From Chloroflexota bacterium (GTDB lineage: Bacteria; Chloroflexota; UBA11872): DNA of 64,000 nucleotides. How positions within the stretch are numbered: the stretch's first letter is position 1; the number at the start of each line of letters is the position of its first letter. The notes beneath the pieces were generated by a model. It did no database searches, was not told where the DNA came from, and was given only the letters and a program-made list of their open reading frames with translations. This document shows, piece after piece, positions 1 through 64,000 of this stretch. The stretch is from the NCBI GenBank assembly GCA_026708035.1, contig JAPOVQ010000019.1:1-64000 (forward strand). The letters are read 5' to 3'. Position numbers and translations under genes: made by a program.

Positions 1-184
1 CCGCCTGGCGACGCCCCATGGTCCGCCCCGCCCCTGGGTTTATGCAAAGGTCTCCTCTGGGAGAGGGTTAGGGAGAGGGGCATCCGAGGCTTGGGCGTGG
101 AATGCCGACGATTCAGGCAAAGGTCTTCCCGAAAGAGCCATCGAACGGATTGCCGCAGAGCCGACGGCCGACAACAGACCTGCG
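1..184. other. Intergenic, with interspersed repeat
   Basis: No gene is visible here. Around 50-80 lies a copy of the TCTGGGAGAGGG-type repeat that recurs through the window, often beside gene ends. The stretch follows the stop codon of the metallopeptidase gene, so it is probably its 3' flank. Confidence 0.5.
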
Positions 185-1660
185 CTAAAGCTCAACCTCG
201 TCCAGCGGCCAAATCGGCCGCCGCAGCCGCGTGTAGCGGTGCTCCCGCGGGTCGAAGCGATGCTGCGCCGGGAACGCCACCCGGTGCACGCTGCCGGCGA
301 TGGGCTCATAGGCGCCGCGAAAGTGGTTGGCCGACTTGACGCCGATCCACGACAGACGCTCGGGCTCGAATCCGAGCATGCGCGGTCCCTCCAAGTCGAA
401 CACTTGCATGCGGAGCGTCGTCACCGCCACGTGGACGCCGCCGATGCGCAGCAGCACCGACGGACCGAAGTCCTGCACCATCCCCGTATACATCGGACCC
501 GTGATCGAAAAGCGCAGATCGAGCAGCCGCTCCACCACGGCGGTGGCGTGCACCGGCGGTCCCTGGTCCGGGGCCGACTTGCCGCCGATGTCCACGGTAA
601 TCTCGGTGCCCTCGCCGGCCTGCTGGGCAATGCCCACAACTTCCGGATCGCACAGCGTGACGATGAGGGCATTGGAAAGACCGGCATCGAGGAACGCCCG
701 CAGCATGCCCACCGAGTCGCCCGGCGCGCCGCCGCCCGGGTTGTCCTGCGGGTCGCCAAACACGGCCGGCCAGCGGTTCACGGCCCGCGCCGTCCGCAAC
801 GCGTCGTCCCAGGAGTCGAGGTCGGGCAGGAAAAGGTCGCGCTGGTCGTAGATCCAGCCGCCGAGCGCGTCGGCCTCGCGCCGCGCCAGATCCGCGTCCC
901 GGTCGGCGACCACGATGACGGAGGCCCCGGCGTCGTGGATGTCGGCCCACGGAAAGCCGGGCGCCACGGAGGCGGTGAGGATCCCGGGTTGCGTCTCCAG
1001 CGCGTGGGCGCGGGCGACGATGGTGTCGAACGGCTCGCGCCCGGTGAACTGTCCGCCCGTCCAAAGCATCGGCAGTTGCCGCCACGCCATCACGGGCGAC
1101 AGCTCGCCGCGCAGCGTCCCCACGATCATTTGCGAGGCTTCGAGACCCCGCTCCAGGAAGTCGGTGTGCGGGTAGTTGTCGCAGGGAATGAGCGCGGTGG
1201 TGGCGTCGCACATGCGCTGGGTGATGTTGCCGTGCAGGTCCAGCGTGGAGATGACCGGCGGGTCGTCGCCGATCACCCCGCGGATGCCGCTGAGCAGATC
1301 GCCCTCGCCGTCCTCGACGTCCTCGATGACCATCGCGCCGTGCAGGTCCAGCAGCACGCCGTCCACCGGCCCCAGGTTCGCGAGGCGTTCCAGGAACTCG
1401 CCCTTCAGGCGCCGCCAGGCACCGGCCTCGACCGGCGCCGACGGCTCGGCGAACGTCCACAGCACCGGCGCCAGCTCGAAGTCGAACTCCTCGGCGCCTG
1501 CGATGAATCCCCCGGCGCCCGAGTTGACGCCGCGATGGACGTCGATGATCTCGTCGCCCCGCAGCAGCCCGCGCCCGGTCTCCGAAAACGCCTCATAGGG
1601 CGTCGCGACGGGCGTAAACGAGCTCGATTCGTGCGCGATGGCGCCGATGGCAATCCGCAT
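185..1660 (-). CDS. M81 family metallopeptidase (MlrC-like)
   Basis: This gene encodes about 491 residues resembling the MlrC/M81 family, a group of zinc-dependent hydrolases named for microcystin degradation that mostly have unknown substrates. Visible family features are the N-terminal GAIAHESSSFTP segment, a central DLHGNIT motif followed by a YPHTD segment (roughly residues 150-180), and a glycine-rich NPGGGAPGDS segment in the second half. The open frame extends 20 codons further upstream, but the ATG at 1660 begins exactly at the conserved MRIAIGAIAHE start, so it is preferred. No signal peptide is seen, so a cytoplasmic enzyme is likely. A real microcystin substrate is improbable; a role in degrading a small peptide or amide is inference. 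The upstream neighbour is a restriction-subunit fragment rather than a functional partner. Confidence 0.85.
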   Translation of the reverse strand: MRIAIGAIAHESSSFTPVATPYEAFSETGRGLLRGDEIIDVHRGVNSGAGGFIAGAEEFDFELAPVLWTFAEPSAPVEAGAWRRLKGEFLERLANLGPVDGVLLDLHGAMVIEDVEDGEGDLLSGIRGVIGDDPPVISTLDLHGNITQRMCDATTALIPCDNYPHTDFLERGLEASQMIVGTLRGELSPVMAWRQLPMLWTGGQFTGREPFDTIVARAHALETQPGILTASVAPGFPWADIHDAGASVIVVADRDADLARREADALGGWIYDQRDLFLPDLDSWDDALRTARAVNRWPAVFGDPQDNPGGGAPGDSVGMLRAFLDAGLSNALIVTLCDPEVVGIAQQAGEGTEITVDIGGKSAPDQGPPVHATAVVERLLDLRFSITGPMYTGMVQDFGPSVLLRIGGVHVAVTTLRMQVFDLEGPRMLGFEPERLSWIGVKSANHFRGAYEPIAGSVHRVAFPAQHRFDPREHRYTRLRRPIWPLDEVEL

Positions 1661-1716
1661 GGCCAGAGTCCCGCGCAAGCGTCCCGCCGAACCGTTGCAT
1701 GCCGCCACGCCGACCG

Positions 1717-1896
1717 TCAACGCGCCGGCATGTGCACCTGGCGGAGTTTCAGCGCGATCCGGCCGGAGTCCGCGCGCTCAGCCCCGGGAGCGTCAGGGGC
1801 GACATCCGACCCGTGCGCCCTCTGCCAGTCGAGTCCCTCGAGCCAATCATGGGCGGCTTGCTCGACATCGGATTCGGCGAGCCTAGTCACGGTCAC
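1717..1896 (-). pseudogene. HsdR N-terminus-like fragment (type I restriction), copy 1
   Basis: A 59-codon frame starting at GTG 1896 reads VTVTRLAESDVEQAAHDWLE and then GLDWQRAHGSDVAPDAPGAE. This is the pattern of the first residues of type I restriction subunits HsdR (acidic helix, DWLExLGW, HGxDIAPDxPGAER). It stops at 1717, so only about 6 percent of a normal HsdR of around 1,000 residues is present and no nuclease or helicase motif exists. Its GTGA start overlaps the stop of the preceding DUF5615 frame, so it would be translationally coupled to the toxin. A similar fragment follows the other toxin-antitoxin pair at 2479-2631. It could be a remnant or a small protein in its own right; decay is the simpler reading. 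Confidence 0.6.
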
Positions 1897-2245
1897 TCCC
1901 TGATTCGGACCCGTGAGTCTTCCACAATCCAAAGCTGGCCTTTTGCGAATGACCTGGCAAGCGTCTCAATCAACATTGCCCCGATGTCCAAGAGATCATC
2001 ACGCGTTTGCCTGGTCAGCCGAAAGACCACGATCCCGGAAACTGCCCTGGCGGATACATCCGGATGTCCGCGAAGTCGATGTCTTGGGTTACCAGTATTC
2101 GTTCCTCGCCAAGGCAGACTGAGGCGACTTCTGCATCCGTGGCTCCGCCCATGCCCTGGTCGAGGACCGTGACGGCGTCGTGGCCCGATTCCGTGAAGTG
2201 ACGCTTGAGCTGAAGCGGCAAATTCTCGTCGAGCTTGAAGCGCAC
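1893..2245 (-). pseudogene. DUF5615 PIN-like toxin, frameshifted
   Basis: The frame from ATG 2245 begins MRFKLDENLPLQLKRHF and contains ILVTQDIDFADIRMYPPG, the hallmark of DUF5615 PIN-like toxin proteins. It then runs into a stop at 2015 after 76 residues. The missing C-terminus continues in the neighbouring frame: IVVFRLTRQTRDDLLDIG, later GQLWIVEDSRVRIRE, ending at the TGA at 1893-1895. Adding one base near 2030-2038 would restore a protein of about 117 residues, the usual family length. The acidic residues of the PIN-like core (DEN, DxDF) are upstream of the lesion and intact. It lies 9 bp downstream of its DUF433 partner. A sequencing error cannot be excluded. Confidence 0.75.
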
Positions 2246-2254
2246 GGGGCTTCC

Positions 2255-2627
<373 letters not shown>

Positions 2628-2631
<4 letters not shown>

Positions 2632-3047
2632 GGGTAGTCCCACGGATTGACGACGTCGATGTCCATCCCGTCGAAGTCCCGCACGTTCCGGGTGGCGATG
2701 GCCAAGCCGTTGGCCTTGGCCGTTCCGGCGATGAGCGCGTCACCGACGTCGACGGCGTGCCCCGCGAGTCGCGCCTGCGCGCGGAGCTTGGCCGCCCATT
2801 CGGCGCCCGACTGGTCCGGGGGCAGCAGCCGGTCGTGGAAGGCGGCGAGGATATCCGCTTGCAGGGCGCGCAACGTTTCCAGGCGCCGGCCCGGGGTAAG
2901 TGTCGCCAGGCCGTATTCCATCTCGAACACGACGACGGACGATAGCCATAGGTCGTTTTCGTCATTGAGAAACCGGACCACCCGCGCATCGGGTTCGTCT
3001 CTAGTCAGTTCGGAAATGACGTTCGTGTCCAGAAGAAAACCCGTCAA
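2628..3047 (-). CDS. PIN-domain toxin (VapC/FitB type)
   Basis: This is a 139-residue PIN-domain ribonuclease-type toxin. The acidic active-site residues are visible: D7 in LLDTNVISEL, the conserved glutamate in VVVFEMEYGL, and the DALIAGTAKANGL segment with ATRNVRDF near the C-terminus. VapC proteins are Mg-dependent RNases neutralised by a partner encoded just upstream. The start is a TTG at 3047 overlapping the antitoxin stop (TTGA), consistent with translational coupling. The 3' end overlaps an HsdR-like fragment. Confidence 0.88.
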
Positions 3048-3322
3048 CGTTCGTCGTCATCCGCATAGGGAATCGGTCGATTCGAGCGCCGTTCACGGGG
3101 GACTTCCCAGTTCAGGCCCCGCGGCACGTTATCGATCAGCCACCGGCCCAAGTGCATCGCGGGAGGCGACTTTTCCCGCCACACGCGTTCGGGCACGACG
3201 ACAAAGGGCCGCCGCAGGCCGATGCGCTGCGGTCCCTCCTCCTCGGCCAGCCGCAAGACTTCCGATAGCTTGGCCTTCGCCTCGGCGACGGTCCAGGTGC
3301 GGTCTGATGCTTCAGCGCTCAA
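3044..3322 (-). CDS. Phd/YefM-type antitoxin
   Basis: This gene encodes 92 residues with the segment WTVAEAKAKLSEVLRLAEEE followed by GPQRIGLRRPFVVVPERVW, the typical N-terminal DNA-binding fold of Phd/YefM antitoxins. The C-terminal tail (RERRSNRPIPYADDDER) would be the toxin-binding part. The start is TTG at 3322, chosen because GGAGGG lies 7 bp upstream. A short palindromic/direct-repeat operator candidate follows at 3345-3364, consistent with autoregulation. It overlaps the toxin gene by 4 bp. Confidence 0.85.
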   Translation of the reverse strand: MSAEASDRTWTVAEAKAKLSEVLRLAEEEGPQRIGLRRPFVVVPERVWREKSPPAMHLGRWLIDNVPRGLNWEVPRERRSNRPIPYADDDER

Positions 3323-3344
3323 GGGCAGGCCCTCCGTCGAATTT

Positions 3345-3364
3345 GGACTAGTCTAGTCTAGTCC
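3345..3364. promoter_or_regulatory. Operator candidate with three TAGTC repeats
   Basis: Immediately upstream of the antitoxin gene the 20-bp sequence contains three tandem TAGTC pentamers flanked by GGAC and a final C, so the outer arms GGACTAG and CTAGTCC are inverted repeats. Phd-type antitoxins usually bind such sites to repress their own operon. The position, 23 bp before the TTG start, fits. Confidence 0.5.
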
Positions 3365-3406
3365 ATCTTCGCCCACGACCCAGCCGGAATGCGGGAACTC
3401 TGACCT

Positions 3407-3940
3407 TCAGCGCGCCGCCACGCGCTCCTGGCGAGACCTGGCGCGGGCACGGCGCTTGCGCCCGTTGTAGGCGTGGGCGGCGACGGCGAGGACGAATGCC
3501 ACCCCAATCGCGACCGTGGGCCCGATCCAGGTGCCCGGCGTGATCCGCAGCCGGTGGGCGTAGGTGATCGGTCCGGGACCGCCGGAAACGTCGACCTGGA
3601 TGGTCCAGTCCACGTCGTCCGGCGCGCGCTCGATCATCTCGTAGACCGTGCCGGTGTAGATCGCCTCCCAGGGACCCAGCAGGCCGTCGGGCGTCAGGGC
3701 CATGATCGAGACCTGGGCGTCGGTCACCCGCTCGCCGCTGCCGAGCTCACGCAGGTCGATGGAGTAGTCGAGCCAGCCCTCGTTGAGAATGGCGAAGGCC
3801 CGGATTTGATAGGGGCCGCGGTCGCCGCTGTAGACCAGGCTGCCGCCGTGGGCGGCGGCGGCGCTGGGGAGGGCGAGCATGATGAGGGCCACGACAATCA
3901 AGGCTGCGGTCCGACGCCTTGCCCAGAGGACGCGCCTCAC
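3407..3940 (-). CDS. Membrane-anchored protein of unknown function
   Basis: This gene encodes about 177 residues with an N-terminal hydrophobic segment ending in LPSAAAAHGG (signal peptide or anchor), an extracytoplasmic beta-rich part (SLVYSGDRGPYQIRAF to GPITYAHRLRITPG), and a C-terminal membrane helix GPTVAIGVAFVLAVAAHAY followed by an Arg-rich cytoplasmic end. The architecture recalls small FixH/YtkA-type accessory domains, but I cannot assign it. The frame stays open upstream to 4111, but that part translates interspersed repeats (CHSERSEES, VIPAEAGIQS), so the GTG at 3940 is preferred; no clear ribosome-binding site supports it. It lies downstream of the thioredoxin-like lipoprotein gene and may be co-transcribed with it. 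Confidence 0.6.
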   Translation of the reverse strand: MRRVLWARRRTAALIVVALIMLALPSAAAAHGGSLVYSGDRGPYQIRAFAILNEGWLDYSIDLRELGSGERVTDAQVSIMALTPDGLLGPWEAIYTGTVYEMIERAPDDVDWTIQVDVSGGPGPITYAHRLRITPGTWIGPTVAIGVAFVLAVAAHAYNGRKRRARARSRQERVAAR

Positions 3941-3949
3941 GGTTCGAAC

Positions 3950-4135
3950 GGACTGGATTCCGGCTTCCGCCGGAATGACGGAGGGGGCGACGCGCCGTTC
4001 TCGGCGGCCGAGAGCGAGCGTCTGAGATTCCTCGCTGCGCTCGGAATGACAGCGGGGGTGAGAGTGACGGAGGGGGCGACGTGCCACCGCTGAGTCGCGG
4101 ATGACCCTCACCCTTGCCCTCTCCCTTCCAGGGAG
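3950..4135. repeat. Cluster of three interspersed repeats
   Basis: Three repeat types sit together: an inverted element ATTCCGGCTTCCGCCGGAAT (near 3957-3977), a GATTCCTCGCTGCGCTCGGA-type element (near 4027-4046), and the CCCTCTCCCTTCCAGGGAGA-type element (near 4116-4137). The same families recur elsewhere in the window. They supply false coding extensions to both flanking genes. Confidence 0.7.
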
Positions 4136-5091
4136 AGGGAATTAGAGGCGGATCCCAAACTGCCCACCACGCGCTGCAGCGCGGCTTCGAGCTCCGACGC
4201 TCCGACCAATCCCTCGAACCGCGCGCTGACCACTCCAGCGGCATCGATCACAAACGTCCACGGCTCCGTTTGCAGACTCCAGGCCTTGAAGGCCGGCGTG
4301 GGCGCCAGGCGCCCCTCAGCGCGGGCAATCGCCAGGTCGAAGGGCTCCAGATGGACGAAGCGCACGCGGTCGGTGTAGGTCTCGTGCAGCGACGCCAGCT
4401 CCTCATAGACCGGCCCGCACATGTGGGAGACGCAGAAGCGCGGCGTGCTGAACTGCACGACGAGCGGCCGTCCCTCCCTTAGCGCTTCCGCCACGGTGAC
4501 CGCGTACATGCCCAGCACGGGTTCCTCAGCGCTGGAGAGTTGCTCGACATCGGCGACATCGTCGAGCGTGGGGTGGTCGATCGGGGGCGCCGCCGTGCCG
4601 ACGCCAGGCGCCGAGGGTTGCGCAGTGACGTTGAACGCGGCCTGCGCCCGGAACGCAGCGGCATCCGGCGGGTCGACCGTCAGCTCGGCGGACCAGATGC
4701 CCGGCGTGTCGAACTCGGCCGCCGCCACCACGTAGTAGCCCCGCGTGTCGACGTGCATGTGGACGAATCCGTCGTCGTGGATGTGCGGGGTCGAAGAGCG
4801 GGTCTCGTGAAACGCCGCGGGCCGCGAAAACTTGAAGTGCGTCGCCGGACCCTCGAGCAGCGAGAACCGGACCTCGACCGCGGCTTGGTCAATGCCGACG
4901 CCGTCGTTGGTGACCACCGTGAACGGAAACCGGTTGGGGCCGACCACGAACTCCGTCGCCGTGGTAAAGACGTTGATGTCGTCGCGCTCGGCGGGCTCGC
5001 CACAGGCCCCGGCCGCCATCCCCGCGACGGCGATTCCCAGGCTCATGAGCACGCGTCGACGCGGAACGCCAACAGGTGTGGGGTGTCTCAC
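4108..5091 (-). CDS. Lipoprotein with C-terminal thioredoxin-like domain
   Basis: This gene encodes 327 residues. A twin-Arg/lipoprotein signal (RRRVLMSLGIAVAG, then MAAGAC with the lipid-anchored Cys around residue 30) shows export. Residues 35-150 look like a beta-sandwich (FPFTVVTNDGVGIDQAAVEV; HIHDDGFVHMHV), and residues 190-315 resemble a thioredoxin/SCO-like fold with FCVSHMCGPVY. The two cysteines are separated by four residues instead of the usual two or three. A histidine-rich patch (TPHIHDDGFVHMHV) could bind metal. The C-terminal LSLEGRGQG is encoded by an interspersed repeat, so the original end was probably a little earlier. The gene is divergent from a DtxR-type regulator, so metal-linked regulation is plausible inference. 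Confidence 0.72.
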   Translation of the reverse strand: MRHPTPVGVPRRRVLMSLGIAVAGMAAGACGEPAERDDINVFTTATEFVVGPNRFPFTVVTNDGVGIDQAAVEVRFSLLEGPATHFKFSRPAAFHETRSSTPHIHDDGFVHMHVDTRGYYVVAAAEFDTPGIWSAELTVDPPDAAAFRAQAAFNVTAQPSAPGVGTAAPPIDHPTLDDVADVEQLSSAEEPVLGMYAVTVAEALREGRPLVVQFSTPRFCVSHMCGPVYEELASLHETYTDRVRFVHLEPFDLAIARAEGRLAPTPAFKAWSLQTEPWTFVIDAAGVVSARFEGLVGASELEAALQRVVGSLGSASNSLSLEGRGQG

Positions 5092-5176
5092 CGACGCCCA
5101 CAGTCCGGCGACGGCAAGCTGATACCCTCGTGACTCATTCGCAGAGACGCCTTCGCACTATAGCGGGCAAGCCGAA

Positions 5177-5848
5177 TTGGTAGCCGCACCAAAACTGACC
5201 GAGAGCGACCAGGATCACCTCCGCGCCATCTATGACGCCGGAGGCGCGCGCGCGCAGATTGCGATGGGCCGCGTGGCCGAGGTGGCGGGCAACTCGCCGG
5301 CATCGGTCACCGTGGCGGTCAAGCGGCTGCATGCGCGCGGCCTGGTGGACTACGAGCGCTACAAGGGCGTGCGCTTGACCCCCGACGGCGAGCGCATGGC
5401 GCTGGAAATGGTGCGTCACCACCGCCTGATCGAGCGGTTCCTGGTGGAGTTCCTCGGCTACGACTGGAACGACGTCCACGAGGAGGCCGACCGCCTGGAG
5501 CACGCGATCTCCGAGGAGTTGGAGCGCCGCATCGCCGCCAGGGTGTCGGATCCCACCACCGATCCCCACGGAGATCCCATTCCAACCGAGGCTCTCGAGG
5601 CGGTGGACGATGGAGCCTTCATGCTCACGTCCGCCACCGCCGGTCAGCGCGTCGCCGTGGCCCGGGTATCCGACCGTGACCGGGCGATTCTGGCCTACCT
5701 GACCGAGATCGGCCTGGTGCCGGGCGTGCGCGTCGACGTGTGTGAGCGCCTGCCGTTCGACGGTCCGCTCGAGATTCGCTTTGGCGAGCGCACCCATCAC
5801 CTGGGCCGATCGGTTTCCGACCGCGTATTCGTGTTGCCGGACGAGTAG
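5177..5848 (+). CDS. DtxR/MntR-family metal-dependent regulator
   Basis: This gene encodes 223 residues. Residues 5-65 form a winged helix (LTESDQDHLRAIYDAGG to VKRLHARGLVDYERYKGVRL), residues 70-140 are the metal-binding/dimerisation region (MALEMVRHHRLIERFLVE; VHEEADRLEHAISEEL, with candidate ligands E, H and H), and residues 150-223 are a FeoA/SH3-like domain ending VSDRVFVLPDE. Members repress transport or redox genes when bound to Fe or Mn. The start is a TTG at 5177 because no ATG gives the full N-terminus. It is divergent from the lipoprotein gene over an 85-bp gap, which should contain its operator. Confidence 0.85.
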   Translation: MVAAPKLTESDQDHLRAIYDAGGARAQIAMGRVAEVAGNSPASVTVAVKRLHARGLVDYERYKGVRLTPDGERMALEMVRHHRLIERFLVEFLGYDWNDVHEEADRLEHAISEELERRIAARVSDPTTDPHGDPIPTEALEAVDDGAFMLTSATAGQRVAVARVSDRDRAILAYLTEIGLVPGVRVDVCERLPFDGPLEIRFGERTHHLGRSVSDRVFVLPDE

Positions 5849-5892
5849 GACGCCGACGGCGGGCGGCAGCGGTGCGTGAGTGCCAATGGGAC

Positions 5893-6186
5893 GTAGGGGC
5901 GGGTTTCAAACCCGCCCGCGCCCGACCATGTCGATGCCGGCCACGGCGCGATCCGGCCGCCACAGACCCCGCCTCGATACGGGCAGCCACAAGGGCTGCC
6001 CCTACACCGATTCACTTCCCGTAGGGGCGCCTCTTGTGGGCGCCCGTCCGCGCATTTGGGGCAGCCGCAAGGGCTGTCCCTACACCCGCTTACCGCCGAT
6101 GCCGACTCATCCCGAGTAGGGGCGCCCCTTGTGGGCGCCCGTGACGTCCGGCTGATCCCCTGTACGGGCGCCTCTTGTGGGCGCCC
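5893..6186. repeat. Cluster of six palindromic GTAGGGGC repeats
   Basis: Six short palindromic elements are packed into this gap: GTAGGGGCGGGTTTCAAACC... (5893-5918), two copies of the GGGCAGCC..GGCTGCCCCTAC type on the opposite strand (5981-6005, 6059-6083), and three GTAGGGGCGCC..TTGTGGGCGCCCG copies (6021-6046, 6116-6140, 6161-6186). Each can form a hairpin and begins or ends with GTAGGGGC or its complement. They resemble REP-type elements. Nothing coding is visible between 5849 and 6250. Confidence 0.85.
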
Positions 6187-6250
6187 GTCCGGTGGCGCAA
6201 CTCGCCGAGGCGGAACACCGGCCGCTATGGGTCTAACTCCCTTAACGACC

Positions 6251-6276
6251 GAGGCCCCGCGCGATGGCGGGGCCTC
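6251..6276 (-). terminator. Hairpin terminator after groEL
   Basis: Perfect inverted repeat GAGGCCCCGC/GCGGGGCCTC with a short loop, located 20 bp after the groEL stop. The flank on the minus strand has only a weak T tract (GGTCGTTAAG), so it could also be an mRNA-stabilising hairpin. Confidence 0.6.
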
Positions 6277-6295
6277 GACCGTTCGGCGGATTGAA

Positions 6296-7960
<1,665 letters not shown>

Positions 7961-8153
7961 GCTGTCGTTCCTCCGACCAGCCCGTTATCGGTGCATGCGC
8001 GTCGGGGCCTCTCGCATTCTGCCGGCGAGGGCGCCCGACGCCACGGCAAGGGCTTTGGGGTGTCTTGGTGCGAATTGCGCACTAGGTCCGTCCGCAAAAT
8101 TGTAGGGAGCGCCCAAGTCGAGCGTCAAGCATGATTGGCCAGCGCGGCGCCCG

Positions 8154-8882
8154 TTAGCGCTCCGGCGCCTCGAGTTCGCCGATCCGCTCGAAGTCCGCCC
8201 ACCACTCCACGTCGTCGGGCAGGTCGGAGATGTGCAGCACGACCTCGCCGGGGGTGAAGACGGCCATCCGCTCCCCGAGGTCCTGGGCCCCTTCCCTGTC
8301 AGCGGCGACGTAAATGTGCGCCCAAGTGCTGCCCGACCAGCCCGCACCGCCCCTGCCGTTGACGCTATTGAGGTTGACGGTCGGGATGTTGCCGACCTCC
8401 GGCGGCGCGTAGTCGGTGAATCGCACGTCCACGATCCACAGGCCCTCGGAGAGCAGCTCGACCGGCTCCGATGGCTCGGGGCCGGTCCCGCGGATTTGCG
8501 TGGAGGTCTGCGTGACGGTGGTGGTCGATTCCGTGAAGCCGCGACCCAGCTCGCTCGGTGGGAGCTCGCGCGGGTCAGCGTCCTCGACCGGGACCTCACG
8601 AACCCTTTCGATCTCACGAACCACGGCGGAAGACGTGAAGCCGCCCTCCACGGTCTCGACCGGGACTTCGCGAATCACTTCTGATATCACGATCTCGGCG
8701 TCCGACGTGAACTCCGAAACTTGACTCGTGGCCAGCTCGAAGAATTCCCCGGCCAGGGTGTAGGTGTGCAGCGTCGCAAAGTGGTGGGCGGCCGTGAACA
8801 ACGCCGTCGCTGAAAGCGCTCCGGCGATCACCACGGCGGCCAGCGTCAGCAGGCCGCGCTCGATGCGACTGAGATGTTCCAT
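8154..8882 (-). CDS. Membrane-anchored protein with EVPVE stalk (module 1)
   Basis: This gene encodes 242 residues of unknown function. Residues 8-33 form a membrane anchor (GLLTLAAVVIAGALSATALF). The following region contains REVPVE-type repeats (VIREVPVETV, VREVPVEDAD). The C-terminal 100 residues form a likely beta domain (ELLSEGLWIVDVRF to GEVVLHISDLPDDVEWWADF). It is clearly paralogous to the 211-residue protein at 9927-10562 along its whole length. GGAAGGAG precedes the ATG. A perfect 15-bp stem hairpin lies just upstream of the ribosome-binding site. It is the last gene of a module that starts with two hydrophobic micropeptides. The predicted topology puts the beta domain outside the cell. 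Confidence 0.75.
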   Translation of the reverse strand: MEHLSRIERGLLTLAAVVIAGALSATALFTAAHHFATLHTYTLAGEFFELATSQVSEFTSDAEIVISEVIREVPVETVEGGFTSSAVVREIERVREVPVEDADPRELPPSELGRGFTESTTTVTQTSTQIRGTGPEPSEPVELLSEGLWIVDVRFTDYAPPEVGNIPTVNLNSVNGRGGAGWSGSTWAHIYVAADREGAQDLGERMAVFTPGEVVLHISDLPDDVEWWADFERIGELEAPER

Positions 8883-8907
8883 TGGGATTGCTCCTTCCGT
8901 TAAGTCA

Positions 8908-8944
8908 GCGAAGGGCGGGGACGATCCGCGTCCCCGCCCTTCGC
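8908..8944 (-). promoter_or_regulatory. Strong hairpin in the 5' leader of the 242-residue gene
   Basis: A perfect 15-bp stem (GCGAAGGGCGGGGAC and its complement) with a 7-base loop ends 26 bp before the ATG at 8882 and about 10 bp before its ribosome-binding site. It could attenuate, protect or regulate the transcript. On the minus strand no T run follows, so it is not a classical terminator. Confidence 0.6.
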
Positions 8945-9065
8945 TTGGCGCCGCTCGTTCACCCGTCTCACGGTGGCCGCGAGGACGTCGGTGGAAATTG
9001 GGCCGTCACGGCGAGGATCGGCGCACGGACGAGCCTTCCAGGCGCCGCGCCTCGCCGCCGCGTCT

Positions 9066-9137
9066 TCACGGCGGACGTTTCCGTAGATTCAGCACGGCCG
9101 GCAGGACGACGATCAATGGCCGCTCAATCGGGCCCAC
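9066..9137 (-). CDS. GPIE-type micropeptide, degenerate copy
   Basis: A 23-codon frame from GTG 9137 encodes MGPIERPLIVVLPAVLNLRK and ends three residues later. It occupies the same relative position as the 29-residue GPIEFLII peptide at 10587-10676, directly after the 30-residue peptide gene, and shares the GPIE core and hydrophobic helix. The frame is short and Pro-containing, so it may be a decayed copy. A ribosome-binding site is not obvious. Confidence 0.35.
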   Translation of the reverse strand: MGPIERPLIVVLPAVLNLRKRPP

Positions 9138-9140
9138 GAC

Positions 9141-9233
9141 TTACCCCGCGACGCCCGCGCTGGCAACGGCGGTAGCCGCCAGCCAGATTCCCACGACGAT
9201 CAAGGCCATCGCTCCGAGAAGACGGCGTCTCAT
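9141..9233 (-). CDS. 30-residue hydrophobic micropeptide (module 1)
   Basis: This small gene encodes MRRRLLGAMALIVVGIWLAA followed by TAVASAGVAG: three N-terminal arginines and a single membrane helix. AAGGAG lies 6 bp upstream of the ATG, so translation is credible. A homologue of the same length lies at 10680-10772 (M-K/R-RRLL, WLAATAV, SA-AG conserved). The genes have the same order in both places: micropeptide, GPIE peptide, EVPVE membrane protein. The function is unknown; a membrane micropeptide partner or a signal-type peptide are possibilities. Confidence 0.6.
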   Translation of the reverse strand: MRRRLLGAMALIVVGIWLAATAVASAGVAG

Positions 9234-9312
9234 GGTCGGGCTCCTTTTCCGGTCCGTCCCACCGGGCCCGCGGGACCGGAAACCCGCCGGCCCGACGCGC
9301 CTCGGCTACGAG

Positions 9313-9552
9313 TCATGACGACCGATGGACTCGGAACGTGCGCCACAGCGCCACGACCCCCGCGATCACCAGGGGGATGCCGAGCGCCACGGCGAGTCGC
9401 TGAGCGGTCGGCAGGGTGATCGGCAGTCGGGAGCCGGGCACGGGGTCGATTGGATCTTGCGCGCCTAGACGCGCGCCGAGACAGGCCAAGAGGAGCACCG
9501 CCACGATTCCGCCGCCGACCACGGCCCGTGCACGAGTGAGTACGTGAGGCAT
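9313..9552 (-). CDS. Small two-helix membrane protein
   Basis: This gene encodes 79 residues with two predicted membrane helices: AVVGGGIVAVLLLACLGARL and LAVALGIPLVIAGVVALW. The ATG at 9552 is preceded by AGGAGGAAGGAGG. The upstream region and first 26 codons are duplicated at 12388-12403 and beyond, where the second copy stops after 29 residues. It is divergently transcribed from a decayed copy of the 12526 gene. The function is unknown. The second helix and basic C-terminus place both ends on the same side of the membrane. Confidence 0.6.
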   Translation of the reverse strand: MPHVLTRARAVVGGGIVAVLLLACLGARLGAQDPIDPVPGSRLPITLPTAQRLAVALGIPLVIAGVVALWRTFRVHRSS

Positions 9553-9674
9553 CGGGGCCTCCTTCCTCCTGGCGATCGTCGTTGACCACCTATCGGCACC
9601 GTAGCTCGCAGAATTCCATATAGCAACTCCGTCGTCAAGGTTCTTACACAGATGTCGGGTGCTATCGTCGCGGC

Positions 9675-9810
9675 ATGCTGTCGCGTGTTGAGCGGGCGTC
9701 TATTTGACCACGGCGCTGGTGGTCATTGTGGCGATCCTGTGGCCGCTGGTCCGCGATGAATTGGACCGCGCGCCGCTGGTTCAGCTAGCGCCACCGCCCG
9801 CAGCGACGGC
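9675..9810 (+). pseudogene. Frameshifted remnant of the 12526-13008 gene
   Basis: The sequence from ATG 9675 encodes MLSRVERA, then, after a one-base loss, continues in another frame as YLTTALVVIVAILWPLVRDE and LDRAPLVQLAPPP. This parallels the start of the intact gene at 12526 (MLSRFERVVYLATALVVIMA, ILWPLVRDELDRAPL). Homology ends around 9810, where the opposite-strand peptide at 9781-9900 takes over, so the C-terminal domain is gone. Confidence 0.75.
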
Positions 9811-9900
9811 GATCACGACGATGGCGATGACGGACAACGCCATCAAGGGGATGATCAGGAACTCAATCGGGCCCAGCTCCTTGTCAATCGTGCACCCCAA
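9781..9900 (-). CDS. GPIE-type hydrophobic micropeptide
   Basis: A frame of up to 39 residues contains DKELGPIEFLIIPLMALSVI followed by AIVVIAVAAGGGAS. The LGPIEFLII core is identical to that of the 29-residue peptide at 10587-10676. The start is uncertain: TTG at 9900 is the only standard start in frame, without a good ribosome-binding site, and an AAGGAG sits inside the frame. It lies directly downstream of the 211-residue membrane protein. It is possibly a decayed copy, although the hydrophobic helix is well preserved. Confidence 0.45.
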   Translation of the reverse strand: MGCTIDKELGPIEFLIIPLMALSVIAIVVIAVAAGGGAS

Positions 9901-9926
9901 AGCCACCCACCGCCCACCGGCGCCCG

Positions 9927-10562
9927 TTAGCGCTGGGGCATCTTGAGTTCGCCAAGTCGCTCAAACTCCACCCACCAGGCGACATCGTCCGGAAGGTCCG
10001 AGATCTGAACCACGACCTCACCGGGTGCAAACACGGCCATCCGCTCGCCCAGGACTTGCGCCCAATCGCTGTCGGCCGTGACATAGAGGCGATTCCACCA
10101 GTCCTCCGACCAGGCGACTCCGCCATCGCCGCTGATGCTGGTCACGCTCACGCTCGGGAATGGCTCTACGTCCGGCGGCTCGTCGTCCACGAAGCGAACG
10201 CTGACAAGCCATAAGCCCTCGGACAGCAGCTCGAGTGGCTCTGTGGGCTCCGAGCCGACACCGTCAATACTCCGAAACTCCTGCGTGACGGTGCTGGTCA
10301 TCTCCATGGAGCCGCGAATGGGGCGCACGGGGACGCTCTCAACCGGGACTTCCCGCACCACCTCTGTCACGAGCCGAGGCTCGCTCGTAAACTCCCCCAC
10401 CTGGCCCGTGGCCAGCTCGAAGAAATCCCCGGCCAGGGTGTAGGTGTGTAGCGTCGCAAAGTGGTGGGCGGCCGTGAACAACGCCGTCGCCGACAGGGCT
10501 CCGGCGATCACCACGGCGGCCAGCACCAGCAGAACGCGCTCGATCCGGGTGAGGTGCGTCAT
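9927..10562 (-). CDS. Membrane-anchored protein with EVPVE stalk (module 2)
   Basis: This gene encodes 211 residues paralogous to 8154-8882. The anchor VLAAVVIAGALSATALFTAA is almost identical, and the stalk contains VTEVVREVPVESVPV. The C-terminal beta domain runs from ELLSEGLWLVSVRF to GEVVVQISDLPDDVAWWVEF. It is shorter than its paralogue because the stalk has fewer EVPVE repeats. A weak AGTGAGTG precedes the ATG at 10562. It is the last full gene of a compact chain with the 166-residue protein and the two micropeptides upstream. The function is unknown. Confidence 0.75.
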   Translation of the reverse strand: MTHLTRIERVLLVLAAVVIAGALSATALFTAAHHFATLHTYTLAGDFFELATGQVGEFTSEPRLVTEVVREVPVESVPVRPIRGSMEMTSTVTQEFRSIDGVGSEPTEPLELLSEGLWLVSVRFVDDEPPDVEPFPSVSVTSISGDGGVAWSEDWWNRLYVTADSDWAQVLGERMAVFAPGEVVVQISDLPDDVAWWVEFERLGELKMPQR

Positions 10563-10586
10563 CGGTCACTCACTTTCGTTTGTGGC

Positions 10587-10676
10587 TCAGCGTCGAAAGC
10601 CGCGCCATATCACGGCACCGACGATGAGCGCCAGAACCAAGATGATGAGGAACTCGATCGGTCCCAGGTGCTCCAT
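10587..10676 (-). CDS. 29-residue GPIE-type membrane micropeptide
   Basis: This gene encodes MEHLGPIEFLIILVLALIVG then AVIWRGFRR: one membrane helix and a basic C-terminus. It starts 3 bp after the stop of the 30-residue peptide and ends 24 bp before the 211-residue gene. The GPIE..LII helix superficially recalls the TatA N-terminus, but the FG hinge and amphipathic helix are absent, so I do not call it TatA. Related frames lie at 9781-9900 and 9066-9137. Confidence 0.6.
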   Translation of the reverse strand: MEHLGPIEFLIILVLALIVGAVIWRGFRR

Positions 10677-10679
10677 GGC

Positions 10680-10772
10680 TTACCCGGCGATGCTCGCGCT
10701 GACCACGGCCGTTGCCGCCAGCCAGACCCGGACGACCATCAGGGCTGTCGCGGTGAGGAGTCGTCGTTTCAT
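10680..10772 (-). CDS. 30-residue hydrophobic micropeptide (module 2)
   Basis: This gene encodes MKRRLLTATALMVVRVWLAA followed by TAVVSASIAG, homologous along its length to the peptide at 9141-9233. TAGGAG, formed by the stop of the upstream 166-residue gene, lies 7 bp before the ATG, so the two genes are probably translationally linked. It has a single helix with an Arg in the middle (VVRVW), unusual for a membrane-spanning segment. Confidence 0.62.
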   Translation of the reverse strand: MKRRLLTATALMVVRVWLAATAVVSASIAG

Positions 10773-10782
10773 GGTGAATCTC

Positions 10783-11283
10783 CTAGCTGCTCGCATAGTC
10801 GCCGGGGCACACCTGCCGCCGAAAGTCCACGACCCACGCCTCGTCGGTGTCCACGCTCAGCGTCATGGGCCCCGCCGGCAGGACAGGCGTATCGACGATC
10901 CTCGCGCGATCCGCCTCGTCGAGGGGCAGGACGCTGATCACGTTCTGGATGCCCGTCCAGGTCCTGATGACGGGTCGCACGTGGCTGGCCAGCGTCACGG
11001 GATGTTCCTCGCCGCCGCCGCCCAGCACCTGCCATACCCCAGGGCCCAACTCGATGGTCACTTCCTCGCCGGGATCGCCTTCAATGTGCTGGTTGCCGTC
11101 AAGCACGATCGACTCGACCTCGATCGGGTCATTGGAATATCCGGTTTGCGCGAGCCGCGTAAACGTTCGCCGCTGCAGCTCGGCGCCGACGGCGTCGAAG
11201 ACGACGGCGGCGCCGATCAGCACCAGAGCGAGGGTCGCCACCGTCATGGCGGTGGCGGTCAGCGTGGGTCGTGGTAGGCGCAT
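10783..11283 (-). CDS. Membrane-anchored protein of unknown function
   Basis: This gene encodes 166 residues with one N-terminal membrane helix (MTVATLALVLIGAAVVFDAV) and an extracytoplasmic beta-rich domain. The pattern LGPGVWQVLGGGG to LPAGPMTLSVDTDEAWVVDF matches the layout of the C-terminal domains at 8154, 9927 and 12526 (hydrophobic-G-aromatic strand; P-G turn; final strand with D/E..W..F), suggesting distant paralogy. GGAG precedes the ATG. It heads the run of micropeptide genes. Confidence 0.6.
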   Translation of the reverse strand: MRLPRPTLTATAMTVATLALVLIGAAVVFDAVGAELQRRTFTRLAQTGYSNDPIEVESIVLDGNQHIEGDPGEEVTIELGPGVWQVLGGGGEEHPVTLASHVRPVIRTWTGIQNVISVLPLDEADRARIVDTPVLPAGPMTLSVDTDEAWVVDFRRQVCPGDYASS

Positions 11284-11617
11284 GAGGGTCTCCTTCGGTT
11301 AGTCATCGGCACTGCCCGGGCGCTCAATCGTCACCGTCGCACGCCATCGACGATCGGCGAGAACGGCGATGATGAGCCGCCCGCCAAGAATCAGCATTTC
11401 AATGCCGTTGAGAACGAAGCCCCGGTGGCGAGCGTTCTCAAGATGATCTTGTCGACGGTCACGGTGCTTTGAAGAACCTGTGGCCGGGCCGGTGAGCGGT
11501 TAGTCCCACCGGCCCGGCGCATGTGGCCACTCCTCAGGCAGCCCGAACGCTCGGCGCGCTCGCCTCATCCACTGTCGCCGAGGAGATGGCTGTACCAACT
11601 ACAGCCCCGACCGGCAT
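11284..11617. other. Gene-poor gap with hairpin and possible peptide remnant
   Basis: A perfect 12-bp stem (GCCGGGCCGGTG and its complement, 11483-11518, 12-base loop) sits about 100 bp after the secreted-protein gene and may terminate it. On the minus strand, ending at the TAA near 11300, a short frame reads LNGIEMLILGGRLIIAVLAD, weakly reminiscent of the GPIE peptides. I see no convincing start codon, so it is not listed as a gene. Confidence 0.45.
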
Positions 11618-12223
11618 CTAGAGCCACTCCGACTCGTAGGTGACCTCGCTGTCGGTGACGCCGTCCCCGTACTGCTCTTTCCAGATCTTGGTGATGTCAA
11701 GAACGTTCACGCAGTCCTGAAGCGGGGGGCAGAGGCGGAATTTCCCACGCCCCGTGTCCTCGTGGTAGTTGTGGCCAACCCCGCCAGCCGTCGTCTCCAC
11801 ATGGTCGTCATAGGCGGTCCACGGCCAATTGACGGAATCGATGTCCCCGGTGACTTCCTTCCAGGTCAGGATCTTGGTCGTGTTGTTCGCGCACCAGAGG
11901 GTCTTGGTCCAGTAGGAGCCCTTTTCATCCGAGTGGCGGAGATAGTGCGACCAGCAGGTCTGATGATGCATCAGCCAGTCGCCCGGTACGAGATTCGCGT
12001 CGATCTCTTCAACCGTCGACACGACCGTCAGACCATCGTGTGTCACGCGAATGGTCGTGCCCACTTGCTGATCGTCGATCGTGACTATCGGCTTCCCCTC
12101 AGCATCGCGGCTCAAGGTCACGTTTTCGGGGATCTCGCCCGATGGCGTCTGCGCCCCGGCGGTCCCAACGCCGAAGACCGCGAGCACCAGCAGCAGGCTG
12201 AGTCGCAGGGCGAGTTTTTTCAT
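11618..12223 (-). CDS. Secreted protein of unknown function
   Basis: This gene encodes 201 residues with a clear Sec signal peptide (MKKLALRLSLLLVLAVFGVG, cleavage near TAGAQ). The mature part begins with a small beta region (VTLSRDAEGKPIVTIDDQQV) and continues with a Trp/Cys-rich region (HHQTCWSHYLRHSDEKGSYW; LWCANNTTK; FRLCPPLQDCVN), whose four cysteines could form two disulfides. The open frame extends upstream, but ATG 12223 has GAGGAGA just before it and starts the signal peptide. No family is recognised. Confidence 0.7.
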   Translation of the reverse strand: MKKLALRLSLLLVLAVFGVGTAGAQTPSGEIPENVTLSRDAEGKPIVTIDDQQVGTTIRVTHDGLTVVSTVEEIDANLVPGDWLMHHQTCWSHYLRHSDEKGSYWTKTLWCANNTTKILTWKEVTGDIDSVNWPWTAYDDHVETTAGGVGHNYHEDTGRGKFRLCPPLQDCVNVLDITKIWKEQYGDGVTDSEVTYESEWL

Positions 12224-12313
12224 GACTGGTCTCCTCTCGTTTCTGTTTGATGACCTCAAGCGTCCCGTTGACGACGCCAAGGTCCACGTTCCGTAGTTGG
12301 GAACGCGCGAGGG

Positions 12314-12403
12314 TCAACGTCTCGCGACCAAACAGGCCAAGAGGAGCACCGCCAGGATTCCGCCGCCGACCGCGGCCCGTGTGCGGGTGAGTACGTGAGG
12401 CAT
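12314..12403 (-). CDS. Truncated paralogue of the two-helix membrane protein
   Basis: This frame encodes MPHVLTRTRAAVGGGILAVL followed by LLACLVARR, then a stop. The first 26 residues match the 79-residue protein at 9313-9552, and the upstream DNA is also duplicated. It has lost the second helix. With 29 residues and a good upstream AGGAAGGAGG it could still be translated as a membrane micropeptide, or it is a decayed copy. Confidence 0.5.
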   Translation of the reverse strand: MPHVLTRTRAAVGGGILAVLLLACLVARR

Positions 12404-12525
12404 CGGAGCCTCCTTCCTCTAGGCGATCGTCATTGACCACCTATCGGCACCGTAGCTCGCAAAAATTCATCTATCAACTAGCTCCTAAAGAACTTTTCAC
12501 TGTTATGAGGTAATATCGTCGCCTC

Positions 12526-13008
12526 ATGTTGTCTCGATTCGAGCGGGTCGTGTATTTGGCTACAGCACTCGTAGTCATTATGGCGATCCTGTGGCCGCTG
12601 GTCCGCGATGAGCTGGACCGCGCGCCGCTGGCGCCCCTGGCGGAACCGCTGGCGTTGGCGCCCCCGGCCGCGAGCGCCAGCGCGCCCTTCCCATCCTTTG
12701 GCGCCGAGAACGTCAACATCAGCGGCGTCGGCCCCGACTCACAGACGCTGGAGCTTGGCGCCGGCGTCTACGTCGCCTTGGTTTACGGCGACACAACGGA
12801 CCTCGACGTGACCATGCGAACCCTCGACGGGCGCAGCACCATGACCTGGGGCCAAACGACGCATGCGTCGTTTGCGGTGGGCGATCACGTCGAGGCCTCG
12901 CTCTATCCGGGGCCGACGCGCATCGACGTCGTCCCACCAACGGATTTCACCCGATGGGGCATCCGGTTCGAGCGCTATGCCTATCCGGAATCGGAGGCGC
13001 GCCCCTAG
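12526..13008 (+). CDS. Membrane-anchored protein of unknown function
   Basis: This gene encodes 160 residues with an N-terminal membrane helix (VVYLATALVVIMAILWPLVR), an Ala/Pro-rich linker (residues 35-60) and a beta domain with LELGAGVYVALVYG and PTRIDVVPPTDFTRWGIRF. The domain shares its strand/turn layout with the proteins at 8154, 9927 and 10783. A frameshifted copy of its start lies at 9675. It is divergent from the truncated micropeptide at 12314. No ribosome-binding site stands out; GAGG lies 17 bp upstream. Confidence 0.65.
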   Translation: MLSRFERVVYLATALVVIMAILWPLVRDELDRAPLAPLAEPLALAPPAASASAPFPSFGAENVNISGVGPDSQTLELGAGVYVALVYGDTTDLDVTMRTLDGRSTMTWGQTTHASFAVGDHVEASLYPGPTRIDVVPPTDFTRWGIRFERYAYPESEARP

Positions 13009-13112
13009 GGTCGTCGCAACCCGCTCCACGTTGCACTTGAAACTCGCAGGCGTTGTGGCGGTTTCTCAGCGCGTGCCACACTGAAGCCATCCCTGCCGAG
13101 GCGGCCTGAGCC

Positions 13113-13550
13113 ATGCGCCTGTCCATGCGAAGCGACTACGGGGTCCGCGCCCTCACGGACCTCGCGATGCACCACGGGCAAGGACCGATCCAAAGCGCGG
13201 ACGTGGCGCGGCGCATGTCCATTCCGCCGGTGTACCTGGACCAGGTGTTCAGCGCGCTCCGCAAGGCCGGGCTGGTGCGCAGCACGCGCGGACCGCAGGG
13301 CGGCCACGAGCTGGCGCGCGGACCCGATGCCATCACCATGAGCGACATCGTCACCGTGCTCGAAGGCCCGCTGCCGATCCTCGATTGCCTGGAGGACGCC
13401 TCGGCCTGCGACTTGACGGACACGTGCTCGCAGCGACCCGTGTGGGGGCGCGTGCGGACAGCCATCCTGACCTCGCTCGAGGCGGTCAGCCTGGCCGAGC
13501 TGGCCGTCGACATGCAGGAAGCCCGCGAGCGGCCCGCCTACAGCATCTAG
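13113..13550 (+). CDS. Rrf2-family transcriptional regulator, probable Fe-S sensor
   Basis: This gene encodes 145 residues. The N-terminal winged helix is typical of Rrf2 proteins (MRLSMRSDYGVRALTDLAMH; IPPVYLDQVFSALRKAGLV; STRGPQGGHELAR). Three cysteines in the segment DCLEDASACDLTDTC are positioned like the cluster ligands of IscR/NsrR-type members, so an Fe-S or nitrosative-stress sensor is likely. Two bases separate its stop from the next gene, forming an operon with a JAMM peptidase and LarE, which points to sulfur metabolism. Confidence 0.9.
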   Translation: MRLSMRSDYGVRALTDLAMHHGQGPIQSADVARRMSIPPVYLDQVFSALRKAGLVRSTRGPQGGHELARGPDAITMSDIVTVLEGPLPILDCLEDASACDLTDTCSQRPVWGRVRTAILTSLEAVSLAELAVDMQEARERPAYSI

Positions 13551-13552
13551 CC

Positions 13553-13987
13553 ATGCCCTTGCAGATCACCCGCCGCCAGCTGGACGACATGGTGGCGCAC
13601 GCCCGCGACGAGGCGCCCCTGGAGTGTTGCGGCATCATTGGCGGCACGGGCGACCGCGCGCACGCGACCTTCCGCACGCGCAACATCGACCAGAGCCGGG
13701 TGCACTACACGATCCATCCCGAGGACCACTACCGGGTCACGCGCGAGATCGAGGACGTGCGCGAGTGGGACGTGCTCGGCTTCTATCACTCCCACCCCGC
13801 GAGCGAGGCGTTTCCCTCCGCCACCGATCTCCGGCACGCGCTGGAATCGGGCTACAGCGAGGTCTCGCGCTTCGTGATCGTCTCGCTGGCGGATCCGAGC
13901 GCTCCCGTGGCGCGCTCGTTTTGGCTCACGGGCGGGGAAATTGACGAGGAGCTGCTGGTGATCGTCTCGGAGGAGGGCGCCGATTAG
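13553..13987 (+). CDS. JAMM/Mov34 metalloprotease, CysO-cysteine peptidase-like
   Basis: This gene encodes 144 residues. The zinc-binding JAMM motif is complete (HSHPASEAFPSATD, i.e. HxHPx6Sx2D, plus an upstream Glu in DEAPLECCGIIGG). Small bacterial JAMM proteins such as Mec of mycobacteria release cysteine from a ubiquitin-like sulfur carrier; that is the likely but unproven role. The frame is open further upstream, but ATG 13553, just after the Rrf2 stop, starts the conserved fold (LQITRRQLDDMVAHA). The neighbour LarE also handles sulfur transfer. Confidence 0.85.
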   Translation: MPLQITRRQLDDMVAHARDEAPLECCGIIGGTGDRAHATFRTRNIDQSRVHYTIHPEDHYRVTREIEDVREWDVLGFYHSHPASEAFPSATDLRHALESGYSEVSRFVIVSLADPSAPVARSFWLTGGEIDEELLVIVSEEGAD

Positions 13988-14021
13988 CACTGCCGCGCCG
14001 GCGCGCAGCTACGCGCCCACC

Positions 14022-14864
14022 ATGGCCGTCGACGCCCCGCTCGACGACAAGCTCGACGCGCTGCGCGACAGCCTGCGGCGCATGGCGCGGGTGGTGGTGG
14101 CCTATTCCGGCGGCGTGGACAGCAGCCTGCTGGCCAAGGTCGCGCACGACGTCCTCGCCGATGAGGCGGTGGCCGTCACGGCTCTTTCAGCCAGTCTGGC
14201 CGAATCCGAGCGTGTCGAGGCGGCGGCCGTAGCGGCGGAGATCGGCATTCGCCACGAACTGATCGTGACGCATGAGCTCGAAAACGCCGACTATCGCCGC
14301 AACGACCGCATGCGCTGCTTCCACTGCAAGGCGGAGCTGTTCGACTGCCTGCAACGCTACGCCGACACGCATGGGATTCCCTACATGGTCTACGGCCCGG
14401 TGGTGGACGACCTGGGCGACTTCCGTCCGGGCATGGCCGCCAGCCGGCAGCGCGGCGCGCGCGCGCCCATGGTGGAAGCCGGGCTGCGCAAGGCCGACGT
14501 GCGCGAGCTGGCCCGCCGCTTCGACCTGCCAACCTGGGACAAGCCGGCGCAAGCCTGTCTCGCCTCGCGCGTGGCCTATGGAACGGAGGTGACCGTGGAG
14601 CGCCTGAGCCAGGTCGAGCGCGCCGAGGCGCTGCTGCGGGCCGAAGGACTGCACGAGCTGCGCGTGCGCCACCACGACGCCATCGCCCGCATCGAGGTCC
14701 CCGCCGACGCGCTGCCGCGGCTCGTGGACGACCCGGAGCGCCGCCGTCGGATCGTCGACGGCATCAAGGCGCTCGGCTTCGCCTTCGTCACGCTGGACCT
14801 GGAGGGCTTCCGCTCAGGTTCGATGAACGAGGCGCTGCCGCTCGCCGACCAAGACGCGCCGTAG
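14022..14864 (+). CDS. larE: ATP-dependent sacrificial sulfur transferase LarE
   Basis: This gene encodes 280 residues. The PP-loop motif VVAYSGGVDSSLLAKVAHDV is at residues 27-46, followed by MRCFHCKAELFDCLQ and the conserved DKPAQACLASRVAYGTEVT. The Cys of that last segment corresponds to the residue that donates its sulfur in Lactobacillus LarE. LarE adenylates and sulfurises the carboxylates of the nicotinate-based precursor of the nickel-pincer cofactor used by lactate racemase-type enzymes. LarB, LarC and LarA are not in the window. It follows the JAMM gene by 34 bp on the same strand. Confidence 0.92.
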   Translation: MAVDAPLDDKLDALRDSLRRMARVVVAYSGGVDSSLLAKVAHDVLADEAVAVTALSASLAESERVEAAAVAAEIGIRHELIVTHELENADYRRNDRMRCFHCKAELFDCLQRYADTHGIPYMVYGPVVDDLGDFRPGMAASRQRGARAPMVEAGLRKADVRELARRFDLPTWDKPAQACLASRVAYGTEVTVERLSQVERAEALLRAEGLHELRVRHHDAIARIEVPADALPRLVDDPERRRRIVDGIKALGFAFVTLDLEGFRSGSMNEALPLADQDAP

Positions 14865-14891
14865 GGACGGCTCTACCCGAATCCTCTCGGT

Positions 14892-14997
14892 GTAGGGGCA
14901 GCCCTTGTGGCTGCCCGCCGCGGCCTCCCGAGGGCGCCCACCAGGGGCGCCCCTACAGCAAACGAGATCACGTAGGGGCAGCCCTTGTGGCTGCCCG
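14892..14997. repeat. Three GTAGGGGC palindromic repeats
   Basis: Two direct copies of GTAGGGGCAGCCCTTGTGGC... (14892-14917 and 14972-14997) flank an opposite-strand GGGCGCCC..GGGGCGCCCCTAC element (14934-14957). They fill the gap after larE and could act as its terminator. Confidence 0.8.
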
Positions 14998-15046
14998 TTC
15001 GAATGGCCCTGCCCTATCGCCGGAGTCAATTCAAACTGACGCCCGG

Positions 15047-15184
15047 TCACGCATCTCCTGGGGAAGACAACGACTTGGCCGATCGGCCCAATTCCGCGTC
15101 GCGAATCGCGCGTTGCTCGGCAATCAACACGGCGGCGTCGACGCCCAGGTCTGTGGTCGGACGCCGGGCCAGCCGCTCCCTCAT
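15047..15184 (-). CDS. Possible 45-residue protein after the histidine kinase
   Basis: A short frame begins 10 bp after the kinase stop and encodes MRERLARRPTTDLGVDAAVL then IAEQRAIRDAELGRSAKSLS. It is charged and helical, without membrane segments. It resembles the C-terminal part of VapB-type antitoxins in flavour, but I cannot assign it. No strong ribosome-binding site. Confidence 0.3.
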   Translation of the reverse strand: MRERLARRPTTDLGVDAAVLIAEQRAIRDAELGRSAKSLSSPGDA

Positions 15185-15193
15185 GGAGCCCGG

Positions 15194-16480
15194 CTATCCG
15201 GGATTCCTCGGCAACTGCACCGTCATTTCGGTGTATTCGCCGGGCCGGGACTCCGGGACGATCTGCCCGCCGTGCTCCCGGACGATCTCGTGGGACAGCG
15301 TCAATCCCAGCCCGGTGCTCCGGCTGCTTTCCTTGGTGGTGAAGAAGGGGCTGAAGATCTTGGCCGTGACCTCGGGCGACATGCCCACGCCGTTGTCGCG
15401 GATTGCCACCTCAACGCCCTCGGCCGTTCGTCGACTCCCGATCCGCAACTCGGGCGCGTAGTCGTCACCGTCGAGCCCCGCCCGCTCCGCCACGGCGTGG
15501 CAGGCGTTGGCCACCAGGTTGGTGAACACGCGGGCCAGGTCCTCCGGCACCGCGACGATCGGGCCCACGTCCGGGTCCAACTGCTGGCGAATCTCAACCG
15601 TGAACCCGGGCGTTTGGGCCTGCGCGGCTTGGTAGGCCAGGCCGGTCTGCTTCGCCAGGAGGGGATTCAGGTCCACCGGCTCGAAGGACCCCGCGCCACG
15701 CCGTCCCATCGCCAGCAAGTCCGCGATGATCCGGTCGGCGCGTTCGCTGTGCATCACGATGCGCCGCATGTTCTCCACCAGGTCCTCGGTCAACTCGTCC
15801 GCCGTCTCGAGATCGCCGTCGTCGGGCTGCTCGGGCGCTTCCTTGATCTGACCGGCGATGACTTCGGAATTCGCGGCGAAGTTGCGGATGAACTGCAGCG
15901 GATTGCGGATCTCGTGCGCCACGCCGGCGGACAGCTCGCCCAGCTCCGCCAGCTTCTGCTGGCTGACGATGCGGTCCTGGCTCTTCCGCAGCTCGTCCAG
16001 GGTGTCTTCCAGCGTGGCGTTCTTTTCCTGCAGCTCGTCGGACAGCTTCTGCACCAGGTCGAGCTGCATGGCCCGGATGGAGCTCTGCCGCAGCGTCTCC
16101 AGGGCCAGGCAGGCCTTGGACACCTCGTCGTTGCCCCGGGGCTCGATGCGGTACTCGAAATCGCCCATGCCCAGGCGGCGAATCCAGATCTCCACCGCCA
16201 CGGTTCGAATGCCGACGTGGAGGACCAGCGCCGTCATGGCGAGCGTCAGACCCAGCAGCGCCCCGGCAAGGACGATGAGGACGGTGTTCCCGTGGAGCGC
16301 GGCGACGACGTTGGTGCCGACCAGAAGCCCGATCACCGTGAAGAGCAGCACCATGTGCTGCACCGAGTAGCGCCGGATGGAGAACGTCGACAGCCCGAAC
16401 GGGTCGTTGCGTTCCAGCGGCTGGTCGGAGATCGGGTCCGGGCGGTTCATCGGGTCATTCTCTTCGGGGTCCTTGCGCAT
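15194..16480 (-). CDS. Membrane sensor histidine kinase
   Basis: This gene encodes 428 residues. Two membrane helices (VQHMVLLFTVIGLLVGTNVV and LIVLAGALLGLTLAMTALVL, residues 40-90) are separated by only a few residues, so no real periplasmic sensor domain exists. A HAMP-like region (FEYRIEPRGNDEVSKACLAL), a coiled coil and a HisKA box with the phospho-acceptor His (GVAHEIRNPLQFI) follow. The ATPase domain shows the N box (NLVANACHAV), G1 (DNGVGMS), F box (FSPFFTTK) and G2 (GLGLTLS). No response regulator is adjacent, so it is an orphan kinase. It is divergent from a 42-residue membrane peptide. Confidence 0.92.
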   Translation of the reverse strand: MRKDPEENDPMNRPDPISDQPLERNDPFGLSTFSIRRYSVQHMVLLFTVIGLLVGTNVVAALHGNTVLIVLAGALLGLTLAMTALVLHVGIRTVAVEIWIRRLGMGDFEYRIEPRGNDEVSKACLALETLRQSSIRAMQLDLVQKLSDELQEKNATLEDTLDELRKSQDRIVSQQKLAELGELSAGVAHEIRNPLQFIRNFAANSEVIAGQIKEAPEQPDDGDLETADELTEDLVENMRRIVMHSERADRIIADLLAMGRRGAGSFEPVDLNPLLAKQTGLAYQAAQAQTPGFTVEIRQQLDPDVGPIVAVPEDLARVFTNLVANACHAVAERAGLDGDDYAPELRIGSRRTAEGVEVAIRDNGVGMSPEVTAKIFSPFFTTKESSRSTGLGLTLSHEIVREHGGQIVPESRPGEYTEMTVQLPRNPG

Positions 16481-16560
16481 TGTGCCCGCAACGCCTCACT
16501 CTCACGCGGCCCATGGTAGTTTCGTACCGGTGCGGCGAAGCAGTGGGCGGGGGATGAGCG

Positions 16561-16689
16561 ATGGACGACCCCTCGCCCGGCCCCGTCAACGACCCCTCCG
16601 GCTGCCTCAGCTGGGGCTGCCTGATCGTGGTGGTGGTCTTTGCGGTGCTGGCGATCCTGGGCGCCACCGGCGTCTGCGCTGCCGCGTAG
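16561..16689 (+). CDS. 42-residue Cys-containing membrane peptide
   Basis: The frame encodes MDDPSPGPVNDPSGCLSWGC then LIVVVVFAVLAILGATGVCA and ends AA. It has a Pro-rich N-terminus, two cysteines just before a single membrane helix and one at its end. GGGGGATGAGCG lies directly upstream. It is divergent from the histidine kinase. I do not recognise it. Confidence 0.5.
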   Translation: MDDPSPGPVNDPSGCLSWGCLIVVVVFAVLAILGATGVCAAA

Positions 16690-16730
16690 CCGTGGCGCGG
16701 CAGCTTGAAGGTCGGCTTCACAGCCCATAC

Positions 16731-16754
16731 AATCTAGCCATTTAATCTAGCCAT
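16731..16754 (+). promoter_or_regulatory. Operator candidate: two AATCTAGCCAT repeats
   Basis: Two identical 11-mers AATCTAGCCAT, 13 bp apart start to start, end 9 bp before the antitoxin ATG at 16764. Position and spacing suit binding by the Phd-type antitoxin for autoregulation. Confidence 0.5.
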
Positions 16755-16763
16755 GAGTTTGCC

Positions 16764-17024
16764 ATGACCGATTGGCCCCTGCATGACGCCAAGAACCGAT
16801 TCAGCGCCCTGGTCGATGCGGCCCTCGCCGGCGATCCCCAGCGAGTGACCCGCCGGGGTAAGCCCGCGGTCGTGGTGCTGGCCGTCGAGGAGTACCAACG
16901 GCTGTGTCAGGCTGAGAAGGCTGGCGCGCCCACGTTCATCGACCATTTGCTCGCCATCCCCAAGGGCGGGCCGGATGACCTGTTCGATCAGGCCCCGGTA
17001 AAGCTTCGCGACGTGGAGTGGTGA
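16764..17024 (+). CDS. Phd/YefM-type antitoxin
   Basis: This gene encodes 86 residues beginning MTDWPLHDAKNRFSALVDAA and containing PQRVTRRGKPAVVVLAVEEY, the classic Phd/YefM N-terminal fold. The C-terminal LFDQAPVKLRDVEW should wrap the toxin. Its stop overlaps the toxin ATG (TGATG). Confidence 0.9.
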   Translation: MTDWPLHDAKNRFSALVDAALAGDPQRVTRRGKPAVVVLAVEEYQRLCQAEKAGAPTFIDHLLAIPKGGPDDLFDQAPVKLRDVEW

Positions 17025-17452
17025 TGTATCTGCTTGATACCAACGTCGTTTCCGCCCTGCGCCGGCCCGACCGTCACCAGGGGCCAATCGCCTGGATTCA
17101 GGCCCAGCGGCCGTCCGACGTGTTCCTGAGCGTGGTGACCGTCGGCGAGATCGAACGCGGCATCGCCCGGCAGCAGCACCGCGATCCGTCGTTTGCGCGG
17201 GAGCTGTCAGTCTGGCTGGACCGGGTGCTCACCTGGTACGGCGACCGCGTGCTCGGTGTCGACGTGCCGACCGCCCGGCGCTGGGGTCGAATGTCCGGTG
17301 ACCTCGGGCACGAATCCGCGGACCTGATCATCGCGGCCACGGCGCTGGAGCACGGCCTGACTGTAGTGAGTCGGAACACCAGGCACTTCGAGCCCGCAGG
17401 CGTCGAGGTGTTCAATCCGTTTGGCGGAAGCGAGGAGTCCGACGACGGCTGA
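17024..17452 (+). CDS. PIN-domain toxin (VapC/FitB type)
   Basis: This gene encodes 142 residues: MYLLDTNVVSALRRPDRHQG, with the acidic Asp in LLDTN, Glu in VGEIERGIARQ, and ESADLIIAATALEHGLTVVS near the C-terminus, followed by RNTRHF. These are the Mg-binding and fold residues of VapC RNases of the FitB group. Two GTG codons precede the ATG in frame; the ATG at 17024 is preferred because it gives the standard MYLLDTN start and couples to the antitoxin stop. Confidence 0.9.
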   Translation: MYLLDTNVVSALRRPDRHQGPIAWIQAQRPSDVFLSVVTVGEIERGIARQQHRDPSFARELSVWLDRVLTWYGDRVLGVDVPTARRWGRMSGDLGHESADLIIAATALEHGLTVVSRNTRHFEPAGVEVFNPFGGSEESDDG

Positions 17453-17525
17453 ACGCCGTGAGAGCGCCGGATCGTTTGCAGGGCGACGCAGCGCTGGAGA
17501 GCATGAACAGGTTTCCGCCGGGGGA

Positions 17526-17547
17526 TGGAGCGGAAGACGGGATTCGA
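17526..17547. repeat. attachment-site-like copy of the tRNA-Gly 3' end
   Basis: These 22 bases are identical, in the same orientation, to 31024-31045, the 3' end (including CCA) of the tRNA-Gly gene. A matching AACAGGTTT also lies about 12 bp to the left of both copies. A lone 3' tRNA fragment 13.5 kb from an intact tRNA that has an integrase beside it is the classical footprint of tRNA-targeted integration. Confidence 0.75.
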
Positions 17548-17660
17548 GGGCTCTGTCAGATTTCAGACCACGGAGCACAACGAGGCGACGTATCCCGTGC
17601 TCGACGCTCCCTAGCTCGTTCCCATCTCCGCGATCAGCCCGTGCCAGCGCGCAAGGAACA

Positions 17661-17852
17661 GCCGGCGCCATTGGGCCCCGGCAGCCCGTAGCACTCACCC
17701 GCCTCAATGGCCAGCAACACGCCGTCCAGCGCGATGATCGGTTTGGCGGCGCGTTTGCGCGCTTCGCGCCGGCGCAGGAAATCCCAGGGCCGCCGGCGCG
17801 GCACGCGCGGCTCGAACTGCTTGGTCAGGGTGTCGGTTTCGACGAGGGGCAT
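17661..17852 (-). pseudogene. ABC transporter ATPase, N-terminal stump
   Basis: From ATG 17852 the frame reads MPLVETDTLTKQFEPRVPRR, later PIIALDGVLLAIEAGECYGL and PGPNGAG. This is the start of an ABC-2-type exporter ATPase, but the homology ends exactly inside the Walker A motif before the catalytic Lys. The rest of the protein is missing. It lies just inside the left end of the island, so it marks a deletion or recombination junction. Confidence 0.7.
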
Positions 17853-18134
17853 GGTTTGCGTCCCCGCGCCTGCGTCGATCCGCTCGATGCGATGGGGCCG
17901 AGCGGTCATGGGATCGTACCAACCCGGATTGTCAGTGCCCGACGCCGGAGCGGAGGTGCGACTCTTGACGCGGCCGAAGCTGCCATGTCCGCGCACGAGG
18001 CAGCCGAAGCACGACTTCCGGCTGAGCGCTGTCTCGGCCGCCTGCGACGAAGCTCGCCTCCGCGACTCATGCGCCGGCGGAGTCGGCTTCGGTACGCTGA
18101 TGGCCCGCGTTTTCAGTCGCGAGCAGATCGAGTC

Positions 18135-18761
18135 ATGCGCATCACGCTCGTCCGGCACGCCGAGTCCGAGGCGAACTTCTCGAATAGGTACGGTGGGCAC
18201 GATACCGGGCTGACCGACCGCGGCCGCAGGCAATGCGCCTTCCTGGCTCAGCACAGGGATCGATTCGACGGTGCGCGGATCATCGCCAGCGACCTCGCGC
18301 GCGCGACCGAAACGCTTCGTCTCGTCCTTGGGTCCGCAGTGGACGCGACCCTCGAGCAGGTCTGGCGCGAGCGCGATTTTGGCGGCGCCGACGGGATGCT
18401 GGCGGATGCGGCGCGCGCTCGCTATCCCGCAGTGTTCGATTTCGAGGGTGCCGGATGGTTCGCGGCCAAGACAGAGGACGGCGAGTCCCTCGCCGACGTG
18501 GATCGTCGCGTCCGCGTCGCGCTCGAGGAGATCGTGGCGCGCGACGACAGCCACGTCGCCGTCTTCACCCACGGCGGCCCCATACAGCTTTCGATTTGCG
18601 CAGTGCTCGGCCTGGACCCGCGCACGCACATGCGGCGATTCAACGTCGAGAACACCGCGATGGCGACATTTCAGAGTGCGCCGTGGGGTGTCGTCGTCAC
18701 TGGGTGGAATGAGGTGTCGCACTTGCCGTCCGAGGAGCGCACGGGCGTATTCGAGGCCTAG
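18135..18761 (+). CDS. Histidine phosphatase family protein
   Basis: This gene encodes 208 residues of the phosphoglycerate-mutase-like superfamily. The catalytic RHG-type motif is LVRHAESEANFSNRYGGHDT at residues 4-23, with the substrate-binding Arg in ASDLARATETLRL, Glu in WRERDFGGADG and the second catalytic His in VAVFTHGGPIQLS. These enzymes hydrolyse phosphate esters through a phospho-His; the substrate is unknown. The sequence from 17853 to 18134 before it holds nothing recognisable. Confidence 0.88.
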   Translation: MRITLVRHAESEANFSNRYGGHDTGLTDRGRRQCAFLAQHRDRFDGARIIASDLARATETLRLVLGSAVDATLEQVWRERDFGGADGMLADAARARYPAVFDFEGAGWFAAKTEDGESLADVDRRVRVALEEIVARDDSHVAVFTHGGPIQLSICAVLGLDPRTHMRRFNVENTAMATFQSAPWGVVVTGWNEVSHLPSEERTGVFEA

Positions 18762-19052
18762 GAAGCCTCTGATTTAGTCGCGGGTTGGCCAAGAACCGCA
18801 CCCGGCACTGCCAGTTGTTCGGCTTCGCAAATCTGCTGCTGGCGGCACGCACCGCGCCGGCCTAATCGGGCGCACTGCGCTCCGCGCGGGGACGATCGCA
18901 CCCCTGCAACGGATAGAGACGGCGGATCGAGCCGGCGCGCTGCCTCAAGCCGTGATCCCGGACCCGCGCTCAAGCCTTGGCGCTCAGGCACCCCTGTTGT
19001 TCAGACGTCTCTTGGAAGCCCCACGCCATTCCTAGTTCCGGCCGTGACTCTT
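18762..19052. other. Intergenic gap inside the island
   Basis: About 290 bp between the convergent phosphatase and dioxygenase genes. I see no gene, strong hairpin or member of the interspersed repeat families here. Confidence 0.5.
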
Positions 19053-20048
19053 TCAGGCGCACCAGGGGGCGTCTGCACTCCAGCGGTTAAAACTGCGGAT
19101 GGGCTGGCCGGCCAGCCGGGCGCGGGCGTCAAACCAGAGGTCGCGCCAGGCGTTGTGGTCGGCGAGGGCGGATTCCGGGTTGGTAGCGCTGCGGGCGACG
19201 AAGTCGGGAAAGTCGGCGCGGCCGTTGATCTGGCCAGTGGGCTGATAGCGCAGGTCCATGCTCCAGCGCACGCTGTCGCTGAGGTTGGGAAGAGCGCAGT
19301 GGGGCGTGAAGCGCGTCATCAGGAGGACCGACCCGGCGCGCATTGGGAGTGGCAAGAAGTCGTTTCTATCCAGTGCCTGTGGAGTTATCGCCAGGCCCTC
19401 GTTGCCGGGGCAGTGATTGAGGATTCCGCCCCGGTGGCGCCGTGGCCAGACGCCAAGGCAACCCATCTCGGCGGAGACGTCGGTGATTGGCATCCAGACG
19501 GTGAGGACCTCGCTGGCGTCGGCATCGGCGGATTGCACGCCGATATCCTGGTGGACCGACGTGGTGAGGGTGTTTTCATCAGGGATGCCGTTCCATTGAT
19601 TGTCAGTCCTGGCGAGTGAGAGAGGGGTTTTGACGCGGATGTGTTGGATTGGGCTGGAGGTTATCTCGGGTCCGACGATCGACTCGACAAGGTCGAGCAG
19701 GATCGGGTGTGTGAGGATGCTAAAGGCGCCGTTCCCGAGGTAAATCGGGGTGTCGGCGTCGATTGATCTCCTCTGTGGGAGAGAGATGTCGAATTCTTGG
19801 GCGGGAAAGGCGCCGGGGGCGCGGAGAACCTGTAGGACACGCTGCCCGAAGGACTCCTCAAAAACGTAGTGTTCGATGTCGCCGGCCTCAAGCAGGCGGC
19901 GGGCGATCCGGTCTAGAATGTTGCCGAGCTCTTCGTTGAGCAACTTGAAATCGCGGGCCGGGTCGAAGACATCATCGATGACGAGATACCCTTCGCGGTC
20001 GAAGAAGTCCCTTTGGCCCGTGCTGAGCCCCCGCGCGTTGGCGCTCAT
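19053..20048 (-). CDS. Phytanoyl-CoA dioxygenase (PhyH)-like oxygenase
   Basis: This gene encodes 331 residues resembling the PhyH branch of Fe(II)/2-oxoglutarate oxygenases. The facial triad is visible: HxD in TTSVHQDIGVQSADADAS, and the distal His in TRFTPHCALPNLSDSVRW, with the 2-oxoglutarate Arg following. The N-terminal FDREGYLVIDDVFDPARDFK is typical. The start at 20048 has GGAGGTAGG upstream and is chosen over the in-frame codon at 20093. The substrate is probably a small hydroxylatable metabolite linked to the neighbouring ABC transporter; that is inference. Confidence 0.82.
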   Translation of the reverse strand: MSANARGLSTGQRDFFDREGYLVIDDVFDPARDFKLLNEELGNILDRIARRLLEAGDIEHYVFEESFGQRVLQVLRAPGAFPAQEFDISLPQRRSIDADTPIYLGNGAFSILTHPILLDLVESIVGPEITSSPIQHIRVKTPLSLARTDNQWNGIPDENTLTTSVHQDIGVQSADADASEVLTVWMPITDVSAEMGCLGVWPRRHRGGILNHCPGNEGLAITPQALDRNDFLPLPMRAGSVLLMTRFTPHCALPNLSDSVRWSMDLRYQPTGQINGRADFPDFVARSATNPESALADHNAWRDLWFDARARLAGQPIRSFNRWSADAPWCA

Positions 20049-20175
20049 CCGTCCTACCTCCTGTGGCGCTTTGCGCGACCTGGTGACGGTCACCGCCTAA
20101 ACTCCTCAAGGGATATCGGGCGGCAGGCGTCTCCGCCGCAGGCCGACCGGCCTGCGGCGGAGTTTGGTTCCTGCG

Positions 20176-22413
20176 TCAACCGCCGAAATCGAGCTCGACC
20201 GGCTCAGCGTCCTTGAAGAAAAACTGCTCGGGGCGCGCGGGGCCCGGGCTATAGGCCGCTTGCCCATATGGGAGAACCTCCGCCACATTCTCAAGCCGGT
20301 TGCTCCGAACTCGCACACCAATGAGCGCCGGCGACAGGCCGACCGTCCCGATGACCCACAGGTTGTCCACCATGATGCGGTGGATCTCCTTGCCGAGTTC
20401 CCGGGCTTCTTCGACGGAGACTCCCTTGGCTCGCTGGTGGAGTTCCTGTTGGCGCCGGATCTCACTGCCCGCGGGCGGCTCCAACCCTCTGGCGCCGCCG
20501 GTCTCGTACCAGATTCCGTAGAGCGGGGCGGCAGAGGCCGCGGAGGCCATGAGGGAGGATCCCGGGTAGAGGAGCGGTGTGTCGTTCCCGTGCAGCGACC
20601 AAATCCAGATTTGCAACTCGCCATTTGCCCGTCGCACGTTGAACAAGCTGCGCTCGAGCACCTGGAAGTTGACGCGGATGCCGAGGTTCCGCTCCCACAT
20701 CTGACCCACGGACTCAGCGATGCCTGGAAAGTCCACAAAGGACGCCGCGACCGAGACAAGATCCAGAATCAACGTGCCTTCGCCATCGCTGCGCAATCGG
20801 AAACCGTCGGCATCGCGTTCTGCCAGGCCCAGTTCGTCAAGGATCGCGTTGGCCTTCGCAGGATCGAAGTCGGCATACTTCGTGCGGTACTCGGGCTCAG
20901 GGGCGTACGGCGAGCCAGGGGCTGGCGAGGTCGTGCCGGGCGAACCCAGGCCCACCCAGTGAATCTCGTTTAGTTCGTCGCGGTCGATGCCGTGCGACAG
21001 CGCCCGCCGGAAGTCAAAGGTCTCGAGCCACTTCTTGATCTCCGGGTCATCACCTTGCCACGCCTGGTTGAAGTGAAAGCCACCCTCGGTGCCGTGGTTC
21101 CCGTTATAGAAGCTCACGGTGTAGCCGCCTCTGATTTCGTTGGCCTTCAAGACGGGTACGTTGCCGATGACGATGTGCCGGACCTGAAAGTCAAGTTCGC
21201 CAGCTACGGCCCTGAGGTTTAGTACCTCCAAGTCCTCGGCAAGATCGGTCCGAATTCGGTCGATGTAGGGCAGCTGATTGCCCTCAATATCCACAGCGTG
21301 ATAGTAGGGATTTCGCTCCAGCAATACCTGCGGTGTGCTGTTAGCGGTTAGAGGCTTCCAGGCGGTTGTAACCGGACACCCCGGGTTGCGCACGGGGTGC
21401 GCGACCGTCTTCATGTGCTGGACCCAGTTCTCGTAGCCGGCGTCGCTGGCGAGCTTCGCGGCGTTGTCGTCACCGACGTACGTGGGGTGAAACTGGGATA
21501 GGTAGTGCTTGGGTGCCCAGATGCTATTTCCGAGGTGACTTGAGGAGAACGCGCCGCCAGGCGGGTTCGAAGCCAGCTGCTCGACGAAGACGAAGTTGGG
21601 TGCGCCGAAGCGGACCCTGACGGTGTAGTCGTCCACCTTCTCCCACGTACCCTGTTCACCCTGGGAGTCGGCATTCCAGGTAGACCCGCCTGGGTGGTAG
21701 TCGTCGTTCAGATACAAGTCCTCGTACCAAAACATGACGTCGTCAGCGGTAAGCGGCGTGCCGTCGGACCAGCGGTGCCCCTCGCGCATGAAGAAAGTAA
21801 AGGTGGTCCCGCCGTCACTGACCTCCCACCCCTTGGCGATATAAGGGACGACTTTGGTTAGCTGGCTGTTCCAGTACAAGAACGTGTCGTGGAGGATGCG
21901 GTCAAAGTTGGCGAGGTCGCCGGGCCCAGTGAACGCCCGGCGCATTGTGCCGCCATACTTGCCAATTCGCCGCAGCGGTCGGTAGACCAACGGCTCCTTT
22001 GGCAGCCGCTCCGAGATTGGTGGCAGGTTCCCGGCCTGCACCAACGCGGTCCATTGCGGCGCCTCGGAGAACGACTCCGGAATGAAGCCAGTCACGACGT
22101 CGACGTTCTCACCACTGGCCGGCTGGAGGGCCGGTATCACCCGCTCGGTCTCAATGACCTTTTCTACGACCTTCTCGACCGGAACTTCCTTGATCACGGT
22201 GGTCGCGACCGGCACTTCCACTTCCTTGGTGACGATCTTCTCTTGGATCACCACCCTCTCGACCGGGACCTCTTTGATCACGGTCGTCTCGATCGGCACT
22301 TCCTTGGTGGCGACCTCAGTCTCGCCACAGGCCATCAGAATCGGCACGCCCGCTACTCCGACTGCGCCGCCCCCGATCAAACGAAGCCAATGTCGACGCG
22401 ACAGGCGTTTCAT
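20176..22413 (-). CDS. ABC transporter substrate-binding lipoprotein (peptide/SBP_bac_5 type)
   Basis: This gene encodes 745 residues. A basic signal (MKRLSRRHWLRLIGGGAVGV) ends in a lipobox with Cys at about residue 29 (PILMACG). A long charged stalk with repeated KEVPVE units spans residues 37-92, a feature I associate with Chloroflexota binding proteins. The large binding domain follows (REGHRWSDGTPLTADDVMFW is the family signature). It captures oligopeptides, or more likely another small organic ligand, outside the membrane for the permeases at 24039-26190. GGAGG precedes ATG 22413. It is on the opposite strand from its permease and ATPase genes, so the transporter is split over two transcription units. 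Confidence 0.9.
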   Translation of the reverse strand: MKRLSRRHWLRLIGGGAVGVAGVPILMACGETEVATKEVPIETTVIKEVPVERVVIQEKIVTKEVEVPVATTVIKEVPVEKVVEKVIETERVIPALQPASGENVDVVTGFIPESFSEAPQWTALVQAGNLPPISERLPKEPLVYRPLRRIGKYGGTMRRAFTGPGDLANFDRILHDTFLYWNSQLTKVVPYIAKGWEVSDGGTTFTFFMREGHRWSDGTPLTADDVMFWYEDLYLNDDYHPGGSTWNADSQGEQGTWEKVDDYTVRVRFGAPNFVFVEQLASNPPGGAFSSSHLGNSIWAPKHYLSQFHPTYVGDDNAAKLASDAGYENWVQHMKTVAHPVRNPGCPVTTAWKPLTANSTPQVLLERNPYYHAVDIEGNQLPYIDRIRTDLAEDLEVLNLRAVAGELDFQVRHIVIGNVPVLKANEIRGGYTVSFYNGNHGTEGGFHFNQAWQGDDPEIKKWLETFDFRRALSHGIDRDELNEIHWVGLGSPGTTSPAPGSPYAPEPEYRTKYADFDPAKANAILDELGLAERDADGFRLRSDGEGTLILDLVSVAASFVDFPGIAESVGQMWERNLGIRVNFQVLERSLFNVRRANGELQIWIWSLHGNDTPLLYPGSSLMASAASAAPLYGIWYETGGARGLEPPAGSEIRRQQELHQRAKGVSVEEARELGKEIHRIMVDNLWVIGTVGLSPALIGVRVRSNRLENVAEVLPYGQAAYSPGPARPEQFFFKDAEPVELDFGG

Positions 22414-23113
22414 AATCAACCTCCCCGGTACCAACCTCGGATGCGATACCCGCTTTGCTCAACAATCACGCTTGCGCCGACCGGAGATGCCTGAAACCGG
22501 TGCGCCGATCCCGATGACGATCCCAATATCGTGCGCACTGCGTAATCGTGCGCATAGCGTATGCGGGTACCACTGATGCGTCAACGCAGGCGATGCGTAC
22601 GCTGCCACCTGTGAGGGCCGGTCAGACTGCGTCTGCCGCTGAGTACGATTTGTTGGTGAACATCCCTCTCGTATACGGTATCCGGGAGGCGCCGCTGGTT
22701 CATCGGACGCGGCGCCTCTGGGGTTCGTCAGCGCTCGGCGATCCGTGATCTGTGGTGGTCAACAGTCCGACGCTTTGCGGTTTCGTTAGGCTTCTCTGCG
22801 AAGTACGCTAGGAAAGCAGCGAATGCAGACGTGAGTTCTCGGCTCTCAGTGCCGCGTGGGGCTGTGCATCGCGCGGGCGTAGTCATCATTGCTGGAAGAG
22901 GATTCGGATCCGCCTGCTGACATTGGCGCATGAGCGGACAGACGGCGAGCGCGGCAATATCCCCTGGCGGCCGGGCCGCGCCGGCTCGTGCAGGCGCTCG
23001 GTGAGCGGGTGCGGCGTTCGCCGTTCAAGTGGCGACAGCCCATCATCGCCGGCATTCACACCAGACCATCGACCGAGTCTCGCAGTAGGCGCACGATACG
23101 GGGGGTTATAGAC
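22414..23113. promoter_or_regulatory. 700-bp divergent control region of the transporter locus
   Basis: No convincing gene is seen. Two copies of CGTGCGCA (22530-22537 and 22547-22554) lie 17 bp apart within a run of GC-rich/AT alternations upstream of the binding-protein gene, an operator candidate. A hairpin with a perfect 10-bp stem (GAGGCGCCGC/GCGGCGCCTC) lies at 22686-22718. GGGGGGT lies just before the GTG start at 23114. The region probably drives transcription both ways. Confidence 0.4.
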
Positions 23114-23953
23114 GTGCCAAAGTTCGGCCTGGCCATCTCGTCGACGTATTTCGTGGAAGATGAGCGTGCGGGGGGGTTGGAGCCGATTGTGCGCGGCCTG
23201 GCCGCAGCCGGAATCCGCGCCTGCGAGCTCTCTTTCAAGCACGTGGAGCCCCCTGTCGATGTCGCGCTGGTGCGATCGGTGCTCGATCGGCATGGCGTGC
23301 AGGCCCCAACCATCCACCCACCAATCGGCGCAACGAATCTGGGCGCGCTGGACGAGGACCACCGCCAGACTTCGGTAGCGGAGATCAGCGCGTGCTTCGA
23401 GCCCTACGCGGCGCTGGGCGGCGGCGCGGCGATCGTGCATCCCAGCGGCAGTGGGGTTCCACCTAACAAGTCACTCGAATGGGACGAAGGGAACCGCGCG
23501 GCGCACCTGGATGCCTTTCGTCGCTCGCTGGACGAGTTGCTGCCGATAGCCGAGACGCTCGGCATTCGCCTCGCCTGCGAAAACATGCCGTCACATGGCC
23601 GGCCCCGGCCGGGGGTCCTGATGGAAGAGGTGCGGGCCGTGATCGACGGCTACCCCGATGAGGTGGGACTCTGCCTGGACACCGGGCACGCGTACATGAG
23701 CGGGCTCGATCCAGCGGCCGAAGCGCGCGTCGCTGGCGAGCGCCTCATGGCGTTGCATCTGCAGGACACGGACGGCGTGGCGGACCGGCACTGGATGCCT
23801 GGCCAGGGAAACGTGAATTGGGCGGAGTTGTACGCGGCGTTGACCACCATGGGCTTCGATGGTGCGTGGACGTTCGAAGTCCACATCGAACCCGCTGCGG
23901 CCGCGGCGGCCGCCCGGCGCGTATCGGACGGCTGGGTGGCCGGGCGGTTCTAG
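23114..23953 (+). CDS. Sugar phosphate isomerase/epimerase-type TIM barrel
   Basis: This gene encodes 279 residues of the AP endonuclease 2-like TIM-barrel family (VPKFGLAISSTYFVEDERAG). The metal-site residues are plausible in RLACENMPSHG (Glu), GLCLDTGHAYMSG (Asp, His), ALHLQDTDGVADRHW and WTFEVHIEP (Glu). Such enzymes isomerise or epimerise sugars, inositols or related polyols. The start GTG 23114 follows GGGGGGT and gives the canonical N-terminus; the open frame upstream is not conserved-looking. It probably forms the first gene of the operon with the ABC permeases. Confidence 0.82.
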   Translation: MPKFGLAISSTYFVEDERAGGLEPIVRGLAAAGIRACELSFKHVEPPVDVALVRSVLDRHGVQAPTIHPPIGATNLGALDEDHRQTSVAEISACFEPYAALGGGAAIVHPSGSGVPPNKSLEWDEGNRAAHLDAFRRSLDELLPIAETLGIRLACENMPSHGRPRPGVLMEEVRAVIDGYPDEVGLCLDTGHAYMSGLDPAAEARVAGERLMALHLQDTDGVADRHWMPGQGNVNWAELYAALTTMGFDGAWTFEVHIEPAAAAAAARRVSDGWVAGRF

Positions 23954-23992
23954 CTCGGCTGCGCCCAGGCCACGCTTGGCCAGCCGCCCGTG

Positions 23993-24046
23993 CTGGGGCT
24001 GGAATAATCTGATGGCAGGCTGGGGCTGAAATGATCCGATGGCAGG
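23993..24046 (+). repeat. 27-bp tandem duplication over the permease start codon
   Basis: Two 27-bp units (23993-24019 and 24020-24046) share CTGGGGCTG..ATGGCAGG. The second carries the permease ATG at 24039. The first carries an in-frame ATG at 24012 that would terminate after five codons. Confidence 0.7.
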
Positions 24047-25034
24047 CTGGCTGATCCGCCGAACGCTGTTTGCGTTCGCGACGTTGTGGGCGATTTCGAT
24101 GCTGTCGTTCCTCGTCATTCAAATCCCGCCGGGCGATTACGTGACCTCATACATCGCGCAGTTGCAGTCGCAGGGCACCATCTTCACCGACGCCGAAGCG
24201 CAGGCGCTGCGCGATCTCTACGGGCTCGATCAGCCGGTCATCTTGCAGTACTTCCGCTGGCTGGGCCTGATGGCGCAGGGGAATTTCGGGGTGTCGTTCG
24301 AGTTTAACCGGCCGGTTCTGGATGTGATCGGCGATCGCTTCCTGCTGACTATTGTGGTGTCGGTAGCGGCGCTGCTGCTCACGTGGATCGTGGCGCTGCC
24401 GATCGGCATCTACTCGGCCGTCAAGCAGTACTCCATCGGCGACTATGCGTTCACCTTCATCGGGTTTATTGGTCTGGCGATTCCGGGGTTCCTCTTGGCG
24501 CTGGTGTTGATGTATTTCGGATTTGTTCTGTTTGACGCCAACGTCGGTGGCCTCTTCTCGCCGGAGTACGCCCAGGCGGATTGGAGCTGGGACAAGTTCT
24601 GGGATCTGATGCAGCACATGCCGATACCCGCGCTGGCGCTGGGACTGGCGGGGACCGCGTTCCTGATTCGCATCATGCGGGCGAACTTGCTGGATGAGCT
24701 GCGTAAGCCGTATTTGGTGACCGCGCGAGCGAAGGGCCTGACGAACAACCGGGCGGTGCTCAAGTACCCGGTGCGCGTGGCACTCAATCCGTTCGTGAGC
24801 ATCGTACCTTTCGTGCTGCGAGACATCGTGGGAGGCAGCGTGATCGTATCGATCGTGCTGAGCTTGCCGACGCTCGGGCCGATTCTCCTAAAGTCGCTGA
24901 TCGCGCAAGACTCCTTCCTGGCGGGGACGATCATTCTGCTATTGGGCGTCATCACGGTAGTCGGCACGCTGATTTCGGACATCTTGCTGGTGATTCTTGA
25001 TCCGCGAATCAAGTTTGAGGCGCGCGGTGGCTAA
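24039..25034 (+). CDS. ABC transporter permease, DppB/OppB type
   Basis: This gene encodes 331 residues with six predicted helices. The N-terminal helix LFAFATLWAISMLSFLVIQI and large loop, and the EAA-like loop ANLLDELRKPYLVTARAKGL, are the signatures of the DppB/OppB half of dipeptide-type importers. It forms the membrane channel with the next gene product. The next gene overlaps it by 8 bp. Uptake specificity is not readable. Confidence 0.93.
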   Translation: MAGWLIRRTLFAFATLWAISMLSFLVIQIPPGDYVTSYIAQLQSQGTIFTDAEAQALRDLYGLDQPVILQYFRWLGLMAQGNFGVSFEFNRPVLDVIGDRFLLTIVVSVAALLLTWIVALPIGIYSAVKQYSIGDYAFTFIGFIGLAIPGFLLALVLMYFGFVLFDANVGGLFSPEYAQADWSWDKFWDLMQHMPIPALALGLAGTAFLIRIMRANLLDELRKPYLVTARAKGLTNNRAVLKYPVRVALNPFVSIVPFVLRDIVGGSVIVSIVLSLPTLGPILLKSLIAQDSFLAGTIILLLGVITVVGTLISDILLVILDPRIKFEARGG

Positions 25035-26190
25035 GGACCACACCACCCGAACGATTGAGAGCAAAGTGGCCGTTGGCGGCGCGCGCGAGGAAGAGCGCAT
25101 CTCGGTCGCCACACAGTGGCAACTCACCTGGTGGCGATTCCGCAAACACAAGGTCGCGAACATCGCGGCGATTGTGCTGATCACGTATTACGTGGTGGTG
25201 CTGTTTGCGGACTTCTTCGCCTACGCCGATCCGAACTTGCCGGCGGCCAAGCGCGGTCTATTGCCGCCGCAGCCGATTCACCTGTTCGATGACGACGGGT
25301 GGAACCCGCATGTGCTCGCATTCGAGGGAAGTCGCGATCCGGAAACCTTCGAACGCGTGTACGAAATCCTCGGCGATCAACCGATCTCGGTGCAGTTCTT
25401 TGCGCAGGGATTGGAATACGAGATCTTGGGCATCATTCCGTGGGACCGGCACCTGATCGGTGTGAGCGACGACGCGGGTGGCGCGCTGGCGCAGGAGCAT
25501 GTGTCGCTGCTGGGCACTGATATTCAAGGGCGCGACATGTGGTCGCGGATCGTTTTCGCGACCAGGATCTCGATGACGATCGGGCTGATCGCGGTGGCGA
25601 TCAGTCAGGTTCTGGGAATCGTGATCGGCGGCGTGTCGGGGTACTTCGGCGGCCTGATCGACACCGTGATTCAACGCATCATCGAAATCGTGCGCTCGAT
25701 CCCGCAGATTCCGCTGTTGATGGGAATTGCCGCAGCGGTGCCGAAGGACTGGTCGATCGAGCAGATCTACTTCGCGATCACAATCCTGCTGGCGTTGATC
25801 TTGTGGACCGAACTGGCGCGCGTGGTGCGCGGCCGCTTTCTCTCGCTGCGGGAAGAGGACTTCGTGATGGCCGCCGAGCTGGCCGGGGCCAGCCGCATGC
25901 GCATCATCCTGCGACACATGGTGCCCTCGTTCCTGAGCCACATCATCGCGGCCACGACGCTGGCCATCCCCACCATCATCATCAGCGAGACCTCGCTGTC
26001 ATTCCTGGGTCTAGGGCTGCGTCCGCCCGCCATCTCCTGGGGGGTGCTGCTGCAGCAGGCGCAGAACATCCAGACATTGGCGCTGTCTCCCTGGCTGCTG
26101 CTGCCGGCGCTGCCGGTGATCGTCGCGATTCTGGCGTTCAATTTCCTCGGGGACGGTCTGCGGGACGCCGCGGATCCGTACGGGACCTAG
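25027..26190 (+). CDS. ABC transporter permease, DppC/OppC type
   Basis: This gene encodes 387 residues. An N-terminal cytoplasmic stretch is followed by a helix (VANIAAIVLITYYVVVLFAD), a large external loop with LLGTDIQGRDMWSRIVFATR (the family signature), then five helices and the EAA loop EEDFVMAAELAGASRMRIIL. It partners the DppB-type permease. The external loop between helices 1 and 2 (residues 60-155) is longer than in Escherichia coli DppC. GTG 25027 overlaps the previous stop and is preferred to the upstream in-frame codon. Confidence 0.92.
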   Translation: MAKDHTTRTIESKVAVGGAREEERISVATQWQLTWWRFRKHKVANIAAIVLITYYVVVLFADFFAYADPNLPAAKRGLLPPQPIHLFDDDGWNPHVLAFEGSRDPETFERVYEILGDQPISVQFFAQGLEYEILGIIPWDRHLIGVSDDAGGALAQEHVSLLGTDIQGRDMWSRIVFATRISMTIGLIAVAISQVLGIVIGGVSGYFGGLIDTVIQRIIEIVRSIPQIPLLMGIAAAVPKDWSIEQIYFAITILLALILWTELARVVRGRFLSLREEDFVMAAELAGASRMRIILRHMVPSFLSHIIAATTLAIPTIIISETSLSFLGLGLRPPAISWGVLLQQAQNIQTLALSPWLLLPALPVIVAILAFNFLGDGLRDAADPYGT

Positions 26191-26193
26191 CTG

Positions 26194-27246
26194 ATGGCCA
26201 CCCTTGCCGCAGGGAAACGGCGGCCACTGCTGCGCGTGCACAACCTCAAGACCTATTTCTTCCCAGATGAGGGCACGGTGCGCGCGGTGGACGGCGCGAG
26301 CTTCGAGGTGTGCGCCGGCCAGACCCTCGGGATCGTGGGCGAGAGCGGCTGCGGAAAGAGCGTGACCGCACGCTCGATATTGCGCATCGTCGAACATCCA
26401 GGCGAAATCGTGGAAGGCGAGATTCGTTATCTACATCGAACCGACGGACGGGAGGTGGAACTCGATCTGGCGCAGACTTCGGCCGACGGCCCGGAGATGC
26501 GGCAGATTCGCGGCGGCGAGATCGCGATGATCTTTCAGGAACCCATGACCTCGTTCAGTCCGGTGCATCCGATCGGGAGCCAAATCGTCGAGGCCATCCG
26601 GCTGCACTCGCCGTTGGGCAAGCGCGAAGCCCGTGAACGTGCGGCCGACCTCTTGCGGCAAGTCGGCATCTCACGAGCCGAGGCGCGCCTTAACGAATAC
26701 GCCTACCAGCTGAGCGGTGGTCTGCGGCAGCGCGCGATGATCGCCATGGCGCTGTCCGCCGAGCCGAGAGTCTTGATTGCCGACGAGCCCACGACGGCTC
26801 TGGACGTGACGACGCAGGCGCAGATTCTGGACCTGCTGCGGCAGCTTCAGACCGACCTCGGTATGGCGATCATCCTGATCACGCACAACCTGGGCGTGGT
26901 GGCCGAGATGTGCGACACCGTTGTCGTGATGTATCTGGGACGGGTGGTTGAGGAGGGTTCCGTGGATGCGATCTTCCACAATCCCAAGCATCCCTACACA
27001 CGCCTGCTGCTGCAGTCGATCCCGAGCCTGTATTCAGAGGCGCGTGTCCCGCTGCCCACCATCAGCGGCGCCATCCCGCATCCCTACAACCGGCCCGAGG
27101 GCTGCCCGTTCCACGATCGCTGTCCACAATTCATTCCGGGAACGTGCGATCGGCACGTGCCCGAACTCCAGGCGCTCGATGAGCGAACGTCAGATCAATT
27201 GGTGAGCTGCTTCCTGTATCACGAGCCCACGGACGAGCGGGCATGA
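26194..27246 (+). CDS. ABC transporter ATPase, DppD/OppD type
   Basis: This gene encodes 350 residues. Walker [19 protein letters not shown] loop [16 protein letters not shown], signature [16 protein letters not shown], Walker [16 protein letters not shown] and H loop ITHNLGVV are all intact. The C-terminal oligopeptide domain with cysteines ([17 protein letters not shown]) is typical of OppD and may hold an Fe-S cluster. It starts 3 bp after the permease stop and overlaps the next ATPase by ATGA. Confidence 0.95.
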
Positions 27247-28355
27247 CCATCGAAGGGCCGAACGGACACCCTCTCCTCGAGGTGAAACGCCTCAAGAAGA
27301 ACTTTCCCATCCGGAAGGGCTTTATGCGCCGTGAGGTGGGCGCGGTGCGAGCCGTGGACGATGTGTCGTTCCACATCGACCGGGGCGAGACGCTGTCGCT
27401 GGTGGGTGAGAGCGGTTGCGGGAAGACGACCACGGCCCGCTGCATCCTGCGCGCGATCGACCCGACGGATGGCCAGATTCTGTTCCGGCCGACCGAAGAC
27501 AAGGTGTTCGATGTGGCGCAAAGCACGCGGCGCGAGCTGCGGCGGCTGCGTCGCGACATGCAAATGATCTTTCAGGACCCTTTCAGCTCGCTGAACCCGC
27601 GGTTCCCGTTGCTGGAGATCGTCGGTGAGCCGCTGCTGGTGAACGGCATGCGCAGCCGCCGGGAACGGCAGGAGCGGGTGGAAGAGCTGCTGCGCTTGGT
27701 GGGTATGCGTCCTGAGTACATGCGCCGATTCCCGCACGCCTTCAGCGGCGGGCAACGGCAGCGCATCGGAATCGCCCGGGCGCTGGCCCTGAACCCCAGG
27801 TTGGTCGTGGCCGACGAGCCGGTATCCGCGCTGGACGTTTCGGTGCAGGCGCAGATCCTGAATCTGCTGCTCGACCTGCAGCAGAAACTCGGGCTCACGT
27901 ATCTCTTCGTGGCGCACGATCTGAGTGTGGTGAAGCACCTCAGCGACCGGGTGGCGGTGATGTACGTGGGCCGCCTGGTCGAGATGACCGATCGTGAGCG
28001 TCTGTTCAACTGCCCGAGGCATCCGTACACGGAGGCGCTGCTGTCGTCGGTGCCGGAGCCGGACCCGCGAAGGCGCTCGCAGCGCATCGTATTGGAGGGC
28101 GAGGTCGCGAATCCGGCGGCGCCACCGTCCGGGTGCTATTTCCACCCCCGCTGTCGCTATGCGCAGGACGTGTGCCGGACCGACACGCCCGTCTGGGAAG
28201 AGGTGGCGGAGGGTCACTGGGTCGCGTGTCACCGCGCGAAGGAGCTGGAGCTGGCGGGTGTGCGCGACCGGCTACCCATGAACACGGTGGCGGGCAACAG
28301 CAAAAAATCCCGCGACGAACGCCACGCCAGCGGCCTGAGATCTGACGAATCCTAG
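27243..28355 (+). CDS. ABC transporter ATPase, DppF/OppF type
   Basis: This gene encodes 370 residues. Walker [19 protein letters not shown] loop [13 protein letters not shown] (the SLNPR motif typical of OppF), signature [16 protein letters not shown], Walker [14 protein letters not shown] and H loop [11 protein letters not shown] are present. The C-terminal domain has [14 protein letters not shown]. It pairs with the DppD-type ATPase. Its last bases overlap tail-to-tail with a truncated oxidoreductase gene. Confidence 0.95.
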
Positions 28356-28765
28356 CGGAACTGGTAGCCGATCGGCACGTGCCGGCCGTGATCGGCCGCG
28401 AGGCTGAGCACGCCGCGCAAGTCGTTGAGCGAAGGCGCAGGCGCCTTGTCAATGTCCACGTGCTTGTCGTGGACGAGAACCTCCCGCGCCCAGCGCAGGT
28501 TGTCGTGCGGACGGGTCTCGATGAAGACGACCTCAATCGTTGGGTCCTCCAGTACGTCACGCGCCGCCAAGTGGCGAACGTCGCTGAACTGCGCGCGTGC
28601 GCGCTGGCGCTCCCATTCCGCGGCGTCGGGTTCGAACGCGCCCACCACGTCCAAGCGGGGCGAGCGACGAATGGCCTCGGCCTTGCCCCAGGCGTGATCG
28701 CGGCTGATGCCGATGAACGCGGCGCGCGGAGGAGATTCCGCCGGCACCTCAGCCACGCTCACGAA
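28352..28765 (-). pseudogene. Gfo/Idh/MocA oxidoreductase, N-terminal half only
   Basis: About 137 residues form only the NAD(P)-binding Rossmann half ([56 protein letters not shown]). The family is normally 330-390 residues long; here a stop falls right after the GYQFR segment, where the catalytic domain should begin. Its start overlaps the previous oxidoreductase gene by about 16 bp, so it was part of that operon. Its end coincides with the end of the ATPase gene, suggesting a deletion that joined the two. A functional short protein is unlikely. Confidence 0.65.
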
Positions 28766-29792
28766 TGGCCTCCGGCGCGACATCCGCGACGTCAATCGCC
28801 TCCCCGGTCTCGGAACTGCGCAGCAGCGCCTGCAGCACGGCCATGGTGGCCAGATTGTTACGCCCGCTGCTGGGAGGCTCCTTGCCCAACCGGACGGAGT
28901 CCCTGAAGAAGATGGCAAGGGTCTCCTCTAACCAGGCGTCGTCGTAGCTCGTATCGAGCATCACCGGTTGCTGGCTGCCGTTGAGCGCAATCTGGATCAG
29001 CTCGGCCGCGTCGTCACCGCGCCCCGGATGCGCGGCGCGGTGCACCAAGGTTGCGGCTTCGCAGTCGATCCGAAATCTATAGCCGGGCTGGTGCGATTCG
29101 GAGTTGGACAAGTATTGGACCACGGAACCGTCGTCGAATTCGAGCGTCGCCTGCAGCGAGCTGGGCGCCGCGGCATCGCTGAATCCTGGCGAAAAGAGGC
29201 GGCCGAAGACGCGCGTCGGACTCCCGGGCATCATCGCAATGAGCGAATCGATGGTGTGGACGTCTGCCTGCCAGAGTCGCGAAGTCCCGTCCTCGGCGGC
29301 CCGCTCGCGTGCAGGCAGATCGTGCCGCAGGTATCCGAAGCCGACCCCTCCCAACGCGCCCTGCGCCAAGAGTTTCGCGATGGTGCGTTCCACCGCCGCG
29401 AGCCGGTACTGCTGGGCGACCACGATCGCCAGGCCCTTCGCCGCGGCGATCTTCACGGCCTCGGCGGCATCGGCGTAATTGGTGGTGAACGGCGTCTCGG
29501 TGAAGACGTGCGCCCCGGCCCTGACGGCCTCCAAGATGATGGCGGCGTGCGCCGACGCCGGCGCACAGACGAAGACGGCCGCAATCTCATGCGCCTGCAG
29601 CGCGGCGGCGAGCGAGGCGTGGCAAGCGAGCTCGGGCAGCTCAGTGAACTCGCGGGCCTCGCCAAACCGCTCCGCGTCCGTGTCCACCAAAGCGACGGGC
29701 GTGAAGCCGCCGACCCAATGTGAGGCGCGGAGGTAGCGCATGCCGCGACCGCCCAGGCCGACGTAGGCGGTGGGAACCGGCTCAGGTTGCAT
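28749..29792 (-). CDS. Gfo/Idh/MocA family oxidoreductase
   Basis: This gene encodes 347 residues. The N-terminal Rossmann motif (PTAYVGLGGRGMRYLRASHW) and the alpha/beta catalytic domain (ADVHTIDSLIAMMPGSPTRV) are both present. The usual catalytic EKP motif reads TETPFTT, so the conserved Lys is a Thr, which argues for altered chemistry or a non-redox role. These enzymes oxidise or reduce sugars and cyclitols with NAD(P). It lies inside the island and is convergent with the ABC importer. Confidence 0.85.
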   Translation of the reverse strand: MQPEPVPTAYVGLGGRGMRYLRASHWVGGFTPVALVDTDAERFGEAREFTELPELACHASLAAALQAHEIAAVFVCAPASAHAAIILEAVRAGAHVFTETPFTTNYADAAEAVKIAAAKGLAIVVAQQYRLAAVERTIAKLLAQGALGGVGFGYLRHDLPARERAAEDGTSRLWQADVHTIDSLIAMMPGSPTRVFGRLFSPGFSDAAAPSSLQATLEFDDGSVVQYLSNSESHQPGYRFRIDCEAATLVHRAAHPGRGDDAAELIQIALNGSQQPVMLDTSYDDAWLEETLAIFFRDSVRLGKEPPSSGRNNLATMAVLQALLRSSETGEAIDVADVAPEAIRERG

Positions 29793-29948
29793 GACCGAGA
29801 TCGAGATTCCAGAAGAGGCGCGCGGGAATAGTAGCCGTTGCGTCGGAACTCAGGGCTCGCGTGGGTAGCGTAGCCTCGTCGAGGCCGTGACGAGGAGACG
29901 CCAATGCCCTCTCCCCACTGCCGATCGGCTAACGCATCAGCTCTTGGC

Positions 29949-29976
29949 CGCAGGTTCGATTCCTGCCTCAGCTACC
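29949..29976 (+). repeat. tRNA 3'-end-like fragment before the integrase
   Basis: The sequence GCAGGTTCGATTCCTGC forms a perfect T arm and is followed by CTCAGCTACC, an acceptor-like end. No matching 5' half (AGCTGAG) is upstream, so it is a fragment. It could be an older attachment scar, and it overlaps the beginning of the open integrase frame. Confidence 0.5.
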
Positions 29977-29987
29977 CGCCGGCCGAG

Positions 29988-31478
29988 GTGGATCTCGGGG
30001 TCGTCGCTGGCGCCGGCCGGTCCTTCCTGAGCGGCTACCTGCACGAGCGCTCGCTCCCGCACGTACGGTTGCACAAGCGCCCCAGTACGCATGCTCGAAA
30101 CGCCGGCATCGTCGCCCGCCACATCGTTCCCGACATCGGAAATCTGCCATGGCGCCGGATCACGCCGGCCGACGTCCAGCACCTGTGCGACGGGGCCATC
30201 GAGCAGGGCTATGCGCCCGCAACCGTACATCTGGTGCATGCGGTCATCCACAAGGCGCTGGCCCAGGCGGTCACGTGGCAGATGGTCCCGCGCAACGCGG
30301 CTGACGCCGTCGAACTGCCACGCATCCCGCAACGCGCCGTCTCGGTCCTGGATCAGCCGGCACTCCGGCGCTTGTTCGAAGCGAACAAGTCGAAACCGGT
30401 CTACCCGCTGCTCGTCCTGGCCGTGCTCGGCGGGCTCCGACGCGGCGAGCTGCTGGGCCTGCACTGGGGGGATGTCGACTTCGAGCGCGGCTTTGTGGTC
30501 GTCCGCCGGAGCCTGACGCCGGTGCAGGGCCAAGGACTGGTCGTTGGACCGACCAAGACCCATCAGGTGCGCATCGTCGAACTGGGACCGTTTGGTCTCG
30601 CGGTTCTGCGGGACCAGCGCGCACGACAGGCTGCGCAGCGGCGGCAGCTAGGTGACGGCTACGCCACGCATGACCTGGTGGCAGCGGATGCCCTGGGCAA
30701 GCCGCTGCCGGTGAGCACGGTCTACCGCTGGGTGCAGACGGCGCTCGCACGGGCGGGGCTCCCGAGGCACACGCGGCTGCACGACCTTCGGCACGCACAC
30801 GCCACGCTGCTTTTGGCGCGCGGCCACGCGTTGCCCGTGGTGAGCGAGCGGCTCGCACATGGGGACAAGACCACGACCGCGAACCTCTACGCGCACGCGC
30901 TCCCGAACTCGCAGCGGGCGGCCGCGCGGGACCTGGACGCCTACATTCCTGGACATCGGGACGACCCAGGGATGACCCGGATCCCCTCGGCAGCGGGCTC
31001 CCAACAGGTTTGGGACGGGCCGTTGGAGCGGAAGACGGGATTCGAACCCGTGACCCTCTCCTTGGCAAGGAGATGCTCTACCACTGAGCCACTTCCGCCG
31101 GGCGGGACCGGCCCGCTCGATATTCTAGCGCGAGCCGCCGCCGGTCAGGGCCGGGCCGTCCAGGCAGCCGAAGTGCGTGGGTGGCGCTCAGGCGATCTCG
31201 GTGGCTCAACACCCTCTCCCCAGGGAGAAGGGACCGGATCCGGCGGTTTGGTTCCCCAAAGGCGTAGGGCCGGCGCGCCGGGCCGTCCAGGCAGCCGAAG
31301 TGCGTGGGTGGCCCTCAGGCCAAGGCGGCGGCTCGACTCCCTCTCCCCACCGTGGGAGAGGGATGGGGTGAGGGGGTCGGCCCGGCCATCGCTCGCGCCG
31401 TCAACGAATCCCCTCATCCTCACCTTCTCCCCAGGGAGAAGGGACCGGACCCGGCTGATTGGTTCCCCAAAGGCATAG
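29988..31478 (+). CDS. Tyrosine recombinase/integrase
   Basis: The protein proper spans about 340 residues from 29988 to roughly 31000. A core-binding domain (PSTHARNAGIVARHIVPDIG) is followed by the catalytic domain, with the first Arg in GLRRGELLGLHW, Lys in GPTKTHQV, HxxR in LHDLRHAHATLLLARGH, the His of RLAHGDKTTTANLYAH and the nucleophilic Tyr in NLYAH. The arm-binding N-terminus looks short or missing; upstream codons (from ATG 29904) translate a tRNA-like fragment. Downstream the frame crosses the attachment core, runs antisense through tRNA-Gly (KTGFEPVTLSLAR) and stops at 31478 in repeats. It should insert the island into tRNA-Gly. Confidence 0.88.
   Translation: MDLGVVAGAGRSFLSGYLHERSLPHVRLHKRPSTHARNAGIVARHIVPDIGNLPWRRITPADVQHLCDGAIEQGYAPATVHLVHAVIHKALAQAVTWQMVPRNAADAVELPRIPQRAVSVLDQPALRRLFEANKSKPVYPLLVLAVLGGLRRGELLGLHWGDVDFERGFVVVRRSLTPVQGQGLVVGPTKTHQVRIVELGPFGLAVLRDQRARQAAQRRQLGDGYATHDLVAADALGKPLPVSTVYRWVQTALARAGLPRHTRLHDLRHAHATLLLARGHALPVVSERLAHGDKTTTANLYAHALPNSQRAAARDLDAYIPGHRDDPGMTRIPSAAGSQQVWDGPLERKTGFEPVTLSLARRCSTTEPLPPGGTGPLDILARAAAGQGRAVQAAEVRGWRSGDLGGSTPSPQGEGTGSGGLVPQRRRAGAPGRPGSRSAWVALRPRRRLDSLSPPWERDGVRGSARPSLAPSTNPLILTFSPGRRDRTRLIGSPKA
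31024..31098 (-). tRNA. tRNA-Gly (anticodon GCC)
   Basis: The minus strand folds as a canonical tRNA: acceptor GCGGAAG/CTTCCGC with discriminator T and encoded CCA, D loop with GGCTCAGTGGTAGAGC, anticodon arm CTCCTTGCCAAGGAG giving anticodon GCC, and T arm ACGGGTTCGAATCCCGT. The 3' end (31024-31045) is repeated at 17526-17547, making this the probable integration site of the island. The integrase gene runs antisense across it. Confidence 0.97.
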
Positions 31479-31590
31479 GGCCGGCGGGCCGGGCCGTCCA
31501 GGCAGCCAAGGTGCTGGGGTGGCCCTCAGGCCAAGTCGGCGGCTCTACTCCCTCTCCCCACCGTGGGAGAGGGATGGGGTGAGGGGGTCC
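31155..31590. repeat. Three irregular repeat units with CTCTCCCC..GGGAGAGG hairpins
   Basis: The sequence GCCGTCCAGGCAGCCGAAGT or a near copy starts at 31155, 31282 and 31493. Each is followed by TGGCCCTCAGGC-like sequence and by CCCTCTCCCCACCGTGGGAG- or TTCTCCCCAGGGAGAAGG-type palindromes. The tract lies between tRNA-Gly and the helix-turn-helix gene and supplies that gene's last codons. Confidence 0.8.
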
Positions 31591-32063
31591 GGAGAGTCAC
31601 CGGCGCCGTCGGGGTCGTCGGCCAGCTCTTCGAGCAGGCGAGCCAGTAGCTCCGCGAGCGGCGCCCGGTAGCCGGCGGGGATGCCCCGCTCGCCCAATGC
31701 GTCGGCCAGCGCCGCGTCGGCGGCGCGGAAACGCCAGGCGCGCACGACCCGATCGAGCGCCGGGCTGGCGGCGGTCACCACCGGCGCTTCGCCGAGCAGC
31801 CAGGCGGTGCCGCCGCCCTCGGCGGCGAGCCCCGCCCGCTCGACAAGCCGACCCAACTCGCGCGCGGCGAACACGCTCGGCGCCCCCTGGCCCCGCGCCC
31901 AGCGATTGACCGTGCTAGGGCTCACGCTGACGCCGGATGCTTGCAGCTCCGCCGCCACCTCATCCAGCGTGCGGTCGGCGTAGCCCATGTAGGCCCGCAG
32001 CCGCCGGGCGAACTCACTCCGCCCCGGCCGGGGATCGTTGCTGACGTGCGAATCGAGGTTCAT
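31545..32063 (-). CDS. Helix-turn-helix transcriptional regulator
   Basis: This gene encodes 172 residues. Residues 15-75 form an XRE-like helix-turn-helix (EFARRLRAYMGYADRTLDEV; VSPSTVNRWARGQGAPSV). Residues 80-150 are an Ala/Leu-rich helical part of unknown role. The final residues (DPLTPSLSHGGERE) are translated from an interspersed repeat, so the natural end was likely earlier. It is divergent from a 114-residue hypothetical gene over a 60-bp AT-rich gap that is a probable shared control region. It may be a remnant of phage-type regulation; no phage genes are adjacent. Confidence 0.7.
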   Translation of the reverse strand: MNLDSHVSNDPRPGRSEFARRLRAYMGYADRTLDEVAAELQASGVSVSPSTVNRWARGQGAPSVFAARELGRLVERAGLAAEGGGTAWLLGEAPVVTAASPALDRVVRAWRFRAADAALADALGERGIPAGYRAPLAELLARLLEELADDPDGAGDSPDPLTPSLSHGGERE

Positions 32064-32123
32064 TCTGACCTGAACGGTATCATTTCCTAAGAATTTCGTC
32101 TACTTTGGCAAAATCAACCATAA
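32064..32123. promoter_or_regulatory. AT-rich divergent promoter region
   Basis: This gap is unusually A/T-rich for the window (TTTCCTAAGAATTTCG; TTTGGCAAAATCAACC) and separates two divergent genes. It is the likely promoter and operator area of the helix-turn-helix gene. No defined -10/-35 pair is claimed. Confidence 0.4.
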
Positions 32124-32468
32124 ATGGTAGTATCTCGCAAGCCGAGGGTGGTCACCAGATTCCCAATTCGATTCGCAAGGCGGTTCCGGATGGCGCGCGC
32201 AGGACCGGCGGTGGGCGCCCCAGCCCAACTGTCAAGCGATCGCGACCGTCGGGACGAGTTGGCCTCGCGCTTGGCGCGCGAGCCGCAGATTGCCGCGCTG
32301 GAAGCGGTGGCGGAGTGGGCCGAGACGCAGGGCGTGTCACTGGAGTCGGTGGGCGGAATGCGGGAGGTGATCGCCGCGTTCGCCGCCAATACTCAGACGC
32401 CAAACCTCGACTTGGCCATGCGCGCGCGGCGGCGCCGGATCGTGAGCGAGCTCCGTTCGACCGGCTGA
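32124..32468 (+). CDS. Hypothetical protein
   Basis: A 114-residue frame with a basic N-terminus (MVVSRKPRVVTRFPIRFARR) and charged helices (RRDELASRLAREPQIAALEA; MREVIAAFAANTQTPNLDLA). There is no membrane segment and no motif that I recognise. Its position opposite the helix-turn-helix gene suggests co-regulation. The real start may be the ATG at 32190 (MARAGP), as the first 22 residues look like translated promoter DNA. Confidence 0.5.
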   Translation: MVVSRKPRVVTRFPIRFARRFRMARAGPAVGAPAQLSSDRDRRDELASRLAREPQIAALEAVAEWAETQGVSLESVGGMREVIAAFAANTQTPNLDLAMRARRRRIVSELRSTG

Positions 32469-32473
32469 CGCGG

Positions 32474-34036
32474 CTAGTCGATCGGATCGAAGAAGGTCAG
32501 GTCCTGGCCGAAGTTGTCCATGGCCTCGACCGCGTCGCCGCGAAGCTTGACTCTGATGTCGCGCGTGCGGTGCCGCAGGACGATCTCGCTGGGCGGTGGA
32601 TTGAGCGTGAACGTGATGCGCCGGCCGTACGGCGGCTCGGGCACCATGAGATAGCGCCCCGTGCGCGGCGCGGTCGCGACCGCGCCCTCGACCACGACGT
32701 CGTGCGGGTTCGCCCAGGCGGGCACCCGCACGAAGAGCGGCCCCCGACGCTTGATCGTGACGCCGAGCACGCCGCTGGGATAGGGCGACTCGACCTCGAT
32801 GTCCTCGGTGCGGTGGTCGAATAGCAGGTTGACCCAGTGGCCCGCGGCGTCGAAGCGGGTCACGTCGCGGTAGGCCTCGCAGAGCGACGCCACCGCGCCG
32901 CCGACGATGTCCATGTTGAACGAGATGCGGTCGGCCTCGACTGGCCGGTGCCCGTACGGCGCGGGGAAGCCGTAGGCGCCGAGGTGACGCCGGGCCACGT
33001 CGCGGCGACCATCGCCGCCCCCCGGATCGGACGGCTCGCCGATCCATGACACGTCGCGCAGCTGGCTGGGCAGCAAATGCCCGCGCAGGATGCGCTCGGC
33101 GTCGTCGAATGCCTCGGGATAGCCCCAGCGTCCCAGAATGAGCGCCGTTTCCAGGATGTCGCCGGTGTTGTTGACCTCGCCAAAATCGGGCGCCGCGTCC
33201 GGCAGGCTGCTCTCGATGACCCAGCCAAGCTCGTCGCGGATCTCCCACAGCCCGCGGCTGTAAAACGTCCTCACGCGCTCCATCAGCGGCGCGTCGTTGA
33301 GCAGGTCGGCCAGTTGCGCCAAGGAGGACATGACGCACGTGGTGGAGTGCGTGTGCGAGCCGAAGCGCTCGGTGGAGTAGCTGCCGTCGGCGGTGAAATG
33401 GTCCGCCACGGCCTTGTCCTTGAGCCGGATGGCCAGCTCCAACGCCGGACCGTAGCCCGCCGCGCGGTAGTACTTGACCAGCGGGCCTATGGCGCGACCC
33501 AGTCCGCGGATGAAGGTGGGTTCGACATTGACGTCAATGCCGTGGGCGCGGGCGACGCCTTCGTCATCCCAGTCTCGGTCGGGGTCCCAGAGTTCGTTGA
33601 TCGCGGCGATACTCGCCGCGGCAACGTCGTGTGCCTGCGCGGAGTCCCGGAATTGCGCCAGGGCGTAGAGCGCGTGGAAGCCCTCGCGCACGTTGTGCGT
33701 TGGAAAGTTCACCAGCGGACCGTCGATGCGCTCGCGGTTGAGCGGCAGCGGCAGCGGTCCGCTATATGAAAAGAACGCGGCCCGCGCGTGCTTATCGACC
33801 GCCGCTTCGTCGATGGGAAAGCCCAGGGACTCGGCCGTCAGCAGGGCGTTGAGATGCCGCCCGGGGACATGCGCTTCCGAGTGCACGGGGCTGAAGGCGA
33901 GACGCGGCTCGGGCCAAACCTGCGAGCCAAAGAACGGGATGTCGTCGTCGTCCGCGTTGAACACGCTCGCCATCGTGCGTGTGCCCGCCTCGATGGCGGC
34001 GGCGATGTCGGTGGTGTTGACGTTGCGCAGCTTCAT
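32474..34036 (-). CDS. Glycoside hydrolase-like protein (GH127/six-hairpin type)
   Basis: This gene encodes 520 residues. The order of an (alpha/alpha)-barrel part (REGFHALYALAQFRDSAQAH; HSTTCVMSSLAQLADLLNDA; FGEVNNTGDILETALILGRW) and a C-terminal beta domain (GVLGVTIKRRGPLFVRVPAW; YGRRITFTLNPPPSEIVL) matches beta-L-arabinofuranosidase-like families such as GH127 and relatives. No signal peptide is present, so it acts inside the cell. The start at ATG 34036 is preferred to the upstream codon at 34090. The exact activity cannot be read. It is divergent from an acetyltransferase gene. Confidence 0.65.
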   Translation of the reverse strand: MKLRNVNTTDIAAAIEAGTRTMASVFNADDDDIPFFGSQVWPEPRLAFSPVHSEAHVPGRHLNALLTAESLGFPIDEAAVDKHARAAFFSYSGPLPLPLNRERIDGPLVNFPTHNVREGFHALYALAQFRDSAQAHDVAAASIAAINELWDPDRDWDDEGVARAHGIDVNVEPTFIRGLGRAIGPLVKYYRAAGYGPALELAIRLKDKAVADHFTADGSYSTERFGSHTHSTTCVMSSLAQLADLLNDAPLMERVRTFYSRGLWEIRDELGWVIESSLPDAAPDFGEVNNTGDILETALILGRWGYPEAFDDAERILRGHLLPSQLRDVSWIGEPSDPGGGDGRRDVARRHLGAYGFPAPYGHRPVEADRISFNMDIVGGAVASLCEAYRDVTRFDAAGHWVNLLFDHRTEDIEVESPYPSGVLGVTIKRRGPLFVRVPAWANPHDVVVEGAVATAPRTGRYLMVPEPPYGRRITFTLNPPPSEIVLRHRTRDIRVKLRGDAVEAMDNFGQDLTFFDPID

Positions 34037-34088
34037 GGGAGACTCGCCAACCTGCCGCTCGACTGGGCGGAGTATAGGCGCGCCCACC

Positions 34089-34721
34089 ATGTCCCGCGAC
34101 GCTCACGCCACGACCGACGAGCATCGGGAAGCGTTGGCGCGTCCGCCGGCAACGCTCAGGCCGCACGACGTCACGCTGCGCGGACCGCGATTGGTGCTGC
34201 GCCCGATGAAGGAAGACGACTGGGCGCCGCTGCTGGCCTGGAACAACGATCCCGAGGTGCTGGCGTGGGCCGAAGGCGACGAGATTGAGTCGCGCACGTT
34301 GGACGAGGTGCAGCGCATCTACCGCGCGATCTCGGTCAACGCGCACTGCTTTCTCATGGAGCTGGACGGCGAGCCCATCGGCGAATGCTGGCTGCAGCGC
34401 ATGAACCTGGAGCGGCTGGTCGCGCGTCACCAAGACGAGGACGTTCGGCGCATCGACATCGCTATTGGCCTGCCGGCGCTGTGGGGACAGGGGCTGGGCC
34501 GCGAGGCGGTGGGCCTGCTGCTCGATTTCGGCTTCCGCCGAGAGGGCGTTGACGTGATCTACGCCTGCGTCGACGCCGACAACGCGCGCAGCCGGCGCAT
34601 GTTCGCGTCGCTGGGGTTCGCGGTCGAGGCGGGCGTAGATGCAGGCGGATTTCAGGGCGACGCCGAGCTCGACCTGATGCTAAGTCGGGCCAAATACGAC
34701 GCCGTCCGTTTCAACGATTGA
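34089..34721 (+). CDS. GNAT family N-acetyltransferase
   Basis: This gene encodes 210 residues of the RimJ/RimL-like acetyltransferases. The N-terminal strand LRGPRLVLRPMKEDDWAPLL, the acetyl-CoA pyrophosphate loop GLPALWGQGLGREAVGLL and the motif B segment ACVDADNARSRRMFASLGFA are in the usual order. It acetylates an amine, perhaps a drug or a protein N-terminus. The long upstream open frame is antisense to the glycosidase gene; ATG 34089 gives a normal length. Confidence 0.88.
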   Translation: MSRDAHATTDEHREALARPPATLRPHDVTLRGPRLVLRPMKEDDWAPLLAWNNDPEVLAWAEGDEIESRTLDEVQRIYRAISVNAHCFLMELDGEPIGECWLQRMNLERLVARHQDEDVRRIDIAIGLPALWGQGLGREAVGLLLDFGFRREGVDVIYACVDADNARSRRMFASLGFAVEAGVDAGGFQGDAELDLMLSRAKYDAVRFND

Positions 34722-34782
34722 CCGGCATCGGGCATCCAGCCGCCGCTCCCCGGATACGTGCTCGGCGAATCCGTCAGTCCGT

Positions 34783-34845
34783 GTAGGGGCAGCCCTTGTG
34801 GCTGCCCGAATCCACCCGGACGGGCGCCCATAAGGGACGCCCCTA
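34783..34845. repeat. Pair of GTAGGGGC palindromic repeats
   Basis: GTAGGGGCAGCCCTTGTGGC... (34783-34808) is followed by the inverse GGGCGCCCATAAGGGACGCC.. element. The pair lies between convergent genes and could form the terminator for both. Confidence 0.8.
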
Positions 34846-34932
34846 CGAGTCCGTGTACAGGTCCCGCAATCGAATCGGGTTGGAGCCGGAGCGGTACCGC
34901 GACACCGGGGGTGAGGGGATTCCGCGCCCGGC

Positions 34933-35826
34933 TCAGAGGTTGACCAGCACCAGCCCCGCCAGCGCCGCTGCGATGCCGAGCAGCGTCACCGGGCCGTGCC
35001 GTTCGCGCCAGACGATCCAGCCGGCCAGGGTGATGAGGAGCACGGTGCCGGCGCTGTGCACCGGAAAAGCCACCGCGCCCGGCACCTCGCGCAGCGCGGC
35101 CAAGAACTGCCACAGCTGCACCACGTTGCACAGGCCCAGCCCTACGCCCATCGCGATCGGCAGCGGGACCCACGCCAGCGCGTTCGCCTGTCCCTGCCGA
35201 CGCATCGGCGGACCCGGACCTTCGCTCCAGCGTCGGATGGCCAGCGTCACGCCCGCAGTCACCGTCGCACCGGCGAACGTCGCCAGCACGAACGCTCCGC
35301 GATCGGCGGCGGGCGTGACTTCGTTGATGACCTTCCACGAGATCAGCGTCGCGGCGGTGAATCCCAGCAAACCGGCGACCACCGCCCAATAGAAGCCGAC
35401 TCTTGTCGCCGGCAGCATGGGCATGCGGCGGTAGGCAATCAGGGGCGCCGCGACTACCAGCAAGGCGATGCCGACCAGCGTGACCGCTTCGGCCGGCTCC
35501 CCGAACACCACCAGCGACACGGTGATTGGCGCAAGCAGCGCCAGCGAGCCGAGCGCGAAGGTGACGCCCACGCCCCGCTGCCCGAGCATGAAGTACTGCA
35601 GGACGAAGAGCACGGCGAAGCCGACGCCGTTCAGCGCGCCCACCCAATAGGCCAGCGCCGACGCCTCCCAGCCGCCCTGGATGGCCACCCACACCAGCGC
35701 CACCAGCGCGGCGACGGCGTAGTTGGTGACGGACACGTAAAAGTAGTGCCCGCGCCGCCGCTGGGCCGCACGCTGAATCAGCCCAAACGACACCGCCAGC
35801 GCCACGGCTGCCACGAGATATCCCAT
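34933..35826 (-). CDS. DMT superfamily (EamA-like) transporter
   Basis: This gene encodes 297 residues with ten predicted membrane helices in two halves (from VAAVALAVSFGLIQRAA to LGIAAALAGLVLVNL). The ending with a small-residue-rich helix after a WRERHG loop is typical of EamA-type drug/metabolite exporters. The substrate is unknown. No adjacent operon partner. Confidence 0.8.
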   Translation of the reverse strand: MGYLVAAVALAVSFGLIQRAAQRRRGHYFYVSVTNYAVAALVALVWVAIQGGWEASALAYWVGALNGVGFAVLFVLQYFMLGQRGVGVTFALGSLALLAPITVSLVVFGEPAEAVTLVGIALLVVAAPLIAYRRMPMLPATRVGFYWAVVAGLLGFTAATLISWKVINEVTPAADRGAFVLATFAGATVTAGVTLAIRRWSEGPGPPMRRQGQANALAWVPLPIAMGVGLGLCNVVQLWQFLAALREVPGAVAFPVHSAGTVLLITLAGWIVWRERHGPVTLLGIAAALAGLVLVNL

Positions 35827-36008
35827 AACGGCGGATAGGCTCGCATACCAGGACGGTCACACGACTCTCGGCGCGATTCCCCCTCATCCTCACCTTCTCC
35901 CGCCAGGGGACAAGGGACCGGACACGGCTCCCGGTCACCACGGGTACATGGCCGGTGGCCCGGGCTGCGGGCAGGCCGGGATTCGATCACGCCGAGTGTG
36001 GTCGGGGC

Positions 36009-36659
36009 TCAGTCGCGCGGGTCGTCCGAGGCTCCTCTCCCCACCGTGGGAGAGGGTTGGGGTGAGGGGGATTCGCCAGTCAGATCGATCCGCACCACGT
36101 GCCGTCGCAGTCCCAGCGGCCCGAGCTCGCGCGCGCCCACGGCCTGGAACATGGGCCTGGTCCCGCCAAAGCGGTAGCTCGGCGAGTCGGGATCGACGGG
36201 ATAGGCCTCAACCGCCGCCGCGCCTTGCTCGCCGGCATAGTCGAGCGCGGCCTCAAGCAGGCGCGACGCCAGACCGCTGCCGCGCAACCGCCGCGGAACG
36301 AAGAAGCAGGTGAGCGCCCAGACCGACGGATCGTCGGCGCGGGCGGCGCCGGGCACCGCCGACGTGTTGGGCCTGGGGAACGTGGGACGCGGCGCGATCG
36401 AGCACCAGCCGATGGGCTCGTCGCCAGCGTAGGCCAGTATGCCCACCGGCACGCCCGCCATCACCCGCGACCGCATCCCGTCTTTCCGGGTCGTGCGGTC
36501 AAGGTTCCGGTTTTCTTGGGGCGTCGCCCGAAACGGCATGCACCAGCAATAGGACGGCCCGCCCCGCGCCTCGAACAGCCGCTCCAAATCCGCCCACGTC
36601 GCCGCCTCGACTGAACGGAAGGTCAGGCCCGAAGGCAAGTGGTCCATGGAGGTGAACAT
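36009..36659 (-). CDS. GNAT family N-acetyltransferase
   Basis: This gene encodes 216 residues: FRSVEAATWADLERLFEARG, a CWCMPFR segment seen in some GNAT proteins, GWCSIAPRPTFPRP, and the acetyl-CoA loop FFVPRRLRGSGLASRLLEAA. The last 20 or so residues (SPSPQPSPTVGRGASDDPRD) derive from an interspersed repeat. An alternative start is ATG 36647. The substrate is unknown. Confidence 0.82.
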   Translation of the reverse strand: MFTSMDHLPSGLTFRSVEAATWADLERLFEARGGPSYCWCMPFRATPQENRNLDRTTRKDGMRSRVMAGVPVGILAYAGDEPIGWCSIAPRPTFPRPNTSAVPGAARADDPSVWALTCFFVPRRLRGSGLASRLLEAALDYAGEQGAAAVEAYPVDPDSPSYRFGGTRPMFQAVGARELGPLGLRRHVVRIDLTGESPSPQPSPTVGRGASDDPRD

Positions 36660-36796
36660 AGCGACCGGCCAGGCCTATCGCGACCCGCGCGGGCTCGCGA
36701 GCACCGTGGACGCCGCTTCGACAACACACTGCGCGCTCGACCGTCGCGTGGTCGAGGCGAAATCTGGTCTACATATGGTCCGAAGGGAGGCGGGCC

Positions 36797-36961
36797 GTGC
36801 GGCAATCTGACCGAATCCAGCCAATCAGCTACGAGCAACTGCAGGAGACGTTGGCGCTGCTCAAGATCCTGGCCCTGGGCGACCGGCAGATCGCAGCGGG
36901 TGAGGTTCAGCCCGCCGCCGAGGTCGTCGCGCGGCTGCGGAAGCGTCAACCGACCGCCTGA
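36797..36961 (+). CDS. 54-residue Phd-like orphan protein
   Basis: A short frame from GTG 36797 (GGGAGG lies 7 bp upstream) encodes MRQSDRIQPISYEQLQETLA, then LLKILALGDRQIAAGEVQPA, ending EVVARLRKRQPTA. The LQETLALLKILALG segment followed by a basic helix resembles the C-terminal half of Phd/YefM-type antitoxins found without the usual N-terminal domain. No toxin gene is next to it; the following gene is convergent. It is either a solitary antitoxin or a remnant. Confidence 0.5.
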   Translation: MRQSDRIQPISYEQLQETLALLKILALGDRQIAAGEVQPAAEVVARLRKRQPTA

Positions 36962-36970
36962 CCTCGCCCC

Positions 36971-37786
36971 CTACGCCGCTACATCCTCGACGTCCGCCCC
37001 GCAGAGGTAGCGCCACCAGTCGTCGCGGACGGCGGCGACCTGGTCGCTGGCGGAGCCTTGCCAGGCGTGGCGGTTCACGTTGTCGCGGAACAATTCCCAC
37101 ATGTCGTGGCTGTCCCAGCCGGTCGCGTCGAAGTGCCCGCGCTGCGGCTCGGCGGGGTGGTAGCGCACCTTGAACATGAAGCGCGGCTGGTCGGTGAGGT
37201 TCGGCTGGGCGCAGTGCCAGATCGCGTCGTGGATGAAGGCGATGCGCCCGCCGGGACCGGAGAGGTGCTTCTGTCCGACGATGTTGCGGTAGCGCGCGAT
37301 GTCGTGGCCTACCTGGCGCAGGTGCGACCCCGGCAGGATTAGCGTGGGGCCCATCTCACGCGGCACGTCGTGGGTGAAGTAGGCGATCAGGATGTTGAAG
37401 CGGTAGAAGTCCTCGCGCGTCAGCCGCCGCCCGTCCCGATCGTGATCGACGTGCCAGGACTGCGCGCTTCGCTGGCCCGCGGGCGTGATGTGTAGATAGG
37501 AGTGGTCGTGGATGTAAGACGGGCCCATGAGCGTGGCGAGGACCGCCTTCACGCGCGGCAGCTCGAGCACGGCCTGCGTGGCGGGCGAGGTGTCCAGGAA
37601 CGCGTCGGGAATCTTGGGCTCCCAGCGGGCGTCGGTGGGCGCGCGAAGCTGCTCCTCGTAGACCTTGGCGTTGAGGTCCTCCGGCACCAGGTCGTCGAAC
37701 TCGATGAACCCGTCCATCACGAACTGGGCCATCTGGCGCATATCCAGACGCGCGGCGGTCTCGGCGGGCGGGGCGGCGGTAGTCAT
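36971..37786 (-). CDS. Phytanoyl-CoA dioxygenase-like oxygenase
   Basis: This gene encodes 271 residues of the PhyH-type Fe(II)/2-oxoglutarate oxygenases. The iron site is in SWHVDHDRDG (HxD) and AIWHCAQPNLTDQPRFMF (distal His, then Arg for 2-oxoglutarate). MAQFVMDGFIEFDDLVPEDL is the typical N-terminus. It overlaps the preceding 89-residue gene by ATGA, so the two are translated together. It is only distantly similar to the island dioxygenase at 19053. The substrate is unknown. Confidence 0.85.
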   Translation of the reverse strand: MTTAAPPAETAARLDMRQMAQFVMDGFIEFDDLVPEDLNAKVYEEQLRAPTDARWEPKIPDAFLDTSPATQAVLELPRVKAVLATLMGPSYIHDHSYLHITPAGQRSAQSWHVDHDRDGRRLTREDFYRFNILIAYFTHDVPREMGPTLILPGSHLRQVGHDIARYRNIVGQKHLSGPGGRIAFIHDAIWHCAQPNLTDQPRFMFKVRYHPAEPQRGHFDATGWDSHDMWELFRDNVNRHAWQGSASDQVAAVRDDWWRYLCGADVEDVAA

Positions 37787-38052
37787 GGGGCGGGCACCAT
37801 CCTCTCCAGCACGAATTCGTGGTCGAGATAACCGGGATCAATCTCGCTGGGCGGTTGGGGTAGCTGGATGACGCGCCAGCCATCGCGCATGGCGTCCAAC
37901 ACGCTGCCGTAGGGCGGCTCGTCCGCGTCGCCGGTCTTCATCTGCTCGTCTTTGGGCTGCGCGCCGTCGAACAGCGCCCAGGCCACCACCGGCGCCGTGA
38001 GGTTGAGACTGTTCGCATGCAGGATGAGGATTTGCTGGCGTTCCTCGGCCAT
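37783..38052 (-). CDS. Hypothetical protein coupled to the dioxygenase
   Basis: This gene encodes 89 residues: MAEERQQILILHANSLNLTA, a hydrophobic segment PVVAWALFDG, and an acidic middle (QMKTGDADEPPYGSVLDAMR) followed by DGWRVIQLPQP. It has no membrane helix and no recognised fold. ATG 38052 has GAGGGGGG upstream; the frame extends further but looks non-coding. Its ATGA overlap with the dioxygenase gene suggests a shared pathway. Confidence 0.6.
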   Translation of the reverse strand: MAEERQQILILHANSLNLTAPVVAWALFDGAQPKDEQMKTGDADEPPYGSVLDAMRDGWRVIQLPQPPSEIDPGYLDHEFVLERMVPAP

Positions 38053-38673
38053 GTCCCCCCTCGGGTCGATCCGCACGGTCGGATACGCCGGATCGCGGCG
38101 GTGTGCCGGGGCCATTATCCAACGTTGCGGAAATTGTGCGCGGGCCGATAGCCGATTATCCCCTCACCCTAACCCTCTCCCCGCGGGAGAGGGGACCGGA
38201 CCGGACTTTTTTCCCATACCGGTCCTCGCCCAGCGAGCGGCCTGTGCATGCATCTCTCCCCGCAGGAGAGGGGACCGGACCGACCCTTGACCCCACACCG
38301 GTCCTCGCCCAGCGAGCGGCCTGTGCATGCATCTCTCCCCGCGGGAGAGGGGACCGGACCGGACTTTGGTCCCATACCGGTCCTCGACCATCGAGCGGCC
38401 TGTGCCTGGATTCGTCGGGGCGCCCCGGGTGGGCACCCTTTGCCTGACGGATTTCCCACTGTGCCCACTGGGATCCGGCTCCCTCTCCCACGGGGAGAGG
38501 GTCGGGGTGAGGGGCTCCGACGCCCGAGATTGCGCCCACGGTCGCGGCCGCCGCGTAGGGGCGCCCCTAGTGGGCGCCCATTCCGCCGGTGAAGAGGGCA
38601 GCCACGAGGGCCGTCCCGACACGGATTGACGGATAGGCAAGGATTCGATCGAGGATTAGGGGGCTGACGCCTG
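38053..38673. repeat. Repeat-rich gap with three 79-bp tandem units
   Basis: No gene is seen in this 620-bp gap. Units starting at 38175, 38254 and 38333 repeat with a period of exactly 79 bp; each contains the CTCTCCCCGC..GGAGAGGGGACC hairpin and GGTCCTCGcCCAgCGAGCGG. Near 38480 another CTCCCACGGGGAG element and at about 38556 a GTAGGGGCGCCCC palindrome follow. Confidence 0.85.
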
Positions 38674-39594
38674 TCAACTCCCAGAGGAGCCGAGGCCGGC
38701 AGCGTCTTGAACCGCCCGGCGCAGGCCCATGAACGAGTCGTGGGAATTCTGCGCGCGGCTGCGGCCTTCGGGGTGCCAGTGGGTTTCCAGGCTGATGTGG
38801 CCGTCGTAGCTGTCGTCGATCAAGGCGCGAATCTGGGCCGGCCAGTCCAGGTCGCCTTGGCCGATGGCGGTCCACGCGGTGAGCCCGGTCGCAGGATCGA
38901 CCTCCATGGCGTCCTTGGCGTGGACGTGGACCATCCAGGGCTTGACCGCCTCGTACCCGGCGCGAAAGTCATCGCCGCCGGAGACGAAGTCGTTGGCCGG
39001 GTCCCAGATGGCGCGCACGGACGGATGGTCCACCGCCGCCAGAATCGCCGCCGTGTTGCGGCCGGTGTTCCCGAAGCAGCTCCGCACGTTCTCCACGCAC
39101 AGCGTCAGCCCGACGTCCTCGGCGCGACCGGCGGCATCCAGCAAGATCGCCCGGATCGCGGCCCGGCGCGCGGCGGGCAGGCCGCCCCCGTCGGGAAGGC
39201 GGGGGCTGGGGTTGTCGCCGCCCACGTCGCGGCGTCCGGTGAACAGCCGCACGCGCGGGCAGCCGATGGCCGAGGCGAAGTCCATCGCCGCTTCGAGCTC
39301 GTCCAGGTGCTCGCGCCAGCCGGGCAGCGAGGCGATGTCCTCCGGATCGGCGTCGGCCAGCCGCAGGGCCTTGAAGGCGGGCGAGAGCACCATGGCCGGT
39401 TCCAGTCCCGTGCGTTGCAGGGCGTCCCGGACGCGCGCGTGGTCGTCGGCGTCAGCCGTCTCGATGGGCACGCCCCACACCGTGTCTAGTTCGAGGGCCG
39501 TCATGCCGTGGGTCCGAGCAAATGACATGGACTGGTCCAGGTCGTCGCTGACCTCGTTGATCACCAGGCTGTAGGTGAATGCGTGGTTGGGCAT
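38674..39594 (-). CDS. Sugar phosphate isomerase/epimerase-type TIM barrel
   Basis: This gene encodes 306 residues: FTYSLVINEVSDDLDQSMSF, EAAMDFASAIGCPRVRLFTG, VGLTLCVENVRSCFGNTGRN (metal-binding Glu), AIWDPANDFVSGGD (Asp), WMVHVHAKDAMEV and GHISLETHWHPEG (Glu, His). These match the xylose-isomerase-like AP endonuclease 2 family. ATG 39594 begins the conserved fold; the upstream open frame crosses repeats. The role is probably polyol or sugar isomerisation. Confidence 0.85.
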   Translation of the reverse strand: MPNHAFTYSLVINEVSDDLDQSMSFARTHGMTALELDTVWGVPIETADADDHARVRDALQRTGLEPAMVLSPAFKALRLADADPEDIASLPGWREHLDELEAAMDFASAIGCPRVRLFTGRRDVGGDNPSPRLPDGGGLPAARRAAIRAILLDAAGRAEDVGLTLCVENVRSCFGNTGRNTAAILAAVDHPSVRAIWDPANDFVSGGDDFRAGYEAVKPWMVHVHAKDAMEVDPATGLTAWTAIGQGDLDWPAQIRALIDDSYDGHISLETHWHPEGRSRAQNSHDSFMGLRRAVQDAAGLGSSGS

Positions 39595-39940
39595 GGCGGG
39601 GGCCTGCGGGTGGCTTGTGTGGGTGGCGCGGCCAGAGTGTAGTCGTCCACAGCGTGCCGGGGTGCGGCGAGTGCTGTTGCCCCGCGAACGAGGTGAGCCC
39701 GGATTCCCATTTCCAGAGGCCGTTGCACACCCGTCCGGCATTCCCGCGACGGGAGACCACGGCAAAGTCGGGTAGGGGCGGGTCTCAGACCCGCCCGACA
39801 CCAAGCATTCAGCGTGCCTCGAGATTCGACCGAACTGGATTCCGGCCTTCGCCGGAATGACGGAGTAGCGGCCGCTGCTGTGCGAGCTGGTCACCCGGAG
39901 GCAGGCATCATGAGTAGGCAGTGTTTCGCTCGATCCCTTC
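39595..39940. other. Intergenic with two repeat families
   Basis: The gap between divergent genes holds a GTAGGGGCGGGTCTCAGACC.. palindrome (39772-39798) and an ATTCCGGCCTTCGCCGGAAT element (about 39838-39858). No gene is seen; promoters for both neighbours must lie here. Confidence 0.6.
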
Positions 39941-41038
39941 ATGAAACCGCCCATGCCTGACATTCCCGCCGACGCGGCGGCCATCGACGCGGCCTGGCTC
40001 ACGCGCGCGCTGCAGTCGAGCGGGATGCTGACGGATGGAGCGGTTGCGTCCGTGCAGGTCGAACCACTTGGCGGCAGCCAGGGGTTCGCCGGGCAGTTGC
40101 GGCGACTGCGGACAACCTATGACGGCAAGGCGCACGGCGCACCGCCGAGCTTCATCGTCAAGCTGCACAGCCCAAACGCCATCACGCGCGAGCTGATCCA
40201 GCGCATCGGCGCGGCATCGCGCGAAATCCGCTTCTACCGCGAGCTGGCCGTTCGAGCGGGCGTGCCGACCGCGTCGCTCCACTTCGCGGCCCACGACGGC
40301 GAGCGCTACGTCCTGCTGCTGGAAGACCTCGCCCCGGCCCGCGCCGGCGATCCGGCGGCGGGATGCTCCCCGGAGCAGTGCCAGGCAGCCGTCGCCAACG
40401 TGGCCGGAATGCACGCCGCGTGGTGGGATAGCCCGGCGCTCGCCTCACTCGACTGGATACCCGAGTTCGCCGATCTGACCGCCACGCGCCACGCAATCTG
40501 CCGCGAGGCGTGGCCGGAGTTCGTGGACCGATATCGCGGTCAGTTCCCCGGCCTTTGCAACCGCGTCGGACCCGCACTGCTCGACGGCCTGGATACCGTG
40601 CGCTGCGCTTTGTCCCAGGCGTCCCCGACCCTGCTGCATGGCGACTTCCGCCCCGACAACGTGATGTTCGCCGCGGGCGGAAGCGGCGCTCCGGCGGCAT
40701 TTGTCGACTGGCAGGTGATGCTCCGCGGGCCGGGCCTTATGGACGTCGCCTATTTCCTGGTGTCGGCGACGGACCGCGACACGCGGCGCTGGCTGGAAAT
40801 GGACACGCTGCGCGCCTATCGGCAGGCGCTGGCGCATGGCGGCGTGACCGGCTACACCGCCGAGCAGTGCCTGACCGACTACCGGCTTGCCATGGCGGAC
40901 GTGCTCTCGCGCATCGTCGTGCTTACGACGCGAGTCTTGCCCGAAGGCACAGCCGGCTGGTCGGTGTTCGACGTCCTGGCCGAACGCATCGCCGGCGCGG
41001 TTGTCGATCTGGACTGCGTGGGGCTGGTGGCGTCGTAG
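39941..41038 (+). CDS. Aminoglycoside phosphotransferase/choline kinase-like protein
   Basis: This gene encodes 365 residues with a kinase-like fold: SFIVKLHSPN (ATP-binding Lys), REIRFYRELA, the catalytic loop TLLHGDFRPDNVMF, and the metal-binding AFVDWQVMLRGP. It matches the APH/EcKinase-like superfamily, which phosphorylates small hydroxyl compounds. Resistance is only one possible role. It starts at ATG 39941; an internal ATG follows at 39953. Confidence 0.85.
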   Translation: MKPPMPDIPADAAAIDAAWLTRALQSSGMLTDGAVASVQVEPLGGSQGFAGQLRRLRTTYDGKAHGAPPSFIVKLHSPNAITRELIQRIGAASREIRFYRELAVRAGVPTASLHFAAHDGERYVLLLEDLAPARAGDPAAGCSPEQCQAAVANVAGMHAAWWDSPALASLDWIPEFADLTATRHAICREAWPEFVDRYRGQFPGLCNRVGPALLDGLDTVRCALSQASPTLLHGDFRPDNVMFAAGGSGAPAAFVDWQVMLRGPGLMDVAYFLVSATDRDTRRWLEMDTLRAYRQALAHGGVTGYTAEQCLTDYRLAMADVLSRIVVLTTRVLPEGTAGWSVFDVLAERIAGAVVDLDCVGLVAS

Positions 41039-41101
41039 TCGGAGCCGTCACGTCCACTTGCGTAGACTGCCTGTCAATCGACCGACCCAATCAGGACGGC
41101 C

Positions 41102-41929
41102 ATGCCCACCTACGAGGTCTTCGAGCGCCAGCGCCAGCTGAAGGTATATGCCGATGGGCGGTACCTGGCGGCCGTGCAGCAGGGGCTCTATCGGCCCTAT
41201 GTCTTTCCGGTGCGAACCGTGCACGGCCACCTGGTCACGCAGGCCGGTCCGGCGGACCACCCGCACCATCTGTCGCTTTGGATCGGGCACACGGACGTCA
41301 ACGGCCTCAACTTCTGGGCCCCCGAGACGCTGGGCATTTTTCCACCGCCGCGGATCCTGGTCCGCGACACCCGGACCGATGTCTCAGCCGAGGGTGTCGA
41401 ATTCGATCAGCGCATCGAGTGGGTCGACGGCGATGGCGGGTTGGTGCTGGGCGAGCGGCGTCGGACCGGCGTGCGCCTTTGGGCCGGTCACGTGGCCGTG
41501 GACGTGGTTTCCACCCTTACGGCTCCGGATGCGCCGGTGGAGTTCGGCCAGGACAAAGACGCCGGATTGGCTCTGCGCATCGCCGACCAGATCGACGTCC
41601 TGGACGGCGGCGAGATTCTCAGCGCGACGGGCGCCCGCAACGAGCCCGCGACGTTCGACACGCACGCGGACTGGGTGGACTACTCCGGTCCGGTCACGAA
41701 CGACCACGTCGCCGGCATTGCCATCTTTCCCTATCCCGAGGTCGCGGATACGCCCTGGTTCACGCGCGACTACGGCCCGATCTACGTGGGACCGTGGCGG
41801 CACAGTGCCATGACGCTGGACCCGGGGGAGTCCTTCACCCTCGGCGCGCGGTTCGTGGCCCACGACGGCGGACCGGACGACATGGACATCGACGGACTCT
41901 TCCAGCGGTTCCGGGCGGAGCAGGGCTGA
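41102..41929 (+). CDS. PmoA/DUF6807 family protein
   Basis: This gene encodes 275 residues: an N-terminal small beta part (VFERQRQLKVYADGRYLAAV), the diagnostic GPADHPHHLSLWIGHTDVNG and LNFW, and later WVDYSGPVTNDHVAGIAIFP and YVGPWRHSAMTLDPGE. These are typical of the family annotated PmoA-like/DUF6807, often found near sugar dehydrogenases. Despite the name it is not methane monooxygenase. No signal peptide. Confidence 0.82.
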   Translation: MPTYEVFERQRQLKVYADGRYLAAVQQGLYRPYVFPVRTVHGHLVTQAGPADHPHHLSLWIGHTDVNGLNFWAPETLGIFPPPRILVRDTRTDVSAEGVEFDQRIEWVDGDGGLVLGERRRTGVRLWAGHVAVDVVSTLTAPDAPVEFGQDKDAGLALRIADQIDVLDGGEILSATGARNEPATFDTHADWVDYSGPVTNDHVAGIAIFPYPEVADTPWFTRDYGPIYVGPWRHSAMTLDPGESFTLGARFVAHDGGPDDMDIDGLFQRFRAEQG

Positions 41930-42030
41930 CGGCGGCTTATCGACGTCGGCTGGCAGACGTGCGCCGTCTGGAGTGTCCGGAACCACCTCCGTCCCGACCG
42001 ACTGCCGGCGGGAGATATCGGCATCGTCCG

Positions 42031-42106
42031 GTAGGGGCGGGTTTCAAACCCGCCCGAACTTCATGCGCGAGATTGAGCGGACCTGGATTCCGGCTTCCGA
42101 CGGAAT
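42031..42106. repeat. GTAGGGGC palindrome and ATTCCGGC repeat
   Basis: A GTAGGGGCGGGTTTCAAACC.. element (42031-42056) is followed by an ATTCCGGCTTCCGACGGAAT element (about 42086-42105), between convergent genes. Confidence 0.8.
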
Positions 42107-42152
42107 GACGAGTGGGTCCGCGTGAAACGGAATGAGTCTCGCCGGAGGTTTC

Positions 42153-43094
42153 CTAGTCTCCCTGCAGCTCCACGATCTCCTTGGCGCTAAGGTGGGGCGG
42201 TTCCCCGGCGGGCGCGTTGCGTTGGATGTCCAGCTCGCTCGAAATGCCGACGATCGAGCACGACACCGCCTCGTGCCCGAGCACGTAGCGAATGGCCGTC
42301 TCGTGCGCGGGCTCGTCCCGCGCGTCCGCCGTGGCATGCAGGCGCTCGCGCAGGCCGGCCAGCTGGCGCACGCGATTGCGGAAGGACTCGCGGCGGCGCC
42401 AGTCGGTGACCGGCAGGCGGTCGATGCCCGCCTCGTCGAGCATGAGGACGCCGCTGCCGAACGGCGACCTTGCCAGCACGCCCGTGCCGCGCTCGGCGGC
42501 CAGCGGCAGCACGTGTCGAGCGACGCCGTCGTCCGCGAGGCTGAACGGGGACTCGACGACCGGCGCGTCCCACAGACGGATGGCCTCGGCCGCGGCCGGG
42601 GCCGACGCGGACACGCCCCACCAGCGAATCTTGCCCGCCTGCTGCAAGCGCCGCAGCGCCTCGAACGGTTCGGGTTGCCGCACGATGTCCAGCGGCGGGT
42701 CGTGCAGCAGCAGCGCGTCGATGTAGGTCGTGCGCAGACGCCGCAGCGACAGCTCGCACGCCTGTTGAATGCGTGACGGAGAGAAGTCTTGGGGCTCGTA
42801 GTCCAGGTGCAGGTCCTGGGCGCCGTCGCTGCCGGGCAGGTACCCGACCTTGGTCACCAGCACCGTCTCGCCGCGCACGCCTTCCAGCGCCTTGCCCAGC
42901 ACGGTCTCGCTGCGTCCGCCGCCGTATTGTTCCGCCGTGTCGAAGGTCGTGATGCCCGCGTCGAACGCCGCGCGCACAAGCGCCACCGCATCCAGCGAGG
43001 CCATCGGCCCCCACGACAGACCGCCGATCTCCCAGCACCCCATGCAGAGGCTGCTCACGCGGATGCCCGTCGACCCAAGCTCTCGTTCCGTCAT
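42153..43094 (-). CDS. Aldo/keto reductase
   Basis: This gene encodes 313 residues. The catalytic tetrad is visible: Asp and Tyr in TTFDTAEQYGGGRSETVLGK, Lys in VLVTKVGYLPG, and His in DALLLHDPPLD. The C-terminal NADPH-binding loop SCSIVGISSELDIQRN is present. It reduces aldehydes or ketones, often sugar derivatives. It is on the same strand as, and just downstream of, the beta-propeller glycosidase-like gene. Confidence 0.92.
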   Translation of the reverse strand: MTERELGSTGIRVSSLCMGCWEIGGLSWGPMASLDAVALVRAAFDAGITTFDTAEQYGGGRSETVLGKALEGVRGETVLVTKVGYLPGSDGAQDLHLDYEPQDFSPSRIQQACELSLRRLRTTYIDALLLHDPPLDIVRQPEPFEALRRLQQAGKIRWWGVSASAPAAAEAIRLWDAPVVESPFSLADDGVARHVLPLAAERGTGVLARSPFGSGVLMLDEAGIDRLPVTDWRRRESFRNRVRQLAGLRERLHATADARDEPAHETAIRYVLGHEAVSCSIVGISSELDIQRNAPAGEPPHLSAKEIVELQGD

Positions 43095-43153
43095 GGCGTT
43101 CTCCCGTGGCCGCCCTTCAGGCCGTCACGGTACCGGACGCGCCAGCAGCCGCG

Positions 43154-44677
43154 TCAGTCGCTGCCGAAGCCAAAGCTATACAGCTCGGCGCCGCGCAGGT
43201 GGAAGCGCAGCTTCAGGCCGCCCCGCAGGTCGCCGGGCGCGCCGCCTGACCAGGTGAGGTTGTGGCGGATGCTGTCGCCCTCGAACCGCTGGCAGGCGGA
43301 GCGCTCGAATCCCGGCCAGACGTCGTTGTAGGGGTCCATCACCTCGGCTTCGATGTAGCCGCCCGGCTCGCAGCGGGCGTTGATGAAAAGCTGGCCGGCG
43401 GACGGCCTCACGGGCTTGGTCTCCACGTAACCCTCGCGCACCGTGGCGTCCAGCGACACGTAGCCGTCGAAGCGCAGCGTGGCCAGGCACAGGTGGTGGC
43501 CGTTCTCGGCGATGCTCGGGTCGTGCACCTCCGGCACGTCCAGACCTTGCCCGCTGCCGATGATCCACCAGTCGTGGTGAATGTTGTTGCCGCCGTAGTA
43601 GAACCACAGCTCATCGCCGACCACGAGCGGCTGCACCGTCGTCTCGTTGTCCAGCGCGTCGTAGGACCCTTCGGGACCGCGCGGGATGAACGGCCGGTGG
43701 TCGTTGAACCGATGCCAGTTGTGCCCGTCGCGGCTGTAGTGCAGGTAAAGGTCCAGCGTGTCGTCCACCGTGTGCAGCATGTTGAGGATGCCCAGGTGCA
43801 TTTCGCCCGCGCGCCAGGGCACGAAGCTGTAGTGCCCGTCGTCCAGGTTGTCCGCCGCGCCGGGCTCGAAGATCAACTCCGCAGGCGACCAGTTGACCAG
43901 GTCCTGGCTCTCCTGCCGCCAAACGCGGCGGCGGGTGCCCCACACGCCCTCCGGCTGGCTCGGCCACACGGGGGCGAACCAGTGGTCGAACTCGGGGTGC
44001 CAGGCCTCGCCCGCGGAGTCGCCGTAGCGGCCCCAGAGCACGTATTTCTCATCGATCGAGTCGTAGGTCAGCACCTGGCAGTCGGCCGCCCACTCCGGGA
44101 TGATCGGGTTGGCGGGATGGCGGGTCCAGTCCAGGCCGTTGCCCGACATCGCGAGGCCCAGCCCCATCCCCCGCCTGCCGACGCGGTAGACGTGGACCTT
44201 CTTGAACCGGCGACTGTGGTCCGTCTCGATCGGGTCCAGCATGATCGACGGGAACAGGGTGGACTCGTCGTTGGCGTCCGGCGACACGATGAGCGTGTTG
44301 GTGTCCCGGCCGTCGATGGTGTGGCGCCCCAGCAGCGGCTTCTCCCAGGTGATGCCGTCGGTCGACTCGGCGTAGTAGATGCGGCTGCCCAGGCGCGGGA
44401 CGCCCTTGCTGCCCCAATAGTTCGGATAGTCCTCGTACCAGCACTTGAAGAGCCCGTCCTCCGGATCCTGCAGGACGTTGAACGAGCAGCTGCGGAAATA
44501 GGGCACCACCTCCCACGGCTGATCGTTCTCGATCAGGGGGTTGGCCGGGTGCTTGACCGGGTGGTGGAAGCGGCGGGTGATGTTCTTGACCACCGCGACC
44601 ACGTCGTCGTCGATGAAGAGCTGGCGATCGGCGCCGATGTCCTTGGCGATCCGATCGGGGGCATAGGCGAGAAACAT
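43154..44677 (-). CDS. Beta-propeller glycosidase-like protein
   Basis: This gene encodes 507 residues: RQLFIDDDVVAVVKNITRRF, the repeated blade motifs CWYEDYPNYWG, SRIYYAESTDGITWEKP, DQ-type acidic segments, LYLHYSRDGHNWHRF and LWFYYGGNNIHHDWW. These are features of the GH32/43/62/68-like five-bladed propeller proteins. No signal peptide is present. The frame is open upstream through non-coding DNA to 45490; ATG 44677 begins the conserved part. An enzyme class is not assigned. A gap of 59 bp separates it from the aldo/keto reductase gene, so they probably form an operon. Confidence 0.72.
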   Translation of the reverse strand: MFLAYAPDRIAKDIGADRQLFIDDDVVAVVKNITRRFHHPVKHPANPLIENDQPWEVVPYFRSCSFNVLQDPEDGLFKCWYEDYPNYWGSKGVPRLGSRIYYAESTDGITWEKPLLGRHTIDGRDTNTLIVSPDANDESTLFPSIMLDPIETDHSRRFKKVHVYRVGRRGMGLGLAMSGNGLDWTRHPANPIIPEWAADCQVLTYDSIDEKYVLWGRYGDSAGEAWHPEFDHWFAPVWPSQPEGVWGTRRRVWRQESQDLVNWSPAELIFEPGAADNLDDGHYSFVPWRAGEMHLGILNMLHTVDDTLDLYLHYSRDGHNWHRFNDHRPFIPRGPEGSYDALDNETTVQPLVVGDELWFYYGGNNIHHDWWIIGSGQGLDVPEVHDPSIAENGHHLCLATLRFDGYVSLDATVREGYVETKPVRPSAGQLFINARCEPGGYIEAEVMDPYNDVWPGFERSACQRFEGDSIRHNLTWSGGAPGDLRGGLKLRFHLRGAELYSFGFGSD

Positions 44678-44947
44678 GGCGCCTCGGAGGTAGTGCGTGC
44701 GACGCCCCAGCGTAGCGTTCGGCCACGGGGGTCGGGCCAACTGGCCTTGGCGATGCCAGGCCGACCCCAGGGATTCGGAGAGTGGCAGTTGTGTCAACCT
44801 GTCGCTAGGAAGGGTCGAAATCGGGGCATTGGCAATACCCCAATCCGTTCGCCCTGAGCTTGTCGATGGGCTTATCGAACGGATTGGGTTCTTGCACGAA
44901 ATGAGGCGCTTCCTATTCAGAGGCTTCCTACAGTCGCAGGTCCGCGC
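44678..44947. other. Intergenic with LRR-gene leader remnant
   Basis: At 44796 the sequence GTGTCAACCTGTCGCTAGG resembles the leader directly before the starts at 48004 and 52283 (CCTGTCGCCATGG). Near 44850 a CGCCCTGAGCTTGTCGATGG repeat occurs. This suggests that the first LRR gene once started here and its 5' end was rearranged. Confidence 0.45.
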
Positions 44948-47869
44948 GTGCCGTACCGCACGAGTGACCCCACGGAGAGATGCCCGCTGACCATTCGCGC
45001 AGCCGCGCTCGCGCTCTCGATCGTCCTTGCACTGGCGGCGGCGGCTTGCGGTGATGCGACCGACACGCCGGAACCAATGCCCGCGCCCAGTCCTTTGATC
45101 CTGAGCCCCACGACCACGCCCGAAACGACGCCGACGCCAGTCCCCACCCCGACCGCCACACCTTCGCCGAGTCCGGTGACGGACGCGGCCCAGACTCGGG
45201 CCGATTCCCCCGCCACCGACCGCGAAGCGCTGATCGCCTTCTATCACGCGACCGACGGTCCGAACTGGACGGACAACACCAACTGGCTCAGCGACGCGCC
45301 GCTCTTCACCTGGTACGGCGTAACGACGGACGACGACGACGGCCGGGTCATCAAACTGCTGCTGCGTGAGAACTAGCTGCGGGGAGAGTTGCCGTCGGCG
45401 TTGGGCCGGCTGTCCAAGCTTGCGGAGCTTTCGCTCTGGGGCAACCGATTGCACGGGGCCATCCCTGCCGAGCTGGGCAATCTGGCCCACTTGAAATCGC
45501 TGGTGCTCAATGACAACCAGCTCGTCGGCGCGATTCCGCCCGAGTTGGGCCGACTTGCCAAGCTGGAAGATCTGGCGCTCGAAGACAACCAGCTCAGCGG
45601 AACGATCCCGCCCGAGCTAGGGCGCCTGGCCAACCTGGGATACCTGGTGCTGTGGGGCAACCGACTCACCGGTGAAATACCGCCCGAGATGGGCAATCTC
45701 GGAAGACTGGGGATCCTGGCACTTGAGCGCAACCGGCTCAGCGGCGCGATTCCGCCCGAGTTGGGCAACCTCTCCAATCTCTGGGTGTTGCGTCTCAACG
45801 CGAACACCCTCACCGGGCGCATTCCATCCGAGTTGGGACGTCTCTCCGAACTGCGGGAGTTGGCGCTCAATCACAACGAGCTTTCCGGATCCATTCCGCC
45901 CGAGCTCGGCGGACTCGCCAACGTGAGCGAGCTGTTTCTCAATGACAACAACTTGACTGGACCAATTCCTCCCGACCTCGGCAGCCTCCCTCGGCTGGTA
46001 CGGCTGCTGCTCCATCGCAACTCATTGACAGGCGCTATCCCGCCGGAGTTGGGCAATCTTGCCGGACGGGCATACGTGAGCTTGAGTGGCGGCAACCAAT
46101 TCACGGGCTGCGTCCCGGACGCCTTGCAAGACTTGGCGAGTGATATTGACCAGCTCGGGCTGCCGTTTTGCGAGGCTGCCGGAAACCAAGGCCGCCAAAC
46201 CACAACCCCGGCGATATCGACCCAACCGACCCCCTCGCCAGCCCCAACACCCACGACGACCCCGGATCCTCGGCGGACCGCAGCGCCCACGCCCATGCCG
46301 ACGCCTACACCTACGCCCACGCCCCGGTCCAGCCCGGACCGGTACGTGCTGATTGCGCTCTACCAGGCGACCAACGGACCCTTTTGGGCGAACAACGCCA
46401 ACTGGCTCAGCGACGCGCCGCTCAGCGAGTGGCACGGCGTTCGCACGAACGACAGCGGCCGAGTGACCGAGCTGCAGCTCAGTCAGAACGGGCTGCGGGG
46501 AGAGATTCCGTCGGAGTTGGGCGAGCTGTCACAACTGGAGATATTGAGGCTCGAGACCAACCAGTTGATTGGGGAGATCCCGCCGGAATTGGGACACCTG
46601 GCCAGGTTGCGGGAACTGTGGCTGAGCGACAACGCGTTGAGCGGAACGATTCCCCGTGAGCTGAGCTTTCTCACGCGCCTCGAAGAACTCCTGCTCATGC
46701 ACAACCAGTTGGGTGGGACGATCCCTCCCGAGCTGGGCAGCCTCGACAACCTGCTCGCGCTGGCGCTCTTTGACAACCAGCTCCAAGGGACGATTCCGCC
46801 TGAGTTGGGCGACCTCACCCATCTCGGCACGCTGGCGCTTTGGGACAACCAACTGCAGGGAGCGATACCGCCCGAGTTGGGCAACCTCTCCAAACTGCAA
46901 CAGCTGGGACTCGCGAGAAACCAGCTCAGCGGCGCGATCCCGCCCGAGCTGGGCCGCCTTGCCAACCTGCGGTGGCTCAGGCTCAGCGGTGGCAACCAGC
47001 TGACGGGGTGCATCCCCGACGGGCTGCGGGATATCGAGGACAGCGACCTCGACGCGCTTGGCTTGCCGCTCTGCGCCACGACCGGATCGGCGCGCGGTGA
47101 AACCGCCGACCGCCAGCCCACCTCTGACCACGATGTGCTGGTCGCCTTCTACCACGCCACCGACGGCCCCAATTGGACGAACAGCACCAACTGGCTCAGC
47201 GACGCGCCGCTCAGCGACTGGCACGGCGTCGCCACCAACGGCGGCCGGGTCTCAAAGCTGCAACTCGAAGGTAACCGGCTGCGCGGCTACATTCTTCCTG
47301 CGCTGGGCGGCCTCGCCGGTCTCACCGTGCTGGACCTCGGCGATAACCAGCTGCGCGGCGGAATCCCGCCCGAGCTCGGCAACCTCGCCAAGTTGAAAGA
47401 GCTACGGCTCGACAACAACGCCCTACGTGGTGACCTCCCACCGGCGTTGGGCGACCTCGCCAATCTCGCCGTGCTGGATTTGGCGAATAACCGCCTGAGC
47501 CGTGCGATCCCGCCAAGATTAGGAGGTCTCGCCAATCTCGAACAGCTGGTGCTGTTGGCGAACGAGTTCAGCGGAATGATCCCGCCGGTGTTGGGCCGCC
47601 TCACCAATCTGACCAAGCTGAGCCTTTCGTTCAACGAATTGCAGGGGCCGATCCCCGCCGAGTTCGGGAACCTCGCCAACCTGCAAGACCTGTTGCTCGA
47701 GGGCAATCAGCTCAGCGGCGAGATTCCACCTGGCTTGGGAGACCTGGCCCATCTCACGTGGGTGCAACTCGCCGGCAACCAATTGACGGGATGCATTCCC
47801 GACGGTCTGCTTGATCTCGTCTTTAGCGATCTCACTGGGCTGGGCCTGCCGTTCTGCGGAACAAGCTAA
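44948..47869 (+). pseudogene. LRR lipoprotein with in-frame amber codon
   Basis: The frame begins at GTG 44948 with a lipoprotein signal ([17 protein letters not shown]) and a Thr/Pro-rich linker, followed by the cassette cap ([20 protein letters not shown]). A TAG at 45374-45376 interrupts it where paralogues have GAG-AAC/CAG-CTG or similar. The same frame then continues for 826 more residues of leucine-rich repeats of the form LxxNxLxGxIPPELGxL. Three cassettes are present, starting near 45218, 46337 and 47128, each ending with TGC(I/V)P and an LP-C tail. Without readthrough or re-initiation the LRRs would lack a signal peptide. It may be a recent nonsense mutation or an error. Confidence 0.8.
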
Positions 47870-48003
47870 ATCCTGCGCGCACGGCCGGGCGCGTCGGCGG
47901 GTTGCTGGAGCCGAGGGCGGCCACTATTGGATGACGCCGCCCGGTAATTTGGCGTGGCTCGTGCAAGGACTTCGGCCAGACGTGCCTGTGTCAACCTGTC
48001 GCC

Positions 48004-51000
48004 ATGGTCTTGGGTCGGCGAATGCTCGACGGCGCGCGCGGCGCTGTGGCGGTATTGCCCGCGACCGTTCGCACGGCTGCCCTTTCGCTAACGCTCGTCA
48101 TTGCGCTGGCTGCGGCAGCCTGCGGCGACGCGCCTGCCGAAAGGGCCGAGCCGGCGGATCCGGCGCCAACGCCAGTTGCGGCTGAGACGCCTTCGCCCGC
48201 TGCCACGCGCGTCCCGGCCGAGGCGCCGACCGCGTCGCCCGCGTCGAGGGCCAACCCAACCCCAACGCCAGCGCCCACGGTCGCGACTCCATCCTCCGCG
48301 AGGACCAATCCCACGCCCACGATCGCGCCTTCGCCCACGCCGACGCCCCAGCCAACGCCTAGCCCCACGGCTGCGCCGTCGCCGACGCCTGCACCCGACC
48401 CAACCCCGACGCCGGCCGCCACGCCGACAATTGCTCCCAACCGCGACCGGAGGGTGCTCATTGCCTTCTACCAGGCAACCGATGGACCCAATTGGACGAA
48501 CAACACCAACTGGCTCAGCGACGCCCCGCTCAACGACTGGCACGGCGTCACCGCGAACGCCGCCGGCCGGATCACGGAACTCTGGCTGTTCGACAACCAG
48601 CTGCAAGGGGAGCTCCCGCCCGCGCTGGGGCGTCTCACGCAACTGAATTCGCTGGGGCTCGGCCACAACCAGTTGACTGGGGTGATCCCGGCGGAGTTGG
48701 GCGGACTGGACAATCTGAAACAGCTCGTGCTCAACGACAACGCATTGAGCGGCCATATCCCGCCTGAGCTGGGCGGCCTTTCCAGCCTCCTATTCCTCAG
48801 GCTGAGCGCAAACCAGCTCAGCGGAACGATCCCGCCTGAGTTGAGCGGACTGGCCAACCTCGAAGTGCTGCATCTCAGTGCGAACCAGTTGAGCGGGACC
48901 ATTCCGCCGGAGCTGAGCCGGCTGGCCAAGCTGAAACAGCTCCGCCTGCGCGGCAACCACCTACGAGGGACGATTCCGCCGGAGCTGAGCCGCCTGGGCA
49001 ACCTCGAAGCGCTGGTGCTCAGCGAGAACCAGTTGACCGGGACGATTCCGCCGGAGCTGAGCCGCCTCGCCAATCTCGAAGGGCTGGTGCTTGATGAGAA
49101 CCAGTTGAGTGGCGAGATTCCGGTGGAGTTGGCACGCCTTGCCAAGCTTCAGGTGCTGTCGCTCGAAAGTAACCAGGTGAGCGGGCAGATTCCGCCGGAG
49201 CTTGGCGATCTCGCGGCTCTCGTGCTGCTCGACCTCCGCCAGAACCAGTTCAGCGGGACCATCCCGGTCGAACTGGGCCGCCTCCAAACGTTGACGCATC
49301 TGACGCTCGGCAATAACCAGCTCGGCGGGCCTATTCCGCCGGAGTTGGGCGATCTTGCAGCCCTCACGGTGCTCGAAGCCAGCCAAAACCAGCTCAGTGG
49401 GACCATCCCGTCTGAGCTGGGCCGTCTCAGCAGCCTCCAACTCCTCGATCTCACGGACAACGAGCTGAGCGGCGAAATCCCACCGGAGTTGGGCCAGCTC
49501 GCAAATCTGCAGTGGCTGTCGCTCGGCTTCAACCAGTTGCAAGGTGCGATCCCGTCGTCGCTAGGCCGCCTTGCCAGCCTGCAATGGCTGAATCTCGGCT
49601 ACAACCAGCTTGGTGGGGAAATCCCATTCGAGCTCGCCAGCCTTGCGAATCTGGTCACGCTTCACCTCGCCGGCGACAACCAGTTCACGGGGTGCATTCC
49701 CCTCGAACTGGGGAAGGTACGCGTCAATGATTTTGGCGAAACCGGCCTTTCCTTTTGTGCGCCCCCCGAGAGCGCGACCGTCCAAGCGGCGACCCCGACG
49801 CCCGCACCCCAACCGATCTCGGACCGCGAGGCGCTGGTCGCGTTCTACCACGCCACCGACGGACCGAATTGGACGAACAACACCAACTGGCTCAGCGAGG
49901 CGCCGCTCGACGAGTGGCACGGGGTCACCACGGACGACAGCGGCCGGGTGACGGAGTTGGTGCTCCACGGCAACGGACTACGCGGGGAGCTGCCGTCGGA
50001 GTTGGGACACCTGTCACACCTCGAGGGTATTTCCGTGCGCGAAAACGCGCTGAGTGGCGAGATTCCAGCCGCCCTGGGCAATCTCACCCGCCTGAAGGGG
50101 CTCGGGCTAGGGGTGAATCAGTTCATTGGAGTCATCCCCACCGAGCTCGGTCGCCTAACCAACCTGGAGTTTGTGGCGATTGAGGACAACCAGCTCTCCG
50201 GCTCAATCCCGCCCGAGCTGGGCCGCCTGGCGAACCTCAAATTCCTGGCGCTGCACGACAACCAGCTCACGGGCTCGATTCCGCCGGAGTTGGGGCGCCT
50301 CGCCAAGCTGGAATACCTGCTGCTCCAGGGCAATCAGCTCACCGGATCGATCCCGCCCGAGCTGGGCCGCCTGGCCAACCTTAAACAGCTGCTGCTCAGC
50401 GACAACCAGCTCACCGAATCAATTCCGCCGGCGTTGGAGGGCCTCTTCAGCCTGGGGGCGCTGTTCCTCGACGGCAATCAGCTCACCGGGGAAATCCCAC
50501 CGGAGCTGGGCAACCTCGGAAGCCTCGCGGGGTTGCGGCTGGATAACAACGAGCTGACGGGCGCGATTCCGGCTGAGCTGGGCTTCCTCTTCAGCCTGCA
50601 GGAGTTGAGTCTCCGTGGGAACCACCTCACCGGCGCGATTCCGCCGGTGCTGGGCCGCCTGTACCGACTGCAAACGCTGAGCCTCGCGGCGAACCAGCTG
50701 ACCGGATTGATACCGCCCGAGCTGGGCAATCTCACCAACCTGCACACGCTGATGCTCCGCGAGAACATGCTGGTTGGGGCCATACCGCCCGAGCTCGACG
50801 ACCTCACCAGGCTGCAAGTGCTGTTTCTCGGCGGCGGCAATCAGCTGACGGGGTGCATTCCGGAGTGGATGCAGAAGATCCAATACAACGACCTGGACGA
50901 CCTGGGACTACCGGATTGCAGCGCCGCCGACCCACCGCCGACCGTGACGCCGTCGCCCGAATCCGGCGCCGATCGGGCCGCACTGGTTGCGCTCTATCAC

Positions 51001-52149
51001 GCGACCGACGGTCCGAACTGGACCAACAACGCAAACTGGCTCAGTGACGAGCCGCTGAGCGGCTGGCACGGCGTGGTCGCCGACAGCCGGGGGCGGGTCA
51101 CCAGCCTGGACCTCAGCCAGAATGGGTTGCGCGGCCGGATTCCACGCGGGTTGGGCCAGCTGGCCGAACTCATCGAGCTGCGCCTCTCCGACAACGCGTT
51201 GCATGGGGCGATTCCCGCCGACCTGGGCAGCCTCTCGAATCTGAATATCTTGGCGCTTGGGGCGAACCAGTTGCAGGGGCGGATTCCGCCCGAGTTGGGT
51301 CGCATCTACGTCCTCGAGGAACTGTGGCTCCAGGAGAACCGCCTCAGCGGTCCGATCCCGCCGGAGCTGGGCAACATCGGGTACCTCAAGGAGCTGCACC
51401 TTTGGAAAAACGAACTGGAGGGAGAGATTCCCGCCGAGCTTGGCAACCTTTTCGGTCTCCAAATCCTTGAGCTCGGGGCCAACCGGTTGCAGGGCGAGAT
51501 TCCGCCGGAGTTGGGCAGCCTTCTCGACCTGCAGGTGCTGAATCTGCATGAGAACCAATTGAGTGGATCGATTCCGCCTGAGCTGCGCCGCCTGTACAGC
51601 CTCGTCCAGCTCTCCCTGGGGGGCAACCAGCTGAAGGGTCCGATCCCCCCCGAGTTGGGCGAGCTGTCGAGACTGGAATTGTTGCGGCTCGAGTCCAACC
51701 AGTTGACCGGGGAGATCCCGCCGGAGCTGGGAGACCTGGCCAGGCTGCGGGAGCTGTGGCTCAGCGATAACGGGCTGAGCGGAACGATTCCCCGCGAGCT
51801 GAGCTTCCTCACCAACCTGCAAGACCTGGTGCTCACGAGAAACCAGTTGCACGGGACGATCCCTCGCCACTTCGGCAGCCTCGACAACCTGCGAGCCCTG
51901 CTGCTCGCGGAGAACCGGCTGCAGGGGGAAATCCCGCCGGAGTTGGGAGACCTCGGCAGGCTGCAAACCCTGGACCTCAGGAACAACCAGTTCGTCGGCG
52001 AGGTGCCGGCCACTCTTGGCGATCTCGCCAACCTGCGGTGGCTGGGCCTTGGCGGCAACCAATTCAGGGGCTGCATCCCGGACGAGTTGGAAGATACGGA
52101 GAACAACGACCTGGATTCGCTCGGGCTGCCGAACTGCGGCCCGAACTGA
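48004..52149 (+). CDS. Large LRR lipoprotein with three cassettes
   Basis: This gene encodes 1,381 residues. The N-terminal signal ([16 protein letters not shown], lipid Cys near residue 39) is followed by a Thr/Pro/Ala linker of about 100 residues, then three cassettes starting near 48445, 49822 and 50971. Each opens with [16 protein letters not shown] and NWLS..PL..WHGV, contains 11-17 plant-type LRRs ([17 protein letters not shown]), and closes with TGCIP and an LGLPxC end, so each carries two conserved cysteines. The protein should be displayed on the outer face of the membrane. Plant-type LRRs bind proteins or glycans; a role in adhesion or host interaction is inference. Confidence 0.93.
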
Positions 52150-52282
52150 ATCCCGATCCCCATATCGAGTGTGAATACGGCACGCCGGGCTGGGGTCGGG
52201 CGCGAGCGGAAGTCGCCGCTCGGTGATTTGGCGGAGCGCGAGCGAGGACGACGGCAAGACGCGACTGTGTAAGCCTGTCGCC

Positions 52283-53677
52283 ATGGACCTGGGTCGGCGA
52301 ACAGTTGACGGCGCGTGCGGCGCCGCGGATGGATTGCCCGCGACCGTTCACGCCGCCGCGCTGTCTCTCATTCTCGTCCTTGCGCTGGCGGCGGCGGCTT
52401 GCGGCGACGCGACCGGGGCGCCAGACCCAACTCCCACGCCCGAACCGATGCCCACGCCGAGCCCGACACTCGCACCTGAGACGACGGCGACGCCCAGCCC
52501 CACCCCAACCGCCACACCCGCGCCGAGTCCGGTGACGGAATCGGCGCGAATTCCAGTCGATGCACCCGCCACCGACCGCGACGTGTTGGTCGCCTTCTAC
52601 CACGCGACCGACGGTCCGAACTGGATCAACAACACCAACTGGCTCAGCGAGTCGCCGCTCTTCACCTGGCACGGCATATCGACGGACGACGACGGCGGCC
52701 GGGTCACGGAACTGGTGCTCAACGACAATCAGCTTCGAGGAATGCTGCCGGCGGAGCTGGGGCGCCTATCGCAACTCGTCGGGCTTGGCCTCCGCGAGAA
52801 TCAACTGAGTGGTGAGATTCCGCCGGAACTCGCAAATCTGTCCCGCCTGGAAAGTTTGGGATTGGGGACAAATCAGCTCGTTGGCGCCATCCCCCCTGAG
52901 CTGGCCCGCCTCGGCAACTTGCAGACTCTGGCCCTTGACGACAACCAGCTCACCGGCTCGATTCCGCCCGAGCTGGGTAGCCTTGCCAAGCTGAAATACC
53001 TGGTGCTCAACGACAATCAACTCACCGGCTCGATTCCGCCCGAGCTGGGTAGCCTTGCCGATCTCGAATTCCTAGTGCTCAACGACAATCGGCTCACCGG
53101 CTCAATTCCGCGCGAACTGGGGGGTCTGTCCGGCCTGCAGCTGCTGGTCCTCGAGAGCAACCGCCTCAGTGGGAACATACCGCCAGAATTGAGCAATCTC
53201 TCCAGCCTGACGGTGTTGGGTCTGGATGAGAACGAGCTCACGGGCACGATTCCCCCCGAGTTGGGACGTCTCTACAACTTGGTTGAGCTGTCGCTCAGCA
53301 GGAACCAACTCACCGGATCGATTCCGTCGGAGCTCGGCGATCTTCGCGGCCTCCTCAGATTGCATCTCAATGCCAACGAGTTGACGGGGGAGATCCCGCC
53401 CGAGCTGGGCGGATTCATCTGGCTGGAACACCTGTTGCTCCAGGAAAACCAGTTGACGGGCGCCATTCCGCCCGAGTTGGGCCGCCTGGTCCACTTGCTG
53501 CTGTTCGACCTCAGCGCAAACGAGCTCGTGAGCGAAATACCCGCCGCTTTCAGCGACCTCTCCAAACTCACACTTCTGTTCCTGGGTGGCAGCAATCAGC
53601 TCACGGGATGCCTACCCAAAGGGATGCCGCCCATACGCTTCAACGATCTCGACGAACTCGGGCTGCGGGACTGCTGA
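52283..53677 (+). CDS. LRR lipoprotein with one cassette
   Basis: This gene encodes 464 residues. It has a signal with lipobox ([16 protein letters not shown]), a Thr/Pro linker, then a single cassette from near 52574: [20 protein letters not shown], followed by about 14 LRRs and the closing LTGCLPKGMPPIRFNDLDEL and LRDC. ATG 52283 is preferred over the upstream frame because it has the same CTGTCGCCATGG leader as the 48004 gene. It is a shorter paralogue of that gene. Confidence 0.92.
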   Translation: MDLGRRTVDGACGAADGLPATVHAAALSLILVLALAAAACGDATGAPDPTPTPEPMPTPSPTLAPETTATPSPTPTATPAPSPVTESARIPVDAPATDRDVLVAFYHATDGPNWINNTNWLSESPLFTWHGISTDDDGGRVTELVLNDNQLRGMLPAELGRLSQLVGLGLRENQLSGEIPPELANLSRLESLGLGTNQLVGAIPPELARLGNLQTLALDDNQLTGSIPPELGSLAKLKYLVLNDNQLTGSIPPELGSLADLEFLVLNDNRLTGSIPRELGGLSGLQLLVLESNRLSGNIPPELSNLSSLTVLGLDENELTGTIPPELGRLYNLVELSLSRNQLTGSIPSELGDLRGLLRLHLNANELTGEIPPELGGFIWLEHLLLQENQLTGAIPPELGRLVHLLLFDLSANELVSEIPAAFSDLSKLTLLFLGGSNQLTGCLPKGMPPIRFNDLDELGLRDC

Positions 53678-53735
53678 GCCGCGCAGTCCCGAGGTGAGCG
53701 CCGCCGCTTCCCGCGGCGCTTAGGCTCGTCCCGCG

Positions 53736-54842
53736 CTACGCAATCGCCTCCTGCGTCGCGCGGTCGAACAGGTGCATGCGGTCCATCTCGAAGGCCAGCT
53801 CGAAGGGCTGATTGGCCTGTGCCGTGGTCCGCGGGTCGACGCGGGCGACGAATGAGTCCGAGCCCGCCAGCATGTAGAGAATGACCTCGCTGCCCAGCGG
53901 CTCCATCACGTCCACCGTCGCCGTGATGGTCGTCTCGTGATTCACGCCGCCGGCCGCAAACTGCGGGTCGGCGATGTTCTCCGGACGTATGCCGAAAATC
54001 ACGTCCTTGCCGGCATGGGGCGCCACGGCATCGCGCCGGTCGGGCGGCACGGGAATTCGCAGGGTTTCCGTCTCAACCCACAGGCCGTCCTCGCCCGAGA
54101 TGCGCGCGTCGAAGAAGTTCATCGCCGGGCTGCCGATGAAGCCGCCGACGAACACGTTGCTCGGCGCCGCGTAGACCTCCTGCGGCGGCCCCAACTGCTG
54201 CAAGACGCCGTCCCGCAGCACCGCGATGCGCGTGCCCATGGTCATGGCTTCCATCTGGTCGTGCGTCACGTAGATCACGGTGGCCTGCAAACGCTCGTGC
54301 AGGCGAATCAGCTCGGCCCGCGTCTGCACGCGCAGCTTGGCGTCCAAATTGGACAGCGGCTCGTCCATCAGGAATACCGCAGGGTCGCGCACGATGGCCC
54401 GCCCCACCGCCACACGCTGCCGTTGACCGCCGGAAAGCGCGCGCGGCTTGCGGTCCATCAGTTCGCTGATGTTCAGCATGTCGGCGGCCTCGGCCACGCG
54501 CCGCTGAATTTCGGCCTTGGGCGTCTTGCGCAGCTTCAGGCCAAACGCCAGGTTGTCGTAAACGCTCATGTGGGGATAGAGGGCGTAGCTCTGGAACACC
54601 ATGGCGATGTCGCGGTCCTTGGGCGGCACGTCGTTCACCAGACGGTCGCCGATGTAGATGTTGCCGCCGGTCAGCTCCTCCAGCCCCGCCACCATCCGCA
54701 GCGTGGTGGACTTGCCGCAGCCCGACGGCCCGACGAGCACGAGAAACTCGCGGTCCTGGACCTCGATGGACACGTCGTCGACGGCGACAACGTCGCCAAA
54801 CCGTTTCGTGACGTTATCAAGCGTGACGCTGGCCATCGGCAT
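53736..54842 (-). CDS. ABC transporter ATPase, MalK/UgpC type
   Basis: This gene encodes 368 residues. Walker A GPSGCGKSTTLRMVAG, Q loop VFQSYALYPHMSV, signature LSGGQRQRVAVGRAIV, Walker B FLMDEPLSNLDAKLR and H loop VTHDQMEAMTMG are complete. The C-terminal OB-like regulatory domain (FGIRPENIADP; VMEPLGSEVILYML) is typical of MalK/UgpC/MsmK ATPases that energise several sugar importers. No permease is adjacent, so it is probably shared among transporters elsewhere. Confidence 0.95.
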   Translation of the reverse strand: MPMASVTLDNVTKRFGDVVAVDDVSIEVQDREFLVLVGPSGCGKSTTLRMVAGLEELTGGNIYIGDRLVNDVPPKDRDIAMVFQSYALYPHMSVYDNLAFGLKLRKTPKAEIQRRVAEAADMLNISELMDRKPRALSGGQRQRVAVGRAIVRDPAVFLMDEPLSNLDAKLRVQTRAELIRLHERLQATVIYVTHDQMEAMTMGTRIAVLRDGVLQQLGPPQEVYAAPSNVFVGGFIGSPAMNFFDARISGEDGLWVETETLRIPVPPDRRDAVAPHAGKDVIFGIRPENIADPQFAAGGVNHETTITATVDVMEPLGSEVILYMLAGSDSFVARVDPRTTAQANQPFELAFEMDRMHLFDRATQEAIA

Positions 54843-55342
54843 GCTCCCCCGCCCTGCCGATCCCGCGGCGGCGCCACGGTGTCAGGCAAGGACAGAACTG
54901 TTCGGCAAAAGCCGTTCCTTACCCCACCGGTCCGCCCAACCGGCTTGCCCGCACGCTACCCAACCGCATCCACCGCGTCAAAGCGTCGGTAGTGGCGGAC
55001 TTTGAGTCCGTCAATCCCGGGAAGGGAGACCCTTGCGTAACCCCTCCGTCACTCCGGCAGAGGCCGGAATCCAGCTCGGTCGAATCTGAAGGCGCGCCGG
55101 ATGCTCGGGGCCGGGCGTGTCTCAGACTCCTCCCTACCGGCTCTTGCAAAGTTCTCCGGAGGCGGGAATCCATGCCCCACCTCACTTGCGACCCAATCGG
55201 GGGCGCCGGGCGTCTCGCCCTGGCCGACAGCTCACTGTGGGATACCTTCAGGCAGAGTTACCCACTACCCGATTCTTGCTGAGCTCCGGTGTTAGTCATA
55301 TTCTTAGTCAAGTAAACGGCTGAGGTACCCGAGGAGTCGGTC
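54843..55342. other. Gap with repeats and a toxin-antitoxin promoter
   Basis: No gene is seen. Near 54990 lies a GTAGTGGCGGACTTTGAGTC.. palindrome and near 55048 a CACTCCGGCAGAGGCCGGAA element. At the right end two TTAGTCA repeats (55292-55298 and 55304-55310, 12 bp apart) form an operator candidate 33 bp before the antitoxin start. Confidence 0.5.
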
Positions 55343-55576
55343 ATGGTCACGGTAAACGTCCACGAAGCCAAGACCCACCTGTCGCGCCTGCTAGCGCAGG
55401 TCGAGGCGGGTGAAGAAGTCACCATCGCCCGCAACGGCAAGCCCGTGGCCCGGCTGGTGGCGTGCAAGCCGCGGGGCAAGAGGCAGTTCGGCGCTCTCAA
55501 GGGAAAGATTACGGTCGACGACAGCTTCTTCGACCCACTTCCGGAGGAGGAGCTGCGCTTGTGGGAAGGCGGCTGA
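55343..55576 (+). CDS. Phd/YefM-type antitoxin
   Basis: This gene encodes 77 residues: MVTVNVHEAKTHLSRLLAQV and EAGEEVTIARNGKPVARLVA, the canonical Phd fold, then a toxin-binding tail with LKGKITVDDSFFDPLPEEEL. The toxin gene starts 4 bp after its stop. GAGGAG-type sequence upstream is weak (CGAGGAGTCGGTC). Confidence 0.92.
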   Translation: MVTVNVHEAKTHLSRLLAQVEAGEEVTIARNGKPVARLVACKPRGKRQFGALKGKITVDDSFFDPLPEEELRLWEGG

Positions 55577-55579
55577 GAC

Positions 55580-55966
55580 GTGCGGCTGCTGCTCGATACC
55601 CATGCGTTCCTTTGGTGGTACGAGGGGAGCATCCGGATGTCCTGGTCCGCGAGACAGGCGGTGGACGATGACAACAATGAGGTGCTGATCAGCGCCGCCT
55701 CGGCGTGGGAGATCACCACCAAGCACCGCCTGGGCAAGCTGCCGGGCGCCGACCCGATCGCTTCCGACGTTCCCGGCGCCATCGCCGACCAAGGCTTCGA
55801 CGAGCTGCCGATCACCGTCGCGGAAGCCGCGCGCGCCGGCGCGCTGTCGGGCCCTCTCAACGACCCCTTCGACCGCATGCTCATCGCCCAGGCCCTCGCA
55901 CGCGACCTCGTGCTCGTCTCCAACGAGTCCACCTTCGACCGCTACGCCATTCGCCGCCTCTGGTGA
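55580..55966 (+). CDS. PIN-domain toxin (VapC type)
   Basis: This gene encodes 128 residues starting at GTG 55580: MRLLLDTHAFLWWYEGSIRM, with the Asp of LLDTH, the Glu in SAASAWEITTKHRLGKL, and the C-terminal acidic residues in DPFDRMLIAQALARDLVLVS. This is the VapC subgroup with LLDTHAFLWW. It forms a standard pair with the preceding antitoxin. Confidence 0.93.
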   Translation: MRLLLDTHAFLWWYEGSIRMSWSARQAVDDDNNEVLISAASAWEITTKHRLGKLPGADPIASDVPGAIADQGFDELPITVAEAARAGALSGPLNDPFDRMLIAQALARDLVLVSNESTFDRYAIRRLW

Positions 55967-56117
55967 AGCGCGGTCCGCCCCGCTAGCCTGTCCGCACGCC
56001 CTCGGACGGCATGCTCCGGGACAGAGTTGCCGGATTGGAACAAAGGCAGGTCTGGCTACGACCTCGGGCCCCCTGCACGCCATCTGATCCATACTGTTCG
56101 GAGTTTTCCTGCCGGTC

Positions 56118-59111
56118 TCACCCGGCGAGCCCTGGCGTGGCGACCACGACCGCATCCGCCTGCGTGCTCGTGCGCTCCGCCCAGGCGGGATCGGCGGTGA
56201 AGAGGAACACCTGCCGTGTTCGGCCGATCTCGCGCAGCACGGCCATGCCGCGGCCGGTGCGTGACGGGTCCCAGTTCACGAACATCTCGTCCATGAACAG
56301 CGGCAGCCGCTCGGCGTCCTCGCCCTCCACCTGGTCCACCATCGCCAAGCGCAAGGCCAGGTAGATCTGCTGCAGCGTGCCCCGGCTGAGCGGGTGGCCC
56401 ACGGCGACGGAAAAGTCCTCGCCCCGGCGCCGCACGTGCAGCCGCACCCCGTCGCCCGTCGAGTCGTCGGCGATTAACCGGTCGTAGCGGCCGTCGGTGA
56501 TGCTGGCGAGATAGTCGCTCGCGGCCTCGAGCAGCGGCGATTGGTGCGCGTCGCGATAGTCGCGCTCGGCGGTAGAGATCGCCGCCGCCAAAAGCGCCAG
56601 CCGGTTGTGCGCCCGGTGGACCTCCTTCTGCTCCGCCTGCGCCTCCTCGATGGCGCCCTGCACGTGCGCCGGGCCGGGCAGCTTTTCCATCTCCTGGACG
56701 TCCCGGACCAAGCCGCCGCGCTCATCGCGCAGGCCGTTCGCTTCCTCCTGAAACTCCGCGCCGCGGCGCCGCAGCTCGACCCGGCGATCGTCCGAAAGCT
56801 CGATGGCCTCGCCCTGCGCTTCCAGCCGGTCGGCCTCGGCCAGGCGCTCCTGCCAGTTGGGCGTCTCGCGGTCGAGATCGTCGCGCGCCCGCCGCGCCTT
56901 GTCCCGCGCCTCTCGCGCCTGCTCCAGCCGTTCCAGGCCCACGTCGGGATCGGCGTCGGCGGTGTCCAGTTGCGCCAGCCGCGCCTCGAGCTGTGCGAGT
57001 TCCGAGTCGGCAGAGTCCCGCGCCGCCTCCGCCTCTTGCCGCTCGTCGCGCAGCTTGGCAATCGCCGCGCCGGCGGCCTCGGATTCGCTCTTGGCCGTCG
57101 CCGCGGCGTCCAGCTTCCGCCCCAGCTCCGCAACCGCGTGCACGACATCGGCGGCCGGGTCGAGCTCCAACTCATCTCGCAGCGCTTGGAGCCGCTGTAG
57201 GCGATGGTCGATGCGCTCCTGAACGGCCAGTCGGTCGTCCTCGAGGTCATGCGTGCGCGACAGCGACTCCCGCAGCTCCTCCACGTCGCGCAGCAGGGTT
57301 TCCCGGGGGCGCTGCAGCTGCACCGGCGCAATTGGCACGCCTGTCAGCAGCTCCAGCCAGGCGTTGCGCGCGGCGTCGGCGGCCAGTGTGGATTCGCCCT
57401 CGCGGCGCGCGGCATCCTCCATTGCCGCCTTGGCCTCTGCAAGCCGCTGATCGATGTCGGACGCGCGCCGGGCCGCGTCGCGCTGGCGCATGGCCTCCTC
57501 CAGGGCGTCGGCGGCGTGCATCCCGGGCGCTAGTCCCGCGCGCTGTCGGAGCGCCTCGGCGGCCACCAACCGGCCTCCGGCACGGCGGCGCATCATCACG
57601 GTCATGGTGAGATCCCATGCGGCGCCCGCGGTCAGCGATGCGCCCACACCGGCAACGATCCCATCACCCACCACCACTCCAACCACGATCGCCGCGATCC
57701 CAGCCAACGCTACCAGCGGTGAGATCCAGGTCCGCCACGCAGGCATCGACGCCTGGCCGCCGGAGCCTGCCAGGGCCTCGGCCCGATCGAGTTCGAGGAG
57801 GGTCTGCACCCGCCCATGAGCCTGCGCCGGGTCCGGCACGTCGCCCAACGCCTCGCGGTCCCTCTGCGCGCGTTCCGCCGTTTCCGCCGCACGCCGCCGA
57901 AACGCCGCCCGTCGGTCCACGTCCGCAGCGGCCACCGTCCAGGCCTCGAAGCGTCCCCGCGATTCGGCAATCCGCAGCGATCGCAGCGTCGCGAGGGTCT
58001 CGGCATCCGGATCCCTGTCCAGCACCCGCTCGGCGACCTGAGCAAATCCCCCGCCTTCGCGTTGCAATTCGCTGGACATCTGCTCGATGCGCTTTTGGTC
58101 CTCGACGTGCAGCGGGATCTCGGCCTGCATTTCCAGAATCAGGTCGCGGCGAGCGAGCGCTGCTTGGTGGGCCGCGTCGATCTCACGCGCCTCAGCTAGG
58201 TGTTCGATCTCGTCGTCGATCTCACCGATTCGCCGCTCGCCCGACGCGGCGGCCTCCCGCAACTCGTCGCGTTCGGCCCGCGGATCGGGGCCGAAATCGT
58301 CGTTCGGCACAAGTGACCCGGCCTCTGCGTCGAGAGCAGCCACGCGGCGCGCCCTGCTGGCGATGGGCGCCAGCAGGGCGTCCCGTTCGAGCATGACCTC
58401 AATGGCTTGCAACCCCTGCGGTCCGCGCTCGATGACCTCCAGGCGCTCGGCGATCTCGGCGAGACGATCTTGCCTCGCTTCCATGTCCGCCCGGCGCCCG
58501 CTGGCCGGCCGCAGCTCCTCACCCAACGCCCGAATGCGCTCGCGAATCTCGAGGGCCCTGGGTCGGCCCCGCCGATTGGGGCGCCAGAGCGTCTGCCGAT
58601 CCTGGTCGAGCCGCGCCACCACCTCGCGCGCCGGCAGCAGGAAGTCGAACGACGCCCCGCCGAGCATTCGGTCCTCGACGCTTTCCCAGGTTCGCAGGTC
58701 CAAGCCCAGCGCCTCGTTCTGCGTCACCGCATGTAAGTTCGTGAACACCGCGCGCGCCAGGCCCCCGACCCAGCTGACGGGACGATTTGCCAGATCAAGC
58801 GCCTGGCCGTCGATGTCGATCGAGCCCTGAGGACGCGAGGTCAAGCGCCGGGCAATGCGCACGCCGCGCCCGTCATGCAGGCTGGCGAGCAACGCGCCTC
58901 CCGGAAAGCGCCCGTCCCACGGGCGATAGGGATGGTTCGCCGCCGTGGCCGGCGCGAAGCCAAACAAGGCGGTGGTCAGGAACTCGAACAGCGCCGACTT
59001 GCCGGTCTCGTTGTCGCCGGCGACGACCACCACGCCATGCTCGGCCAAGCCATGCGCCGTCCAGCCGGCGATCGGACCGAACGCGTCGATCTTCCAACCG
59101 TCGATTCTCAT
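56118..59111 (-). CDS. SbcC/YhaN-like ATPase with long coiled coils
   Basis: This gene encodes 997 residues of the SMC/Rad50-like group. Walker A VAGDNETGKSALFEFLTTAL is at residues 31-50. Two long coiled-coil arms flank a central hydrophobic segment (ISPLVALAGIAAIVVGVVVG and IVAGVGASLTAGAAW, near residues 465-505), a hallmark of YhaN-type proteins that replaces a zinc hook. The signature LSRGTLQQIYLALRLAMVDQ and Walker B RLPLFMDEMFVNWD lie in the last 120 residues. With the exonuclease partner it should process DNA ends. It overlaps that gene by ATGA. Confidence 0.9.
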   Translation of the reverse strand: MRIDGWKIDAFGPIAGWTAHGLAEHGVVVVAGDNETGKSALFEFLTTALFGFAPATAANHPYRPWDGRFPGGALLASLHDGRGVRIARRLTSRPQGSIDIDGQALDLANRPVSWVGGLARAVFTNLHAVTQNEALGLDLRTWESVEDRMLGGASFDFLLPAREVVARLDQDRQTLWRPNRRGRPRALEIRERIRALGEELRPASGRRADMEARQDRLAEIAERLEVIERGPQGLQAIEVMLERDALLAPIASRARRVAALDAEAGSLVPNDDFGPDPRAERDELREAAASGERRIGEIDDEIEHLAEAREIDAAHQAALARRDLILEMQAEIPLHVEDQKRIEQMSSELQREGGGFAQVAERVLDRDPDAETLATLRSLRIAESRGRFEAWTVAAADVDRRAAFRRRAAETAERAQRDREALGDVPDPAQAHGRVQTLLELDRAEALAGSGGQASMPAWRTWISPLVALAGIAAIVVGVVVGDGIVAGVGASLTAGAAWDLTMTVMMRRRAGGRLVAAEALRQRAGLAPGMHAADALEEAMRQRDAARRASDIDQRLAEAKAAMEDAARREGESTLAADAARNAWLELLTGVPIAPVQLQRPRETLLRDVEELRESLSRTHDLEDDRLAVQERIDHRLQRLQALRDELELDPAADVVHAVAELGRKLDAAATAKSESEAAGAAIAKLRDERQEAEAARDSADSELAQLEARLAQLDTADADPDVGLERLEQAREARDKARRARDDLDRETPNWQERLAEADRLEAQGEAIELSDDRRVELRRRGAEFQEEANGLRDERGGLVRDVQEMEKLPGPAHVQGAIEEAQAEQKEVHRAHNRLALLAAAISTAERDYRDAHQSPLLEAASDYLASITDGRYDRLIADDSTGDGVRLHVRRRGEDFSVAVGHPLSRGTLQQIYLALRLAMVDQVEGEDAERLPLFMDEMFVNWDPSRTGRGMAVLREIGRTRQVFLFTADPAWAERTSTQADAVVVATPGLAG

Positions 59112-60355
59112 GCGGACTCCGACTCACGCAGCAGCCGCACGGCGGCCTCGGCGTCCAGATCGCGCAGCAAGTCGCGCAGGTATTTCCGGTGCTCGGTCAC
59201 GTTGCCGCGGTCGCCGCCCGCCACATCTTCCGGCGCGATGCGGTCAAGCACCGAGTCGTCAGACTTGGCCTCTTCCAGCAGCACCAGCGTTTGACCGAGC
59301 AGATGGGGCTGGTCGCGGTGGGACTCGATGTCCACCGGCCGGTGCAAACCGCGGTCGCGCACCTCCACGTCCAGCACGCCCAGGTCTTCGCGCAGCTGCG
59401 TGGCCAGCTCGGTGCGCTCATCGGCGTCCGCGAGCAGCGACGCCAGCGGACAGGCGCCGTGCAGGTCCACTCGCAGGATCCACTCTTGATCGGGTGGCGC
59501 GCCGTGCCGTCGCGCGTCGAAAGCCGCGCGCACGGCCGAGTGCACGTCGGTCAGGTTGCGCGCAGCCTCCAAACCGGTGGGCTCAAGCACCTCCCAGCGC
59601 ACCGGCGCCAGTGCCGCAAACTCGATTTCGGGCGCCGCGCCGCGATCCAGCGTCACCACCAGTGCGCCCTTGGCGCCGTCCTCGCCGAAATGCCGGCCCT
59701 GCACGTTGCCCGGGTAGTGAACCGGCGGATCGGGCCGCACTTCCTGGCGCTGGTGGATGTGGCCCAGCGCCCAGTAGGCATAGCTGGGTTCCAGGCTGTC
59801 CAGCGCGGCAGGCGCATAGCGATCATGCTGCTCGGCCGCGGCGGCGCTCATCACTTGCGCGTGCAACAACGCAACAGCCGGCTCCGGCCCCGGCGCCGGC
59901 GGAAAGGCGGCCGCCAGGTCGCGGTCCTCGCGCGGCGTCTGGTGCCCCGCCGCGACCACCCAGCCCACCACCTCGCCCTCACGCTCGATGGCGATCTGCC
60001 GCGGCTGGCGCGACGCGACCAGGTGAAAGTGCTCCTCCGGCCAGTCGATGCCCATGGCCCGGTAGTTGGCCCGCCCCGGATCGTGGTTGCCGGTGGCGTA
60101 GACCACGGTCAGCCCGGCGCTCGTTGCGCGAGTCAACTCGTCGACCAGCACGCGCTCCGTGGCCAGGGTCAGCAACTCGTTGTCGAAGAGGTCCCCGGCG
60201 ATCAGCAGTGCGTCGGCCCGGCGCTCCAGCGCCAGGTCGATCAGCCGAACGAACGCCTCACGACCCGCTTCCAGCAGCCGCGCGCGCACCACCTCGTCGT
60301 GACGCCGATAGGGCGTGTCGAGGTGAATGTCGGCGGCGTGGACGATGCGCAGCAT
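59108..60355 (-). CDS. SbcD/Mre11-like metallophosphoesterase (YhaO type)
   Basis: This gene encodes 415 residues. The calcineurin-like phosphoesterase motifs are in order: VHAADIHLDTPYRR, LIAGDLFDNELL, VYATGNHDPG, VALLHAQVM and ALGHIHQRQEV. These bind two metal ions for nuclease activity. The C-terminal 170 residues should bind the ATPase partner. The gene is upstream and overlaps it by 4 bp, so the complex is co-translated. Confidence 0.93.
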   Translation of the reverse strand: MLRIVHAADIHLDTPYRRHDEVVRARLLEAGREAFVRLIDLALERRADALLIAGDLFDNELLTLATERVLVDELTRATSAGLTVVYATGNHDPGRANYRAMGIDWPEEHFHLVASRQPRQIAIEREGEVVGWVVAAGHQTPREDRDLAAAFPPAPGPEPAVALLHAQVMSAAAAEQHDRYAPAALDSLEPSYAYWALGHIHQRQEVRPDPPVHYPGNVQGRHFGEDGAKGALVVTLDRGAAPEIEFAALAPVRWEVLEPTGLEAARNLTDVHSAVRAAFDARRHGAPPDQEWILRVDLHGACPLASLLADADERTELATQLREDLGVLDVEVRDRGLHRPVDIESHRDQPHLLGQTLVLLEEAKSDDSVLDRIAPEDVAGGDRGNVTEHRKYLRDLLRDLDAEAAVRLLRESESA

Positions 60356-60422
60356 GCGAGGGTGCTCAACAAACTACCGAGTCGCGCCACAGGATATCCG
60401 GGCAACACCGGGCTGCGTTCGC

Positions 60423-60690
60423 TGTAGGGGCAGCCCTTGTGGCTGCCCGGATCGACCGGGAGGGGCGCCCACTAGGGACGCCCCTACGCGGACGTCAGCG
60501 TTTCAGGGCCTCGGGACCCCTTCCGTTCGCTGCAGGGGCAGCCCTCGTGGCTGCCCGTCCTCTTTTGCTGTATGGCGGCCCTTATGGCCGCCCGCAGAGA
60601 GACCCTTGAAGGGTAGGGGCGGGTTTCAAACCCGCGCGACTCCTCCGTTCAAGACTTCAACGGTTGTCAGATTCCTGCGGAGGCAGGAAT
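60423..60690. repeat. Cluster of five palindromic repeats and one ATTCCTGC element
   Basis: Elements are at 60423-60448 (GTAGGGGCAGCCC type), 60463-60487 (inverse GGGCGCCC type), about 60531-60559 and 60571-60595 (variants) and 60615-60640 (GTAGGGGCGGGTTTC type). An ATTCCTGCGGAGGCAGGAAT element follows at about 60670. Nothing coding is seen between 60356 and 60725. Confidence 0.85.
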
Positions 60691-60725
60691 CTAGTCGTCA
60701 GCCGCCAACAATCCCGAGCCACGCC

Positions 60726-62501
60726 GTGAACGCCGCCGAAGTCCTCGTCGACGCGCTCGAACGCCACGGCGTGCGCTATGTCTTCGGCATTCCGGGACAC
60801 GGCAACACCAACATCCTGGACGCCATTCACGGCTCCGATCAGATCGACTTCATGCTCGTGCGCCACGAGCAGGCGGCGGCGCACATCGCCGACGGCTACG
60901 CCCGCGTCAGCGGTCACGTTGGCGTGTGCTGCTCGTCGGTGGGGCCGGGCGCGGCCAACATGATCATGGGCATCGCCACGGCCATGTCCACCTCCAGCCC
61001 GGTGCTGGCCATCGTGGGAGCGCCCATCCAGCGCTGGTACGGGCGCGGGCAGCTGCAGGAGACCTCGCGTCCGGACACGGCGCCGGCGGATCAGGCGTTC
61101 ATGCAGATGCTGCAACCCATCACCAAGCGCGTGTGGTCCATCGCCGACCCGCGCACGATTCCTACCGCCGTGCGCAAGGCGTTCACGGCGGCGCAGGTGG
61201 GGCGGCCGGGACCGGTTGGTCTGGAGATTCCCTGGGACCTGCAGGCGGCCGAGGTGGACACGCTGCCCGAGGATCCGGACCCGTTTCCGGCCCGGGCGCG
61301 GCCGCGGGCCGACGCCGAGCTGACCAACCGTGCGGCACAGCTCCTGATCGACGCGGAATTCCCCGTCATCATCGCCGGCAACGGCGCGCTCATTTCCGGC
61401 GCGGGCGAGGCCGTCACCGCGCTGGCCGAAAGCCTGGGCGCGGCCATCGCCTCCTCGTTCGTCTCCAAAGGCGTCGTGTCGGAGGACCACCCGCTGGCGG
61501 TGGGCATGGTCGGCTGGCTGGGTCATCCCGTGGCGCACGAGCTGATCCGCGAGCGCGCCGATTTGATCCTGGCGGTGGGCTATCGCTTTGCCGACGAGTC
61601 CACCAGTTGGTGGACCGAGGGCAAGCCCTTCGTGCCGCAAAACCGCATCGTCCAAATCGACATCGAGGCCCGCGAGATGGGCCGCGCCGGACCGATCGAG
61701 TTGGGGCTGGAGGGCGACGCGCTGGCGGTGGTCACCGACCTGCGCGAGGCCGTCGAACGTCTCGGCGGGCGGCCGTCCGCTGAGGCCGACGCCGCGCTGA
61801 TCCGCCGCGCCAAGGGCGCCTACTCGCTGGACCTAACCCCGCCCGACGCCACGCCCATGGAGCCGCTGCGGGTGGCCGAGCAGGTGCGGCGCGTGCTGCC
61901 CGACGACTCGATCATCTCCGTCGACACCGGCAACCACGCCCACTACTTCGCCGCCTTCTATCCCATTCGCGCCGGCGGGCGCTTCCTGAATCCGGGCGGC
62001 TGGACGCCGATGGGTTGGGGTCCCACGGCCATCATCGGCGCCAAGCTGGCCCAGCCCGACAAGGCCTGCGTGGCCGTCACCGGCGACGGCGGCTTCCTCA
62101 TGGTCAACCAGGAGGTGTCCACGGCGGTCGAGTGGGGCCTGCCCGTGGTCTGGCTGGTCTTCAACAACTCCTCGCTGGCCGCCATCCGGGACGGCCAGAT
62201 GGCCGACTTCGGCGGGCGCATCATCGGCACCGAGTACAGCGTCGAGGTGGACTATGCGGAGCTCGGGCGCACCCTGGGCGGCGAAGGCGTGCGCGTGACC
62301 CGCCACGACGAGGTCGAGGACGCCATTCGCTGGGCGCTGGATTGCGGCAAACCGTGCGTGGTGGACCTGGTGGTCGCCGCCGACGCCGTGCGACCGCCCA
62401 TCGCCGGCGCGTGGTACGAGCCCGGCCGCTCCGAGCCGGCCCCCATGCCGCGCGGCTCCGAGGTGCGATACTCGGCGCCCCAACCCGAGGAATCGGCCTG
62501 A
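60726..62501 (+). CDS. Thiamine-pyrophosphate-dependent enzyme (acetolactate-synthase-like)
   Basis: This gene encodes 591 residues. The PYR domain has the catalytic Glu in LVRHEQAAAHIADGYARVSG. A middle NAD/FAD-like domain follows (AELTNRAAQLLIDAEFPVII), then the PP domain with the TPP motif VAVTGDGGFLMVNQE and FNNSSLAAIRDGQ. This is the three-domain plan of acetolactate synthase, glyoxylate carboligase and IolD. No regulatory subunit is adjacent, and the coupled gene is a TIM-barrel isomerase, so catabolism of a sugar or cyclitol (IolD/IolE-like) is more likely than branched-chain synthesis. GTG 60726 is chosen because upstream sequence is repeats. Confidence 0.85.
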   Translation: MNAAEVLVDALERHGVRYVFGIPGHGNTNILDAIHGSDQIDFMLVRHEQAAAHIADGYARVSGHVGVCCSSVGPGAANMIMGIATAMSTSSPVLAIVGAPIQRWYGRGQLQETSRPDTAPADQAFMQMLQPITKRVWSIADPRTIPTAVRKAFTAAQVGRPGPVGLEIPWDLQAAEVDTLPEDPDPFPARARPRADAELTNRAAQLLIDAEFPVIIAGNGALISGAGEAVTALAESLGAAIASSFVSKGVVSEDHPLAVGMVGWLGHPVAHELIRERADLILAVGYRFADESTSWWTEGKPFVPQNRIVQIDIEAREMGRAGPIELGLEGDALAVVTDLREAVERLGGRPSAEADAALIRRAKGAYSLDLTPPDATPMEPLRVAEQVRRVLPDDSIISVDTGNHAHYFAAFYPIRAGGRFLNPGGWTPMGWGPTAIIGAKLAQPDKACVAVTGDGGFLMVNQEVSTAVEWGLPVVWLVFNNSSLAAIRDGQMADFGGRIIGTEYSVEVDYAELGRTLGGEGVRVTRHDEVEDAIRWALDCGKPCVVDLVVAADAVRPPIAGAWYEPGRSEPAPMPRGSEVRYSAPQPEESA

Positions 62502-63349
62502 TGCGGCGATTCAAGTACGCCTACAGCGCGCTGGTCTACTACGGCGAGGACATCGGCACGTCCATCGACCGCGTGGCGCGGTTCGGCTACGACGGCATCG
62601 AGCTCTTGGGCCAGCCCGAGACCTACGATGCGCCCGCCGTGCGGCGCCGGGTTTCCGACGCGGGCATTGCCGTCAGCTCGATCAGCTCGGTCATCAGCGC
62701 CGACCGCGACTTCGCCCATCCCGACCCGGAGATCCGCGCCAACGCCCTGGCCTACCTCAACTCGCTGACCGATCTGGCGGTTGACGTCGGCGCGCCGGTC
62801 ATCGTGGGACGCCCCAGCGCCTCGATGAAGCTGCTGCCGCTGGCCGACCCCGAGGACGAGTGGCGCTGGGCGGTGGACGGCCTGCGCGCCGCCGGGGAGT
62901 ACGCCGCCGAGCGCGGGGTGAGCGTGGCGCTGGAGTGCTGGACGCGCTTCGAGACCTACTTCCTCAACCGCCTGGAGCAAGCCGTCGAGCTTTGGGAAGC
63001 CATCGGCCTGACCAACGGCGGCGTCATGGGCGACACGTTTCACATGAACATCGAGGAATCGTCTCTCGGCGACGCCATCCGCCACGCCGGCCCGCACCTG
63101 GCGCACATGCACCTGGCCGACTCCAACCGGCTGCCGCCGGGCTACGGGCACGCCGACTTTCGCGAGGTGCTGCGGGCGCTCGACGAGGTGGACTACACCG
63201 GCTGGCTGGCGTTCGAACTGCTGCCCGACACCGCTGACCCCTTCACCGTCTTTCGCGCCGGCGGCCACGCCGACTTCTTCGACCGCTACACCCGCGACGC
63301 CATCACCCACATGCGTCGGCTCGAAGCCGAGCTAGGTGCCACAGACTGA
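62501..63349 (+). CDS. Sugar phosphate isomerase/epimerase-type TIM barrel
   Basis: This gene encodes 282 residues: DRVARFGYDGIELLGQPETY, GVSVALECWTRFETYFLNRL (Glu), GVMGDTFHMNIEESSLGDAI (Asp, His), LAHMHLADSNRLPPGYG and WLAFELLPD (Glu). This is the metal-binding pattern of the AP endonuclease 2 family (IolE, tagatose epimerase). Its ATG overlaps the stop of the TPP enzyme (TGATG), so the two act in one pathway. Confidence 0.88.
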   Translation: MRRFKYAYSALVYYGEDIGTSIDRVARFGYDGIELLGQPETYDAPAVRRRVSDAGIAVSSISSVISADRDFAHPDPEIRANALAYLNSLTDLAVDVGAPVIVGRPSASMKLLPLADPEDEWRWAVDGLRAAGEYAAERGVSVALECWTRFETYFLNRLEQAVELWEAIGLTNGGVMGDTFHMNIEESSLGDAIRHAGPHLAHMHLADSNRLPPGYGHADFREVLRALDEVDYTGWLAFELLPDTADPFTVFRAGGHADFFDRYTRDAITHMRRLEAELGATD

Positions 63350-63493
63350 GCCGAGGGCCATTCGCGTAATGAGATTGGTGCGCATCCCGTCCGTCATTCC
63401 GGCGGAGGCCGGAATCCGGGCCCAACGAACCTGGCGCCATGGCGTGAGAGCGCGGCAGGCAGCCTACAGCCAGCAGCGAAATCTCGAGCAGCA

Positions 63494-64000
63494 ATGGCGT
63501 CAGACCCCCTAACCCGCACCGCCTCGGAACTCACCGCGGATCTGCTGCAACTAGGCCTGCCGCGCGGGGGCCTGGTGATGTTCCACAGCTCGTTGCGCAG
63601 CATCGGCACGGTCGAAGGCGCGGCGGACACGGTGGTCGACGCGTTGCTGGCGGTGATTGGACCCGACGGCACGCTCGTCGCGCCCACCTTCACCGGCCAA
63701 TACCACGAGCCGGGCTTCGTCTTCGACCCGGCGGAGACGCCGGTCACCACCGGCGCCATTCCCAACCACTTCTTCCGCCGCCCGGAGGCGCGCCGCACGG
63801 TCCACATCGTGCAGACCGTAGCCGCCATCGGGCCGCTGCGCGACACGATCATCGACGCCGGCGGCGATGACGGCTGGGACGCGCAGCCGTGTATGCGCGC
63901 GATCTTCGACCTCGACGGGTGGTTCCTGCTGCTGGGCGTGCCCTATCAGAGCCTGACCGCGGGCCACTTCCTGGAGCAGGAGATCGGGTCTCACCGCCGC
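63494..64000 (+). CDS. AAC(3)-like acetyltransferase (cut by window end)
   Basis: The 169 codons visible from ATG 63494 have no stop. The sequence GGLVMFHSSLRSIGTVEGAA, then LLAVIGPDGTLVAPTFTGQY and PVTTGAIPNHFFRRPEARRT, is the antibiotic N-acetyltransferase (AAC(3)) family. The family uses acetyl-CoA to modify an amino group; in environmental bacteria resistance is not established. About 100 residues should lie beyond the window. An ATTCCGGCGGAGGCCGGAAT repeat lies at about 63398-63417 upstream. Confidence 0.85.
   Translation, partial: MASDPLTRTASELTADLLQLGLPRGGLVMFHSSLRSIGTVEGAADTVVDALLAVIGPDGTLVAPTFTGQYHEPGFVFDPAETPVTTGAIPNHFFRRPEARRTVHIVQTVAAIGPLRDTIIDAGGDDGWDAQPCMRAIFDLDGWFLLLGVPYQSLTAGHFLEQEIGSHRR

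Follow-up and report, generated by a model that had tools for sequence, protein, structure and literature searches.

A genus-specific, variable array of membrane micropeptides, predicted beta-sandwich proteins and a structured leader RNA in Chloroflexota

Small membrane subunits of the KdpF, CydX, and AcrZ kind are conserved proteins of about 30 residues with one hydrophobic span, encoded within a membrane-protein unit. Translational riboswitches and RNA thermometers are 5' leaders that sequester the Shine-Dalgarno sequence in a covarying hairpin at the start site, and such leaders precede several related genes. Type IV pilins and archaellins have an N-terminal hydrophobic helix followed by a beta-sandwich, and the N-terminal segment of TatA has a short L-G-x-x-E motif followed by an isoleucine/leucine-rich span. 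Each of these has a partial counterpart in the region upstream of groEL in the window (the whole stretch of Chloroflexota DNA that was analysed, 64,000 nucleotides in length), where an initial annotation had described a repeated module of two membrane micropeptides and an anchored protein. A 30-residue peptide (the 30-mer) resembles the KdpF kind in size, hydrophobic span, conservation, and setting but, unlike that kind, matches no Pfam or NCBIfam model, has a variable neighbourhood, and has a partner that is putative. A leader RNA shares with the sequestering leaders the covarying hairpin at the start site and the position ahead of several related genes, whereas it differs from known examples in lacking an Rfam match and in a constraint that extends into the first 24 codons of the ORF. 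The larger anchored proteins have the helix and predicted beta-sandwich order of type IV pilins and archaellins, yet they lack a prepilin-type cleavage motif and their fold search was not significant. Finally, a 29-residue peptide with a GPIE motif shares the short N-terminal L-G-x-x-E and the subsequent isoleucine/leucine-rich span with TatA, but has neither an amphipathic helix nor an FG hinge, and no TatA model in Pfam matched it at E up to 1. The features of the region, in the order in which the minus-strand units are read, are:

12526..13008, plus strand: 160-aa divergent beta-domain protein, pointing away from leader 1
12394..12462, minus strand: leader RNA 1 core (extended fold 12464-12329), with the conserved GCGAGCUAC motif, hairpin P2, and hairpin P3 covering the Shine-Dalgarno sequence and AUG
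12314..12403, minus strand: 29-aa ORF MPHVLTRTRAAVGGGILAVLLLACLVARR with a lipobox-like end, the first ORF past leader 1
11618..12223, minus strand: predicted secreted protein of ~201 aa, start codon uncertain, no confident family
10783..11283, minus strand: 166-aa anchored beta-domain protein, same superfamily as the 211- and 242-aa proteins
10680..10772, minus strand: 30-residue membrane peptide, copy 1, with copies elsewhere and codon constraint
10587..10676, minus strand: 29-residue GPIE peptide, intact, its ATG 4 nt past the 30-mer stop
9927..10562, minus strand: 211-aa anchored protein with N-terminal helix, REVPVE stalk, and predicted C-terminal beta-sandwich
9781..9906, minus strand: GPIE-like frame without ATG, doubtful gene
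9692..9943, plus strand: truncated relic of a divergent beta-domain gene (E 7e-5), pointing away from leader 2
9543..9611, minus strand: leader RNA 2 core (extended fold 9613-9478)
9313..9552, minus strand: 79-aa ORF with a lipobox-type signal and a C-terminal hydrophobic segment, the first ORF past leader 2
9141..9233, minus strand: 30-residue membrane peptide, copy 2, with copies elsewhere and codon constraint
9066..9137, minus strand: GPIE peptide relic, GTG start, 23 aa
8154..8882, minus strand: 242-aa anchored protein, its stalk with two EVPVE motifs
8099..8128, minus strand: promoter-like site TTGACG-18-TACAAT ahead of groEL
6296-7960, minus strand: groEL

The two 30-residue ORFs of equal length were found as initially described, each with its own Shine-Dalgarno site (TAGGAG for the copy at 10772-10680 and AAGGAG for the copy at 9233-9141). 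A search profile built on three copies detected 12 copies across all six genomes of the genus (6/6; E 1e-11 to 1e-19), uniform in length except for one of 29 aa, while the 30-mer was absent at E <= 1e-4 from the other 295 of the 301 Chloroflexota genomes searched. Nothing was found in the viral contigs searched. Ungapped identity between copies is 80% in the coding part vs 35% in the flanks on both sides, and variation was observed in 24 of the 28 third codon positions and in nine second positions. In the true frame, pN/pS is 0.33 (pooled pairs; codon bootstrap 0.21-0.49), compared with values above 1.1 in both other forward frames; one reverse frame gave 0.42, which is expected because third positions mirror each other. 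The peptide has an N-terminal KRR, a single membrane span as read from the sequence, and a conserved ASAGIAG end. The refutation test set by the initial annotation, namely whether the 30-mer is missing elsewhere or lacks codon constraint, was run, and the 30-mer passed it, being both present in other genomes and constrained. The initial view that these are not chance frames is borne out by the 12 copies, their pN/pS, and the diverged flanks. Thus, the 30-mer is a protein under purifying selection, and it corresponds to a selected ORF of about 30 codons with one predicted hydrophobic span.

What kind of protein this may be was considered against three alternatives. Ldr, Fst, and TisB are small hydrophobic toxins of the type I toxin-antitoxin kind, and the 30-mer would fit a multi-copy toxin of this type in its length and charge pattern, its narrow distribution, and its presence in several copies per genome; the neighbouring genes would then be incidental. 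This is distinctly improbable, given that the 30-mer sits inside multi-gene units, shortly 3' of other ORFs and with its own Shine-Dalgarno sequence, and that the unconserved flanks hardly leave space for a conserved antisense RNA next to it (overlap with the ORF aside). Signal peptidase generally accepts a small residue at -1 and is compatible with A or V at -3, and the conserved ASA-G end of the 30-mer has A at -1 and A or V at -3 in 12 of 12 copies. It might accordingly be a free-standing signal peptide that is cut after ASA, either freeing a GIAG-type signal or working as a cleaved membrane fragment, but the hydrophobic stretch is longer than is typical of signal peptides, and this reading is very unlikely. 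The third alternative is that the ORF merely couples or leads translation of the next gene, so that its sequence matters to the ribosome and not as a product. A GPIE-like start or its trace does lie 3-12 nt past the stop in 9 of the 12 copies; against this, the 30-mer persists at loci whose following gene has disappeared or decayed (G002, G003, G004, and the C8 locus of G005), and its amino acids are constrained while third positions are free, which leaves coupling with very little probability.

The anchored proteins of 211 aa (10562-9927) and 242 aa (8882-8154) are likewise present with the EVPVE motifs that had been noted, one (R)EVPVE motif in the former and two in the latter. Profile searches assigned more than 30 frames to their superfamily in the loci examined. 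The superfamily belongs to this genus; a small number of divergent members occur in the sister genus, and a search of other families of the class gave none at E <= 0.001. In AlphaFold2 models of four sequences, a long N-terminal helix leads into a disordered stalk and then a beta-sandwich, the latter modelled with moderate confidence (pLDDT about 63-83 across residues 95-206). These data support a single superfamily for the larger proteins, in which a membrane helix at the N-terminus is followed by a stalk that varies between members and by a C-terminal domain predicted, at moderate model confidence, to be a beta-sandwich. A Foldseek search of the model against the PDB returned nothing below 1e-3, and two matches just below 1e-3 in a viral library were disregarded, their TM-scores being about 0.2. 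There was a weak match to archaellin / type IV pilin (5o4u, E 0.011). In the N-termini read (A3-A5), no conserved G ahead of the helix with E at +5 was found, as a prepilin-type (class III) motif requires, and an archaellin identity was rejected because this motif is missing. Consistent with the initial statement that no named system of this composition was known to the annotator, the array proteins gave only sub-threshold noise and no confident family in Pfam, NCBIfam, PADLOC, and PHROGs, and none of 10 proteins matched a PADLOC model for anti-phage defence. The genes for the 211- and 242-aa proteins are mosaic, with 88% identity over the first 165 nt and 68% over the last 357, and therefore recombination between copies occurs at this locus.

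Comparison of loci across the genus indicates that the repeated unit is longer and less regular than the three genes initially proposed. In its fuller form, the unit has a divergent beta-domain gene on one side of the leader; on the other side come a lipobox-type ORF, the anchored beta-sandwich proteins, the 30-mer, and the GPIE peptide. Two such units stand in tandem upstream of groEL, and copies exist at other loci, many of them decaying. Since a divergent gene lies by leader 1 and a relic of one by leader 2, the repeat includes the divergent 5' region. The lipobox-type ORF precedes the 30-mer upstream of groEL in six genus genomes, but what follows the groEL-proximal 30-mer varies: the 242-aa anchored protein in the window genome, several anchored proteins in G001, a remnant and a 170-aa relative in G004, and no intact anchored protein before groEL in G002, G003, and G005 (C8 locus). 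The exact order of 30-mer, intact GPIE peptide, and large protein recurs elsewhere only at a second locus, on contig C11 of the window genome and C64 of G001, with a loose version (30-mer, GPIE, beta-domain) on C24 of G002; on C5 of G005, the order is reversed, such that the 30-mer follows the anchored protein, and GPIE is absent. Therefore, the module is an array of changing composition whose parts are gained, are lost, and decay. The repetition itself is real, whereas the strict trio is one arrangement among several, and a fixed three-gene assembly is not supported, given the loci in which the 30-mer has no intact anchored protein. With such changing gene neighbourhoods around the 30-mer, synteny by itself gives no support to a fixed complex with the 211-aa protein.

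The GPIE peptide in particular is less constant than had been reported. The initial annotation counted three such peptides, and only that at 10676-10587 is intact; the frame at 9137-9066 is a relic in which the hydrophobic core is broken, and that at 9906-9781 has no ATG. After each of the six groEL-proximal copies of the 30-mer comes a GPIE-like start, but its start codon or frame is degraded. A functional link of the array to groEL was not adopted, given that groEL has its own promoter-like site (8128-8099), and such a link is also disfavoured by the arrays found away from groEL and by the sister genus, in which the readable groEL flanks contain no array and most hold an MFS-like gene.

The initial annotation had overlooked the leader RNAs, as well as the lipobox ORF that precedes the 30-mer and the longer unit with its plus-strand divergent gene. 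Its observation holds in part: the core (the 30-mer and the repeat) is real, the fixed three-gene module was overstated, and the account was incomplete. The stronger novelty lies in the leader RNA and the longer unit.

The leader RNA is a previously undescribed structured element. It heads most of the array units found, where the order ahead of the first ORF is a GCGAGCUACGGUGC motif, hairpin P2, and hairpin P3 with the Shine-Dalgarno sequence and AUG. A first model was made from 13 copies and further copies were recovered with it; with the core model, strong copies numbered at least 22, spread over the six genomes of the genus and one genome of the sister genus. Weaker matches resemble relics or chance. 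A viral origin was rejected: the leader pattern, like the 30-mer, drew no match in the viral contigs searched. No Rfam model matched at its gathering score: one search returned nothing at E up to 1, and a second gave three chance-level matches elsewhere. In a 21-copy core alignment, 91.3% of pair cells are formed vs 30-56% in slid versions, and two-sided changes number 20 vs 0-3, although these counts are not independent because the leader copies are related. Both hairpins covary, G-U pairs included, in copies that are otherwise diverged. For instance, in P3 a G-C pair is replaced by A-U in 7 of 21 rows, and 89.5% of cells are paired. The pairing is not universal, as 9 of 21 copies do not pair at position C29-A44 of P2 and P3 is absent from two divergent copies; at least one leader copy (G003C20b) has no start codon. 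Taken singly, most copies have folding energies that are not unusual (z -0.6 to -3.2). The long-range pairs that RNAalifold suggests are mostly invariant and hence without covariation support, and a three-way-junction pairing, P1, is not claimed, as several copies do not keep it. Covariation is therefore the basis of the case for the leader, and the main caveat is that the copies are related. As in sequestering leaders, a covarying hairpin includes the Shine-Dalgarno sequence and start codon, which would make this a candidate sequestering leader in which regulated switching is putative. The ORFs downstream of the leaders encode predicted secreted, lipobox, or membrane proteins.

Synonymous divergence is 0.07-0.13 in the leader-overlapping lipobox ORF vs 0.40 in the 30-mer, and therefore either this stretch is constrained as nucleic acid or conversion has kept its copies alike. 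Accordingly, the leader could instead be a promoter or operator element, or a sequence homogenised among copies by gene conversion, and not an RNA device. The low divergence across the first 24 codons fits either, P2 can also be read as a DNA dyad, and the mosaic genes of the window establish that recombination between copies does occur. In contrast, the arms of P2 and P3 change jointly, with G-U pairs, in copies otherwise diverged, and P3 spans the Shine-Dalgarno sequence and start codon, neither of which favours a DNA-level element; conversion is expected to make both arms alike and not to produce compensating changes. An explanation at the DNA level is thus unlikely, and an RNA leader is preferred.

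Overall, the two tandem units are read as part of an array that is genus-specific, undergoes duplication and decay, and would encode leader-controlled membrane or surface proteins together with membrane micropeptides, a reading to which a probability of about 0.5 is assigned. Hairpin P3 would hold down translation of the first ORF until it is opened by a signal, for which a ligand, a protein, temperature, or ribosome occupancy are candidates. The unit would then display beta-sandwich domains, borne on stalks, on the membrane's outer face, with the 30-mer and the GPIE peptide serving as small membrane subunits or modulators of the anchored proteins, and a physical membrane assembly may be formed. 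A wider interpretation is more tentative, and on the doubtful side: that a new class of cis-regulatory RNA translationally controls a fast-duplicating surface repertoire in Chloroflexota related to sponge symbionts, with the 30-mer as a shared subunit. The named relatives are the Chloroflexota genomes CO36386bin_13 and RHO3_bin_74, and the label RHO3 suggests the sponge Rhopaloeides odorabile. Reef sponges are rich in Chloroflexota (PMC8163846).

A gene of 30 codons, of the kind that is usually dropped by annotation, is thus under clear codon constraint in all six genomes of the genus. The leader ties scattered arrays into one putative regulon, and it offers a direct handle on the signal by which these uncultured bacteria may switch their set of surface proteins. 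That units are gained, lost, and recombined so fast suggests that selection acts at the cell surface, perhaps through contact with a host or with neighbours.

The array of anchored proteins is adjoined by groEL, and three further genes lie beyond it in the window:

6296-7960, minus strand: groEL
13385-13987, plus strand: Prok-JAB domain protein
14022-14864, plus strand: PP-loop/NAD-synthase-like protein, the next gene after the Prok-JAB domain protein
15194-16480, minus strand: histidine kinase

This groEL is one of the three or four GroEL paralogues carried per genome in the family, and no adjoining groES was seen among the ORFs read. Another groEL paralogue lies about 1 kb from, and on the opposite strand to, the sole strong leader copy of the sister genus (locus L163, contig C33 of genome G010), which is followed by a 41-aa hydrophobic ORF.

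Copies of the structured RNA leader also precede genes of a second protein family, whose members are secreted or of lipobox type (loci L170, L172, L173, and L176-L178), exemplified by the sequence ...PPVLVVPAGEAVRAGDVAPDDVIRYTWD.... This family could be given no assignment to a described one in the analysis. In leader copy G003C20b (locus L168, contig C20 of genome G003), the ATG start codon is replaced by ACG, and the hairpins are intact.

An identical 187-aa anchored protein, together with a PIN-domain-like (VapC-type) gene, forms a stretch common to two species of the genus (loci L009, own genome C27; and L097, G005 C10). The same stretch is present in nearly identical form in a single sister-genus genome (locus L102, G015 C36), for which contamination is 5%. 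This sharing points to either recent transfer or misbinning.

Follow-up and report, generated by a model that had tools for sequence, protein, structure and literature searches.

In promoter propagation, also described as putative mobile promoters of prokaryotes, different genes of one genome are preceded by near-identical upstream regions. In Shine-Dalgarno (SD)-sequestering 5' leaders, which include RNA thermometers, a hairpin pairs the SD with sequence around the start codon. The locus described here lies in a window of 64,000 nucleotides (the whole stretch of DNA analysed) from a Chloroflexota bacterium. It resembles promoter propagation in that homologous upstream regions, here called heads, precede non-homologous genes in one genome, eight of them in the present case; it differs in that the unit also includes RNA hairpins and approximately 27 codons, and stands mostly before one class of membrane-protein operons, with no transposase so far linked to it. 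Similarly to SD-sequestering leaders, it displays a conserved pairing over the SD (hairpin P2), but the partner in P2 is the start codon together with codons 2-3, and the right-hand head (12300-12600) gave no Rfam match at E ≤ 10; in the whole window, only a tRNA reached the Rfam gathering score. A search of open-access PMC articles with general terms found no description of such a leader or gene family, which may still be in print.

Two copies of a divergent segment

A direct repeat connects 9472-9797 with 12323-12649 (82.0% identity across 327 aligned columns; E = 1.75e-88 when the window was searched together with three loci). It belongs to a larger repeated layout, in which 8145-8885 corresponds to 9918-10565 (in pieces) and 9134-9245 to 10673-10784. 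The genes and gene parts of the left (L) and right (R) operons and of the divergent plus gene, with the evidence for each, are:

8154-8882, minus strand: TM-anchored beta-domain protein, 242 aa, L operon (family alignment A3, HMM)
9141-9233, minus strand: 30-aa membrane peptide, L type, MRRRLLGAMALIVVGIWLAATAVASAGVAG (Ka/Ks of 0.05 with G004 and of 0.07 with G002)
9313-9552, minus strand: left leader ORF, 79 aa (full-length homologues in four of five relatives: G004, G002, G003a and G001)
9675-9797, plus strand: truncated, frameshifted start of the plus gene (comparison with the right plus gene)
9781-9906, minus strand: 41-aa GPIEF membrane peptide (adjoined by the joint with the left copy)
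9927-10562, minus strand: TM-anchored beta-domain protein, 211 aa, R operon (family alignment, HMM)
10587-10676, minus strand: 29-aa GPIEF membrane peptide (ORF list, HMM)
10680-10772, minus strand: 30-aa membrane peptide, R type (Ka/Ks pairs, HMM, tree of 30-aa units)
10783-11283, minus strand: TM-anchored beta-domain protein, 166 aa (family alignment, HMM)
11618-12223, minus strand: 201-aa protein with a signal-peptide-like start (ORF list, HMM, comparison of head ORFs)
12314-12403, minus strand: right leader ORF, 29 aa (ORF list, comparison of head ORFs)
12526-13008, plus strand: plus gene, 160 aa, TM helix and beta-sandwich (family alignment; Ka/Ks 0.27 against G004)

The first-pass annotation had read this pair as a local duplication of a divergent locus, followed by reciprocal gene loss and subfunctionalisation. 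Its description was borne out: the repeat is real, its similarity extends well past the start codons, the ORF states are as described, each copy holds one intact gene (the left minus gene of 79 aa and the right plus gene of 160 aa), and one relative, G004, has a single divergent pair with both genes intact. The reading of the remaining ORFs as reciprocally lost genes is not supported. A 1-base gap near 9697 brings the left plus ORF (ATG at 9675) to a stop after 10 codons, and the similarity of this fragment to the right plus gene is gone by about 9780-9800. On the minus-gene side, the similarity of the two copies ends at 9472/12323, at approximately codon 27, so that the stop of the right 29-aa ORF falls at the homology boundary and not within any recognisable 79-aa gene. 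Of degenerative loss in each copy, the left plus gene does display a frameshift; both losses coincide with homology ends. Elsewhere, at other loci, leader ORFs as short as 38 and 44 aa show conservation across species, and the right 29-aa ORF was not adopted as a broken 79-aa gene; by these comparisons it is not clearly one. Nor is subfunctionalisation supported, as no partition of the functions of one gene was seen.

The left leader ORF had pairwise Ka/Ks values of 0.53-1.3 over its whole length, suggesting that constraint on it is weak or absent. For the 30-aa membrane peptide the values were 0-0.07 in six same-type pairs and 0.17-0.67 in 10 between-type pairs (21 pairs were computed; the five with G003a (L057), misaligned by one codon, were not used), and by this measure the peptide is under strong purifying selection. 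The plus gene, which belongs to the same lineage-restricted family as the larger minus-strand beta-sandwich genes, is likewise under constraint, judging by its Ka/Ks. At contig C14 the head is in direct fusion with a relative of the 201-aa protein, and 9771-10364 matches an island of G001 at 70.7%.

Promoter-like hexamers and two hairpins in the shared head

The head runs from promoter-like hexamers through hairpins P1 and P2 to about 27 signal-anchor codons:

9598-9626, minus strand: left promoter-like hexamers, a TTG-type -35-like and a TACGGT -10-like element 17 bases apart (aligned in 19 copies)
12449-12477, minus strand: right promoter-like hexamers, 17 bases apart (same head alignment)
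9571-9590, minus strand: left 5' hairpin P1, GGUGGUC / GAUCGCC (both-side changes in four of seven pairs)
12422-12441, minus strand: right hairpin P1 (covariation, folding)
9546-9561, minus strand: left hairpin P2, in which the SD GAGGC pairs with GCCUC (covariation, folding)
12397-12412, minus strand: right hairpin P2 over the SD (covariation, folding)

A strict sigma-70 scan called no site at the left or the right head; the conservation of the hexamers suggests that they form a promoter. The both-side changes in P1 were found in 11 cells, and in none of the slid controls; its pairs include kept G-U pairs, and the stem remains paired as its sequence changes. In nine of 19 copies one of the P1 pairs is open. 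P2 was paired in 98.8% of cells in 17 of the 23 strong head copies (C26, C36, C30b, G005_C7, G005_C10b and G001_C59, of other subfamilies and aligned apart, were omitted); its covariation rests on one pair, which is G-C in nine, A-U in seven and G-U in one of the 17 copies, with both sides changed in 7/17, and which may have spread with the segment by gene conversion. The GCCUC of the left P2 consists of the G of the start codon, codon 2 and the first base of codon 3.

RNAalifold recovered P1 and P2 unaided; a third RNAalifold stem, in the coding region, displayed no both-side changes and is not claimed. Two of five measures, double-change pairs and pair types, were reached over both stems by 39 and 50 of 500 shuffles, respectively, and for P1 alone by 54 of 500. 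The left P1 folds alone as a 47-mer, yet is absent from the optimum of the 127-nt left leader; P1 is also absent from the optimum in one of seven short leaders (C30b), and the folding of four 127-nt leaders was no better than that of shuffles. On the evidence of the aligned copies, P1 and P2 are covarying hairpins. P2 would lower translation until opened; the nearby groEL and the 5-bp stem hint at a possible RNA thermometer.

Distribution of heads in the genome and its relatives

The head matches in the genome itself scored 65-94 bits, and the next best match 20 bits. Among 61 genomes searched with the model, under stricter filters by which weak matches may have been lost, heads scoring at least 34 bits were found in seven: all six searched of the genus, and G010, the only one of 13 genomes of the sister genus. 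In the DNA search of relatives four candidates per genome were scored, and absences there mean little. There were 23 matches of at least 34 bits, 19 of which had built the model; the remaining four keep the P1 stem. No exact match to the head pattern was obtained in viral contigs.

Within the genome the heads open ORFs of 29-79, 276-307 and 65 aa, belonging to different families, and the genes that follow vary from membrane peptides and beta-sandwich sets to a longer exported protein placed directly behind the head. Not every head is intact: G003b has ACG for ATG, G005_C5a opens a 13-aa ORF, and no start codon was found in G001_C59. The interval between groEL and the Rrf2 regulator measures 1,271-5,152 bases in six genomes, with differing gene sets. 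Four of five relatives (G002, G003, G005 and G001) have a plus gene that is broken, truncated or almost deleted, and three of these (G002, G005 and G001) carry just one head between groEL and rrf2, which argues against the proposed tie between loss of the plus gene and a duplication. In G003 the interval contains two heads, the second of which differs in its gene set and in its ends.

The left and right copies are not sisters

The hypothesis that the left and right window copies are sisters was rejected by AU tests both for the head (p = 0.0145; six copies from the groEL interval, without G003b and G001) and for the 30-aa unit (p = 0.00027; 10 copies). The right head grouped with that of G005. 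G004, G002 and G003a carry 30-aa units of the L type; the right unit lies outside this L clade, in company with, among others, the unit on contig C11 in the same genome, and is 84.5% identical to the C11 unit as against 71.8% to the left one. Within the non-L group it takes no firm position in the tree. The G005 unit, also outside the L clade, is almost equally close to both (80.0% to L and 80.9% to R). On these trees and AU tests a recent local duplication in this lineage is rejected.

Silent divergence was 0.42 for the plus gene (right copy against G004), as opposed to 0.16 for the minus gene (left copy against G004), 0.17 for groEL and 0.19 for rrf2 (Fisher p = 0.004, 2e-5 and 0.007, respectively). 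At sites where the copies differ, G004 agreed with L at 20 and with R at nine in 9610-9730, and with R at eight and L at none in 9731-9797, part of which lies where clear homology has already ended; in 9472-9609 L was not favoured (four L, seven R). This L-to-R switch may also have arisen as the left plus fragment decayed, and G002 and G003a displayed no clean switch.

Origin of the two operons

In the explanation that we favour, the repeated segment would be the common head of a multi-copy minus-strand operon family, with a short leader peptide and varying sets of membrane peptides and membrane-anchored beta-sandwich proteins behind it, or itself directly opening a longer exported protein. 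Two such operons would stand in tandem between groEL and the Rrf2 regulator: one of L type, resembling the operon of G004, and one of R type, whose head groups with that of G005. Recombination in the shared head, or in the adjoining start of the divergent plus gene, would have brought them together, and because of it the left head would be left with a cut-off plus fragment and the right head with a whole plus gene. We consider it on balance probable that the two operons were joined in this manner, with recombination appearing the most likely route. Their products are presumably envelope or surface proteins under translational control, a repertoire that would change by exchange at shared heads. 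More tentatively, the two-hairpin leader RNA, with the promoter and the signal-anchor codons, may be the unit through which this lineage multiplies and rearranges its operons for surface-anchored beta-sandwich proteins and for the constrained 30-residue peptide, holding all copies under one translational control (perhaps thermal, with groEL as neighbour) and tying the second residue to the SD by base pairing; this is possible, though we would not call it likely.

An ancient tandem duplication of the entire operon in the ancestor of the genus, with later loss of L or R in different species and the left plus fragment cut at the joint, appears somewhat doubtful. It would account for the order of 30-aa peptide and beta-domain gene in both operons and for the distribution of L-type units among the relatives and, given a tandem joint within the plus gene, for one copy being cut and the other whole; it agrees poorly with the closeness of the right 30-aa unit to C11, with a silent divergence of the plus gene exceeding that of its flanks, and with the different content and ends at the second head of G003. 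Complementary degeneration after a local duplication of the divergent pair we regard as quite improbable: the intact single pair of G004 and the one intact gene in each window copy speak for it, but the copies are not sisters, the losses lie at homology ends, the plus gene has decayed also where a single head is present, and short leader ORFs are conserved elsewhere. The inverted repeats might instead be DNA operator sites for a regulator of the operons, as P1, an inverted repeat of 7 bases, lies close to the promoter-like hexamers and all copies could belong to one regulon. The kept G-U pairs and changing stem sequences of P1, and the involvement of the SD and codons 2-3 in P2, render this unlikely. 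Hardly credible is an artefact in which two alleles were joined in assembly; the genome comprises 36 contigs and is possibly a metagenome bin, but G003 independently displays two heads in the same interval, and heads recur at other loci with different genes.

If recombination at the shared head is indeed the correct explanation, these loci are a lineage-wide set of natural recombinants: promoter, leader RNA and signal-anchor codons would travel as one, and a transferred unit would bring its regulation and export along. The analysis also puts forward an RNA element open to testing and a peptide of 30 residues that annotation may skip, and indicates that what looks like reciprocal loss of genes can result from recombination at a shared operon head.

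Affinities of the beta-sandwich proteins

The four beta-domain genes (8154-8882, 9927-10562, 10783-11283 and 12526-13008) matched no Pfam family at E ≤ 1, the PPC profile included, and no NCBIfam family at the same threshold. The closest solved folds of the plus-gene domain were the Tk-SP C-terminal beta domain (Z 8.2 and 8.0) and the ColG collagen-binding domain (Z 7.8), with many other folds within 1 Z unit; these domains are filed as PPC-like. The window protein differs from them in being a TM-anchored stand-alone domain outside any Pfam family at that threshold. Scans of genome contigs gave one named relative, the Chloroflexi MAG COS2_bin_4, with a match over residues 136-209; within this analysis, the assignment of the lineage to its phylum depends on that single match. 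Plasmids and phages contained no match to the 211-aa protein.

Two putative operons between groEL and Rrf2

Alignment bore out the direct repeat noticed in the first-pass annotation: 9472-9797 (the left copy) and 12323-12649 (the right copy) are 82% identical, and the similarity extends beyond the start regions, to about codon 27 of the minus-strand ORF and, in the divergent plus-strand ORF, to about codon 40. The states reported for these frames were also found (left, minus gene intact and plus gene frameshifted; right, plus gene intact and minus gene stopping after 29 residues), and the complementary pattern is true. The repeat is held in a larger repeated layout, in which 8145-8885 corresponds to 9918-10565 (in pieces) and 9134-9245 to 10673-10784.

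Each copy contains a "head", a shared operon start with promoter-like hexamers, hairpins P1 and P2 and about 27 signal-anchor codons. Both heads sit in the groEL-Rrf2 interval and open two putative minus-strand operons, L and R, in series and running towards groEL; gene direction and spacing suggest that each row is a single transcript. The 160-aa product of the divergent plus gene is a further member of the beta-domain family encoded by the minus-strand rows.

Features of the interval
6296-7960, minus: groEL, named from its own sequence
13113-13550, plus: Rrf2-type regulator (Pfam Rrf2, E 3.1e-38)
L operon, minus, in order: head, 79-aa ORF, 30-aa peptide, 242-aa beta-domain protein
R operon, minus, in order: head, 29-aa ORF, 201-aa protein (signal-peptide-like start), 166-aa beta-domain protein, 30-aa peptide, GPIEF peptide, 211-aa beta-domain protein, GPIEF peptide

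The region is flanked, at 6000-6191 and 14871-15001, by short repeats with the core GTAGGGGCGCCCCTTGTGGGCGCCC that are dispersed and in part inverted. Two overlapping plus-strand ORFs (16764-17024 and 17018-17452) resemble, by eye, an antitoxin and PIN-domain toxin pair.

groEL and Rrf2 flank the interval in all five same-genus genomes searched (G001-G005). A single-copy divergent pair, which the earlier reading had proposed to look for, is present in G004; the state of the plus gene across these relatives indicates that its loss is not tied to duplication.

Length and content of the groEL-Rrf2 interval
Window: 5,152 bases
G004: 2,344 bases; minus gene (79 aa) and plus gene (160 aa) intact
G002: 1,473 bases; minus gene intact (92 aa), plus gene broken
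G003: 3,526 bases; minus gene intact (92 aa), plus gene broken; second head, whose gene set differs
G005: 1,271 bases; minus ORF 46 aa, plus gene truncated
G001: 3,466 bases; minus gene 83 aa, plus gene almost absent

Age and kinship of the two copies

The complementary pattern had been read as subfunctionalisation, with reciprocal gene loss following a local duplication. AU tests rejected the two copies as sisters, both for the head (p=0.0145) and for the 30-aa unit (p=0.00027), and two old versions of a shared head and operon, joined in tandem by recombination, account for the pattern better than loss after recent duplication does. In the head tree (six copies, 200 bootstraps) the left copy and G004 were separated from the rest at 90%, and the right copy grouped with G005 at 86%. 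In the tree of the 30-aa unit (10 copies) an L type (left copy, G004, G002 and G003a) was split from the rest at 93%, while the right copy's position among the non-L copies was without support; the G005 unit shows 80.0% identity with L and 80.9% with R.

Silent divergence from G004 reached 0.42 in the right plus gene; it was lower in the left minus gene (0.16), groEL (0.17) and rrf2 (0.19) (Fisher p 0.004, 2e-5 and 0.007, respectively). The right plus gene is therefore farther from G004 than its flanks. Among sites differing between L and R, G004 matches L at 20 and R at 9 within 9610-9730, and R at 8 and L at none within 9731-9797. Such a switch is expected if a crossover in the plus-gene start joined R; alternatively, it may reflect decay of the left plus-gene fragment. 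Against the crossover, 9472-9609 gives 4 L and 7 R matches in G004, and a clean switch was not seen in G002 and G003a.

Structure and distribution of the head

The head seems to be a new representative of a known kind of leader RNA; no Rfam family matches it. Stem P1 is paired in 91.7% of 133 cells, with both-side changes at four of its seven pairs (11 cells) and none in slid controls, although 54 of 500 shuffles reached that number of pairs. In stem P2, the partner of the Shine-Dalgarno GAGGC runs from the G of AUG through codon 2 to the first base of codon 3. One P2 pair is G-C in nine of 17 copies, A-U in seven and G-U in one (C14), so that codon 2 (CCU/UCU, Pro/Ser) changes with the Shine-Dalgarno sequence (GGAGGC/GGAGAC). 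RNAalifold recovered both stems unaided from 14 copies. Short leaders folded alone formed P1 in six of seven cases; P1 was missing from the optimum fold of the 127-nt left leader, and 127-nt leaders were not more stable than shuffles. Upstream of the stems lie the hexamers TTG...TACGGT, 17 bases apart; as a strict sigma-70 scan did not call them, the label "promoter" stands on conservation.

Of 14 heads, 12 carry the minus-strand coding stretch GTGCTCCTCTTGGCCTGT (9481-9498 and 12332-12349) unchanged, and the remaining two have a single-base difference. The identity covers wobble positions while adjacent codons diverge, and may reflect an additional RNA-level constraint.

A BLAST search of the window's own genome gave five copies of the head or of its first 138 bases. 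A covariance model built from 19 aligned copies found eight heads there at 65-94 bits, the next match scoring 20 bits. Matches of at least 34 bits occurred in seven of 61 genomes: all six genus members and, among 13 sister-genus genomes, G010 alone; 19 of these 23 matches are the copies that built the model, and the other four (G010, G005:C7, G005:C5:27026 and G001:C59) retain P1.

The heads open ORFs of various lengths. Leader ORFs of 38 aa (C30a, G005:C10a) and 44 aa (C11, G001:C64, G002:C24) are kept between species; the right 29-aa ORF is shorter, though near their length. Others are of 276-312 aa (C14, C26, C36, G005:C7), 169 aa (G005:C5b) and 65 aa (C30b, G005:C10b). The G010 head opens an ORF of 41 aa, after which comes a 28-aa GPIGF peptide; that of G005:C5a opens only a 13-aa ORF, and at G001:C59 a start was not found. 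In a layout common to two species, beta-domain genes are enclosed by two heads that point towards each other at a distance of about 3 kb (L007, contig C30: 202151(+) and 205318(-); L063, G005:C10: 349588(+) and 352710(-)).

The encoded proteins

Within a type, the 30-aa peptide is strongly constrained (Ka/Ks 0.05 against G004 and 0.07 against G002; Fisher p 0.0005 and 0.0001). Ka/Ks was 0.27 for the plus gene and 0.53-1.3, hardly any constraint, for the 79-aa gene. The beta-domain family had no match in Pfam or NCBIfam and occurs in 15 of 61 genomes (genus 6/6, sister genus 9/13, elsewhere 0/42). AlphaFold2 modelled the plus-gene product as a TM helix and a beta-sandwich, with a mean pLDDT of 81 and values of 87-97 per ten residues over residues 61-150. 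The closest solved folds were the Tk-SP C-terminal domain and the ColG collagen-binding domain, at Z of about 8, where unrelated folds are common. Most likely, these are putative envelope or surface proteins whose translation the P2 pairing would restrain; recombination would place two old operon versions in tandem, and exchange at the heads would shift the protein repertoire.

One beta-domain gene (G000 contigs C27 and C34, G005:C10:524-1090 and G015:C36) is 82-83% identical to 9942-10264 in two genera, above expectation for a fast-changing family. Less than 2 kb from the beta-domain genes of C11, a minus-strand ORF (L006:10658-10993) resembles, by eye, part of a tyrosine recombinase.
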